NCBI GenBank assembly: GCA_946699065.1
Contig: CAMPDV010000946.1
Coordinates: forward strand, 94,394-158,393
From: Loxodes magnus
Taxonomy: Eukaryota; Ciliophora; Karyorelictea; Loxodida; Loxodidae
Direction: 5' to 3'
DNA length: 64,000 nt
A program made the position numbers and the translations under genes. Numbering within the stretch: the stretch's first letter is position 1; every line of letters begins with the position of its first letter. The notes beneath the pieces were generated by a model that did not search any database, was not told the origin of the DNA, and worked only from the letters and a program-made list of their open reading frames with translations. Of the stretch, positions 1 through 64,000 are shown piece after piece.

Positions 1-690
1 TATCAAAATCCCGTCCGGAGAACAGCAGTTCACGCTCCCTGTTACTTAATATAAATATTCGGGAGCACTAATCTTAGCGAGATATGGAACTCGGGTTTCA
101 CTTGGTTTTACTTTCTTTAATTTGAAGTCCTTTCCCATGTCTATATTTTTTTTGTGATTGCTGCACTCACGATACAATACATTCTTTTCAGTCTGATTAT
201 TCTCTTTTATTCTCTTTTTCCCTTGAATCAAATAATTTTATCGTTTCTGTTAAAATTTCCAATACTTCCAATATAAATGTCGAGTGTTCAGCAGCCTAAG
301 CGTTTCTTCCTAACTTTATTATTTTCTCTTTCTAAGGTTGCTCTTTGGGATACATCCATTGGTAGTATTTCTTTATTAAATTGCTTAGTCTTTATTTTAA
401 TTAATGTAGTTCTTATTCCTATTTGCTCGCTCTCTCTTTCAGCTGGGTTGAAGTACTATTTTGGTAGTTCTAAGTATTAAGAAAAGCATCTATTTGCCCT
501 TCAAAATTATCGATTCTGGATGCATCCTATTTACTTTTATCTTCCAGCTTTTCAGTGAGCTTTAAGTTTAGATACTTGAGCTTCTTTCTGGAGATTAACA
601 ACCGTTAGTGAAAGTTAAGCAATATTGGCTTTCTCAGTTTCAAAGTTGAAGGCCCTTAATTCCTGTTGTATAACAATTTCCTTTCATTTA
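1..690 (-). pseudogene. Coiled-coil ORF1/gag-like protein, frameshifted, runs off window
   Basis: Read on the minus strand with TAA/TAG = Gln and TGA = Trp, this gives a charged, Gln/Glu/Lys-rich heptad-like chain (for example LTEKLEDKSK, then DNFEGQIDAFL, then ILEVLEILTETIKLF) typical of the coiled-coil part of LINE ORF1 or gag-like proteins. One frame change lies near 560, after VNLQKEAQVSKLK. A second is likely near 170-190, where a degenerate Cys/His patch (RECSNHKKN) may be a decayed zinc knuckle. The downstream end lies beyond position 1. It resembles the other zinc-knuckle family members of this window in composition and plan, but a direct sequence match is weak. The plus-strand frame at 277-558 is treated as its shadow. 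The start codon was not identified. Confidence 0.4.
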
Positions 691-796
691 CATGGCTTTT
701 CTTACGATCTCAGTATTACCGGTATGTGTTTTATAATAAGTTCTTATTTAGTCTTTTTAAATTATCCTCTTTAATGCTATTTGGGGGATATTTACC

Positions 797-1430
797 ATGC
801 TTAACTCCCTCTAAGAAATTTTAAGGGCTTTAGAAGAAGATTATGATGATTTAAGAAAATATATGCGGCTGAGAATTGGAAATTCTGGTTTTTTATCCTA
901 TTATTATGAAGCATCAGAAAAACCCTTTCAGAAACCTTCAACTTTTATCTACATTCAAAGTGAGTTTTATAGAAGAAAAATGATTGGTGGAGAAAAATTA
1001 CTTGAATAAATAATAGATACTCAAAGAAGAAGAACAAAGCAAATGTATGGTAAGGACTGAAATTGGAACAAGATACTAACCGAAAAAAAGACTAGATAAG
1101 CAGCCATAGATATATTATACAAGAATAAGAGTCTAGAGTAAAAGTGGATGATTTCAACTAGTCTTACGATGATTTTTGAACCTTTTTATAAACTAATACG
1201 TGGCAAGCAAAATAAAGGCGATGTCACATTAATAAATATCTAACTTAAAAAATTATCATATCTTGAATCTAATATAATTAAAAAGGATTTTTAAGTAAAA
1301 TCATAAGGTGCTATGTAAATATTAAAAGGAATGAAGTTTAATTTCAACTAGGTTAGAAATTTTTAATAATACAGAGAAATATTTAATTTATTAAAAATAC
1401 TTAATAAAAAAGTTAAAAAAACAAAATGGA
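797..1430 (+). CDS. Zinc-knuckle-family relative with GKxNKG[DE] tail (copy E), C-terminal type
   Basis: From ATG 797 the frame reads as a normal charged protein (EILRALEEDYDDLRKYM, then KLLEQIIDTQRRRTKQMY) through one internal TGA in GKD-W-NW. It reaches the motif LIRGKQNKGDVTLIN at about 1190-1240, which is shared with the frames at 36.2, 37.4 and 42.6 kb. No CCHC knuckle is visible, so this copy is either a shorter paralogue or truncated at its N-terminus. The Gly-Lys codons and the Val-Thr codons form the two arms of a hairpin (1200-1227). The end is uncertain: the translation becomes T-rich and implausible after about 1430. Function unknown; LINE ORF1-like or gag-like is the best guess. 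Confidence 0.4.
1200..1227 (+). other. Conserved hairpin in GKxNKGD motif, copy E
   Basis: GTGGCA (1200-1205) pairs with TGTCAC (1222-1227), including one G.U pair if read as plus-strand RNA. The loop contains AAAATAAAGGCGA. The same structure with different bases occurs in three other copies. Confidence 0.5.
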
Positions 1431-1690
1431 AGCATTTCTTTTTATAGGTTTATTTTTAGATATTTTTTGTTCTAAGTATAAAAATATAGTGGTTGATTTT
1501 GAATAAAATGTTTATTTTAAGTTGTTTATTTAATATTTTGCGAAATTTTATTTTATTTATATATTTAGTGTGCATTAGTTTTGATTATAAATTAAACTTG
1601 TTTTTAAATGTTTTCCTTTTACAGATAGTACTTTTCAAAAGTTATTTTCCTGAGAATTAATAAATCGATGTATGAAAATTCTGATTTATT

Positions 1691-2628
1691 TTAGTTTTTT
1701 AACCAATCAAAAATAACTTGATTTAAATCTTTTAGCGTATAGTTTTTATAGCCTCAGTATTTATTTATTTCAGCACACGAGTAATTTTTTAAGTTAGCCA
1801 TACCAGTATCAAGAGTAAAAAACAAAAAACCCTCTTTGACAAGTCAAAGCATAATTTCTTTTATTTGACTATAATCTATTATTTTTTTATTTGAAACCTC
1901 ATTCTATAATAATGATTACTTCTTTCGATCGTTTAATAATATCTTTTGAACCTTATAAAACCATTATTTCAGCATTTTCTATGTCAATTTTAATGAGTTA
2001 AGCTTCGGGAAGTATCTCTGGTGGAAAAAAGTCATCTAACTTTATTGCTAAAATTTTATAGTTTATATTTCTTTTGAAATCTTAAGAACTTTTGAGTCCA
2101 ATTTTTAATCTTTGCACTTTTAACATTTCAAGTTAACTAAGTCCACCAATTAAACATAACTAAAACTGCATTTCCTAAGTTTAATTTAAAATAGTGTAGT
2201 TAAAAATTTAGACTCTTTCTTGAAAAGTATTATATCATAATGAAGCGTTAGCAAATTAGATTGTTAATGGATTAGCATCAAAAGATTAAATAATGTCACC
2301 TTATTTCTAATCAATTAAGCAGTCTTTTTTAATGTATAAAGGTCATAAAATATTCCACAATCTATTATTTTTGAATTAGGCTTTATAATGCTTGTAATTG
2401 CAAGTAAAATTTCAACTACTCAACACTTTTATTTGAAAATAGGTGCTCAATATCTTTTTCTAAGCCTTTAGGTACATTATAAGATATTTTCTTTTCTTTA
2501 TATGGCAATTAGTTGATAATTTTATCTTTGAAAGTAAATGTGCCATTAAGTATATCTGTTTGAATTTGAAAAGCTTAAGGAAACAAGGAACTAAATCTTC
2601 TAGAAATTTTCATATCTGATAACTTCAT
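1691..2628 (-). pseudogene. FkbM-family methyltransferase, frameshifted
   Basis: FkbM-type SAM-dependent methyltransferases have a DxGxxxGxYT-like SAM loop and a late (I/L)KIDxExAExxVLxGA block. Here, on the minus strand from ATG 2628, the frame gives an N-terminal region with ISYNVPKGLEKDIEHLF. A SAM-loop-like NSKIIDCGIFYDLYTL follows, then QSFDANPLTIQF (the usual F-E-P-N-P position). Next is LIKIDIENAEIMVLQGSKDI, followed by VIIIIEWGF and an aromatic C-terminal part ending near DWLKN. The sequence needs frame changes near 2420, 2305 (before GDIIQSFD) and 1890 (in an A-run). Three TGA codons read as Trp, including the one in IIEWGF. The SAM-loop glycines are partly replaced (DCGIFYD), so activity is doubtful. 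It lies between two transposon-like fragments on the other strand. Decay or assembly errors could explain the shifts. Confidence 0.65.
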
Positions 2629-2659
2629 AATATAATGTCTTTACAAATCTAGTCATGCA

Positions 2660-3040
2660 ATGAGAAATCTTGCATTAAAGTTGTTTATTTCTAATCCTTT
2701 ATTCGGATTAGAGGCCAATATTTTAAAGAAAACAAAAATCATCTCAATCTTTAAGATACGAGATAATTCTTACAGTTTTCAATATGACTTACATATGCGT
2801 CATTATTCTGTAAAAAATTACCTTTGTAAATGTGGTGGAAAAGACACGTTTAGACATATTTTCGAATTTTTCTACAATTAGGACATAGTTAGAAATATCT
2901 CTGATAAATTTCCTGGAAAAGTTAGTAATTTACGATTAACTCTACATAAACTAGCAGTTCACTTCTAATAAATAAATGGATACAGATCTTCAGATAAAAA
3001 TTTTTCATAAGAATCTAAGAAAAAAAATTTTTTAAATTGA
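2660..3040 (+). pseudogene. 3' fragment of a LINE reverse transcriptase protein
   Basis: The frame contains CKCGGKDTFRHIFEFF, the Cys/His signature (C-x-C...dt..Hi..) found after the reverse-transcriptase domain of many non-LTR retrotransposons. It continues through IVRNISDKFPGKVSNLRL to a TGA at 3038. Only this C-terminal part is present; upstream the plus strand runs straight into the oppositely oriented methyltransferase gene. This is the truncated or rearranged end of a LINE different from the one at 43.7-48.3 kb, whose own C-terminus lacks an obvious copy of this motif. The ATG at 2660 is probably not a true start. Confidence 0.5.
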
Positions 3041-3780
3041 AGAATAAAACACAGATAATTGATTGGAGCCTAAAGAAGAACAATAAGAAAGTACAAGAAA
3101 CAACAGGGAAAAGTTGGAAGATGTAAAGAACGATTCTTGAACTTTTTGAAAATAATTAAAATGAAGTATCTGATTAACATCAGTAACTTCATTTCATTAA
3201 CATTTTTATTAAAGTGATTTCTTCTTTAAAGAAAACAAAAAAATAAAAAGCGAAGCAGAAAAAAACATTTAACTAAAAAAGATAAAGCTTTAATCTCGTT
3301 TATAGAAATAATAAAAAAAGCAATAAAAATAATTAGTTCATTTAATAAAAGTAAAAATTATTTTAATAATCATAAATATAAAATTTAATAAATTTACAAA
3401 CATTTTCCCAATTTAGTTCGATTTTAAACTAAATAATAAAAAAAAAATTTCTTTAAAAAGCACATTTAAAGAAAAAGAACATTTAATTTGAATTTAAAAT
3501 TAAATGGAACATTTTTAAGAATATTAAACCTTTTAGAGTTTTATTTATAAATTTTACGTTAATTTAGTTTGTTAAAAAAATGGAAAAATAACTTTTCTTC
3601 TTACTCAAATATTGTGATATTTTATTTTATCTTGCTGATAAATTTAATTAAAAATTTTCAGACGTTCAACTATAAAATAAAATATTAGGCAGATTAAGTT
3701 ATTATAAATTTTTCATAATATAATAAATTTAAGCATTCAATAAAAATACATATCGTACATATGAAAATTTTTACGTTTTA
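3041..3780. other. AT-rich stretch, no gene recognised
   Basis: Very A-rich DNA with short homopolymers. It holds one occurrence (3245-3264) of a motif AAAAAGCGAAG that recurs in the repeats elsewhere in the window. No RNA gene or protein signature seen. Confidence 0.5.
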
Positions 3781-3810
3781 AAATAATAATAATTTTATTT
3801 AAATTGTTTT

Positions 3811-3831
3811 GTGGCGCCAATTAGTCACCAC
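3811..3831 (-). other. Hairpin at the end of copy A
   Basis: Read on the minus strand, GTGGTG pairs with CGCCAC (one U.G pair) around a 9-base loop. It occupies the same relative place, downstream of the zinc knuckle, as the hairpins in the other family copies, but lacks their AAATAAAGG loop, so homology is tentative. Confidence 0.3.
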
Positions 3832-4756
3832 TAAAAAGAAGTTTTAAAGTTATCTTTATCTTGTTTGTTTCTAGTTCTAGGATTCTTGAGTCTTGCTCCT
3901 CTGATCTTTCATCTCCCACTATGTTTTATTTTAACTCTATCTCCAAATTCTTCCATTTCAAGGTTACTTTTCAATCTGTAGACTTCTCCATTTGTTCTAC
4001 ATCAGATCTGGTTCTTGCTCTTTCTTATTCTTTGCTAGACTTGTTTTTTCCATGTAATTTCTTTTACTTTACGAAACTCACCGCAGTTCTTCCATTTGTG
4101 CCATTTACTTTTACAATAGTAGCACAGTTTCACAATCCGAGGTTTTTGATTAGTTTTCATCTTAACTTAAGGATTCTTCTCGATCTCCATCTTATCAGAT
4201 AGAATTTACTCCAATGGAATTTGCTAACTTTGGAAGCTTTTCTGACTTTGTAAGATATTTTCGATCTGCTAGCTTTAGTCTTGAATATTTTGCACTTAGG
4301 AGTTCGTCTAACTAAATTACTCTTGTTAGTAATTCCAAAGAGCGTCGAGTTCCTCTCCTAATTGGCCATTCTAAGATCAAGTGTATCTTAAATTCCATGA
4401 GAGATCAGCTCCGTCAACTTCGTTTTCTCCTTGCGAAGTTTTTTAACCTCTTCCTGGAGGTTTAGTACTACTTTTATGAGCTATTCCATGCTCATCTGGC
4501 CAGAAGGATTAAATTAAGAGACCTCCTGGTAGAGAGCAGACATCATCTGCTTCCTCGGTTTTTCACTTGAGGTTGGGGCTTCCGTATGGGCTGTCTTTAA
4601 GGTTATCTTTTGCTAATCTTGTTAAGTTTCAGGTTTTTATTAAGAAGATTAAGGTTATTATTAAGAAGACAGAGAAGAGATAGTTTCCTGCTTCCTCTCT
4701 TCCTTTTTGGCTTAGGAAGAGGTGGTATAGAAGACTTTCCTGAAACTTTATTCCAT
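3832..4756 (-). pseudogene. Zinc-knuckle (CCHC) ORF1/gag-like protein (copy A)
   Basis: ATG at 4756-4754 on the minus strand follows an A-rich leader. The N-terminal region is Ser/Gln-rich and low complexity (SSLSSQQQPQSSQQKPE). A coiled coil (LNLQEEVKKLRKEKTKLTEL) follows, then, after one frame change near 4340-4380, a Gln-rich stretch (QNIQDQSQQIENILQSQ). A classical zinc knuckle CYYCKSKWHKWKNC (C-x2-C-x4-H-x4-C) lies at about 4076-4117. A basic C-terminal tail follows. This layout (disordered N-term, coiled coil, CCHC, basic tail) is that of nucleic-acid-binding ORF1p/Gag proteins. No endonuclease or reverse transcriptase is adjacent. Codon use is less AT-biased than its surroundings. The plus-strand frame 3861-4202 is its shadow. 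Confidence 0.65.
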
Positions 4757-5013
4757 TTTCCTTTTTTATTTTAATTTAATTTAATTATTTAAGAAGAATA
4801 ATAAAATACATCTTAATTGCTTAGATTATTTAATAACACTTTCATTTTTTACCTCTAAATCATTTAGCTTGCTTTTGTCTATCAAACTTTTATATCATCT
4901 TTAAAATTCATTTAGGTCAAAGGCTAGAAAAGAGAATAGATAATCAAAATACTTATAATAAAAAAGTGGAAAAAAGTATAAAGAAAAATAAGATCAAAAG
5001 GAAAGAAGGAAAT

Positions 5014-5467
5014 AAATCTGGTTGATCCTACATGTAGATGGATTCTTATCTCTTAGTCTAAGCCATTCTGTATAAATGTTAGTATTGAATTGTGGAACTG
5101 CGAATAGATCATTAATCAGTGATAGTTTATTTGATGGTATTCTAGATACGTAATCATAGTAACACTAGAAGGAACAAATAACTAAAAGATGTTTATTAGA
5201 TATCTTACAAATGGAATTATAATACACAAGGACTATGCTAAGAAGTATGACAGATCTCTAAAATTTCTATCCTATCAACTTTCAATGGTAAAATATTAGA
5301 TTATCAGAGCAGTAACGAGTAACGGAGAATTAGGGTTCAATTCGGAGAAGAAGCTTGAAAGACGATAACCACATCTAAAGAAGGCAGCAGGCGTAAAAAT
5401 TACCTAATCATGACTGAGTGAGATAGTGACAAGAAAAAGTGACACTGAGTTTGCCTCGGAGATTAAA
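5014..5467 (+). rRNA. 18S rRNA relic, 5' third
   Basis: Begins with the conserved SSU rRNA 5' end (ATCTGGTTGATCCT). It continues through the GAACTGCGAATAG..CATTAATCAGTGATAGTTTATTTGATGG region, the block near 5280-5340 that carries GGAGAATTAGGGTTC, and GAAGGCAGCAGGC...TTACC near 5380-5405, ending just after GTGACAAGAAA. The order and spacing match the first 450 or so bases of eukaryotic 18S rRNA, but substitutions hit universally conserved bases, so it is a dead copy. No 5.8S or 28S neighbour is seen. Confidence 0.85.
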
Positions 5468-7399
5468 TTTATTTTAAATTGGTATTTCTTTATTTCTTTC
5501 TCTAGTAATTATTTGTTATTACAACATGTATTTTGGATATTTTCTGGATTTTCTAGTCTTTATCTCTATTTACTTTGGTTTTTGTTTGATATATTCCATA
5601 AGTTGGTTAAAAGTGATAAAGTTTTTGATGGACAGAATGGATTATAGTTAGTGAATATAAATAATATAGAAGTAGTTAGTTGGAATAATAATAGTAGTAT
5701 TAAGTGTTTGATGTTGTATTATTAAATTTGGTATGATTTGAGTAATTTGTATTGTTGATTACTGTTAATTCTGTTGGTAAGATTACTTATGATTAAGATT
5801 ATATCTTATTATTAGCTACATTGATAGAAGTATTTAGGTATACTAGATTATAATAATAATAATTTGTATATGATGATTATTAACTACTGATTGTATTATT
5901 AAACTGACTCTTATTACTTATGACTTAATCTTATTCTTAAGATCTATACTACTATCTATAAGTATGAAGCATAAACTCTTAAGTAGCTATTATATGGTAT
6001 AGTATTATTAGTAACCCTTAGATAAGAGCATTCTAATAATTTAGATTTTAATTAACTAATACTTATTTTCTTCTTGCTTAGTTACTAGCTCCTTATGATT
6101 ATGTTTTATTAAAGTCAATTAGGTTTATTTTAGTGATTAGCATTACTTAGCACAGTCATTTTTTTAATCTTTATTAATATCTTAACTTAAAATTTGGTTG
6201 ATTGGTATTTTGTAGGAAACTAAGCTTAAGTCTAAGGTATGGATTTTAAAAGAAGCGGCTAATTGTATTTATGATCTGTTGGTATAAATAAAGTATACTT
6301 TTATATTAGTTTTTAGAATTGAAAGCTACTATTTAGTACATACAGGTCTTTTTACTAGCTATATTTAATAGACAGCAATAGACTATAGAATTATATATAG
6401 AAGCTTAGCTTTTTAATAACAGTGACAGTTTAGTAGAGTATAGATAGTTATAGATAGAGAATATTAAAGATAGAAGATAAAGAGAAGAATAATAGATATA
6501 GATATTTAAATGATAAATAACTATAATAGCCTAGTTTAAATAACAGTCTACTAGAAATACTCTTATTAATCTAATCACTCTTATCCTACTTTACCTTATA
6601 ATTCAAATATACTCTTAATTCATAAGGGGTATTATTGCTACAATACAGCTTTAGTTCATTACTAACAAGGCTTATTCTAGCAACAAACTTCTGCAATATA
6701 TGAATAAGAAAGAGAGCCAATAGAGTCTTGTAATCAAGTTTTAAATAAGATTATCATCAACATCTACTAAAATAGCCAAACTACAAGTCTAAGCTAATCA
6801 ATACAGCTATTATCTTAGACTTGCAACTAAATACTCAAGAGTAAATATTTACTCTAGTAAAGCTATTAGAGAATATTAGAAATTAATAAGAACGTGAGGC
6901 TTATAACTAAGAAAAGCTTTCTTAATTCTAAGTGAATACATTTAATACATTGAATAGCATGAAGTTATAAGCAAAAATAATAATTAGCTATATAATAACA
7001 AAGACAAAATTATACTAAGCTAAACTTAGCAATAATACAAGCAATCTCAGAATACTTTGTGTTTCTGTGCAATAGCTGGAGATTATACCTCGTGTAGAAA
7101 ATATAAAATGCAGAAATAAAAGATTTAAATACTATTCCTGAACTAAGTTAGAACTCTCTAAGATTGGTATCTCTTAAACTAAATAAACATAACATATAAG
7201 CAAAATCATAAACTAAGAAATATCTAATCTGGCCTGAAAGATCTTAAGAGATAATTTACTAAAGATATTAAACTAAAGATTATTAAATCTCTAAAACAAT
7301 AAGCAGAATTATTATCAATCCTAAATCAAGTAGCAGGGAATTAAAATTAGAAAAAGCTACTAGATAAAGCTTACTATCCTTAGTGTTTAAAATAAACAA
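5468..7399. other. AT-rich intergenic DNA, no gene recognised
   Basis: Starts with a strongly C-depleted, G-bearing stretch (about 5640-5800), later changing to G-poor DNA (about 6540-6640). Otherwise AT-rich with many short TAG/TAA-containing words. No motif-supported gene, tRNA or rRNA was seen. Confidence 0.4.
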
Positions 7400-8000
7400 G
7401 TTTAATTTTAAAAGTTAAATAGAATGGCTGAAATAATAGTTTAATTAGCTTAACTTCTAAAATTAGGCATATATCAATAGAGTTTAATTAAGAGTCGTTA
7501 ATGCTTGGCTATAATAAATAAATTAAATACAAAGAGTCTTTAGGATTCTTTGCTAAATAAGCTATAAATTACTACCTAAGAGCAAAAAATTGATTTTCTA
7601 ATTTGTATCTAAGAAATGAAATAAAATTTTTAATGCTAAGGTTATAACAGATAAACTAAACTGGTTTTTTGATATTAAGTTAATTAATATCTTTAAATAT
7701 TGTTGGGTAATAAACCCTCCAAGAAAAATATATAAAAGAGGAGCTTCCAAACGGAATTATGGCATATTTGAGGCTATTTAATATACTATTACTTATAAAG
7801 CAGATGAAAGAGAAGCTATTTAGAAAAAGGAAACTGTATACAAAATTAGAAACAGAAATGTTAAAATGTATTAAAGGGAGTCTCAAAAGAATGAAGTTTT
7901 TGTATTAAGTTGATTTGATAAGGTAAGAAAAGATAAATAAGTTTTATCATGAATCAACATTCTTAAAACTATTTATGTATCATTTAAAGATATTTTTGAA
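7400..8000 (+). other. Possible decayed coding stretch
   Basis: The frame around 7650-7920 gives a mixed charged/hydrophobic translation (LNWFFDIKLINIFKYCWVIN, then RGASKRNYGIFEAIQYTI). It is more protein-like than the opposite strand, which is simply Phe/Ser-rich. No family was recognised and no second copy was found for comparison. As no codon is an unconditional stop in this code, openness is not evidence. Treat as a lead only. Confidence 0.15.
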
Positions 8001-11000
8001 TTTAGCAACTTATAAAAGGATATCTTCATTTTATAATTTAATTCTGTATCTTTTTACTCAAACTAAATATAAAAATCAAGTACTTGTTTGTGTTCTTGGT
8101 ACTATTTAGCTAAACTTCTATTGAATGCTAAAATTAAAATTCTTATTTATTTATTCCTTTTCTCCTACAATCTTTCAAATTATCTTCTTTACATATAAGA
8201 TGTTTTTTTCTTAATCTGCTTGCTACTCTAGCTTGTATCCCTCGCTCTAGTTTTGCATTTAATTACTATGCTAAAATTATTTAAGCTAATTATTAAAGAT
8301 TTGCTTAATTATCAGCTGCTTTGTTTCTAATATAATAGCTTAAGCTGACCCTTCAATTTACTTAATCTAGCTTTAATTGCTCTAGCAACCTGAATAGTGT
8401 ACGCAACCTTAATGCTTATTTATATTGATGAAAGCGTTATATAATGCTGTTACTAGTCTCTTTTTAAATGCTTTTACCTATATATTAATCTAACCATTAA
8501 TAAATAAGCTTGCTTAACCTTTCAAATTTCTGTCTATTAAGACTTATGTTTATGCTATATTGTCTAAGCTGTTTCTTCTTAGACCAATATAAGAATTTAG
8601 CATCATTCTTGTCTTTTAGGCTATAATAAGCTTTTTTAAAAAAGGAACTAACCCTTATAAGAAAGCAGTCTAAGTGATGCCAAATGTCTTTTACTTACTA
8701 AATGCAGAATAAACCTGCTTTGCTAAAATGCAGCCTTTGAAGTATGGTAGTAAAGTAAAATGATTAAAGATAATGCTATATAATATGGAATGCAGGGTAC
8801 TGAGGTAATAGTAGAGCATGGCTTATGAGAGACGCTAGATGAGTTCTTAATTTGAGTGCTAAGTTAGTTTTGCTAAGTAATTAATTGAATCAGAGGGCTA
8901 GTTCATTTAGTTTTATATATATTTTAGGTATTTCTTGAAGCTTAATCTTAATTTTAAAGCTAAAATTAACAAAAAATAAATAATAGAAAGCATTTATTAG
9001 TAGACAGAGCTTATTAAATCAGGGTGACAAAGAAGTAAATCTAGAGAAATAATAAATGAAAATTATTAGAGTTGCTAGTAGCATTTTGAGAAAATAGCTT
9101 AGAATATAAAAGACTCAGTATAAAAATAAGGTTTATTGTTAAACTTAATAATCTTAAAGAATAAAAGGCATTAATAAGATAAAAAGGATTTACTTAAGAT
9201 TAAGAAAGGAAATATGTAAAATGATGAAGAAGTAACTTATAACAGAAGCCTTCATAAGTTATTTTAATAATGAGAGGTCAATTAATAAGTTAAAAGCCAT
9301 TTAGAAAAAAACAGATTTAAAGGAATAAAAGATATTTAAATAGAGAGAACCCTTATGAACAAATAGAAACAATTAGAGCTAGTTTTGATATTTTTATTAT
9401 AGCTTTCAAAATGTATAGAATATGGAAAATAGAAAATAGCTTAATTAGCCTGCTCTCTTTAGACACTAAGAGGAAAAGAATCTAAAAGAAAAATTAAGAG
9501 AATTTTAAATATTGCTTGAAGCTAAAGATTAAGATATCAAATTTTTAGATTTTTATTTATAAAGAACAAAATTAAGAATGAGTAAAACCTTAGTAACTTC
9601 AAATCTTTAACCTTTGCACTTATAAGAAACAGGAGTTTATTAATAGCAAGCCTCAAGTTAACTCCTTTTATATTTATATTGTTTAGCATCCACTAATTAA
9701 TTAGAGCAAAATATAATCAAGTTACAACTTAGATTCATACAAAACATCTCAAACCATTCAAATTCTTTGTGGCAGTAACTGGAAATTTAAATTTAAATTC
9801 CAGAAACTTTCATAAGTAAAACTTCAGATCTATCAAGCTTGAAATAATGAATAGAGGTAGTAAAATAAAAAGGTTGGAAAGATATAAAAGAAGAAACAAT
9901 GTTGGCTATCTATTTAGTTAAATTAGTAAATCTATTCCTTTAAACTCTTATAGGAAGCTCTATTTTATAATATTTTAATTAACTCAGAAGATTATCATAT
10001 GTTTCTATATCTCTCTTTTAGTAACTAACAACAGTATAATATTAAAATTAAGAAGCAAAAGTTAGTTTCTTTAATAATGTAATAGTTAAATGTAATTAAG
10101 AAACATAAATAATGAGGCTAACCTTTAATTAAAGAGATCTATTAAAAAATTAGAACTAAAGCATAATAATCAATAGTAGAAGGCTATTTAATTAAAAAAG
10201 CTTTAATTCTTTAGTAATCCTTAATAATGCTATAGTAACTACTAATTCAATATATTCATTATCATTAGTCAAACTTACTTATTTCACTTTAAATTCACTA
10301 ATCAAAAATACTATTTACAAATACAAAACTTACACAACACTAATCAAATCAATTTAGTCTAAACCATATCAACTTTCATAGATATATTAGACATACAATA
10401 TTCAGAAACAAGCCAGACTAAGCAATTAGGGATAAATTAAAGATAGTTCTTATATCATTTTGTATTTTTATTAGAGGAAAGCAAAAAACTTAAGAAAATT
10501 CTTTTGGATTTGCTCAATAAAATTTTAAGATGCTATAAGCAAATAAAGAAAAACAAAGCTCCGATTGCAAAACCTTAAAGTAGGTTTTCCTATAACTGGA
10601 AAAATATAGAAAAAGTTATTTATGAAAGAACCAAGAAAGTAAAGGCGAAAATTCTAAAAAAGCGAAGATATAAATAAAGCAAAATGAGATCATTAATCTA
10701 ATGCTATCTAAAGAAATTCCGTATTTTGCATTTATAGGGGAAAAATGTAAAACTTATAAACAAAAGCATTACAAAATCCAAGTAGATTTTAAATAAATCT
10801 AAGAAAGTGCCAAAAATTAACTTTTATCCTTGCAAAAAAGAAGATCTTAAAGATACTGGTTTTAGTGTGAAATTCTATAATAATATTTACCAATAGAATT
10901 AAAAGGCATAATGAAAAGGATAGTAGTGGGTAAATTTACATTCTTAAAGTAAATAAAATGTAAATAGATGGTTAAAAGATATAAAAAGCAGCCTGTTTTA

Positions 11001-11748
11001 TTTAGTAATGAAAAGTTAAAACTAGAGATTTAAAATAAAGTTAAAGAAAGATGATACAATTAGAATATGATTTTAGTTAATCTCATTAATATTTCTACTA
11101 TTTTATTTAGAAGCTTTAATAATCTTAATTAATCTAGTTATCTTTAACTAGCATTTCAAATAAATATTCTTATTATTATTTAGATTCTAGTAAGTCATAT
11201 TCCTATTATTATATTCATTAATACCTAATCATCATTCCCTTTCCTTAATTAATAATACTGCTTAATTCAGCCAAGATTTTTATAAAGGAGAGCTTTAATT
11301 CTAAATAAAAGGAAATTACCTTTAAAACTTTAAAAATGCAAATAAAAAAGGCAGAAGCCAGAGATATGAAGCCTTTTCTAAGAAGTTAATATATCTAAAA
11401 AGAAAAAACTAATAAGGCATAAAATCTTGGCTATTTAGATTGGTAACATATAATCTTAAACTTCTTTATTTATAAAAGTATGCTTTTTTAATAATCATGA
11501 TAGCAAGCAAATAATCCTTTCTCTAAATTCTTTAGTAGAAGAAAAATTAAGTAGCATATAATTTATGATGTTGGTATAAAAAACATTAATAATGATTCAT
11601 AGAAGTTTTCAAAAACCTTTTATATTAAAAGCATATTTAGCAAAAAACAAATATTAGGTATCTATGTAATAATAGAGTAAAGTCTAACTAATATAAGATA
11701 TTATATTTATTTATTATTTATTCTTCATTTCACTTCTATAGTAAAACA
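8001..11748. other. AT-rich DNA, probably decayed repeats
   Basis: No recognised gene or RNA. It contains another AAAAAGCGAAG motif (10656-10670) and a G-poor segment (about 10240-10390). The local word content (TTAGCT, CTTATAA, TTTAGCAAA) is like that of the 4.6-kb repeat next to it, suggesting old repeat sequence. Confidence 0.3.
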
Positions 11749-12559
11749 TTTTCAAAGCTGATTCAGTATTCACCTAGCGAACTTATTTATTTTCTATGAT
11801 TTTATTTTATTAATTTGAACAAGCTGATCTTAGTTCTAATCTAGACTGAAGATAATTCTAGATACTGAGTTTAAAAAATAATCCTATATAAGAAAACTTA
11901 CCCTTTTAGGTCTGTTAGTTTTTCTTAAATTCTTTGAATTTAATTTTAATCTTAAGCTGCTAATTTATTTGTCTCTGGATTAAGGCTTATCCATTAATCT
12001 TCCTTCAATTTGCTTACCCTTTCTCTTTTCATGCAGTTTATATTAGGTTAAGATAATTTCTTTTTCTCTTTCAAGTAAAATCGAAACAGAGTAGCTTAAA
12101 ACTTACTTATGACCTTTATTAGATCAGCACTCTTCTTTTAATATCTGCTATGATATTAAAAATAATTCCTATTTTAGCCTTGTTTAAGTCTATTTAATTT
12201 AACTATATTTAATTATAAAATATTTGCTTGACACTTTATAAGGCTTATAATAAGAAAAGCCTGTTATTGATTCTACTTTTTCTTCTATAGTGTTGGTCTT
12301 CATTTTTAATTTAAAGTTGATATTATAAAGATATTTAAGAAGCTAAATCATATATATCTTCTCTTAGCAGTCACTCATATGTTTATCCTATCTACTATTA
12401 ATGGCTATTTTACTTACCTTTCTAATCTCAATCTTAAATTTAAAGTAATAAAACTTATTATTTCATTTTTACCTTAGCTTTCATTACATTTTTTGAGTTG
12501 CTGTTAGATTTAAGCTTCAGGCGGTATATTCTGGCTAAAAATTATAATTGAGATTTTAG

Positions 12560-13330
12560 GAAAGGAGAAATAGGATATGCGTAAATAAGTTTTAAAAATT
12601 GCTTTAGGTTAATTAAGTGTGGTAAATAACTTCCAGTGCTGTTCCAGATATTATATAGGACAAAGATACAATCATGATAAGAGATATCAAGACTAGGAGT
12701 TGTAAGAAACAAGATGAGCACCAAAAAGTTAATCTAATAGAAACTAAATTAAGCAGAATTAGGAAAAAAAATTTAAAGAATTAAGGTTAATATTGTACAA
12801 TCTCAGCAGTTTAGAGTAAGTTTAAGAGATGCAATATTAAATTCAGAATGATTAGAATATATTTCTAAATCCTATTTAGGTTAAGTTAATTGTTGCATAT
12901 AATAACTTCGCTATAAAGGAATTAAAGAATATATGAAAGCTATTGAAAGTTATCTAGCTAAAGAATTTAAATAAGATAGTAAGATTAGACTATGAAGAAT
13001 TGAAGATAGGGCTATTTAAAATTATAGAAGAAGAAAGTTAATTCTAATACATTCAAATGAAGTAGCAATAAAAACAACCTACTCAGTTGGTAATTAGATA
13101 GTGACCAAATTTATTCATGAAGCATCATTTGAAGTAAAAAGAAGAGAATGGGTATCTATTATTCATGGATCCTACTATTATATGGTAATTAAAAGTAGAA
13201 ATAAGAAAGCTGGTAAAATAAACAGTTTTGAAAAAGGTTTTTGCTATAACTCATAATTAATTTTAAAGCTAAGACTTAATGTAATCTCTTAGATGTTAAT
13301 AATTATTTTTAGCAAAACAGTAATTTAATA
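12560..13330 (+). pseudogene. Possible decayed reading frame in the 4.6-kb repeat
   Basis: In copy 1 one frame gives VNIVQSQQFRVSLRDAILN, later KEYMKAIESYLAKEFKQDSK and then WVSIIHGSYYYMVI. In copy 2 (about 60190-60950) the same frame reappears on both sides of a segment with a net +3 indel (+2 then +1), giving KEYMNAIESCLAKESKQDSK. That compensation hints at former coding constraint. Against this, almost all substitutions between the copies change the amino acid, and further unbalanced indels follow. So it is at best a dead gene of an unrecognised family. Confidence 0.25.
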
Positions 13331-14620
13331 ACTTTATAAACATTAAATTAAACTGATATCTTTAAATCATTCTTTGCTTAAATCTATTTTTATAAGAGTA
13401 TTAATTTTACAATATTATAATACTAAAACTAATACTTAGTTATTAACGCAAATCTATCCACTTTTTAATATCTAGTTTTCTTCTTTATAATTTACTATTT
13501 TGATCTATATTCTTTCTCTTAGTACCTGAACTTAAATAATATAAAGGTAGATTTTTCTCTAATGAACGTCAAATCTTGCAATGTTAAGATGAATCTGCCT
13601 TTCTCTCTTATTATGTTTAATCTAAATTCTTAGCTGAATATGAATTTCATAATGCTTCTTTAATATATAATTTCATTATTCTCTTTAGTCCTTTTATAAA
13701 TCTTCCTTCTAAGCTATCTGCTTTATATCTATTAATAAGATCCTTGGTTTAAGCTATAACAGACTATGTTGGTTGCTTGATCTTATTACTAATTACTCTT
13801 CTTGGTATCTTTAATATCTTAAGACTTTTGCTAATAATAAATCTGCTAGTTTACTTACTAATGAAAAGATCTAACTTAACAATATGATAAAATGATTGGG
13901 ATATTAAAAGAAAATTAAGGAACAAGGGACTAGACTAAGCAGCTTTAAAGCTGAATAAAGTAAAGTTTATCTTAATTATAATAATAACTGCTTTATTACC
14001 AAAGCATTTTCCAAATATTAAATGTAAGTAACTAAAACTAACCTTAAAGACTCAAAGTAAAGCTTATGAGAAGATGCTGGACTAATTATGTATCCTTGTG
14101 CAATTTTAAATTACTGCTAAGTATATGCTGACTGATAGTTCAGTCTCTAAAATAAGTAACTAATTAAGATAATCTTTCTACTTCCTAACTAGCTAGCTAC
14201 AGAATAATAAAATTAATGCCACTTTATATTTCGAATATTAGAATGAAAATTGCTTAGGAAATATGTTTGGAAACTTCTTCTATAGTGTTGTTTAGCTTAA
14301 CAGACCTTCTATTCTTATGGCTTCCATAAGAATAAGTTTCTGTATTTAAATCTAATTTTTCTACTTTATCTTTTCTTAGTTTTAATTAATGAGTGGATGA
14401 CTTGTAGTTACACTCTATAGTCTAATGCATGCTCCTATATCTCTTTTTGTTATTATTTTTAATTATATTTTGATATTTAAATATTGGGTAGCTTCATTTC
14501 TATCAAATATAAACTAAAGATATAAACTGCTTAGCATTTGATATGCTACAGTAAAGTATCATTGATAGTATATTTTATTATAATCACTTTTCTTTATTAT
14601 TCTTATGGTTACCCTTTTAT

Positions 14621-14653
14621 ATCTAACTATCTTACAAAACTAGATAGTTAGAT
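14621..14653. other. 12-bp perfect hairpin in repeat copy 1
   Basis: ATCTAACTATCT (14621-14632) and AGATAGTTAGAT (14642-14653) are exact reverse complements around a 9-base loop. Repeat copy 2 keeps both arms unchanged (62252-62284) while the loop differs. Confidence 0.6.
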
Positions 14654-15169
14654 TTGTCTTCTTAATTAAGCTAAAACTATAAATTAATTATATTGTTTTT
14701 AAATGAAGGAAATTAAAAAAGGATTAAATGAAAAGGAAAATAAATAATGAGGATTAGACTGTTAATATCCAATAAGTAGAAAATACTTTAATTATCCTTA
14801 AATATAGAAATTTAACATACATAAGGTAGATAATTATAAGCAATTCAAGTATTAGAACAAAAAATATTTGGAGGGTAAAATAAAATATAGATCCAATAAA
14901 GAAGAAAGCTAAGTAATAGTAAATCTAAATCTAATAAAAGAGAAGTACCAAAATACATTATAAGTTTAATTATTCATAAGAGATATTATTTATTTTAGAA
15001 ATACTTTAATATCTAAGATATCTCTAACTAGTTATTATGATAGATTATTTAAGAGGTTGTAATAAGATTTAGTCTAGGTAATTGATAAATATGTTTGCTC
15101 AAAGAACACTTCAGTATAAGAAAAGATTAACAGAACCAATATTTAAAGACGTTTGACTACTCTTTTTTA

Positions 15170-16380
15170 GACTTGCTAGCTAAATTACAAGCGATACATC
15201 AACTATTGAAAGTAGAATATGTAGTCAAATTAGAAAAGGTTAGAATAACCAGTTCTTCCTACTTTAGAAAAACTATTCCTCAGGACATTTAGCATCAAAA
15301 GTACTATTGGATTCTTAAAATAATTCTTTACAATATTTTGGTAATTTAAATAGGAAAGGTATAATATAAGAACCTAATTTAAGCTGGTGATATCTAAGAG
15401 TCTAAGAAGTTTTGTAATAAGGTTTAACATTAAGCCATACATAAATACTAGAATCTGCTATGTTTCGTAAAGAAGAAGTATATAAAGAGGCCTAATAAGA
15501 ATAACCAGAATCTAGATTAAGAAAGGCAAAGAATTTCAAGATTGAGAATCAAGATTCAAAAGAGATTAAGTTTTAAGGGAAATATAAGAAAATCTAAAAA
15601 AAGCGAAGTAAAAATGGAATGACGAGAAATTTACGAGATCTTAAACTTATTGGATGTAAATTTATAATTAAGAAACCAACCTGAAGACTAAAGTTAAATC
15701 TGATAATCAGCAAAAGTGAATAACTAAAAAAGATATTTAGAGAAGCACTATTCAAAGGAAAACATTCCTTAACTTAATTAGGTTTCAGTTCATTTTTTAT
15801 ATATAGTAATGAATTAAAAAAGCATCAAGTATCAATGATACTTTTAGCTTAAAATTTCTCTTTTTGAGGCTGTAAAATGAGTAATTGAAGAAATAGTAAA
15901 TTTGGTGTGTAAGCAATTTCTCAATAGAAAAATGACTCTATTATTAATATTAAGAAAAACATCGATAATTATAATAGTGCTTTCAAAATTTAATGCAGGA
16001 AGATAAATTTAAGCTGCTTGCTTCAATAAACATGTAAGACATGGGAGGGATCTTAAATGCTAATGAAAAATTTACAGATCTATATTTAGAAGGGAGATAA
16101 TTAAAAAAATAAAGCTGAACTTCGATAAATTCTCATGATAAACTCAAAACTGGGGCTGTAAGATATTTTAGAGCTAATAGATCAAAGTTTTAAATGATGT
16201 CGATTAGATTAGATAGTAGAAAGATCCTTATGTACTTTAAAGGATTATAACCTATGAAGCAAAACTAACTTGAGAAATAAAGAAAAAGGCGGATAAATAA
16301 AGATTTTAACCTTTAAATAGATCCAAACAAATTTGGGCGGTATTTATATATTATAAAATACTGTTTTTATTTTTTAAACT
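15170..16380 (+). pseudogene. Possible long reading frame in repeat copy 1
   Basis: One frame reads continuously as protein-like sequence: LLAKLQAIHQLLKVEYVV, then SYFRKTIPQDIQ, then QAGDIQESKKF, then EWREIYEILNLLDVNL and AKLTWEIKKKADK. Copy 2 keeps the first 230 bases without indels, then shifts frame at least three times (for example near 63330 and 63770). No domain was recognised. Trp and Gln, encoded by TGA/TAA/TAG, are over-frequent, which also fits chance translation of AT-rich DNA. Confidence 0.25.
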
Positions 16381-18027
16381 TTTATGTTCAATTATTGAAT
16401 AAATTCCTAAAATTTAATTAAAATCAAATACTAAAGAAAGCTAAAATAGGCCTTTTATAGTATTTATTAAATAGATTTTATTCTAAGAAATTTTTTGCTG
16501 GATATCTAGTAATTAGAAGGTGTAATAAGAATGCTAATTATTTCAATGAAAATAGAAGATTGCTTTCAGAAATGGAATAAAAGATAGAAAATATGCAAAC
16601 TGGAGAATCTTCTAACTATGCGATCTTGGTTAGTTAATTACTACATTAAAAGTTACTTAAGTTTAACAAGGATATCTAAGGTGTTGAAATCTCATTTCAG
16701 CAAGCTAATTTTTAATAATAAAATAAGAAAAAAAAGGCTGGGTGAGTAAAAGAAAAGAGTATTTGAATGATAAAGATAAATTTAAGAAGTAGATAAATAG
16801 TAAAATATTGAACCTCTGGAATTAAATTAGTTAGATAAAAGGTATGAAATCTAAAAGGGAAATTGTTCAATGAGAAATAAGAACTAAAACTAAAAATGCC
16901 ATTTGGCAGAGATAACGCTAGCAGCTTTCTCTATTAGATATTAATTTGTAATTTTTGAATTGAATTTTAAATTAATTGAATATTAATAAAACTATCATAA
17001 GAGATTAAAGTTATCCACAAAAAGCATATAGAATACGTTATGATAGAGTCATAAATATTATTTAATTAAGCATTCTCTTTAATAATATTTAAACTCTTAA
17101 TAAATTGCTTGTCTATGGATTATCTATATTATAAGGATATAATTAAAGCTATTTATTTTCTTATAATTAATTTAGTGATTAAAAGTGTCCAAAATGTAAG
17201 GATTTGTGCTATATGTGATGATGGGTTTATGAGATTAATAGTCTAAGTGGTAATGTATAGGTAGTGATGTTTAAATGCAATTTATAAGAGGAATAATGTT
17301 ATATTCTGTCTTGATGTTAAGTTAAAATAAACTAAACTTGTACATTAACTAAAAAATATGAAAACTAAAATTTATAACTTGTGTTAAGAGCATCAAATAG
17401 TATTGTAATTAATATGTTCTAAAGATAATTAACTTATATATAAAACCTGCTAAATAACTAATCACAATCATTAATTTGAACTAATATTGGAAAAAATAAA
17501 AACCTTACAGAAGGAAAATAAGAATCTATTAATTGCTGCTTTTATCTAATCGTAGTTATCTACTATTAATCTTAAATTAGCTAGCACATTTTAGATTTTC
17601 TCCTTAGAATTAAATAAACAAAATTTTAAGCGATTGAACATGCAGGATATAACTGCTACTAATAAATTAATTATTTAAGCACGGAAGCAAAAATTTATTC
17701 TTTAAGATGATAATTTGTTAGATCTTTTTAGTTCAAGGTGTCAAATCAATCGAAAGATAAGATCTTTGACAGCATTGTTCTTAAAGTTTTAACTATCAAA
17801 AGCAAATCACTTTATCTGCTTATCATGAACACTTTTTCAACATTTGCTATATTAACCATTTTCTGCCCCAAATTAGACGCTTTAGCAACAAATCATCCAA
17901 ATAAGCAACTCATTACATTTCATATACAAGCTAACTATTCTATTTCAAAATCTAGGCTCACTTCAGCTTTTTCCTTAAATTTATGATGGGATTTCGGTTA
18001 AAACCAACCTTAATTCTTGTATACTAT
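16381..18027. other. AT-rich DNA, no gene recognised
   Basis: It contains a C-depleted tract (about 17165-17330). The short frame 17738-17986 is not supported by any motif. Nothing else identified. Confidence 0.35.
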
Positions 18028-18400
18028 ATTTTTAAAGACCTCTAGAACAAAATTGGAGGACTTACTCTCCAGTGGGCTCTCGCTAACGCTTTTACGTTGT
18101 GATCATTCCAATCACCGAGACGAAACCCGTTGTCGTTATTTCTTGTCACTATCTCTCTCAGTCAGGATTGGGTAATTTGTGTGCCTACTGCCTTCCTTGA
18201 TGTTGTGATGTGGTAACCGTCTCTCAGACTTCCTCTCCGGAATTGAACCCTAATTTTCTGTTATCTGTCACTGCCATGGTAATCCAATACACTACAATCG
18301 AAAGCTGATAGGACAGAAAATTGAATGGCCTGCCATACTCTCCAGCATGGTTCTCGTGTATTAAAATTCCCACACGGACGATATCTAATAAATATTTTGA
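18028..18400 (-). rRNA. 18S rRNA relic, internal part of 5' domain
   Basis: On the minus strand this reads as SSU rRNA from about helix 10 onward: TATTTATTAGATATC, then TGTCCTATCAGCTTTCGATTG, then ACCATGGCAGTGAC. AATTAGGGTTCAATTCCGGA, AAGGAAGGCAGTAGGCAC and AATTACCCAATCCTGACTGA follow, then GTGACAAGAAATAACG and TTGGAATGA. It overlaps much of the region of the 5-kb relic but is better preserved, and also lies alone. The first 170 or so bases of 18S and everything after about base 520 are missing. Local G+C is clearly above the surroundings. Confidence 0.88.
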
Positions 18401-19459
18401 ATGTTTTATATCTTTAAATTAATTATCCTTTTTATAATTATCTATAGTGTAATTAACTACCCAATTTATTACTACTATTTCAACCAATCAAATATAATAA
18501 CACTAATCCTTTTTAAATCATTACCATTATTATTTTCAATCACTCATAATGCTCAAAACACTATTATTCAGTTATGCATCATTTTACACTCACTCATTAT
18601 TTTAACACTCGATTCACCACTATTATTCAATTATCAAACCAATGTTTTCCGTAGTTCTTAACTTTATCTGCTGAAGAATTCCAGACTATCTCTAACTTCT
18701 CCTGCTGAGAAGAATTTTCCTCTAGAAGCAAAATTTTAAGACTATAAATGCTGATTTGTTAGTTATTTCTTTTTCTTTCCTTACAGAATTGCTATTTATT
18801 ACTTTACTCTTCTATAAGCTAAATCTCTTCAAACTGCATATATATTTCCAATTTTAGGTTTCAGCAACATTTCCTCAATAATTAATCCTTAAACCTTAAG
18901 TAACTTAGCTGCTTTTAATCAAAGTAATACCTACCTCATTCTTATGATACCTTACTAAATTGTAGTGATTAAGCCACTTTAAAAATCCTAACTGCAAATA
19001 CTTAATCACAAGGTATAGAGCATTCTATTATAACTTCTAGACACATTTAAAGTTCCAGTCTCAATGCATATCTTAGACTGTACTAATATAGTTAGACTTC
19101 TCTTAGAAACTCAGAGCTTTAATGTTTTATTTGCTTTCTCCTAAGAAACATATAGGAATAGCTATAATAATGATATCAAAACTTAACCTTATTTAGTAAG
19201 ATATAAAGAATAAAGAAGATAGTAGATAGTAAAGCTTAGGATAATAAAGAGACTAGTTTTAATAAAGGATTATATAATAACTATTAACTTTTCTTTATTA
19301 GCAATAACTAGTTACTACTTATATATTAGATACTATACTTCTATTATCTTTAATTCTCTTAAGCTAATTAATATTATTAGTCTTATCTAAATTGCTTTAA
19401 ACTAAAACTTTAATCTCACCAAGTAATTAACTTCAGTAATATTTAAAAAAGCAGCTCAA
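18401..19459. other. AT-rich DNA with G-poor tract
   Basis: About 18420-18660 is almost free of G on the plus strand. No gene or RNA recognised; the plus frame 18401-18661 is a consequence of that composition. Confidence 0.35.
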
Positions 19460-20065
19460 GGAGATAGATAAGGAAGACTTATAGCGATAAATTATCAAGA
19501 AGTAACAATTCAAAGTTAATAGTCTTACCAATTCCATTAGCTTTAAATTTAAATATTATTAATCCTAAGAAACTTAAAAAAGTAACAATCATCAAAGTAC
19601 TTCTATCATAAAGTTGTTCGATAATATAGCTAGTAATCATTATTTTAGATTTATAGAGTAACAATTCACAGTAGCTCACTAGTCTCTTAATTGAGTTTGC
19701 ATTCCAATTCTATAAAAAAGAGAGTTTGAAGGAACATTCAACTTAGCGATAATATTGATTCACTTTAGAAGATCAACTAGAATACTAATCTTAACAGAAG
19801 CAGATATAGAAAAATTACCCCCACTACTTTAAAACAGTTAGCTTATAAAGAAAAGATAATTTGCTTGAGGTAATTGGATGTTCTAATAATATAGAATGTG
19901 GCTATATTGTCAGGAAATACTCTAAATTTTATCTTTAGAAGGGACAGAAAATAAGGTCTAGCTGTAGATCTATTGCTTCTGACAAAAATCCCTTTAAGAA
20001 AAATGGATTTAGAAGCTTGAATCACCCAGATTATTTAGAACTAAAAAGCACAAAATTAGAAGAAA
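19460..20065 (+). pseudogene. Diverged protein relic X (pair with 22660-23290)
   Basis: The DNA aligns over about 600 bases with 22660-23290, and the alignment makes sense as protein. In matching frames the two give FKTVSLQRKDNLLEVIGCSNN versus SKTVDLEEKTIPFTIIGYSNN, then KIRSSC versus KVRSC, and NGFRSLNHPD versus NGIKRLYHPD. The IGYSNNxEW block is faintly like the GYSDADW start of Ty1/copia RNase H, but the later STEAEY-like motif is not clear, so no family is assigned. Frame shifts upstream of the shared block show that both are decayed. The minus-strand frames 19479-19679 and 19843-20025 are shadows. Confidence 0.4.
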
Positions 20066-21125
20066 GACTAAGTAAAAAAAAGGGTTATTTGCATTAATAT
20101 CTTAAAAGGATATAAAAGGACTAAACCTTATATAAACCTGCTTTATAAAAGATAAGGAAAATTATAAAAGTTTAAGGATGTAATTATTAAGAAGTTCATC
20201 TAAAAAAGATTAGACTCAATGAAAACATCAATAGTTTATGGATATAAATGTTTAGCAAATGCAATTTGATAGTTAAAGACTAAAGGTTTAGAATAAAGAG
20301 TTGAATAGTTGTATGATAACTGAATAAAAATGTATTTTTTAGTTTAGACTTATGTTAATAATTTGAAATTTAAAGATGTTATTAGTAAAGATTTATCTTC
20401 TCTCTATATAATTTTTAAGAAGATAATTTTGAAATAGATTTGAATCATAAACTATTATATGTTTAGCAAAATGTAAAAAAGGGAAATATTTTGGTATGGC
20501 TGGTAAGATAATGGTAATATTTGAAATTAGATTAGAATGATGAAATATAGTAATTAACTTAAAGCTACTCTATTGATTTAAATAATATCTTATCTTTTTG
20601 TATTTTATTCTTTGGTAATTATTAGTTATTAATTTAGATTTAAGGTAGCACTTAGGTATTTTAATAAGGTTTGAATGATGATTGATTAGTGTTATTTGAA
20701 TAAGAAGCAGAGAGGTATAATAATAAAGATGGTTTAGTTAAATTAATAAATAACTACTTAATAAAGGGTTGATATTCCTTTCTCTCTTTAAATTAATCTC
20801 TCTGAATTCTATAATTTAAATATTTGGCTCTAATCTGCTTAATCTTGTGTAGCTTAATTTCTTAAATAAGATTTAAAGTTGTTGTTCTGTAATTGAGCAT
20901 TTTAGTTTTTCAGCTGTAAGTTTGAGTCTGTTTAGAAGAAATTAGACTTAATTTGTATGTTGACTTAAAGGTTTGTTGTAAGGTAAATCTGATTGAATAA
21001 ATAGTTAGGATTTAGATAGATAGTAAGTATGTATTGATGATTAGTACTTTAGGTTTGTATATGATTAAGCCTGATTATTGATATGATGCTATATGGTGTT
21101 TTAGAATGGTATATTTAATTTAGAA
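20066..21125. other. AT-rich DNA, increasingly C-poor
   Basis: From about 20600 to 21120 the plus strand is G/T/A-rich with little C; it then switches abruptly to G-poor sequence. No gene recognised. Confidence 0.35.
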
Positions 21126-21129
21126 TTAA

Positions 21130-22345
21130 CTACTAGACAATTTAACTAAAACCTTTATTTTCATATAAGTTTAAGTTTATTATTCTAATGTATAAATAGC
21201 TCTTTTAGTAATTATGCTTGCTACACATCAACTACAGAGCTAACTTATTATACCATATCTTCCATAAACCTATCCACAATCTTATGGCCTTCTAAGTTTT
21301 TACTTTTAAATTCAAAAAATAAAATGCAACAATTTTCCCTACTATTATACTTATGAAATATATAGGAATAAATTATCATTTATGAAATATACCTATGGCT
21401 AACATAGATACAAAATCATAATAACCTTAATCAAATCCATAAAAGCTAAAACTAATTCATTATTTCAATTAACACTACATAAGTAGTTAAGATAACACAA
21501 CTAAAACACAAACAAAAAACCATTATTTAGTAGTAAGTACAACTATTTATCAAAATCAATCCCATACATTTCAAAAGTCCTAGTAGAGACGCTTTAATTT
21601 AATAGTCATTCAAAAAATTAACATAATTGCTCATAATTAAGCTTAAGATTATTAAAACACTAATTTTAATCTAAGGCTTACACTATACTAATTCATTTCT
21701 CTTTTTTAATCAACATCAACTAGTTATATAGATATCATTATCTAATCTTATTGCCTTCAATTCTCCTTTTTAATAACTCAATATTCTAAACTATTATATT
21801 CATTCCTAACTAAATAATACATAGTCTTCCTATACCAATATTATCTCTTTAATCATCATCACCTTAAGTCATCAATCATCATACCACTCCTTATTCTCGC
21901 TTCAGTTTAACATACTCCTTATCAGTCATCTGCTAATTGTCATAACCATATCCATCATACTCATTCATACTACTATATCATACTATCTTTAATATCTTCA
22001 AACTTCAATTCTAGTTTCAACTTTTTAGCCAATCCTTTAAAAACACATCATAACCTTAAAAACCAAGCTGCAACTAAAGCTTGCAATATAAAATCTTCAT
22101 TTAAGCTAGCCACTAGATTGGGTGCAAATGTAGATAATCATAATTACCAATAATATAACAAACTGTCACTACATTTAATTCAGATATTCTAAATTCTACA
22201 TCTCCAAACTATAACTATAACTATCACTAGCCAACCCCATTCCACTTCCAATCATTTCATATCATCTAATCCTTTAAATATCAAACCTAAATCATTTACT
22301 ATCTCCACTTTTATATTCACATTATATCAAACCTAAGTTATTTAA
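21130..22345. other. 1.2-kb G-depleted tract
   Basis: Long run of A/T/C sequence in which G is rare on the plus strand (for example around 21300-21560 and 21780-22340). No ORF, RNA or repeat unit was recognised. It ends at an AAAAAGCGAAG motif (22372). Confidence 0.5.
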
Positions 22346-22659
22346 CAGAGACTAAAAGCTAGACACAAAGGGAAAAAGCGAAGCTAAAACAGAAAGCTGA
22401 AGGAGAAAATGAAATCTTAGGATTTATTAACAGCAAGCTGCACCAGAAGCCAAACCCACAATTTAAGACTCTACAACACAATTTTACTTATTCATTTAAC
22501 TACTTCTATTCTGCTCTAGAAGCATGTTATAACTAATGATTACTAATGATCTACTGAGCATTTTTTTAAAGAAGAAGATTAGTAGCTAATGAGGAGAAAG
22601 TCATATCAAGAAAATAAAATAGTAAGATTAAAACAATCAGATAATGAGCGCAGGCAAAT

Positions 22660-23290
22660 AGCTTAAGAAGACTTAAAGAATAGCTCTGATTTATAAAGAA
22701 GTAGCTTTTCTAAGCTATTTGTCTTACCAACTTCATTATTTTAAAAATTTTTATTTTATTTAATACTAAGAAACATAAATAATTCCAATTATCCAATTTC
22801 TTTAAACCTAAAATTCCTCTATCATATAATTAGCGAAACAACTTTCGATCTATTGAATATTAGTCCAATAGTAGTTTAATAATTATATAACTTAGTTCGT
22901 GCTTCAATTCTATAAAAGATAAATTGTATGGAATATTCAGCTTATTGATTAAAGGCTTACTACAGAAAATCGCTTCAAACTTGATCTTAAAAAGAATCTA
23001 TAATAATTTCCCTATCACTTCAAAAACAGTTGATTTAGAAGAAAAGACAATTCCATTTACTATAATTGGATATAGCAATAACGCAGAATGGACCTAAATG
23101 GTCAGTCAAAGATCACTAGCTTTATTTAAATGTGAGATAAAAGTAAGATCTTGCAGTAAGTTAACCTCACCTCAAAGATAAAGTCACTAAAATGGAATCA
23201 AAAGATTGTATCACCCAGATAGTCCAGAGCCAGGAGTATAAGACTTGAGATAGACTAAGAAAAAAGCAGGCTGGAGAACATTTAGATTTT
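22660..23290 (+). pseudogene. Diverged protein relic Y (pair with 19460-20065)
   Basis: The best frame gives LILKRIYNNFPITSKTVDLE, then TIIGYSNNAEWTQMVSQRSL, then KVRSCSKLTSPQRQ and NGIKRLYHPDSPEPG, aligned with relic X as described there. This copy has fewer apparent frame changes than X in the shared block. Trp in AEW is TGG. Product unknown; a transposon protein is likely from the setting, with a distant Ty1/copia RNase H resemblance that is not secure. Confidence 0.4.
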
Positions 23291-26200
23291 TAATAGTTTA
23301 GAAAGGATAGATACCTTATGCAGCTACTTAAACTTAAGAAGCAATAGAAAAAATAGATAGAATAATGATCTTATTTTTATTCCTAAATTGCTAGTTTCAA
23401 TAACTTCTTTCCCTATTAACTATTTCTTTCCCATAATTTCTTCTGAAATTCCCTTCTACTAACTAATTTTTCTTCAATAGTTCAAAACTTTCATATTGCT
23501 TCATACTAAAATAATTTTTTTATCCAAATTGCAGTTTCCACCAGCACTCAGCTTTTATCCTTCTTTTATAATAAAAATAGAGGTATTTGGAGTTAAATTT
23601 TTTATATCTTAGATAGTTTACATTTGATTGAAGAAACTTTAAGATTTATATTTGAGCATAACCAAAACAAAAGATTTAATTTATCTTCGCTTGATAGGTT
23701 TTCTAATTTGATTCTACGTCTAAAAGTAATAAAATTTTACAAATAGAACTAAATGTTGGTATAACACCTTCTTATTAGAAATAAAGGTAAAACTTAGATA
23801 TTAATATGATATCATGTTTGATTAGTATGTTTAAGTCCTTAAAGATTGACTTTAAATAAAAGAAGAAAGTATCTTCTGATATGTAAGATATATTCTTACT
23901 AATTTATGAAGTTTATAAGATTTAAGACTTTTAAAATTCTTCAGTATGATATTTTAAATAAGATAAGGTTTATACTTAAATTATTATTTAAATGCTTAGA
24001 TGTTTAGCTTATGTTTTTTATAATTTGAATGAACTCCTAAATTTGCTAATCTTTTATTTCAAAATTTAAAATTCTTAATTATTAAAATTTGTTGTATTTC
24101 TTTAGTAATGCTTTTACATTTCATTTTTATCCTTTCCATTTCATATGAAAATATAGATATTCTTTAGTATAAGTAATTTCCTTTCATTTTATCTATTATT
24201 CTATTAGTAATCTTAAATATCTGCAAGATCCAAGCCTTTGATTCAATTTTCTCAGTAAGTTTATCGTCTGAGTAGTTAAAGCTACAACTCTATTTTATTG
24301 TTTCTCTTTTCTTAATAAAGATCTATGGGCTTTTTCTTAGTATTTAGAGTCACTCGCAATTTATCATATCTTACTGCTAACAAGTTTCTTTATTTATCTT
24401 TAAGAACAACTTTTCAATAACTCTTGATTGTTTCAGATTAATATAAAATAATATCTTCTTGAGATATCTATTTAATAGCTAAGCTTATAGTGTTAGAAGT
24501 GGTAATTTTATAATATCATTATTAGCTAAAAGTATCTTTGCTTTACTTTTATCTTTAACAAACTTATTCTTACCCAAGTTTGCCTTATGTTTTCTTAAAA
24601 CTATTTAGAAATTATCACCTTAACAATTCATTTTTCAAGTCTCAGCATTTTCATTTTTTCTTAACTTTTTCCCTTTCAATAGTAGCTTACAGATACCAAA
24701 TAGCTTAATCTCTTAATTAACAGTCTATTTTGATTTAATGTCTGACTTTAATATCTTTTTATTCTAATTCTTTCCTTTTATGCGACTTTAAATGTTTCCT
24801 TCTTCAATACTTTACAAATAATACTTTAAACTAGCATTTAACTTAATACTTTCTTACACAGCTTTATAGATAGTTAGTTAAGTTCAGCTTAAGTTACAGG
24901 CTTCTATTATATTTACTCTATTTAACATACCAATTCAAGTACAAAACAAACTCAACATACCATTAGTACCAATAAAGGCTTAATATCTTTAAATTATTGT
25001 AGGAAGTGCTCCTAACTTAATAACAGGCTTGCTAATTATCAATCTTTTCTCACCGATAATATTCATTTCCCTTAAGTAATTAACCTTCAAATTTCAATCC
25101 TTTAAAAAACTTTACTCTATTACCATTTTTCTTAATTGAAATACCGTTTTTAACTAAGTTTATCAGTCAATTTATTTTAACCTCAAATCTTACTATATCC
25201 CTTTTATGATCTAACAATTTCCCTAATTAGCCAAATACTCTATATTCACTTTTTTAGTATATCAAACAGCCATCTTATCTACTTTCTTTGAGTTATATCA
25301 TACTAATTCCCTTCTACGAATTTCAATTTTGATAATTTCCTACTTTTATTTCCGTTTTACTTGCCTCTATTATTTACCAATCTCCTTTAGTTTAAATATC
25401 TTTTCTTCTATCATACATTTTAATATTAGGCTAAGCAATTATTTTTAATCTCTTTCAATTAAACTCTGTAAATGATAGCTTTAATCATATTTTTCAGTTT
25501 CATAGTTTAGTATTCTTCTTATAATCTCTCTTGAGTTCTTAAAATAAATTAATTTTAGTCTATTATTGCTTTGCTTTTTATATAGTCTTATTTTGGTCTT
25601 TTACATAATGAAATTTATCATAGCAACATAATTATAAAGTTAATTTATATAAATCTTCGTTCTTTTTTCCGAAATAGTGTTATTCTTTTATCGTTAGTCT
25701 GAGTGACTTCTATCTCTATGAGTTAATAATTTAACTTTCTCATTGACATATATTTCAGCTAACTGATACTAGTTTAAAAGTTTAAAAGTTTAACTCTGTT
25801 AGTCTTCTAAATAAGCTGTATCAGCAGCTTCTCTTTTCTTCTACTCTCTCAACTTTTAATTAATTTTCTTTTTAGTCTAAAATTTAGGTAGTTTCAGTTA
25901 GAACTTTAGCATCACAGAGTATCTAGGTCTAAGCGAAGAAATTTGGAGAGTAAAATTTTAAAAAGGGAAAATAGGAAACTTAATTTATTGTTTAGTATCT
26001 AATTCCTAAATCTATTACACTTCAATAATTATAAATCTGTTTTATCTTAGATATTATTAATCTTTATACCTTCTTACTCACAATCATCACATAAATTAGT
26101 TATTAAAATTCCTTTTAGCTTCACTCTAATGTGAATAGATATCTTTTGTCATGTTAGACTAGCTCTTATTCATTTATAGCTTTTTTAATACTAAGAGTTT

Positions 26201-26639
26201 TAGTTCTTGATAAATCTTCTTTTATTCATTTTTTAAACTTAAGAATTTAGAGAGTTTAGCTGTATTTTTATTGGCTACAGTCTTAATTTGCTAGTTCTTT
26301 TTTATAAGTATTAAATTCAAATCTTCTGCTTTTTTCTTATCTTTTCAAGGTTATATTATTCTAATAGGTATTTTTCCTTTCCAAGTTAATCTAAACCCTT
26401 TTATTTTAAAATTCACCTAATTATCCTTTATCTCTAGTTTATTATTATAAATTCTAAAGTTTATTTGGACGCTCCCAGTTTTTAATTAATTTGCTAAGTA
26501 AGTTTATCGTCTGAAGTGTAATAAGCCTGAAAACCCTATTTCATACTTTGTCTCTTTTCTAAATATAGATAGGCAAGTTTTGTCTTAACATATAGAGTTT
26601 AGCCTATCTGCTATAACTAGTGATTTAACTTTACTTTCT
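23291..26639. other. AT-rich DNA, probable minus-strand decayed elements
   Basis: An 18-base word AGTAAGTTTATCGTCTGA is identical at 24254-24271 and 26498-26515, with weaker similarity beyond it. On the minus strand both read TSDDKLT followed by related residues (EKIESKA versus QQINQKL), so two paralogous decayed frames running toward lower coordinates are possible. No family recognised. Confidence 0.3.
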
Positions 26640-27735
26640 AAGTTTATTCTCCAAACTGCAATATAGAGTTTTTTATTTCTTATTTTCAGCTTAGCTTTAA
26701 TATCCTTTTTTTAGTTACTATTAGATTTAAGTTCCAACAATTATACTTTAGTTTATAGCTATAATAGCAGGTATTAGGAAAGGAGAAATAACTAATACTT
26801 GGAATAAAAATTAGCTTTAGGTTAGTTAAACTTGGTAATTATCTTCCAGTGGTGTTCGAAATGCTATATAGAGCAAACTTGTAATGCTATCTATTATTCA
26901 TAAATCATATTATTCTATAACAATAAAAGGTAGAAGTAAGATACTAGATTTAATAAACTGTTCTGAAAAAGGCTTTTGCTATGACTCATAATTAATTTAA
27001 AAGCTAAGATATAAAGTGATCTCTTAGATAATAATTATTAATTTTAGCAAACCAGTAAGTATATAACTTATAAACTAAAGATTAAACTCATTTCTTTAAA
27101 TCATTCTTTAAATCTATTTTTACAACACTATTCAATTATATTATAATACTAGTATTCAGTTATTTACCAAAATCTATTTACTACTATCTCATTATTATTT
27201 CCTATCTATATTCTTTCTCTTACTACCTCAGCTTCTATAAACATTCATCTTTTACAATCAACATCCAGTCAATGCTACCATAAATATGCCTTTCTCTTTT
27301 ATTATCTTTCCTTCTGAGCTATCTGCTTCATATCTATTAATAACATCCTTGGCTTATGCTATAACAGACTATGTTGGCTGCTTAGTCTAATTACTAATTA
27401 TACTTCTTTGGTATCTTTAATATCTAAGACTTTTACTAATAAACATTTACTAGTTTACTTATTAATGAAAAGATCTAACTTAACCATATGATAAAATAGT
27501 TAAAATAACTAAAATAAGATTAAGAAAAGAACTAGACCAACCAGATTAAAAATAGAGTCAAGTAAAGTATTAGTTTCATGCTAATCATAATTACCCAATT
27601 TACCTAAACTATTTTCCAGATATTAAATTTAAATAACTGAAATTAAGCTTAGAGATATAAAGTGAAGCTTATGAGAAGATACTGAACTAAATATATATAC
27701 TAGTGCAAACTTAAAGTACTGTTTATAGTTTATTT
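26640..27735 (+). repeat. Diverged, internally deleted copy of the 4.6-kb repeat
   Basis: Corresponds to 12420-14115 of copy 1. Shared landmarks are AGGAAAGGAGAAATA, GCTTTAGGTTAGTTAA, CTATCTATTATTCAT, GGCTTTTGCTATGACTCATA, GATCTCTTAGATA and AAGCTTATGAGAAGATACTG. The segment equivalent to about 12680-13145 is missing, and divergence is much greater than between copies 1 and 2, so it is an older insertion. Confidence 0.65.
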
Positions 27736-30700
27736 GTATTTATAATTTAATTGGCTAATTATATGACTTAAATGGTACTATCATAATTAAGATCTGCTAC
27801 TTTTAAATACTTACTTTTACTATTTATTTAATTGCAAAATTTAAAAGAAGGAATTTAAAAGAGAAACCTAGGAATTCAATCAAATTAGACTTTTAGCTTT
27901 TTACGAGTGACAAAGGTTGAAGGCTCATTTATAATAGAGAAGGACGTACATAAGATGACTATTATTTAACCATTTGAAGAATGAGAAGAAATTAGTGATG
28001 ATAAGCAAATAAAAGATACAATTAAAAAGGAATAAAAGTAGGAAAATATTAAAGTTTAAGTTTATAGAAGGGAAATTGTAAGATATAGCTCTAGAAAGCG
28101 TCTAGATTAGAAGATTGTTTGATATATAAACAATATAGATATATGAAGATGATACTTATTAGAAAAGTATTAGATCATATAAGAGGTTATAGCTAGACTA
28201 AGTTTCTAATAAATCGAAGATTACCTTATCTCTAAGCGCTATTTAAGTTAAACAAACTGTCAATAGGACTATCCTTTTTAAAGCATTAGAAAATTTACTA
28301 CTTAAGCTTAATAGTTAAAGGTTAAAAAATATTATCAATAATAGAAGAGCAATAAATAGCAAAGACTGAATCAAGCTCGAGCAATCAGCATTTCCTGCAA
28401 TCATTATAATAACTCTAAGAATATTTACCTTTGTAAGCACTAATGATATCCTAAACTTCTTCTGTACTATAATTTGGTACTTAAATATTGTAAGTACAAT
28501 AGAAGGATATAAAGTAAACTGAAGTTAGTTATTTTCTATGAAGTTGTGTAAGAAAGTACTACGTTAAGTAGCAAAAAAAATTAAAATTTTTATTTGTAAA
28601 GTAACTACAAAAGAAATGCAATGAGGCGTAAATGTAATAATCGGATTAAAAAGATATTAAAGTCGAAGACTAAATCAAAATAAACTGTTATGATTAATTA
28701 AGAGATGAAGCTATTTGGAATCTGTAAGTTACTATTGAAAAGGAAAAAGTGAAGCAAAAAGGAAAATACTCAATAGTCCTTATTAAGAAGAAAGAGAAAA
28801 ATAAAACAGAACTTTAAATTTCAACCACTCCAGATTATAAACTTTCAGAGAATTTTAATCTACAGCTTGGATTGTAATGATATTAAGAGTTATTATTAAA
28901 AAAATAGTAAAAAGAAAAGAGACAACTTAGATGTCAAAATAGCTTGATTTTCAATTATTAAGAATTGATAAATATCTAATACGAAAACAAAGCTACAAAG
29001 CTGAAGAAATATGCAAAACTCATTTAAATAATGATAATGAATTTTCAAATTAAGATTTGTAAATTTAGGAGATCATTAGTGAAATAAAAAACAAATCTTA
29101 AATTTCTAAACAATTAATTAATCATTTGAGTATAAACCTTAGTTTTAATTAAATAGATAGAATATTCTAATATTAATGAATATCGTAAATAAGTAATCTT
29201 GCATCTTACATAATAGAAGATACTTTCTTAGTTCAATTTTAAATAGATCTTAAAAAAATATTTTGAGATAGTTGTTAAATTAGTAAGCCTTGAACTGAAT
29301 TAACTACTAGATTTATTATTTTTAAGTTATTTCTTCCTTTTAAAAGTAAAATGGAAGAATTTTCCCTATCTTTTATAGAATTACGTCTTAATTGTTTTTC
29401 TTTCTTTCTATTTTTGCTTTAGCTCAGCTGGATAAGCATTTTCTCCTTTTCTCTTAATACTATACTTTGATTAGTTCTTGTATAGATCTTAGGTTAATTA
29501 TTTAAGGAACGGAAACCAGATAGTCTAGTCTTAGGTTTTTCTCATCTTCACATATTCTTTCACGTCCCAATGCTTGTAATTTAGTAATTAGGGCTATGAA
29601 TTTTATTTAACTAACTTCAGGATACTTCTCTAAATACTGCTACTAGCTTTTTATAACGATATGGCATAAAAAATTTTTCAGCTGAATATAGTCTTCTATT
29701 TTTTAAGATTTTCGATAACTAAGCATTTCTGCTTTTACTCTGATTAAATGCTAAGTATTAAAATTTCAGCTTGTTATTTTAGTTATTTCTTTTCTAATTA
29801 TTCCATGCTTTCCATCATTAATTGAACTTGCCTTTAGTTGAATTATTCTTCCTAAAAGTCCTTTTACTTTCTTACTTTTCTTTATTTTGCTGATATTTCT
29901 CCTTCATCTTAGACGTGAAACATGTAAAAATTAATCAATAGGAATTATTCTTGGCTAATTTAGTTCTAATTAATAGCATAATTTAGAAATTACTTTATCT
30001 AGCTCCTGTTAAAAAGTTTTATAATGTCTAATATATTTTATTTATCTTACAGAAAGGCTAAGCATTTTAGAAGAGATTAAGTAAGTAATATAGTTTAAAT
30101 TTTATATGATTATTCAGGTAAAAAGAATTAATCTTAAGATCATCAAGGTACTTGTTTTTAGAAGATAATTCTCTCATTTAAATAAAGTCTCTATGTGTTC
30201 AATCGCTCTATTATATCTTTACTGTTATCCTTAGTTTATTTAGAAATATTAATAATTATTTATTATTTAATTCAGCTTTACTATCTCTTCTGCATTAATT
30301 AAAATTATAATTCATAATCTATTTTATATTTTTATCTAAAAATAGCCCATTTGCTTTATGTGATTACTATAATTTGAAAAAGCTTTTCATTAAATAAATT
30401 TTATATGAGTTTGGTTAGATACCTATTTATATCTATATTTAGTTTATATTATGTTTCTTAATAAAATTAGAATAATTTAGTTATTACTAATTTTAAAAGC
30501 ATCTACTGTTTCTTTTCTGTTTGATCTTTTTATTAGTTTCATCTATTTCTAAGTATTTAGTTTTATAAGTAATTTATTCCTTTTAGAGGTTATTTTCTTC
30601 CATTTTATGTAATAATTTTAAAAGTAGTTAATTCTTCTATTTAATTTAATAACTATTTTCATTCAATTACTTTAATTTAATTTAATTTAAATTATTTTCT

Positions 30701-30765
30701 TAAGTTATTTCAATCCAATCAAATATTAAGTAGCATTTTTATTTTTTACTCAATAAAAAATTAAA
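27736..30765. other. AT-rich DNA; weak minus-strand coding lead
   Basis: No recognised gene up to the RING gene. At about 29300-29930 the minus strand gives a protein-like frame (GLLGRIIQLKASSINDGKHG, then TKLQALGRERICEDEKNLRL, then LVSVPQIINLRSIQELI) without a known motif. A neighbouring frame there looks similarly plausible, so this is unproven. From about 30200 the DNA becomes T-rich and leads into the gene start, probably holding its promoter and 5' leader. Confidence 0.25.
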
Positions 30766-33048
30766 ATGTCAGCGGCCAAGTGTGAAGCATGTGAAGAAGA
30801 TTTCAACTAAGAGCTTAGAAAGCCTAGGCAGTTGGACTGCGGATGTATTCTCTGTGAGAAATGCATAAAAACTGTATACAACCTCTATTAGAAATTTACT
30901 TGCAACAAGCATAACATCATTACGTAAAGACCAATTGAGTCATTATCAATTATGAACTTAGTAAGGCAATAGGCATAGAACCTTATCAATCCGTAGGACA
31001 TCTGCCCTATTCATAGATAGTATTCCTTAACTCTATATTGTGTATAGGACAGTATAAGAATATGTGTACAATGTTATTAGATATCGCATCAAGGACATGG
31101 ATGTATTACAACGTAGGAGGCACTCTAACAATTCAAAAATTACATAGAATAAACTTTTAGAGCTATCAAGTAGAGACTGGTTTAATACATATCTACATTG
31201 TATTAATGGTATAGTCAGATAAGTTAATTGTAGATATCCAGAATGGCTAATATGGTTTAGGTATAGCAATCGATCAAGTAGAGTATCAAGTAGGCATGGT
31301 AGAAGATGGTGAATGATTAATAATACTAAATAAAGAAGTAAATGAATTTACTTAAAGAAACATCTGATTACTATCAGGTGATAGGAAGTTAGGTCGAAGC
31401 TATCTCAAATAGTTCTTAGGATAATATCAATCAGTGTGAGAACAAGAAGAGACAGTTGAATCAATTTGAGTTAACAATCTAGGAAAGGTTCTAGAGTATC
31501 TCCCAATCATCCTCTGTTGTATGTCGAGAGAATTTAAGTCAATAGGCTCTCTAGAATTTTATCATTTCTTATCTAATGCAGTAGCTTTAGCCTAACCAAG
31601 TATACTAGAGTTACATGGCCTAAGCAAGCTAGATCAAGCAACTATAGTTAGCCATAAAGCGTTTATACTAAGACTTTCAATAACGGTTCCTCTACTAAGA
31701 AAAAAAAGAATAAGACTTTCAACTCTAGTTAAGCAATAAGGACTAATAACTTCAGGCCAAGTAATTCTAGTATGCTTAAGACATCTAAGAGTTGCAACAA
31801 CAAAAACTCATTCTTCAATAGGAATTAGATCTTAGTCAATCATCCATCAATCAGTTATAAGACTAGTTACATAAATTAGCATAAGAGAATATCAATTACA
31901 AAGAGTAAATGAGAATCTTATTGAAGGAGTAGGAGAGTATGAAATCTGCATCTATTTAATTAGAAGCCGATAATAAGAATAATATTGACTAGCTTAGATA
32001 AAAGGAATAATAGTTATAAGATCTTTCATAGTCATTGGAGGAATATAAGTCTTAAGCTAGATAAATTCAAGTCAGTGAATGGAGTGAGTTGGTGAAGGAT
32101 TCTATCTATAAGTATCTAATACTTAAGAGAGTGAATAATTTTCCACCAAGGATAGCAGTATATAGGAGAGTATTCAATAATACTAATAAGATCTAATCTT
32201 TTTAATTGGACAGTATCAATGGCTCCTGTGTTTACAATGTGGTAGCATCAATGACTCCAATAACTGGTAATTGATCCTCGACACATTAGATCTCTGATGA
32301 GTTACTAATCTAGGTAGGTGGTGCAACAACTAAATCACATCTGGATAAGATCTTATAAATAACTATAGGTAGTGATTCAGTGATAAAAGCCTCAGCTTCT
32401 TTGATCTAGCCAAGAGCAATTAGATAAATGGGATATGACAATGACAGATTGTTGTATATATTAGGAGGTATGGATCCGACATCAAAATCTGCATCATCTC
32501 ATGATTATTATAATTACTACAATTCATTGGAGGTGTACGACATAGTTTTGAATAAGTCTGTGTCATTGTTGAGTAATAAGGATTGTATCGCTTATAATGG
32601 AATATGGGTATCACATGAGAGAGTATGGATAGTGGGTGGTCGAATATAAAGTTCAGATTTATCTAATAATTTCACTAGATCAAGTTTGGTATCATCATAT
32701 GACGTGATGTTGAGTGTGTATTAGTAGTATGGGATGTAGTTACCTAAGCCGGCAGCTTATTTGTCAAGTGTGTGAGTGAATGAGACTGAGTGTGCCTATA
32801 TATGGGACAACAATAATAATCTTTAGTAAACTTGTGTGTTTGACACTAGGTCAATGATAAGGGATGGTAGTTAATATCCTAAATTACCTACTGCTTTCTG
32901 ATACAATGGTCAATAAGTGAATAATGTAATATGGATGTGGAGTAGTGATGAAGTCCAATAGGCAAATGTGATATATTATTACGACATAAAAGGAGGTAGT
33001 TTTTTTAAGTCTAGAGAGTGGAAATCTATGCAATTGGATGTGAATTGA
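30766..33048 (+). CDS. RING/B-box/coiled-coil protein with kelch-like C-terminus (TRIM-like)
   Basis: 760 codons from ATG 30766 to TGA 33046 with no frameshift. RING-type zinc site: C6-x2-C9, C25-x-C27, C30-x2-C33, C46-x2-H49. B-box: C80-x2-H83, C92-x2-D95, C100-x2-C103, H108-x2-H111, an exact family spacing. Residues about 120-450 are Gln-rich coiled coil. From about 480 on there are kelch-like strands with Gly-Gly turns (LYILGGM near 565, WIVGGRI near 622). By family this is a candidate E3 ubiquitin ligase of the TRIM plan, cytosolic or nuclear. TAA/TAG encode Gln throughout; TGA at 32272, 32773 and 32899 must be read through, and Trp fits (AF-W-YNG). The last TGA is chosen as stop because sequence after it collapses into AAAGTATA repeats. 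Short standard-code frames inside are fragments or shadows. Confidence 0.85.
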
Positions 33049-33089
33049 ATCTCTTAACGAGGACAATTATTAAGTAACTATATTATAAG

Positions 33090-33425
33090 TTATTAAAGTA
33101 TTAAAAGTATATTAAAGCATATTAAAAGTATTATAGTATTATAAAGTATATTTAAAGTATATAGAGTATTATAAAGTATATTTAAAGTATATAGAGTATT
33201 ATAAAGTATTAAAAGTATTAAGTATATTAGAGTATTATAAAGTATATAATATAAATTATGTATATAATTAGATGGTATATATATTATAAAAATAGAGTTT
33301 ATAAATAGAGTATGTATAGAAATGTATAGAGTACATATAGATTACATATAGAGTATGTATAGAGCATGTATAGAATATACTTAGAGTATGAATAGAGTAA
33401 GTGAAGAGTAAGTGAAGAGTGTATG
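33090..33425. repeat. AAAGTATA-type low-complexity repeats
   Basis: Imperfect tandem words ATTAAAGTAT / ATAAAGTATATTTAAAGTAT, grading into TATAGAGTATG and AGAGTAAGTGA units, directly after the RING gene stop. Probably 3' UTR and flanking simple sequence. Confidence 0.7.
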
Positions 33426-33429
33426 AGGC

Positions 33430-34180
33430 GAGTGAGTTAAATGAAATAAGAAAAGAAAAAAGAAAAAAATAAAAAAGAAAAAGGAAAAAAAATAAATAAA
33501 ATAAAAAAAAAAATAAATAAAAAAGAAAAAGAAAAAGGAAAAAGGAAAAAGTAAGAAAGAAAAAAGAAAAAAAGCAAAGAAAGAAAAAAAGAAAAAAGAA
33601 GAAAAGAAAAAAAGAAGAAAAGAAAAAAAGAAGAAAAGAAAAAAAGAAGAAAAGAAGAAAAGAAAAAAGAAGAAAAGAAAAAAAGAAAAAAAGAAAAAAA
33701 GAAGAAAAGAAAAAAAGAAGAAAAGAAAAAAAGAAGAAAAGAAAAAAAGAAAAAAAGAAGAAAAGAAAAAAAGAAAATTAAGAAATTAAGAAAAAAAAAA
33801 TGAAAGTAAGAAAGAAAAGAACAACAAAAAACAAAGAAAGAAAAAAAGTAAGAAAGAAAAAAAGAAAAAAAGAAAAGAAGAAAGAAAAGAAAGAAAGAAA
33901 GAAAGAAAAGAAAAAAGGAAAAAAGGGAAAAAAAAAGGGGAAAAAAATGGAAAAAAGAAAAGTAAGAAAGAAAAGAAAAAAAGAAAATATAGAAAGAAAA
34001 AGAAAATTAAGAAATTAAAAAAAAAAATGAAAGTAAGAAAGAAAAGAACAAAAAAAAGCAAAGAAAGAAAAAAAAATAAGAAAGAAAAAAAGAAAAGAAC
34101 AAAAAAAAATAAAAGAAAGAAAAAAAGAATAAAAAAGAATAAAAAGAAAAATTTTTTTTTGTAAGAGAAAAAAATGCAAG
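33430..34180. repeat. Long polypurine (GAAA/GAAAAA)n tract
   Basis: About 750 bases made almost only of A and G on the plus strand (units AAGAAAAAAAG, AAGAAGAAAAG). The frames on both strands here (Lys/Arg-rich or Phe-rich) are composition artefacts. Confidence 0.9.
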
Positions 34181-34388
34181 TAAGAAAGGGGAAAAATTTT
34201 GAAGTAAAGAAGAAAAGGTAACAAAGGGGTGAAATTTAAGAGAATAAAAAATTTGAAAGAAGGGAGAAGGGGTGTAAAATAAATGAGTGTGTAGAAAGAG
34301 ATAGTGGAGTTAAAGGAAGTAGATTAGAAGTATAAAGAAGTGCAAGGAAGTGCAAAGAAGTGATTGAAATTCATGAAAAATAAAAAAG

Positions 34389-34439
34389 TCTTTTTTTGCT
34401 CAGCGTTTTACACTACAAGAGATTTTTTTTGATGGACTA
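34389..34439 (+). repeat. 50-bp direct repeat, copy 1
   Basis: Contains TTTTTTTGCTCAGCGTTTTA, CAAGAGATTTTTTTTGATGG and ACTA. An almost identical copy lies at 34822-34871 (one base different in the core: CACTACAAG versus CACTGCAAG). Confidence 0.85.
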
Positions 34440-34821
34440 GAGGAGGGTTAAAGTGGATAGGGTGTGGGAGGGAATAATGAATAAAGGTAAAAAAAATAAT
34501 TGTATAGGATATTTTTTGAAAAAAGGTAAAAAATTTAAGAAAGGGACAAATTTTTTGGTTAAATGGAGATGGAGTTAGGAATAAAAAATTATAAATTTAT
34601 TTTCCTAAAAATTTTGTGAATGAGCGAGAATAAATTTTTTTTTGTGTGAAAGGAATCGAAATTTTTTTGGATTTTTGAAAATGAGTAAAAGGTAATTTGG
34701 TGATAAGAGTAAGAGAAGGTGAAATGAAAAATAAATGGAGTGTTTTTGGGATGAGTCGGATGTTAGAGGGAATTTTTTTTAAGAAAATGAGGAGTGTTAT
34801 AAAGGGAAAAATGGTGAAAGC

Positions 34822-34871
34822 CTTTTTTTGCTCAGCGTTTTACACTGCAAGAGATTTTTTTTGATGGACTA
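34822..34871 (+). repeat. 50-bp direct repeat, copy 2
   Basis: Same sequence as 34389-34439; its last bases (GGACTA) start the tandem array that follows, whereas copy 1 has only a single GGACTA. Confidence 0.85.
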
Positions 34872-35036
34872 AAAATTTTTGGAACGGACTAAAAATTTTT
34901 GGAACGAACTAAAAATTTTGGAACGAACTAAAAATTTTGGAACGGACTAAAAATTTTGGAACGGACTAAAATTTTGGGACGGACTAAAATTTTGGGTTGG
35001 ACTAAAAAATTTTGGAACGGACTAAAAGATTTTGAA
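34866..35036 (+). repeat. Tandem array, nine 18-20-bp units
   Basis: Nine units of GGACTAAAAATTTTGGAAC and close variants (G/A at position 2, 4-6 A, 4-5 T). The first sits on the end of the preceding 50-bp repeat, so the array probably grew from it. Confidence 0.85.
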
Positions 35037-35478
35037 AAATTAAGGAAAAGGGGTAAAACGTAAGTATATTAAATAAAAAAATAATAGAATATGAATAATG
35101 AAAAAATAATTTAGAAAATAGAATAAAGTAAGTTCCGATATAATAAAAAGATTAAAATATTTATAAATTTAATTATTTAGACTTATCGATAAGAAAAACT
35201 AAGTTAAAGAAGAATTATCTTATAAACTATTGTTAGAAGTATAAATAATTTGAATATAAGGATAGATAATGATGAAAAGAGATAACTAACTAAATAAGTA
35301 AAAGAAACCAAAAAAGAAATATAATTAAGAGAGAAAGGAAAAGTGTAGAGTTATTTTTGGAGATTCACACTATAGAAGAATTTTAAAAATAGACTAATCT
35401 TGGATGTTTTAGTTTTTACTTGATTAAAAAATAATAATAAATTATTATATAATATAATATAATTTAATATAATATAAA
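35037..35478. other. AT-rich spacer upstream of zinc-knuckle gene B
   Basis: No gene seen. It ends in an AATATAAT-rich leader directly before the ATG of gene B. Confidence 0.4.
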
Positions 35479-36291
35479 ATGGCATCTAAGAAATAATAGA
35501 ATTCTCCAACAAAATCTAATAATTAACCAGACTTTGCTAACTATTTCTATTGTTTCAATTGGATAATTAGAAGTTAGTAAAAAAGTTTAAGACTTTAAAT
35601 AAATAATTTAATCTCTCATGCTAACATTAACTAATTGGTAAATTAATAGGACTCTAAGCAAGAAATTAAATAGTAGACTATTTCCTTAGAAATAGATAGA
35701 AAGGTAAATTGGTCAAATAGAATGAAATTTAAGATAAAATTTTTACCAGAGGATCAGATAACTGGAGCATATCAAGCTCAATTAATTATCAAATTCAGAA
35801 TCATAAGGAGAAGAGAATCCGAACTAAACTTATTCTATTAGAAAAGAAAAATTAAATGCTGATATTGCTATAAGTATGGACATAAGGTTAATTAGTGTTA
35901 ACGATTTAAGAAGAAACAATCTTAAGTAACTGAAAGAGAAATCTAAAATTTATTTAAGATCTTATGCTTGACAACTAGAAGACTTTCAAGAAAAAATATT
36001 TTAACCATTCTTAGAAACTTCAAAAATCTAAAAGGCATTGAGAGATACAATCTGAATTTGACTTACAAGAATTAGCAAGAGGAGAAAATAAAAATGTTAT
36101 AAGAATTTACGATTAAAAAAATAAAGTATAATACGATCTCGAGACCTATTAATTACTACAAAACTCTAATTTATGGCAAGCTAAATAAAGGTGATGTCAC
36201 ATTATTATATTATTATATTAATTTAAAATAAAAAAATGAACATAAAAATTTGAAAGACAACGAAGTAAACGTAAATTAAAGTGTAATGTGA
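35479..36291 (+). CDS. Zinc-knuckle (CCHC) ORF1/gag-like protein B
   Basis: ATG 35479 opens a frame with no shift to TGA 36289 (270 residues). The N-terminus MASKKQQNSPTK matches that of protein C (MVPKKQQTSPTK). A Gln/Ile-rich middle leads to a zinc knuckle C-W-YCYKYGHKVNQC (residues 127-140), where the Trp codon is TGA (35860). Next is a basic region, then the motif LIYGKLNKGDVTLLYYY near 36165-36215, which contains the conserved hairpin. If TGA 36289 is also read as Trp, the frame continues plausibly (KEQQDFQGVQEQKRIREM), so the true end may be later, up to about 36420. Expected to bind nucleic acid through the knuckle. No endonuclease or reverse transcriptase nearby; a similar gene follows. 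Confidence 0.65.
36174..36199 (+). other. Conserved hairpin, copy B
   Basis: TGGCA (36174-36178) pairs with TGTCA (36195-36199), one G.U pair in plus-strand RNA. The loop contains CTAAATAAAGGTGA. Confidence 0.5.
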
Positions 36292-36718
36292 AAAGAATAA
36301 TAGGATTTTTAAGGAGTTTAAGAGTAAAAGAGAATAAGAGAAATGTAAGAGGACAAGAAGTAATTTAAAATGAAAAAAATTGCAAAGACAAAAGTATTTA
36401 ACATTAGCTAAATTAAAAATAAAATAAAAAAATAAAAAAATTAATCATTAAAAAGATATCTTTATGAAATAGAAGCGATGAAAAGAAGCTGAAAAAAAAT
36501 AATCTTTTAACTCTTCAATTTAAAAAATAGAAAAGATAATAAGATAGATTGAAACATCATATAATGGATTTTAAATAAATAGAAGAGATAATTTAAATAA
36601 ATTATATAGAATATACAAAGAAAAATAAAAGGATGCACTTCATCTGCATAGAGCATATCAGCTGTACTGCTTGTATACTATTTAAAAACATTTCTTAGAT
36701 ATATTATATAAAAATAAA
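36292..36718. other. AT-rich spacer between genes B and C
   Basis: A-rich; the first 130 bases may belong to protein B if its TGA is read through. It ends with ATATAAAAATAAA just before ATG of gene C. Confidence 0.4.
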
Positions 36719-37770
36719 ATGGTACCTAAGAAATAACAGACTTCACCAACAAAACCTTATAAAACTTAGTAGGATGTAGTCAATGATCTCTGCCATCTTT
36801 AGATAGAGAATTAAGAAATAACAAAAGTAATTAAAGATCTTTATAAACTAACTAATGAATTGTAAAATTCTATAGAAATTGTAAAATAGGAAAATTCAAC
36901 ACTACGATAGGAATTGCTCTAAACCCGCACTTGCAACAAATTAATGTGGAATTTTACAGACAGAACAAATAGCAATAGAAATTTAAAATTTGAAAATACT
37001 AAACCAGAAAAACTTAAAGAAAATGATTCATTGGAAATAGAATAACAAACTGCAGCAAAATATATTCCCTATCGGAAAATAATGATATGTTGACATTGCA
37101 AGCTTTCATTATATAAAGTAAGAAATTGCTTCCAATTTTAATAAAAATAAAAGAGATTAATAATTCAAATGGTAAGATATGCTTAAAATAAGCAAGACAA
37201 GTGAATGTTTACTTAATCTGAAAAAAACTCAAACTAAGCAAAAAAGCTCCTTATATCTAAAAGGCAGTAAACTATTTCAATGAAAATGATAGCGATTAGG
37301 CCTATCTAAAAAAATCATGGAAAAAATCTTAAAAATATCAAGAAACATGATAATGAAGATACAAGCAAATTTAAAGTGATAAATTATTTTTAAACAATAA
37401 ATTAACAAACTAATAAGTGGTAAACCAAATAAAGGTGAGACCAGAAATAATAGTGTTATGCTATAATAATATATTAGAATAAAGAAATATCATAAGTTTG
37501 ATTTTGATAAAATGAAGATTTATAACATTTGAATCTAAGACTAGAACAATCTAATTAAATATGAAAGTATTATTACAAAAGAATTTAGAAAATAACTGAA
37601 AATTTTACAAATAATTTAGTTAATTAAAGTAACAAGAGGTAAATTCATACAAAAGGAAATCATACAAACAAAGTATCTAATTGATAATGATATTTTATAT
37701 ATCATATATGAAATCTACAAAGAAATTTAAACTGGTAAGTAGCACTTGCGTTAAAAACGTAAGGAAATAA
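36719..37770 (+). CDS. Zinc-knuckle (CCHC) ORF1/gag-like protein C, one frameshift
   Basis: ATG 36719. N-terminus MVPKKQQTSPTK as in B, then a coiled coil (EITKVIKDLYKLTNELQNSI). The segment YIPYRKIMI precedes the knuckle C-W-HCKLSLYKVRNC, whose aromatic residue is a TGA (37091), exactly as in B; the usual His is replaced, so zinc binding is doubtful. The ATG frame continues to about 37400. The family motif LISGKPNKGETRN is found one frame over, followed by a convincing C-terminal part (LIKYESIITKEFRKQLKIL, then LIDNDILYIIYEIYKEIQ) to about 37770. One frame change near 37390 is therefore needed. Either this copy is dead or the frame change is an assembly error or programmed. Confidence 0.55.
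37417..37444 (+). other. Conserved hairpin, copy C
   Basis: TGGT (37418-37421) pairs with ACCA (37440-37443). An inner ACC/GGT pair (37424-37426 with 37434-37436) closes an AAATAAA loop. Confidence 0.5.
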
Positions 37771-38115
37771 TTATTTCTCAGCTTAAGAAACATAATTAAA
37801 CATTTTCTATGATCTCTATACTCTTACTACTTTTCTCAATTTTTTCTTTTATATCTTCTTTTCATATTTATTTTTTCTTAAAATAAATCTTAATTTGAAA
37901 AGCAAACCTAAATATTTAAAAAATACTATAATCTAATTATCTGAAGTCACGAAAATTTACCTTTTTTATCTCCTTTTATTTAAATTTTTTTTTTATTCTT
38001 TATAAAATCTAGTAAGTTCTAGCTTTACCTTGTCTCGTTGTTGATATTTCTTTCTTTTAGAAATTTTTAAAATTAAAAATAATTACCTTATTAATAAAAT
38101 TTCTGTTGATTCAGT
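37771..38115. other. T-rich spacer, no gene recognised
   Basis: Pyrimidine-rich DNA between protein C and the next frame; no motif seen. Confidence 0.4.
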
Positions 38116-38890
38116 ATGAAAAAAGATGTAAAGAAGAGTTAAGAGGAAAAACCAATAATATTGAAAAATACAACATTCGAAAAAAGATTTCAAATCTTTT
38201 TTTATCTTAGTAAATAGTAAGGAATTTTCATTAAAAATATGATGTACGAATTTAATGAAAAATACTTTGAGAGATGTTAATAACGAATTATAAGTAAGAT
38301 TCGTGTAACATTAGATAAAAAAGTCAAAAAAGCAAGGCGAAACAAAAGTGAAACTTCTAAACTGATCCGAAATGGATTTAAAAACAAAAAAACTGTAATG
38401 AAGAAAACATCACAAATTAAGGAAAAATGACTAGAGAAAAACATCACCTTAAAAAAAAGAAAATTAAATTAAAAAAAGAATAAAATTAAATGCTTAAAAC
38501 TTTTGAAATATAACCATTTAACTAATCACTTAGATTAGTTAAAAAAGACCAGAAGGTTTTCACAAATAGCAGGTATTGATAAATTTTAACTTTGAAAAAA
38601 AAATTCTTTGTAGCCTAAAAAAAAGCAACGTGAAGAAGAAAAAAAAACTTATTTTGTAAATGCAGAAAGCTTGAAAGATGTTAAGATATGATAAAACTTG
38701 TAAAATATTAGATGAAAAAGAATTGCTAAAAAAAATTAAAAGAAAAGAAAGTAAAAAAAAATCAAACTAAAAAAAATAAAAAAGTTATTAAAAAAGTAAA
38801 AAACGAAAAAAAAAACTATAGATAAAAATAACGACATCAAAAAAATGAAATAAAACAAAAAAATTTAATAAGAAAAAATTTTTTTATGAA
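38116..38890 (+). CDS. Hypothetical Lys-rich basic protein
   Basis: From ATG 38116 the frame gives MKKDVKKSQEEKPIILKN, then FEKRFQIFFYLSKQQGIFIK, then MMYEFNEKYFERCQQRIISK and IRVTLDKKVKKARRNKSETS. After that it grades into long Lys/Asn runs that look like A-rich noncoding DNA. No family recognised; the first 110 residues look protein-like, the rest less so. TGA is met at 38428 and later. The end is arbitrary. It could be a diverged host gene, an element gene, or chance. Confidence 0.25.
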
Positions 38891-40325
38891 GAAAATTTGA
38901 TAAAAAAAACTTGTGAGAATTTGAGTAATAAAGGAAGTTTGAGTCTGAAAGAGTAATTGAATTTGTGAAGATTAAATAAAAGTTTTACGAAATTTTAAAT
39001 AAAGAATAATAAAAAAATGTTTATAAGTAAGATAATCTCATTTTGTTTATATGATTTTTAATCTATTTTTTATAAATTTGAATCCCATCATCGTTTTTTG
39101 AATTTTTTCATTTTTCTTAAGTTTTTGCTTTACTAAATTAATTATTTGAGCTGACATTTTTAGTAAAGAATAACTATTAGCAATTTTTTTCTTTATTACA
39201 AAAATTATAAATTAAGCTAAATAAGGTTTTTATTAATTCTATTTCTTTAATCTTAAATGTTTTCGTATAAAAATTGGTAAAATCTGTCTTAAATCTTTTG
39301 TTATAGAATCAAAAAAACATTTTTTTTGGAGAAAAAATGGTAAGAGTTACAAATAAAAAAGTTCAGGCAAATTATTATTTCGTATTTTTTTTATAAAAAG
39401 ATAATTTTTATTGATTTTATTATTTAAGTCATTTTTTTTGTAATATGATTTCTTATGTTTTAATTCTTTTCTTCATAAAATAAAGCATTTTTATTACTTT
39501 ATTGATCTTTATAGAAAATAGCACTTTTTCACCTATACCAAGAGCAGATAAAAAATAAACCTATTGTGAGTTTTTTTTATTTTTTTAAATTTAAATCTTG
39601 AAATAATTTTTATCTTTACTTTTCATATGTTATTTCCTAATTCCAATAATAATATTCTTTTCAAATTTCTATTTCTGATTATAATTTATAGTTAATATTG
39701 TAAAAATTAAATAGCAAAATAAAAATGTTTAGTTATTTATTTTAACTTAAATTATTTTATTTTGCATATGTTTGTTTTTTTTATTATAACTATTAGACAA
39801 AAATTTATTTTTGGTTAAGATTTTAAAAAATTATTATTCTAATAATTTTTTAACTGAACAAAAAGAAATTAATTATTTTTTATAAAAGTAAAGTTGTCAG
39901 AAAAATTTGCTTCCATATATTATATTCAAAAATTAAGCATATTAATTTTAGTATTATCCTTTTACTATTTATGATAATCTTAGATCTGTTAAAATTATAG
40001 AATCTTCAAACATTTTAAAATGGAATAATAGTTACATAAATAATTATTTTGTAACTAAAAGAAAAACTAAAAATAAGCAAATATACAAATACATTATAAA
40101 TATAAATAAGCTTACAACCATTTATAGTTATTAATATTTTTTACCATTTAATTTAGATTATTATTACAAATTCTTAAATATTTATGAAAGATATAAATAA
40201 TACTTTTATAAATAATTAATTAAAGATTTAAAGTAAATACTAATCTCTTTAAACTTAACACTAGTTTATCCAATTGCCTAATTTAAACTAAGCTAAAGTT
40301 TTCTTAATTAATTTCAACTAAAAAG
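38891..40325. other. AT-rich DNA, no gene recognised
   Basis: Extremely AT-rich, with homopolymers of A and T. No gene, RNA or repeat unit identified. Confidence 0.5.
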
Positions 40326-40624
40326 TTTTTGGACCGGAAACTCCTTTCCGATTGCACGACCCGACGCTCTCTTTTATGGAATAACGGGGATATCCTGTTA
40401 TGCTCCAGGCACAGCTGCTAGGGAGCTCCATCGCTATGAGCAGCCAGGCTTCAAGCCCCTACCAAGAGCGGATAATCTCAAAGACAGTGTTCCCTTCAGA
40501 AAATGACTCTGACCAGGGACTTTCTCAGCGACAGGAAAGAAATTTGCTCCTAGCCATAAAACAAGAAAGTGTTATCACAAAGGTCATTCTCAGCTCCCAC
40601 CATCTTTCCAATTATTTGATTTAA
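40326..40624 (+). CDS. GC-balanced coding-like island, unrecognised product
   Basis: About 290 bases with roughly equal G+C and A+T in otherwise very AT-rich DNA. One frame is open from before 40331 to TAA 40621. It starts VFGPETPFRLHDPTLSFM, then QAQLLGSSIAMSSQASSPYQ, and ends VILSSHHLSNYLI. Candidate starts are ATG 40376 or 40400. Gln is mostly CAG/CAA (one in-frame TAA at 40382), and codons such as CTC, AGC, GTC and CCC are used, unlike all neighbours. Both edges drop abruptly into AT-rich DNA. Not recognised; it could be a horizontally acquired or captured exon, food-organism DNA joined in assembly, or a structured RNA gene. Confidence 0.4.
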
Positions 40625-42434
40625 AAATTAAATAATTTACTATATATAAGTTAAACATTTACTTTCATTCTTTTACATTTCTAATAGTAAATTAAAAAAA
40701 ATTTATTATTTTTGTTTTTATAAATTAAATAGTTTTTTAAAATTATTTAATTTCTTTTAATTTCAATGAGGTATAGTTTATATCTTACAAACATTTAAAG
40801 TTTATTTATGTTTGAAGTCTTAGTATTAATAGAATATTTTCGGAAAGAAACCAGATTTTAGAAATTAAATTTTGTAATTACAGATAGCTATTTTAAGCCT
40901 ATAATTTTATCAATATTTAGTCAAAGCTAAAATTTTTTTATTTTAATTTTTCCTTCTTTGTTAAAGTCGTTCAGAAAACACAGTACGGCTAAAGTCAGTA
41001 GCCCTCAAACTCTAAAAATAAATAATTAATTAAATAGCTCTTTATTTAATTTTTTAATATAGTAAAATAATATTTTTGCTAATTCGCTTTTTTTTAATTT
41101 TTATAATTTATATGAATCTATGTGTTTTATTTCTTTCCAATAATTATAATATATTTAATATTTACAATTATCCTAGCTACTTAATATATATTTTTTCAAT
41201 GTTTTTTTAAATCATAATAATAAATTTTTAAAAAAGCTCTAAAATTAATCTCCATCATTTTAATAGTTTATCTTTCAGATTATGTGTATTACTATTAAAT
41301 AATTTAAATTTAAACTTAAAATATTTTTAGATATCCTTAATTATCAGAATTTTTCTTTCAATTAAAGACATTAAAATTTAAAAAGTTTCGTCATATCACT
41401 TCCTCTTCGTTAGCATTTCTTATCTAAACATCTTCTGATTATTCATTAATAACTTTTTTAAATTGTTTCATTTATCCATCAAGTATTAATCTGTGAAATA
41501 TTTTTATTTGTAATTCTACCTATATTTCTTAACTTCTAGGAAATGCGTTTATATAGACTCGATCATTAAGAATCAATTTTTTTATTTAAAAACTCCTAAT
41601 TTTATATTATAGTAATTTCCTTATATCTAATTACTAATTAAATTCCATTATACGGTCGAAAGTATCATAATCTACTCATATGCAAAGGGGGCTATCATAT
41701 GTTAATGTGAGCTTCTCTGCTTAATTCCATTTTTATATTAAAATTGACTAGAATTCTAAATAAATAATGAACTAAGGTTTTTGTAGTATGATTAAAATGT
41801 TTATATCAATCCAAAGGTAATTTAATTCTTCACAGTTAACTTACTAATAATCTATTCTCTATGTAATTAAATATTATTTCCAAATATATTAAAATTGATA
41901 TTAAATTAGATTTATTTAAGATTATTTGGAAAGAAATATCTATTAATCGCTTATTAATTTTATATTTCTTTAGATAATTATACCTAATAGAGGATTATGT
42001 TAAAAAGAAAATTTACCATAATTGGTATCTGATCAGTCAATAATCTTATATTAGAATTAAGAGAAATTGTTTTAAACAAGTTTTGATGATTGAAAAATGC
42101 CAAAACTATTTTCTCTTATAAATACTTCAATTAAATAAATTTATTTGCTATTCCATTTATATTGGCATACCCAATCCTAATCTGATTTATGCTATTTCTT
42201 TATGATAATTTTTTCGACCGAGCAAGTTTTTTTTTAATATATACTTGAATTTATGTAAATTTGTCATGTTTTACAATTTTTTTTGCTTTAAATATTAAAG
42301 ATAAAACTAAATATATGTCATAGAAATGATAAATCATTTAGTCTCTTAATTATATCTTTGAGTATTGCTTAATCTATAACATTATTAGATAAAAATAGAT
42401 TAAACTTCTTTTATATAGCCTGAAGATTTTTAAT
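40625..42434. other. AT-rich DNA, no gene recognised
   Basis: Mostly AT-rich, with a small less biased patch at about 40970-41010 (TTCAGAAAACACAGTACGGC). No gene or RNA identified. Confidence 0.4.
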
Positions 42435-43210
42435 CTAAATGAATATTAAATAAATAATTTTACATGATGATAAATATAATATGTGTAATTTTTTATTTAT
42501 TTGATGGATGAATTTCATCAATTTTGCTTTAATAATACAACTAATTTTCCATTTTTTCATTTTACTAAAGTAAAATTTTATAATAATATAATAATAAAAA
42601 TTGATTAACGTGGAATCACCTTTATTTGGTTTTCCACAAATTAATAGTTTTTTGTTAATAAAAAGAAATTTCGATTTGTCTGGGTCAAGTCTAACATAAG
42701 TCCTCATGATTTTCAATTTATTTTTTCTAATGGTTTCCGATAGGTCTATTCCCATTCATTTCTTATTGAACTCATAAAATGCATGTTAAATATGCGGAGC
42801 TTCTCTATTTAGTTGGAGTATTTTCTTCTATAAAGTTTTCCTTCAAAATTGCAGTAGATTCTCATAATTTTCCGTTAGGGAATATAAGTTATTGGGATAT
42901 GCTATTCTACGTCCATTGGATCATTCATCGAAAGCTTTGATAGGAGTATGCTTCCCGTCAATTCTGTGAATTGATTGAATTTAGTTTCTGATTATTCTAT
43001 TTTAACATTTTCTTCTTATTTATTTCCAATTTTTTTATCTTACACATTGATCATCAGAAATTCGGTTTTCTTTTCTAGCTCTTATACTTGTCTTAATAAG
43101 TTTAAATTTTTTGGTTGCATGACTCTGAGTTCTTAAAGTATTTTTTAATATTCGTTTCTTGATTAAGATGAAACCTTTTAAGAAAAGACTGATGACAAGA
43201 AATGTTCCAT
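42435..43210 (-). pseudogene. Zinc-knuckle-family protein D, frameshifted
   Basis: ATG 43210-43208 on the minus strand. The frame gives a coiled coil (NLLRQVQELEKKTEFLMINV), then YIPQRKIMRIYCNFEGKLYR, aligning with YIPYRKIMICWHCKLSLYK of protein C, so the knuckle cysteines are mostly lost. The tail lies in another frame: FLFINKKLLICGKPNKGDST, then LINFYYY, within a 106-codon standard-code-open frame at 42435-42755. One frame change near 42750 is needed. The tail motif carries the most perfect version of the family hairpin (42610-42637). Orientation is opposite to the LINE that starts 450 bases away. Confidence 0.55.
42610..42637 (-). other. Conserved hairpin, copy D
   Basis: Six perfect pairs, GTGGAA (42610-42615) with TTCCAC (42632-42637), and an inner ACC/GGT pair around AAATAAA when read on the minus strand. 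Confidence 0.55.
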
Positions 43211-43655
43211 TTTTTTCTCTTTTCTTATATAATAAAAAATATTAACTAAAAGTATCTAATTTCTATGATTTAATTTTAATTCTTTATACTATTATTTCTA
43301 TTAGAATAGTAAATAAGAATAAAAATAGAAAAAATAAATAAAGAAGATATATTTAAAATTTAGTGTTATTAAAAAAATATATGATAACTATATTTATAAG
43401 CTAAAATTATTAATTAAATTAAATTAAAAGAAAACTAAAAAATAAAATTTAATATGGCATAATGTAACTAGTGTTACTCTTTGTATTTTATATTAAATCT
43501 ATTTAAATATTACTTTTTTTATATTTTACAGTATTTTCCAATTTTATATATTTTTAGTTTAATCCACTTAGCTTTAACATAAATCTGAGTATTAATAAAT
43601 TATTTTTGTTTAACATTCTTTTTCACTGTTGCTAATATAAAAATTAAATTTAAGA

Positions 43656-44950
43656 AATGAGATAAGAATTTGATGCTTAAATACAGAAGAAACATCATTT
43701 AATTACTATTTGCTAAGAATAAATACTAGAAAACAAATTTAAAATACATTAACATAGAAAGAAAATTATATCTAAAATATAGCAAATTTCTATGCAAAAT
43801 AATTAGCAGAGACTTTTAAAGAATATTCTGATATTCAAACTTAAACATATAAAGAAACAAGCAAATTTAATATCAAACAAACTTAAGCATAGCTTAATTA
43901 AATTTATTATTGTATTTAATTTGAATATCAATATCAAAAGATTTCACTCATTACAATAGATTTACAGTTAAATAAATAATCATGATAGATCGAATCTAAA
44001 GAAAGTTTTTTATATAAAATAAAAAACAAATAATAGTTAAGATTACAATAGTTATTTAGTAAAATTCATAATATGATAAGAATTAATTGGACTAGAAGTA
44101 AATAGAGCATAATAAAATTTCGAAAAATAAATAAAAAGTTGCAAACAAAAATAAAGCAAATAAATTAATAAATATTAACCAATAAAAATAAAAATAAAAA
44201 GAGAAGCTTTAATGATTGTAGTCAAGATAATTGATAAAATAATAAATCAAACTAAACTTTAAACAGTTTTAATACATTGGATTGCGGAATAATGACAGAA
44301 ATTACTGACTATCATCTAAATGTTTTTTTACAAGGATTTTGAGTAAGCGAAGCAGCATAATCAGTAATTATAAGAAGTTTATAATATTTTGAATACTTAG
44401 CATATTTAATTAGTAAAATATTATGAACATTAATGAGAACTAAAACTAGATGCTTATGCAGAGATATCATAGGTATAGAAAGACAAAGCAAAATCAAAGA
44501 TTTAATTAATTTTAAAAATTTTAAAATAAGACACTGCTACTCAGATAGTTCAATTTAGTGAACATTATGAAAAAAAGCAAAACTACAGTGTAGATATTTC
44601 AAATTTTGTAACAAAAATAATTAAATCTCATTATGGATTCAATTTAGTAGAATCAATATAAATGGTTAAAGAATTTAGTGAGATGCATAATTAAGTAAAA
44701 GTAAATTGAAATTTATGTAACATAACCAATTATTTGAAGTTGATGTTGAAGAAATAATTAAAAGAAATAACTTTAGAAGTGAAAATTTTATTTAATTTAT
44801 AAGCACGAAAAAATGACAAAATCAAAATCTCTCTGCTTAAGTTGAAAATAGATTTATTACATTATCTAATAAATTAAATTAGGCCACAATTGAAAGTAAT
44901 TAAGTAACAATTAAAATAGATTAAAAACTAACATAGCAATATGATGCATT
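43656..44950 (+). pseudogene. LINE ORF1-like region
   Basis: From ATG 43656 the frames give QEFDAQIQKKHHLITICQEQ, then in other frames KEYSDIQTQTYKETSKFNIK. Later come VQKDKAKSKIQLILKI, KIIKSHYGFNLVESIQMV and EVDVEEIIKRNNFRSENFIQ. It is a charged, Gln-rich chain without a recognised domain; at least three frame changes are needed. Position directly upstream of the endonuclease suggests an ORF1 or the N-terminal part of a single LINE protein. No CCHC knuckle or GKxNKG motif seen. Confidence 0.4.
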
Positions 44951-45059
44951 AACTTTATTTATTATTAATTGCTATAGAAATTCAATAATTTAAACTCCAA
45001 AATTACTCCATATTTAAATTCGCAATAATTAAAAAGTTCTTTACTTTTACGACCCAGGA

Positions 45060-48000
45060 CTTAAAGGAGGAGCGGAAGCAAATTAATTAAAAATAGCTCT
45101 TTGCAATATGAATTAAATATAATCAAAATAATTAAGTATTCAATAATTTACTCGATAATAAGGAATATATATTTATTCAATTAATGAAACTTGATAATAT
45201 TAAGACTTCATTCCAATATAAATTTAAGGATATAGAACATATTTTAAAAATTGTGAATAATCCTAAAGATCAGGTGGTGTTTGCTTTATTGTCAAAGAAG
45301 AACTTGATTCGAGACAAATTGAAATTGACTTTGGTGATTAAAATAGTCGTTTCTTAGTAATTAAAGTTGATAACATTTATTTTGCAACATATTACATGCC
45401 AACAAAGGAAAAACTTCTATCTATCAAAGACTAATCATATTAAAACTTAGAACTTATCCTTAATGAAGTAGGAGATTAAGCCCTTATGCTATTGGGAGAC
45501 TTTAATGCTCTTTTTTAAGAGTATGGGAGTAATAATTCATAAAATTAATAAAATAACGCTTAAAGATTAAATAATTTTATTAAAGAATATGATTTATAAA
45601 TAGCTAATAATACAAGATTTGATACTTTTAGAAGTAGGGTTAACCTTAAACTTATTGCAACGATTATGTTATAGTCAATTATCATATCAACATTGATTAG
45701 ATTACACTATTTTAAGTTTTACATAACACTTGACTTGTTGCAGATCACTTTCCTATACTGTTTAACTTACTTATCTAAAATATTAATAGAAACGTACCAA
45801 TTCTCACTCCTAGAATAAATTTTAAGATTAATAAACTTTAAAATTTAGAAATTAGATCTGAATATAAAGCCTTATTTGAATGATGCTTGATTAATTTTGA
45901 TATAATTGATTAAAATAATCTAGATTAATAATACTATTTTATAAGACATTTACTCATTAATAATGCAGATTAAATCTTAGGATCAGTTCCATAGAATAAT
46001 AACTTTAATTTACTTCCAATAAATATTATTAAGAGTTTTAACGCAGCAAAATAAGCAAAAATAGCTTACTAGCAAGCTTTAGAATAATAAGGAAGGGTAA
46101 ATTAGAAAGTTTTGAAGTTGGATTATTAAAGATAAAAAATATAATAGATATAAAAGTAATTACTGGAAATACAAGTAAAAATAAGCCAACAAAAATAGAA
46201 TATAAATGAATGAATCTCCTACTAAAATGTTTAAGTAAACAAAAAAGTTTTTAAATCTAAGAAAGAGAAATAATATGTATTTGGATTCTGAAGGGTTTTC
46301 AAATTTCATAATTAATTAGCAAAATAATGTTTTTAATGAGCACAAAAAACATTGATGAGGAAGAAATAAGAAAGTGTAATTAAAAAATTGATAATTCTTA
46401 TAGAAATTGTGATTTCGTATAAGAGCAGGTACCTATATATAGACAAGAGTTCGATCTATTTCATTTAAATGAAATTTAAGCAATTATAAAGAAATTAGGA
46501 AATAGCAAATAAAATGGAGCTGATGGCATTAAAGCAGAACTCGTTAAATATGTTAATAAAGATTTTTATTTTGTGCTTTTAAAATTTATAAATAACATGC
46601 TAAGAAATCAAAATAATCCAAATTAACTTAAGTAAATAATAATCCTTCCTATTTACAAAAAGGAATCAAAATTGATTGAATAAATTGGAGACCTATTGCA
46701 CTTATAAACTTCATCCTTAAAATATATGATAAAAAGCTTACTTAAAGGTTATATGAATATATTGAATGAAAGATTATACATCCTTCACATTAAGTATTTC
46801 TGAAGAAAAGATAAACTATGCACTAAATATGAGCCTTATAATAAATTAATGATTTGTATAGAAGATGAGGAAAGAAGAAACATTTGCTCTCTACTCTTAT
46901 TGATGTTGAAAAGATGTTTGATAGTATTGATAGATGTCTATTTTTTGATCATTTAAGAAGAATTAAAATACCTTTAGCACTAATAAATAGTATAAAATCA
47001 TTTTATAAAGAATGTTATAATATAAAAATGGTGTATTATAAGGAAGTTCACATGAACCAGTATTTGCTATAATTTTCTAGCATATTGTTATTAGATACCT
47101 TGATACCTTGAAAATTATCAGAAATAACTTATATTTAAAATTTTGAATCATTATTTTGTAACTAAAGCATGGGCTAAAGATTTGTTATTGATTTAAAATG
47201 AAGATAAAATGAATTCTTTAATAAAAGGTGTTTGAAAATTGTTTAGTTGAGTAAAACTATCAATTAATACAGAAAAATGTGAATATATATGTTTTCTTAA
47301 GAAGAATTAAAAATAGAATGATTACAATTTTAATATTACTTTGAATAATAACATTATCAAAAGTTAAAAATGTTACATATTTAGGATTTAATTTTAATGC
47401 ACTTTAAAATTACAAAATTCATTTTTATGATATTTGCCGAAAGTATAGGAAGTGTGTGAATGGAACTTTGCTATAACTTGCAAAATATAGAAATATTTCA
47501 CCATAAAATTTTAAATAAATCTTTCAATCTTTTATATTATCGAAAGTTGAATATGGATCAGAAATAATACCATGAGCTATTCTAAAAGGAATGAAGAAAA
47601 TCAAAAAAGATATAAATATTAGTCAGAGAAAAGTATCAAGATATGCATTTAAGAGTCCTAGATCCTCCTTTAACGAATTTTGCTTCATAGATTTGAATTG
47701 ACTTCCATTTGAATATTACATATCTATGAGATATTTTAAATTCTATCTCAAAATGCTATTAGAAAGTGAAACAAATCCTAAATCTGATATAGCTTACCTC
47801 TATAATAAAACAAAAAATCAGTAATCTTAATATTTTAAGAAATTATAGAAACTATCCTAGCATTTTTAAATTAATCATTTGGATGTTAAAGAAAGCAAAG
47901 AATTCCTACGATTAGTTTAAAATAAAATAAGACAAAAATTTTATTTAGATTCAATAATAAGAATGAACTTAATGCCTATAGCATGCTTATATGTAGATGA

Positions 48001-48330
48001 AATTGTCAATAACACCTCATAATTCCCAATCTACAATTACATTAATCTTAACAAACATATGGTAATCGATTTATAAGCTTAGAACATTTTTCTATAACTT
48101 CTAATATGATTTGCTGTAAAGATTTAGAACAAAATTGAATACAAGAGTAGAAAAGTTGAGAGAGGTAAAAATGAAAACTTTTGATATTACTGTAAATAAT
48201 ATAGTATAGAGATTTTTAGTAAATTTAAATATAAAATAAATATAAAACTGAAAAAAGTAAGCTAGTAGTATTTAATTTTGTAGGAAATAATATTTATTAG
48301 TAACCAAATAGAATAAGCTAATAAAGGAAT
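45060..48330 (+). pseudogene. LINE ORF2: endonuclease + reverse transcriptase, broken
   Basis: Endonuclease in frame 0: IALCNMNQI, SINETW (Trp = TGA 45192), RSGGVCFIV, ATYYMPT and MLLGDFNALF near 45486. After a shift near 45650 comes DYVIVNYHINIDQ and ADHFPILFNLL. Reverse transcriptase: FHLNEIQAIIKKLGNSKQNG, ADGIKAELVKY and IILPIYKKESK in frame 1. Then NWRPIALINFILKIYDKKLT and LIDVEKMFDSIDR in frame 0. Later A-K-DLLLIQ at 47173 stands where YADD is expected, so a catalytic Asp is lost. It continues LFS-W-VKLSINTEKCEYICF (TGA 47248). C-terminal part in frame 2: KVEYGSEIIP-W-AIL (TGA 47573) and DLN-W-LPFEYY (TGA 47699). At least five frame changes. Confidence 0.85.
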
Positions 48331-51300
48331 ATGAATAAGAAACATGTAAAGACACTTCTACATCATAATTATTTTAAAAATATATTTAATGACAGCTAGT
48401 TTGCCATTTTATTACTTGTTTCTAGACCTCTTTATATAAATATAATATTTGATATTAACATTTTATAGATTATTTTTGATATTAATTTGGCAGGAAAAAA
48501 GAGGGGCAAATTTAAAAATGGGGATCTAAATTATAAGTTTGGTAAAGAATAAAATATGGGTTAAATGAGTTAATTGATTAGTATATATAAGAATAAATAT
48601 TAGTAAAGGAAGTAAATAATAGGAACTAGATTTAATAAGAAATGATTGATTTTAATAACTAAAGAGTAGTTCTATTTAGCTTTTAAATTAACTTTACTAT
48701 TGTGCTACTTTTATCATCTAATTTATCTATGTTCTTTTATTACTTCTTTATTTTATATATTTAACAACCTTTAACTTATTGCTCAGATTTTACTCCTTAA
48801 TCAGTTTTATTTTATGTTTAGGTAGAGCGACTAGTGCTTTTCTGACTTATCAGTCTCTAATTTATTTGTCATATGAAATGGTATAGCTAGTCAGCTAAGT
48901 AATAAAGAATGTCAATCTATCTAGAAAGTTGAAACTAAAAATGAAATACCCTATTAAAGGGCACGGAAAGAGATTTGATAATAAACAAAAGAAATATAAT
49001 AAATAGAATCAATAAACTGCATAGATTCTAAACAGTTTATGCTAAATATTAATTTCTAACTACTCAAATTATATAAATATGATTGAAGGGGCTTAAAATT
49101 AAAAAATAGAGATACAAAGCAAGATATTATATTGATATAAATTAAATAAACTAAACAAAACTTACAATCTCACTAAGCCTAGCAAAGTTAAACAACAAGC
49201 TAACGAGAAAAGTTAAGAGATTAATGAAAGAGTATTAACTAATTTGACAAAAAGCTAAGCTTGTAAATAGATCTATTTTGTTCGTAACTTATGAAATATT
49301 AATATGTTGTAGTATTAGTTAAGCTTTAATGATAGTTGGTATATAAATGTAGATTAGGTGATAAGTGATATAAAGCAATAAAATATAGTATCTATTAGTA
49401 GGTTAGTTATAAGCTGTATATTAGTAAATATAGTATTAGGTAGTTGGAATTAAACTTATATTATTTAATAATAGTATCTCATATATATAATCTCAAACAC
49501 TATTAACATTCAACTAACTTCTATTTAATGCTCTTTTCCTATTAGAGCATAACACTATCAGAAACTTCTATTCTAATTCAAGATTATACACATTCACTTT
49601 AATCAACTGTAAACACTAATCAAAAGTATTTAGTTAGCAGTCTAAAAGAAAGGGCTTAGATGTGTGTTTATGGAGTTTAACATAATATTTAAAAACTTGA
49701 TAAAGCTTGCTAAACCTATTGTAAGCATGAACACTCTTTAGATATAAACGATAATAAAGAATAACTGAGCCAAATAGAATCATATAATGTGGAAAGAGTA
49801 TCTCTTAGCAGGGGATATATTAGATTTCTACTTACATCAAGTTATATATTGCTAAGGCATCTAAATAGCCCAAAAGTCTATTATTATCTATGAAACTTTT
49901 ACCATCTTATCAAAGGATTGGGTTGAAACGTGGTCAGAGACTAAATAGATGACTAAGAAACTACATTTAATGCTTAACTCCTTAATATTTAAGATAAAAT
50001 TTCGTTATATTTGAAAAACATACAATAAATGACTGTTAACAAGCTGGAATTCAGATTAATATTTGAACTTTCAAAATTAGTTTTCACTTACAAATTGATG
50101 GTAAAATAAGCTGGGCTACAGATGAAAGGCCAGATAGAACAGTTAATTCTCTAAAATAAGGGAGCCTAGATCCCGGTAGTATACTAAATAAAAGCAGCAT
50201 AAATGATGTATTTGCCTAAATCCTTTGAATTATATTAATAACAGTATCATTCCGAAAGTTTGGCAAGTTCAAACAGAAAAATATAGGATTATTTGAGGGC
50301 ATATAATATTAACTAATTTTCTAAGGTTTGTATAACTTTTTAAAGTAGTTAATCAGTTTTAAATGGCTGTATTGGTTTTGGTTGTATCCTAATGATCTTA
50401 TAAAATAGTAATGATTAAACTTAAGAAATCTAGGTAATGAAAAGAATTTAGCATGATCCTTAAGTGTAAATCTATGTTAATAGCTATGATAATAAATGTA
50501 AATGAATAATTTGATATAATCTTAAGCAATGCATTTACTAAGCACTATGATTATATGATTGTAACACACTTGGTTATCTTAATTATACTTAGCATTATAA
50601 TAAATATTGTATAAAAATATAGTGTCTTATGTTCCATATGATTAAAATAATTAGTCTGTTTTATTTATATTATAGTTGACTAAGCTAAGTTTAACTGACT
50701 ATTTTAAAGTTTACATTAGAAATGTTATTAATTACTTATCTTCCCACTATATAAAGCTATATTATTTAATAATAATTATTTCTATATCACTTTAATGCTC
50801 TTTAAATACTCTTATAGCTACTCTCTTTAACTAAAATTAGTTTAATAATAATAATCGTTTCTCTTATATTATCAAACTAATCTTAATATCTTCTTTATAT
50901 ATAATCTATTACTTTAAGTATGGACAATCATTAATTTAATACTTTATTGCTAGAATAACACTTCCCATATCTAAGCAAAAGAGCTATAAAAAGCATTCTA
51001 TTTAAATTAGAGTAGCTTTCTACTAATTAAAATAGTTAGATATATATAATAAGTCATTACAAGCTTAAAGCTTTATTTGAATCTCCAACTAAATTCAGTT
51101 TTAAACCAAAGTTATTAAAGATAAAGGCTTTATAATTAAATTTACTTAATTAGGAGGATATTTAAAGCTATAATTATAAATTACCAATATAAATGCTATA
51201 TAATAGTAAATCACTTTAACATTCAACATATACAGGCACTACTAAGATATTACCAAATTAGACCTATCAGTTATAAGTAAATTACCAGTAATTATACAAG

Positions 51301-52462
51301 ACATTATTTTATTCTCGCTTATGCTACTTTTTATTTATCAAAATTAAGAATCATTATCTTCATTTTTCAGCTAATTTATATCAGTCAAGATCCATAAATT
51401 TACCTAGTTATTCAAACTTGCCAACCTTTAATTTTAAAAGGAATTACATAAATTAAAAGAATGAAACTATTTAATAAATTAAGAAGCCATTAGGTGAACG
51501 ATATTTCATTTAATTTCAATAATACTTTTATTAGCATCCAAATAAGAATCTCATCTCTAAATTTAAGACTTCAGTCTTCAAAATTCCTAATATTTAATAG
51601 CCAAATCAAACTTCAACCATAATTCAACAAGCATTGAAGAAGAGCTGAAACAATTAAATCATTCTAAACTAAATTGAACTGTTAATTCTTATTTTTCCAA
51701 GCAAATAAGAGAATTTCTTAAAAAGCTTAAACATTTTAAAAGAAACACATCAAATAAAACCTTAAACAACGTAATAACTGAATTTACCATGTTGCCATCT
51801 TAAAATGAACTATATTTATTTAGAGAAGGAAAAATTAACTTGATCATTAAAAAATTCTAATTATTATACAAATAACGCTGAAAAAATATCAGTTTAAATG
51901 CATTTGAATAAATCCTTCCAACAAAGAATTAAGTTCAGCAGAAAGAAAAAACATTGGTAAATAAAGAAGAAAATAAAGATATCTTACTAAACAACTAAAT
52001 ACTAGCATATAGAAAATTAAGCAAATTCTTCTAATTTAAATAATATTTCTTTATAATTATTATTTTAATTTGCTTTAGATACATTTCATTATGAATCAAA
52101 TCTTAATAGCTTAGAGTTAGAAGTAGTAATTTAGATCCGACATTTCAATAAAAACTATTAGAGTTTCATTTAGCTTGTATCTTAAGTTATAACAAAGGTA
52201 GTTAAAATTTTTTAATCTGTAACTTTTAGATTCAGATGGGCAAATAACTAAGTAGTTTAATAACTCACTCTTACTATCAAAGTATTAAGTTTATTTAAGA
52301 AAGTATAATCCTCAAATTTAAGATGCCTATCATTACCAAATAATTTATTACAAAGTACTTTAATCAGAATATTCTATATTTGCTTATTTACCCACTACAG
52401 CTTACTCTAACTATATAAACTCAACTGTGCTTTAAACATATAAAGTAGTTATTCTTCAAAAA
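48331..52462. other. AT-rich DNA, no gene recognised
   Basis: Contains C-poor (about 48500-48650 and 49280-49470) and G-poor (about 49490-49630 and 50700-51000) stretches. No gene, RNA or clear repeat unit was identified, although short words shared with the 4.6-kb repeat suggest old repeat DNA. Confidence 0.3.
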
Positions 52463-52529
52463 GACCAAAATGGTTGTTTTCTTAGAAGGTAAGATAATTA
52501 ACTTTGATTTAGATACTTTTAACTTGAAA

Positions 52530-52572
52530 TAAGCAGATCCAGAGGTCGAGGGCTCGACTCCCTTCTTGTCCT
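52530..52572 (+). pseudogene. tRNA 3'-half relic
   Basis: T-arm GAGGG-CTCGACT-CCCTT (52548-52564; usual loop TTCGACT) preceded by GCAGATCCAGAGGTC and followed by CTTGTCC plus T, matching the 3' half of a tRNA. The expected 5' acceptor partner GGACAAG and a D-arm were not found upstream, and the anticodon stem does not pair. Identity unknown. Confidence 0.5.
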
Positions 52573-52630
52573 TATATATTGAATAAAAATTGTTCTATAT
52601 TCACATATTTTACCATTTTTATTATAAAAA

Positions 52631-52702
52631 AGCTTCCACGTGGGCTCGAACCACGGACCTTTCGCTTACTAAGTGAATGTTCTGCCAAGCATAGAGGGTT
52701 GG
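52631..52702 (-). pseudogene. tRNA-Thr(AGT) relic
   Basis: Read on the minus strand: T-arm CGTGG-TTCGAGC-CCACG (52655-52639), and anticodon arm TTCAC-TTAGTAA-GCGAA with anticodon AGT (52668-52670) and one mispair. The 3' acceptor is TGGAAGC. The 5' acceptor (ACCCTCT instead of GCTTCCA) and the D-arm are degenerate, and the D-arm is shortened, so it is most likely a pseudogene. It faces the other tRNA relic about 60 bases away. Confidence 0.65.
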
Positions 52703-55700
52703 TAAAAATATTGATTATCCTTTTTATGAGTATATAAAATTAGCATATTTAAATATTTATCTACCTAGTTAATCCCATTAAATTTATTTATAATATGCCT
52801 TAAGACACTAAAAATGTATTACTATTATTTGAGTATCTAGCAGATGTCCTAAAGGTGAAATATCTTTTCTTATTAGATAGCTAAATTAATGGTCTATAGT
52901 GCCTCGATTGGTCTTTATAAAGGGATTTTGTGTTTGTTACATATAAAATGATTTTTGATGTTATAAATGGATTCCAAGGATGTTCCACAGATTATACAGC
53001 CACATTCCGATTTTCTAGTAGTTCTAAGCTCTTATTTAATTTGTTCTTCATATATTCACATTTAGTTGCTGGCATTTATTTTTAAAGAGTTAACCAAATA
53101 TTACTTAATATATTATTGCTTTTAAAGATTATACTTATTTTAGACTGCTTTAATGCTGCCTAGAGATTAAGTATACAGTGAGAAATAAAAAAGGTTTGAG
53201 TTACTTAGTGAGGAAGTATGATTGAAATAAATGATAGGAGAGCTGACATATTGTTTTAGATATGGTAGCAGTTAAGAAAAAAGTAGTAAGAATGAAGGAA
53301 TTGGTGACTTATAAGATTGGATATAGTTTCTTAATTGAAATAAACTGAACAGATTATTATATATAGGTAATCATTTAATTAAGAAATTAAATACAGGAAG
53401 TAATATATAAAATTTAGATAACAAGTTTAATAGAGAAAAGTAAGCTTAGAAATTATAATTGGAATTGGATAGTATTAATTCTAGGTAGTCTAACTGTTTA
53501 GACAAATGCATGAAAAGCAGATATAAGAAACTTAAATTTTACCATTTATTCTTCATACCAAAAAGCTAGCATATAAATTATCAATTTTACTCTTTAAAGA
53601 TATTTCAATTATAAGCAAAAAGATTCTATGTAATCATTATCACCTTTATTTCATACCATTTAGGTATGAAATAAGATCTTCATATTAGATAGTTTTGGAT
53701 AATATTCTTTTACTAAGAATAAAAAAGCAGCTTATTGAGAATTAGTAAAAGATAACTTAGAAAATAAAAACTTTAGGTAAAAACTTGTTTAGATTAGTAG
53801 GTACTAATTAGACTTAAAGACAATATGGACTAAATACTTAAGTCTAACAACTAAGAAAAAGAAGATAGACCTGTTTTTACTGAAAGCAACTCAAGCTAAA
53901 AAGAATTAAAAAACTTAAAAGGAATATTTTTGTTAACTTAAAAGCTAAAAATGTTCCCAGCTTCTTTCTTATAAACTAAACTAGATTAATAAAAATTCTG
54001 ATCAGCTTAGCAAGCAAATATATTAGTTTCCTTTAAGGAATTTTTTCAAGTACCCTCTAATTTATGAATTTGATAAAATTAGGGTACTTAAAAAAAATAC
54101 TGCTTAGAGTCTTAAAGGGCTTTCTGATCTAAAGATGAAACTATCTATCTTACTACAACTCTAAAAGGAAAGAATCCGACTTAAGAAATCTTTATTCAGT
54201 AAATATAAAGATTAATATAAGCTTCTAAGTAGAATAGAAGAAACTGGATTTAAACTCTATAGAGTAGTTTAAATAGCTATCACGATATTTCAAGAGGATA
54301 TCACGTAATATGCAAACATTTCAAAGCAAGTATCTTAGGAATATCAATCTTAATTAATCAGCTGATCCAGATAAAATTCTTGCAAGATAAAAAACTTTTT
54401 ATCATCATAATCCAAATTAAGTTTATTCATAAAGAATTAAATAGCATAAATAACTTCTTGAAACCCTTGTAACTTTATAGAGGCTCTTTTAAAAGAGATT
54501 TAGCAAAAGTTAACTGTTGAGGACTTTAAAATTTAAGAGAACTTATCAAAAATAATTTTACGTTTAAATATACAAAAATCCTAACCAAATACTTCAAGAT
54601 ACGTACAAATATGGTCTAAAAAAAGTAAACTTTAACTTTAAAGATTTGGTATGAATATAATGACAGAGCTCATCTAGCTATTAGCTGAGATAAGAACAAA
54701 GGTAAAACTGGCTCGTTGATGAGCTTATAAATCTAGTTTTAGCTATTTTAAATATATTATAGCTTACAGATATTAAAAGGATAAAAAATATTATTAGTTG
54801 AACATGCTAAATTATTAATATTATTAGACTAAGTAAATTGATAATAGATCATAAAATGATTTTTATATATCTTACTAATAAATCCTCAAATATCATACTT
54901 ATTATATGTATACAAAGCTCTAAAAGTTTTTGCATAAGATTCAGTAAAAAATCTTAACGATATGCTCTATTTTAAATTTACCATTGTTAAGATTTGATTC
55001 TTCTTTCATTGAAATCCACTAAAAAATATAAGTTCATTATCTATAAGCTCTTATACTGTTATTTTTATTTATTGTATTAAGAACTTTTAAGTGATTAAAT
55101 GGAACTTGATATTTGATGATCAAGCAAAAGCAATTATATTATATTGGTGACTTTATTTAGAGTAATTTATTATGGTCTTAGTAGATAAAACCTGTTAAAC
55201 TATAATCAACTATATAATACTTCAGTTTTATAAATTCCCATCTTCACTTAAGGCTTCCTCATCTATAGCTTAATAATTCACAAAAATTGAGCCAAAAAAT
55301 ATTGAGATAATAATACCTTCATTTAGCCTCTACCTCTATTACATAATACTTAGTAACATATTATAAATATCTATTTATCGCAGGTAATTGTTTATAGTTT
55401 TATGTGGGAATATGCATGTAGCTAAGAATGTTTATGCTTAAAGTTTATCATACGGAGAATATTTTTAATGCATAGATATAATAATTTGAGACTATTGCGA
55501 GAACTAAAGATTATTTAAGGTGACCATATATGGATGGAAATTAAAATAGTTACCTTCATTACGTTTTTGATAGTAGAAAAAAATTTAAAGCTAGAATAAA
55601 GGAAATTAAAGATAGAAATGCGATGATATATACATTTTTATCTTTAATTATTTTTACTTTCTGAAGATAAATATCAGCGAATAGAAGAAGATAAAACTTC

Positions 55701-58700
55701 CTTTTAGTGATATTATATTGTAGTCAAGTTTTGAAATGATATCCTAGATAATTAAAATAGATTAAGTGACCTTTTAATTTAAATCTTGACAGATATTATT
55801 CTTATTTTTAACCAAATGACTGGCTTAGATTCTATTATTTTTTGAAAGTTGGCTCTAGGATTAAGAAATCTTAATAATGATAATTATTTGTTTCGCTCTA
55901 AAGATAATAGATTTATAGTGTTTTTTCTTTAGTCCTTTATCCTTAATAACATGGATTAAGTTTTTCCCACTTAGCATTGTTTTTCTTATTCCATAATGCT
56001 TCTATGATAATAGCAGAATTGAGTTACTCTTTATGACTCTTATTTAATATAAAATTGGTTACTCAATCGATACTAGTAATTCGTTCTTAAATTTAAAATA
56101 AAAAAAAACTAATACTGATTTACTAATTCACTATCATTCCTTACTATAATCTCCCTTAATTCTAGCAAAATGTTTTCCTTACTTTCTTCTAACTTAACTA
56201 TTCTTTTTTATAAGATAAAGAATATGAGATTAGCTGAGATTAGTTGATCATATCTACTTCTGCAGTCTCTTATAAATTTTAGATATTTAATCTATTTATT
56301 CTTTTCTTATAATTTTCTTGTTATGATGGTATTGAAAAGTCTTTTTATTCTTTTATTAATTCCTTATCTAATTTCGTTTCATTTAAGCACTCTTACTTAA
56401 AAAATAAATCTTAGATTTTCCAATAAAGACTATTTTTACCTTCCTAACATAAATAAATTGACTATTATTAACATTACCAACTATTGTACTATCAACTATA
56501 TTTAGTTTTTTATATCAATCTGCTGAATATCAAAAATCATATGATTGTCATATTTAAATTATATGAGTATTGATTATAACTGTAGAAAGCCGAAGTATAC
56601 AGATATTATCACTTTTTTACTCTAAATTAAATGTTGAGGACTTTCTAGGATTTTAAGTTTATAGTTATGAAGTTTATTGCAATAACATTATATTATTATA
56701 ATGAGAGGAGATAAGAAGTTTAAGTAGTGGCTGGTTAATAATTACTTTCTTTTATTTGGTTACCACAGTATATTTAAGTCTCATTAGCATGTTAAAAGTT
56801 TTTGATGTCTCTTTTATATAAGATAAATCTTTCAATGATTAAGAATTATTTTAAATAGCACCGTTTTATCATATCTTAGTCATTTAAGAATACTCTATCA
56901 TCAATCTTCTTCAATACTAATCATTAGTTTTAATATCAAGTTATTGTATTCTCTAATTAATCACTTACTCATAATATATCTATTAAAAGGACTTTAAATT
57001 CCAAAAAGTATTAACTTTACTTTCACCATTAATGCATTATTAGCTATATCTCAATTCTATGTTTATATCTTATTTATGCTCATCAATTAAATATTTTCAA
57101 TCCTAAACGATACTTAGAAATGTCTAAATTTACTTCATAGTTGAATGTCTAAAGCAAGAGGATAATAAAAGTAAAATCCCCTAAAAGATACCAATCTCAT
57201 ATTCTAATCTAACAGATTATATAAGCTCACTTTAAAGACCTTTGCTTTTATTTGCTTCCTTTTCCTTCTTTTAATTTTGAGTTAATTAATAAAGAAGAGT
57301 TGCTAAGGTGCTCAGAGGGAATTTGCATATGAGAGCGATAGAATGGAGAAAGATTTAATAATTATAATATTTAAGGTTAATTTATATAAGACGGTGATTT
57401 TATGCATATTGCTTGATAAATTAGAAGCTAATTATGCTATCTGGGTCTTATTATTTAGAATCTAAGTCTATCTTCTCTTCTCAGCTGTATTTTTATATCT
57501 GATACTAATATGTAGAAACTATAAATATAGTTGGGAATATCTAGATTGACAATCAGCAAGGCCGACTATTCTATAGCAAGTTTTATTTCCAACGCTATAA
57601 TTAACTCCTTAAAATTAAGTCTCTCTCATAAATAAAGCTAGTTGAATACACTCAATCACCACTATATAATTCCATCAAATATAAGTAAATCTAGCTTTCA
57701 GTTTAAAACACAAAAATCTAAATAAAATAGAAAAGGAAGTACAATAAGGTAAGGCAACTCATACGCAGAATATATTATATATTTTTAATTTCCTTCATTC
57801 TCTTAAATTTAGCATCTAATTCTAAGAATTTCGTTCTTCCTTCGAACATTTTCTAACTAATAAAAATGCATAAAAATTCTGATGTATATTAAGAAAGATT
57901 AGGAGGACCTCTTACTTTTGCAGAACCATATTAATATAATTTTGTAAGCATTCAAATGAATTGTATCTTAACTACTTAGAAAATATACTTCTAAAGAAAT
58001 TTAATAATAGCCTAGTTCTATTTAATTTTACTTCTAAACTTAAGGAAGATTCCAAGTTGCATCTAAAATCAGATAAAATGTATCCAGACAACTATCCACT
58101 CTGGTAGTGACTTTAAAACATATCTTTACTATAAATGAATTACTCATGTTTGATTTATTTGCTCATACTGATTAACAGAATTTCCAAATAGTTTCCATTA
58201 AAAGATAAATAAAATAAATAATATTTAAAGAGCTTAGCCGTTCTAATGCAGTCTTATTGATAATAATAATTATTTTGGATTTATTTTTAGATAAAATCTA
58301 AGAAAAATAGGAAATGACTAATCTAGGTATTAGATAAATAGTCTTAAATTATAGAAATTAGTTAGCGTTTTTTTATAAGTGTTAAATGTATACATAAACT
58401 ACTGAAACTCTGGATGCTTGTTTTGATAATTTAAATGTTAATGATTATTATTATTTTATTAATTACTTTATCATTAAAACAAATATAATCTATATTTTAA
58501 AAGCTTTTTTCTATATTCAATTATCCTCCAAACGTAAAAGTCATATCTAGTAGTACTATAGAATAGATTTAAAAAGATGATAAAGGAGAAAATCTGAGAG
58601 ATTAAAGAGAGTTAAGTAAAGAGAGATTTGATATTCTTTTACTTAAGACAGTTAAATATCTCTTTATTTTAAACTGTCTTTTTAGAATGCTATATATAGA

Positions 58701-59374
58701 ATTAATTTAGTTTACTAGGTTAAAAGAGAATTTAGCATAGTTCTTTTATTATATTAGCTGAGTGTTCTAATATAATAAGCCTTTATAATATATCTATTTT
58801 GACCATTATTTTACCAAAAGATATTACTTCTATGATGGAAAAAGAGATCCCTAAGGAGTTAAAAATAAAGGGATAAGAAATTAAGCTTTCAAGGGTTTTA
58901 TGGCTTAGATCATAGTAGATTCATAGAAAAAATGTAGTTACAATAGTTGATGATATTACTAAGACAAAATGGTAATATATTTTATAGCAGCAATCATCTA
59001 TTTTTTGAAGTTAATTAATATAAAACTATTTTAATCTGATTTGTTAATTGGTTAAGGAATAAACAACTTTGAAAATTGGTTAGTTAATAAAAGTTTATTA
59101 TCTTTAAATAAGGATATTCACTGTCTCTAAAAATTGAATTGTTTGTTTTCTTGGAATATAATAGATTTAAGTTCTTATAAAGGATTTTTTAAGTGTCTTA
59201 ATTTTTTACTTCTTTCTATAACTTCAGATTTTTCTTTTTCTTTCATCAATTTATAATTTTTCCATATTCTCATATTTATTGTAGATCTGTAATTAATTTT
59301 CTTGGCTTCTTTTCCCTTTTATATAGTCCTGCTTTTAAATTTTAACGAAAATATCTTCTTTTGGTAAAAAAATT
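52703..59374. other. AT-rich DNA, no gene recognised
   Basis: No motif-supported gene. It contains a 12-bp perfect hairpin (53646-53674) and a long imperfect inverted repeat around AAGACAGTT/AAACTGTCTT (about 58645-58680). Confidence 0.3.
53646..53674. other. 12-bp perfect hairpin
   Basis: TTATTTCATACC (53646-53657), loop ATTTA, GGTATGAAATAA (53663-53674), an exact inverted repeat. Context gives no function. Confidence 0.7.
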
Positions 59375-62300
59375 TTGAAAACTGTCCCAGTGCTCACTTA
59401 GCGAACTTATTTATTTTCTATGATTTTATTTAATTTTATTAATCTGAACAAGCTGATCTTAGTTTCTAATCTAGACTGAAGATAATTCTAGATGTTTGGT
59501 TTAAAAAATAATCCTAAATAAGAAAACTTACCCTCTTAGGTCTGTTAGTTATTCTTAAATTATTTTAATTTAATTTTAATCTTAAGCTGCTAATTTATTT
59601 GCCTCTGGATTAAGGCTTATCTATGAATCTTCCTTCAATTTGCTTATTTTTTCTTTTTTCATGCAGTTTATATTAAGTTAAGATAATTTCTTTTCTCTTT
59701 CAAGTAAAATCAATACAGAGTAGCTTCAAACTTACTTTTAAACTTTATTAGATCAGCACTCTTCTTTTAATATCTGTTATGATATTAAAAATAATTCCTA
59801 TTTTAGCCTTTTTTAAGTCTATTTAATTTAACTATATTTAATTATAAAATATTTGCTTGACACTTTATAAGGCTTATAATAAGAAAAGGCTCCTATTCCT
59901 TTTATTTTGTTCTATAGTGTTGGTTCTTGATTTTTAATTTAAAGTTTATATTGCTAATATGTTTAAGAAGCTAAGTCATATATATCTTCTCTTAGCAGTC
60001 ACTCATATATTTATCCTATCTATTATAAATTACTATCTTACTTTCCTTTCTAATCTATTGTTCAAATTTAAAGTAATAAAGCTTATTATTTCATTTTAGC
60101 TTAGCTTTAATTTTAGTTGCTATTAGATTTAAGCTTTGGGCGCTATATTTTAGTTCAAAAATATAATAGAGGTTTTTGGAAGGGAGAAGCAGGATATACG
60201 TAAATAAGACAAAAAATAGTTTTAGGTTAATTAAGTGTGGTAAATAGCTTCCATGGTGTTCCAGATATTATATAGGACGAAGATACGATCATGATAAGAG
60301 ATATCAAGACTAGGAGTTGCAAGTAAGGTTAGTAACAAGATAAGCATAAAAAATTAATCTAATAGAAACTAAATTAAGTAGAATTAGTGGAGACAAATTT
60401 AAAGAACAAAGGTTAATATTGTACAATCTCAGCAGCTTAGAGTAAGCTTAAGAGATGCAATATTAAATTGCTAAAACTATTAGAATATATTTCTAAATCC
60501 TATTTAGGTTAAGTTAATTGTTGTATATAATGACTTCGCTATAAAGGAATTAAAAGAATATATGAATGCTATTGAAAGTTGTCTAGCTAAAGAATCTAAA
60601 TAAGATAGTAAGATTAGACTATCAAGAATTGAAGATAGGCTTATTTATAATTATAGAAGAAGAAAGCTAATTCTAATACATTCAAATAAAGTAGAAAAAA
60701 AATAACTTACTCAGTTGGTAATTAGATAGTGAGCTAAAATTTATTTATGAAGTATCACTTTGAAGTAAAAAAGAAGAGAATGGGTATCTATTATTCATGG
60801 ATCCTACTATTATATGGTAATTAAAAGTAGAAATAAGAAAGCTGGTAAAATAAACAGTTTTGAAAAAGGTTTTTGCTATAGTTCATAATTAATTTTAAAG
60901 CTAAGGCTTAATGTAATCTCTCAGATATTAATAATTATTTTTAGCAAAACAGTAATTTAATAACTTTATAAACATTAAATTAAATTGATATCTTTAAATC
61001 ATTCTTTGCTTAAATCTATTTTTATAAGAGTATTAATTTTACAATATTATAATACTAAAACTAATACTTAGTTATTAACGCAAATTTATCCACTTTTTAA
61101 TATCTAATTTTCTTCTTTATAATTTATTATTTTGATTTATATTCTTTCTCTTAGTAGCTGAACTTAAATAATATAAAGGTAGATTTGACTATAATGTACG
61201 TAAAATCTTGCAATGTTAAGATGAATCAGCCTTTCTCTCTTATTATGTTTAATCAAATTCTTAGCTGAATATGGATTTCATAATGCTTCTTTAATATATA
61301 ATTTCATTATTCTTTTTAGTCCTTTTATAAATCTTCCTTCTGAGCTATCTGCTTTATATCCATAAATAAGATCCTTGGCTTAAGCTATAACAAACTATGT
61401 TGGCTGCTTAATCTTATTACTAATTATTCTTCTTGGTATCTTTAATATCTTAAAACTTTTGCTAATAATAAATCTGCTAGTTTACTTACTAATGAAAAGA
61501 TCTAACTTAACAATATGATAAAATGATTGGGATATTAAAAGAAAATTAAGGAACTAGGGACTAGACTAAGCAGCTTTAAAGCTGAATAAAGTAAAGTTTA
61601 TCTTAATTATAATAATAACTGCTTTATTACCTAAGCATTTTCCAAATATTAAATGTAAGTAACTAAAACTAACCTTAAAGACTCAAAGTAAAGCTTATCA
61701 GAAGATGCTGGACTAATTATGTATCCTTGTGCAAATTTAAATTACTGCTAATGTATATGCTGACTGATAGTTCAATATCTAAAATAAGTAACTAATTAAG
61801 ATAATCTTTCTACTTCCTAACTAGCTAGCTACAGAGAAATAAAGTTAATGCCACTTTATATTTAAAATATTAGAATGAAAATTGCTTAGGAAATATGTTT
61901 AGAAACTTCTTCTATAGTGTTGTTTAGCTTAACAGACCTTCTATTCTTAAGGCTTCTATAAGAATAAGTTTCTGTATTTAAATCTAATTTTTCTACTTGA
62001 TCTTTTCTTAGTTTTAATTAATGAGTGGATGACTTGTAGTTACACTCTATAGTCTAAAGCATGCTCTTATATCTCTTTTTGTTATTATTTTTAATTATAT
62101 TTTGATATTTAAATATTGGGTAGCTTCATTTCTATCAAATATAAACTAAAGATATAAACTGCTTAGCATTTGATATGCTGCAGTAAAGTATCATTGATAG
62201 TATATTTTATTAAATCACTTTTCTTTATTATACTTATGGTTATCCTTTTATATCTAACTATCTTACTAAACTAGATAGTTAGATTTGTCTTCTTAATTAA

Positions 62301-64000
62301 GGTAAAACTATAAATTAATTATATTGTTTTTAAATGAAGGAAATTAAAAAAGGATTAAATGAAAAGGAAAATAAATAATGAGGATTAGACTGTTAATATC
62401 CAATAAGTAGAAAATACTTTAATTATCCTTAAATATAGAAATTTAACATACATAAGGTAGATAATTATAAGCAATTCAAGTATTAGAACAAAAAATATTT
62501 GGAGGGTAAAATAAAATATAGATCCAATAAAGAAGAAAGCTAAGTAATAGTAAATCTAAATCTAATAAAAGAGAAGTAGCAAAATACATTATAAGTTTAA
62601 TTATTCATAAGAGATATTATTTATTTTAGAAATACTTTAATATCTAAGATATCTCTAACTAGTTATTATGACAGATTATTTAAGAGGTTGTAATAAGATT
62701 TAGTCTAGGTAATTGAATAAAGGTGCTTATTTAAAGAACTGTTTCAGTATAAGAAAAGATTATCAGAACCAATATTTAAAGACGTTTGACTACTTTTGCC
62801 TCAAACTTGCAAGCTAAATTGCAAGCGATACATCAATTATTGAAAGTAGAATATGTAGTCAAATTAGAATTGGTTAGAATAACCAGTTCTTCCTACTTTA
62901 GAAAAACTATTCCTCAGGATATTTAGCACCAAAAGTACTAATGGATTCTTAAAATATTTCTTTACAATATTTCGGTAATTTAAATAGGAAAGGTATAATA
63001 TAAGAACGTAATTTAAGCTGGTGACATCTAAGAATCTAAGAAGTTTCGTAGCAAGGTTTAACATTAAGCCATACATTAATACTAGAATCTGCTATATTTC
63101 ATAAAGAAAGAAGTATATAAAGATGCCTAATAGGTATACCCAGATTCTAGATTAAGAAAGGTAGAGAATGCGAAAAGAAGAATCAAGATCCAAAAGAGAT
63201 AAAGTTTTAAAGAAAATATAAGATAAATCTAAAAAAAGCGAAGTAAAAATGGAATGATGAGAAATTTACGAGATCTTAAACTTATTGGATGTAAATTTAT
63301 AATTAAGAAACCAACCTGAAGACTAAAGTTAAAAGCTGATAATCAGCAAAAGTGAATAACTAAAAAAGATATTTAGAGAAGCACTATTCAAAGGAAAACA
63401 TTCCTTAACTTAATTAGGTTTCAGTTCATTTAATATATTTACTAATGAATTAGAAAAGCATCAAGTATCAATGATACTTTTAGCCTAAAATTGCTCTTTT
63501 TGAGGCTGTAAAATGAGTAATTGAAGAAATAGTAAATTTGGTGGGTAAGCAATTTCTCAGTAGAAAAATGATTCTATTATTAATATTAAGAAAAACATCG
63601 ATAATTATAATAGTGCTTTCAAAATTTAGTGCAGAAGGATAAATTTAAACTGCTTGTTTCAATAAACATGCAAGACATGGGAGGGATCTTAAATGCTAAT
63701 GAAAAATTTACAGATCTATATTTAGAAGGGAGATAATTAAAAAAATAAAGCTTAATTTCAATAAAATTCAGATGATAAACTCAAAAACTGGGGTTGAAAG
63801 ATATTTTAGAGCTAATAGATCAAGTTTTAAATAATGTCGATTAGATTAGATAGTAGAAAGATCTTGATGTACTTTAAAGGATTATAACCTATGAAGCAAA
63901 ACTAACTTGAGAAATCAAGAAAAAGGCGGATAAATAAAGATTTTAACCTTTAAATAGAGTCAAACAAATTTGGGCGGTATTTATATATTATAAAATACTG
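59375..64000 (+). repeat. 4.6-kb dispersed repeat, copy 2 (runs off window)
   Basis: Direct copy of 11749-16373; see that entry for landmarks. Single-base indels relative to copy 1 break any shared long frame (for example near 60560, 63330, 63770 and 63790). The conserved ATCTAACTATCT hairpin lies at 62252-62284. The window ends inside or at the end of the copy. The minus-strand frame 62864-63076 is a shadow of a more protein-like plus-strand frame. Confidence 0.85.

Follow-up and report, generated by a model that had tools for sequence, protein, structure and literature searches.

The window, by which we mean the whole 64,000-nucleotide stretch of Loxodes magnus DNA that was analysed, contains a RING/B-box/coiled-coil/kelch gene, two CCHC knuckles, the remains of a LINE and, on the minus strand, a fragment of an FkbM methyltransferase domain. 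A first-pass annotation had read TGA as tryptophan (Trp) at ten positions in these features, and TGA stands at all ten (10/10; at 1899..1901 on the minus strand). Copies of the features were sought in the 705,730,643-base assembly that holds the window; the MAC assembly of this species was published at 706 Mbp (PMC11441545). Phage records gave no match. The features are as follows, with the codons or residues found in aligned genome copies:

1893..2201, minus strand: FkbM methyltransferase domain fragment (PF05050, E 1.1e-8 to 5.6e-10; 127 assembly matches)
1899..1901, minus strand: TGA as Trp in IIE-W of the FkbM domain (21 copies: TGA 9, TGG 7, Leu 3, Met 1, gap 1)
30766..33048, plus strand: RING/B-box/coiled-coil/kelch gene (ATG at 30766; 760 codons plus stop)
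32272..32274, plus strand: in-frame TGA where the kelch part begins, Trp by the code (41 copies: TGA 35, TTT 3, GCC 1, ACT 1, TGT 1)
32773..32775, plus strand: in-frame TGA (Trp by the code; TGA in 41/41 copies)
32899..32901, plus strand: in-frame TGA (Trp by the code; TGA in 41/41 copies)
33046..33048, plus strand: probable true stop TGA (last TGA 49 codons and last TAA 44 codons upstream)
35860..35862, plus strand: TGA in the CCHC knuckle CwYC(4)H(4)C (21 copies: TGA 11, TGG 1, Leu 7, Gly 1, gap 1)
37091..37093, plus strand: TGA at the corresponding place in another knuckle, which is more decayed (judged from the sequence only)
45060..45650, plus strand: endonuclease part of the decayed LINE (PF14529, E 1.4e-6; PF03372; at least 150 matches in the assembly)
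45192..45194, plus strand: TGA as Trp in NET-W of the endonuclease (21 copies: TGA 17, TGG 4)
47233..47235, plus strand: in-frame TGA in a mostly Cys column (21 copies: TGC 6, TGT 6, TGA 4, others 5)
47248..47250, plus strand: TGA as Trp before VKLSINTEKC of the reverse transcriptase (21 copies: TGA 20, TGG 1)
47573..47575, plus strand: TGA as Trp in EIIP-W of the LINE C-terminus (21 copies: TGA 16, TGG 4, Tyr 1)
47699..47701, plus strand: TGA as Trp in LN-W-LP of the LINE C-terminus (21 copies: TGA 15, TGG 4, Leu 2)

The product of the RING/B-box/kelch gene matches the Pfam B-box (E = 8.8e-8) and RING (0.0015) profiles and, weakly, a kelch profile (PF24681, 0.001). A PDB search with this gene returned 12 sequences, mostly TRIM proteins, none of which extends over the kelch part; with the kelch part by itself as query, the matches were to kelch and Keap1 and were weak (best E 0.099). 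The frame contains TGA at 32272, 32773, 32899 and 33046, four times in 767 codons, which is 0.34 times the expectation from the composition of the window. Codon bias persists past the first TGA, and the dN/dS ratio beyond it is 0.63, where the other two frames give 0.88 and 0.99. Including the window, 49 full-length loci could each be matched in one frame with two to five TGAs apiece. These observations support the claim that the three internal TGAs are sense codons, common as they are to intact paralogues. Their meaning as Trp is taken from the code, TGG being absent from all three columns in the 41 copies examined; the chance of finding no TGG at these columns is about 0.17 (P).

Introns spanning these TGAs would seem improbable and were rejected: the reading frame is continuous and TGA is kept in every copy at 32773 and 32899. 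Among GT-AG stretches of 15–30 bases, none covers 32899 and a single one, of 23 nt, covers 32272. Seven cover 32773, and removal of two of these, of 15 and 21 nt, would preserve the frame. Another way to explain the first TGA is regulated termination, in which a UGA retained at the kelch boundary yields a short RING/B-box/coiled-coil form alongside a long kelch form. The location of 32272 at a domain boundary and the retention of UGA, never UGG, in 35 of 41 copies fit this idea, but the remaining six copies encode an amino acid here (Phe in three, Ala, Thr and Cys in one each), the codons at 32773 and 32899 are better kept although they lie inside the kelch part, the missing TGA/TGG exchange could be due to chance as calculated above, and 32272 lies 774 bases upstream of the stop. 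We consider regulated termination very unlikely and return to the reading of 32272 as Trp.

The gene likely ends at 33046. All 21 full-length copies that were aligned end at TGA within a few codons of this position (21/21), and in this one gene no TGA or TAA occurs within the preceding 20 codons, as NCBI table 27 expects. The GC content drops from 33.2% in the coding sequence to 22% in the following 50 bases and 17% in the following 100, which resembles the published values of 33.5% and 18.6%.

As an observation in its own right, the family counts at least 59 loci, and certain of its kelch residues are hypervariable. Several of these loci are part of repeats some 47 kb long, and the kelch framework of this intact, TRIM-like family is almost frozen apart from a few variable residues, of which some directly follow GG doublets and others lie in adjacent loops. 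It is conceivable, if rather doubtful, that the family provides ubiquitin ligases with a diversified recognition repertoire, in which Trp encoded by UGA would be one of the residues at the variable sites. The family may merit a separate study.

The LINE in the window is one decayed, frameshifted element that is read in three frames. The first-pass annotation had counted its Trp positions as independent; since all of them are part of this one element, they do not represent independent genes. The assignment of 45192, 47248, 47573 and 47699 to Trp nevertheless held, with copies carrying mainly TGA or TGG, represented at 47248 by a single TGG. Profile alignment was less informative. In Pfam tests in which each site was given Trp and then nine other residues, ten in all, Trp gave the best score at 45192 (PF03372), but the preference was mild and confined to this endonuclease site: Trp scored 40.0 against 40.2 bits for Lys at the FkbM site, and 25.3 against 25.6 for Gln in the kelch region. 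Opposite 45192, the solved endonucleases shown carry Lys or His. The TGA at 47233, in a mostly Cys column, is a counter-example to the rule that TGA marks Trp columns, and is probably a substitution in a relic.

The TGA in IIE-W of the FkbM fragment can likewise be assigned to Trp, with TGA and TGG dominating among the copies; a PDB search with this fragment came back empty even at an E threshold of 1. By our reading of the sequence, the two knuckle TGAs may occupy the same place in two related relic copies. For 35860, the single TGG agrees with the proposed Trp, but copies without TGA mostly encode Leu, so that this position is weak. Thus, of seven cited Trp positions outside the RING gene, six were compared with genome copies, and five show mainly TGA and TGG.

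In-window support for UGA as Trp is weak, and the deciding evidence comes from copies elsewhere in the assembly. Across six alignments of copies with the window, TGG makes up 23 of the 62 codons that replace a window TGA. Where the window has a codon that is neither TGA nor TGG, TGG makes up 16 of 7,073 replacements, a contrast that is descriptive because alignment rows share ancestry. Likewise, window TAA codons, when replaced, give way to TAG in 106 and to CAA in 62 of 496 cases, and window TAG codons to TAA in 81 and to CAA in 10 of 191. The exchange of these two codons with each other and with CAA bears out their reading as Gln, and the TGA/TGG exchange among genome-wide copies bears out that of internal TGA as Trp.

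Genes elsewhere in the assembly extend this picture. The conserved Trp of dynein AAA1 (GAW-CFDEFNRI) is encoded by TGG in 15, TGA in four and Arg in one of 20 copies, and the two solved dyneins shown have Trp at this position of the TGA-containing copy L113. The otherwise good copies L098 and L113 have two TGAs at variable, non-Trp columns, and in the diverged copy L117 TGAs occupy columns of Gly, Ala and Arg. These data bear on the possibility that table 6 applies, with UAR as Gln and UGA as stop only, the in-frame TGAs being mutations in pseudogenes and relics. The decay of the LINE, the ease of a TGG-to-TGA transition, the TGA in the Cys column at 47233 and copy L117 could all be accommodated in this way. 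However, the TGAs shared by all kelch copies at two columns, the 49 RING loci matched in one frame despite their TGAs, and the TGA-bearing dynein genes that otherwise match PDB dyneins could not; the dynein and paralogue results already refute a stop-only UGA unless all of these genes are untranslated. We assign this explanation next to no probability, and UGA as Trp remains our reading.

A pattern for tRNA-Trp(CCA) matched the assembly 124 times, and the reversed control pattern gave no match. The C67 array contains one sequence with a CCA anticodon and an A-C mispair atop the anticodon stem, which leaves a 4-bp stem; this stem was seen on that array, the copies on C148 having been viewed from the lower anticodon stem onward. 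The dedicated tRNA-Trp(UCA) gene sought in the assembly was not found: one pattern without introns or other loop sequences gave 37 matches against 67 for its reversed control, ARAGORN called no tRNA in 25 of 25 of these loci, and cmscan none in 12 of those 25. Seven of the 37 matches share a T-arm-like repeat and were set aside; ARAGORN and cmscan call no tRNA in five such loci. No assembly match was obtained for a cognate tRNA-Gln of UAA and UAG with a pattern that may have been too strict. The tRNA-Trp(CCA) with its many gene copies and 4-bp stem would be the likely decoder of the UGAs in the window.

The first-pass annotation had proposed a code of either karyorelict or Condylostoma type (table 28), the latter being a code in which context decides for each of the three codons whether it is sense or stop. 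Both read UGA as Trp and UAR as Gln, and both share the 4-bp tRNA-Trp(CCA). The karyorelict option fits better because all 21 full-length RING copies that were aligned end at TGA. The eRF1_1 profile gave three matches in the assembly. The one on C196 (L075), which we take to be eRF1, apparently also ends at TGA, as judged from the C-terminus of eRF1; the match on C2 was set aside as Pelota by resemblance. Table 28 is thus less favoured, and we regard it as extremely improbable.

We are nearly certain that this DNA is karyorelict nuclear DNA with UAR as Gln, internal UGA as Trp, terminal UGA as stop and tRNA-Trp(CCA) as the likely decoder. All three usual stop codons are therefore also sense codons, in agreement with table 27. 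Within such a code, UAA and UAG would be read as Gln, and UGA as Trp within coding sequence and as stop close to the mRNA end, where, on the model given in the literature, the last UGA would terminate translation by virtue of its nearness to the poly(A) tail. A code in which no codon is reserved for termination departs strikingly from the frozen genetic code. It was reportedly in print for Parduczia, a karyorelict, in 2016. The reading of UGA as Trp is correct, but the code is already described for karyorelicts; for L. magnus itself, table 27 with UAR as Gln and UGA as Trp or stop by context has been published (PMC11441545). Our contribution is to confirm this code independently through TGA/TGG exchange among copies, a test that uses genomic DNA alone and needs neither RNA nor peptides.

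Compared with known systems, the LINE combines an endonuclease with a reverse transcriptase, as do the L. magnus LINE families, which occur in thousands of mostly fragmentary copies (PMC11441545); the copy in the window is frameshifted, and the likeness is one of general features, not of a named repeat family. A 4-bp-stem tRNA-Trp(CCA) has already been reported for Loxodes, and the one found here shares the CCA anticodon and the unpaired stem top with those of Blastocrithidia, Condylostoma, Blepharisma and Loxodes; its mispair is A-C as opposed to C-U in B. nonstop and C. magnum (PMC13092985). Condylostoma table 28 has the same three sense stop codons and UGA as Trp, but UAA and UAG terminate as well, whereas here we see TGA ends only, those of a single gene family and of the likely eRF1 gene. 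With table 27 of Loxodes and Parduczia, the window shares UAA and UAG as Gln, internal UGA as Trp, a terminal UGA as the probable stop and short AT-rich 3' ends, and among the features tested we found no difference.

The first-pass annotation had read TGA as tryptophan at ten positions of this stretch, namely in two CCHC knuckles (35860 and 37091), a LINE relic (45192, 47248, 47573 and 47699), an FkbM relic (1899-1901) and a RING/B-box/coiled-coil/kelch gene starting at ATG 30766 on the plus strand (32272, 32773 and 32899). A TGA is present at every one. The window alone does not carry this reading far. At a GC content of 24.5%, it holds only two standard-code stop-to-stop frames of at least 150 codons, and these lie between 33268 and 34006 on the minus strand. 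A self-trained codon scan scored 30766-33066 as the one strong gene and 4170-4556 (minus strand) as the one weak segment, which indicates one clearly intact gene among relics. The LINE is broken across three frames, of which the endonuclease (45060-45650), the tested reverse transcriptase (RT) strip and the C-terminus each occupy a different one. Since this element has decayed, any TGA within it could be a mutated TGG. Pfam scores shifted little when TGA was read as ten different residues at each site (FkbM: Trp 40.0, Lys 40.2, Tyr 40.0, Phe 40.0 bits; kelch PF24681: Trp 25.3, Gln 25.6 bits). Only the endonuclease profile PF03372 preferred Trp (25.8 bits, with His at 24.4 and Lys at 24.3), and the solved endonucleases shown carry Lys or His instead of Trp where they align to 45192.

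The tryptophan reading is borne out by TGA/TGG exchange among copies elsewhere in the assembly, and by a conserved dynein tryptophan. We searched 705,730,643 bases in 7,843 contigs, in which the window occupies C946:94394-158393. The published L. magnus assemblies comprise 706 Mbp (MAC) and 848 Mbp (MIC), according to the available portion of PMC11441545, with retrotransposon domain copies in the thousands (PMC11441545).

Codons at six window TGA positions, each among 21 assembly copies
45192, LINE endonuclease: TGA 17, TGG 4, no other codon
47248, LINE RT: TGA 20, TGG 1
47573, LINE C-terminus: TGA 16, TGG 4, Tyr 1
47699, LINE C-terminus: TGA 15, TGG 4, Leu 2
1899-1901, FkbM: TGA 9, TGG 7, Leu 3, Met 1, gap 1
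35860, knuckle: TGA 11, TGG 1, Leu 7, Gly 1, gap 1

By parsimony on quick trees, the FkbM column requires at least four TGA/TGG changes, 47573 and 47699 two each, and 45192, 35860 and 47248 one each; the TGG rows at 45192 form one more diverged group (56-58% identity). When six alignment sets without dynein were pooled, the 62 codons replacing a window TGA were TGG (23), Cys (13), Leu (12), Phe or Tyr (7) and others (7), with 12 of the 13 Cys codons coming from the single column 47233. TGG made up 16 of 7,073 replacements of window codons other than TGA or TGG, and an earlier tally, without the RT strip and with 21 full-length instead of 41 kelch-only RING rows, gave 22/40 vs 17/7,969; these pooled figures are only descriptive because the rows share ancestry and were hand-picked. 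The FkbM fragment (1881-2240, minus strand) has 127 assembly matches, many of which contain open frames of more than 110 codons, and thus belongs to a large dispersed family.

As a housekeeping test we aligned 20 of 42 assembly matches to dynein AAA1. The tryptophan of the motif GAW-CFDEFNRI is encoded by TGG in 15 copies and by TGA in four, and is replaced by Arg in one diverged copy. For one of the four TGA copies (L113), both solved dyneins shown have Trp at this place. Against the reading, one TGA in L113 and one in another copy (L098) fall in variable columns that hold residues other than Trp in the solved dyneins shown. In the diverged copy L117, TGA stands in columns of Gly, Ala and Arg, as would be expected from lost constraint.

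The RING gene has 760 codons with in-frame TGAs at 32272, 32773, 32899 and 33046, the last being the probable true stop. Its coding sequence has 33.2% GC, and the next 50 and 100 bases 22% and 17%; the published values are similar, at 33.5% and 18.6% (PMC11441545). Ahead of 33046 the nearest TGA lies 49 and the nearest TAA 44 codons upstream, and this 3' end, in one gene, agrees with the published depletion of coding TGA and TAA near true stops (PMC11441545). Downstream (~33093-34140), A/T-rich repeats of ~30 and ~11 bases precede a long purine-rich array whose spacing is 8 bases, and GC and AT skew are both strong. The TRIM-like family numbers at least 59 loci, of which some may represent alleles or duplicate contigs. 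Of these, 49 are full-length (the window's copy among them), each matching in one frame with two to five in-frame TGAs, and the other 10 match in pieces. All 21 full-length copies that were read stay in frame throughout and end at TGA. Past the first TGA, dN/dS is 0.63 in frame, and the two alternative frames give 0.88 and 0.99 (ahead of it, 0.35 vs 0.92 and 0.91). The kelch part is therefore most probably translated and TGA a sense codon within it. TGA occurs at 32773 and 32899 in 41/41 kelch parts and at 32272 in 35/41; none of the 41 has TGG in these columns, nor TGA in the six all-TGG columns. As 10 of 50 other two-fold purine columns vary, the missing exchange (P ~0.17) requires no special cause. 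These three TGAs are most probably sense codons; their meaning as Trp follows from the code, not from those columns. Of the 299 columns across the kelch parts, 172 never vary, and entropy is above 2 bits in 18, some of them directly after GG doublets (32323, 32470, 32641) and others between; TGA is among the codons used at variable columns 32263, 32509, 32677 and 32758. RING/kelch copies lie 45-49 kb apart on C420, C719, C213 and C1462 (37, 53 or ~98-105 kb on other contigs), and close copies of the LINE relic start 14-16 kb from them on C946, C1462, C2600 and C2345, a layout that would fit the repetition of a ~47-kb segment.

Two eRF1-like matches lie 35 kb apart on contig C196 (19713 and 54613). 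Canonical eRF1 carries the motifs TASNIKS and YLC...F (YxCxxxF). The match that was read (L075) has RAQNIKS and FFLCENTF at these places, and so differs in both motifs.

ARAGORN called no tRNA gene in the 64-kb window. In the assembly, a tRNA-Trp anticodon-arm pattern gave at least 124 matches (reversed control: 0); among the matches listed, all have anticodon CCA, with long tandem arrays at C67:482321-491201 and C148:155462-169423 (spacing ~187 and ~241 bases). The fetched loci, all from C67, contain one sequence in 272/272 overlapping windows inspected, called tRNA-Trp(CCA) by ARAGORN. Its anticodon stem has four pairs, topped by an A opposite C that cmscan marks as non-standard; this stem rests on the covariance alignment, since plain minimum-energy folding does not give the cloverleaf. 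Such a 4-bp tRNA-Trp(CCA) is known from Loxodes and is credited to Swart and colleagues in the available parts of PMC13092985 and PMC12005148. A tRNA-Trp(UCA) gene, which the first-pass annotation had suggested looking for, was not found in the assembly: the UCA-loop pattern matched 37 times vs 67 in the reversed control, and ARAGORN called no tRNA in 25/25 fetched loci, nor cmscan in 12 of those 25. Other tRNA matches are evenly spaced too (C78, C103, C158); eight of these 63 matches were fetched, and all eight are tRNA-Lys. A repeated element shared by five loci (L041, L043, L044, L045, L053) has a T-arm-like box, GGTGGGTTCGAGTCCCAC, that follows CTTCAGA; neither program calls a tRNA in it, and it is perhaps a tRNA-derived repeat.

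Both the observation and its interpretation as UGA = Trp are right. Between the karyorelict and Condylostoma-type codes, left side by side initially, table 27 fits better than table 28. Condylostoma magnum and Parduczia read UAA and UAG as Gln and UGA as Trp, translated UGA is backed by mass spectrometry and ribosome profiling, and the nuclear genome of C. magnum yielded no tRNA-Trp(UCA), according to the available text of PMC4967479. Karyorelicts including Loxodes use table 27, in which UGA is the sole stop and also encodes Trp where the poly(A) tail lies far enough downstream (PMC11441545). The code is therefore already known, being in print for this group of organisms.
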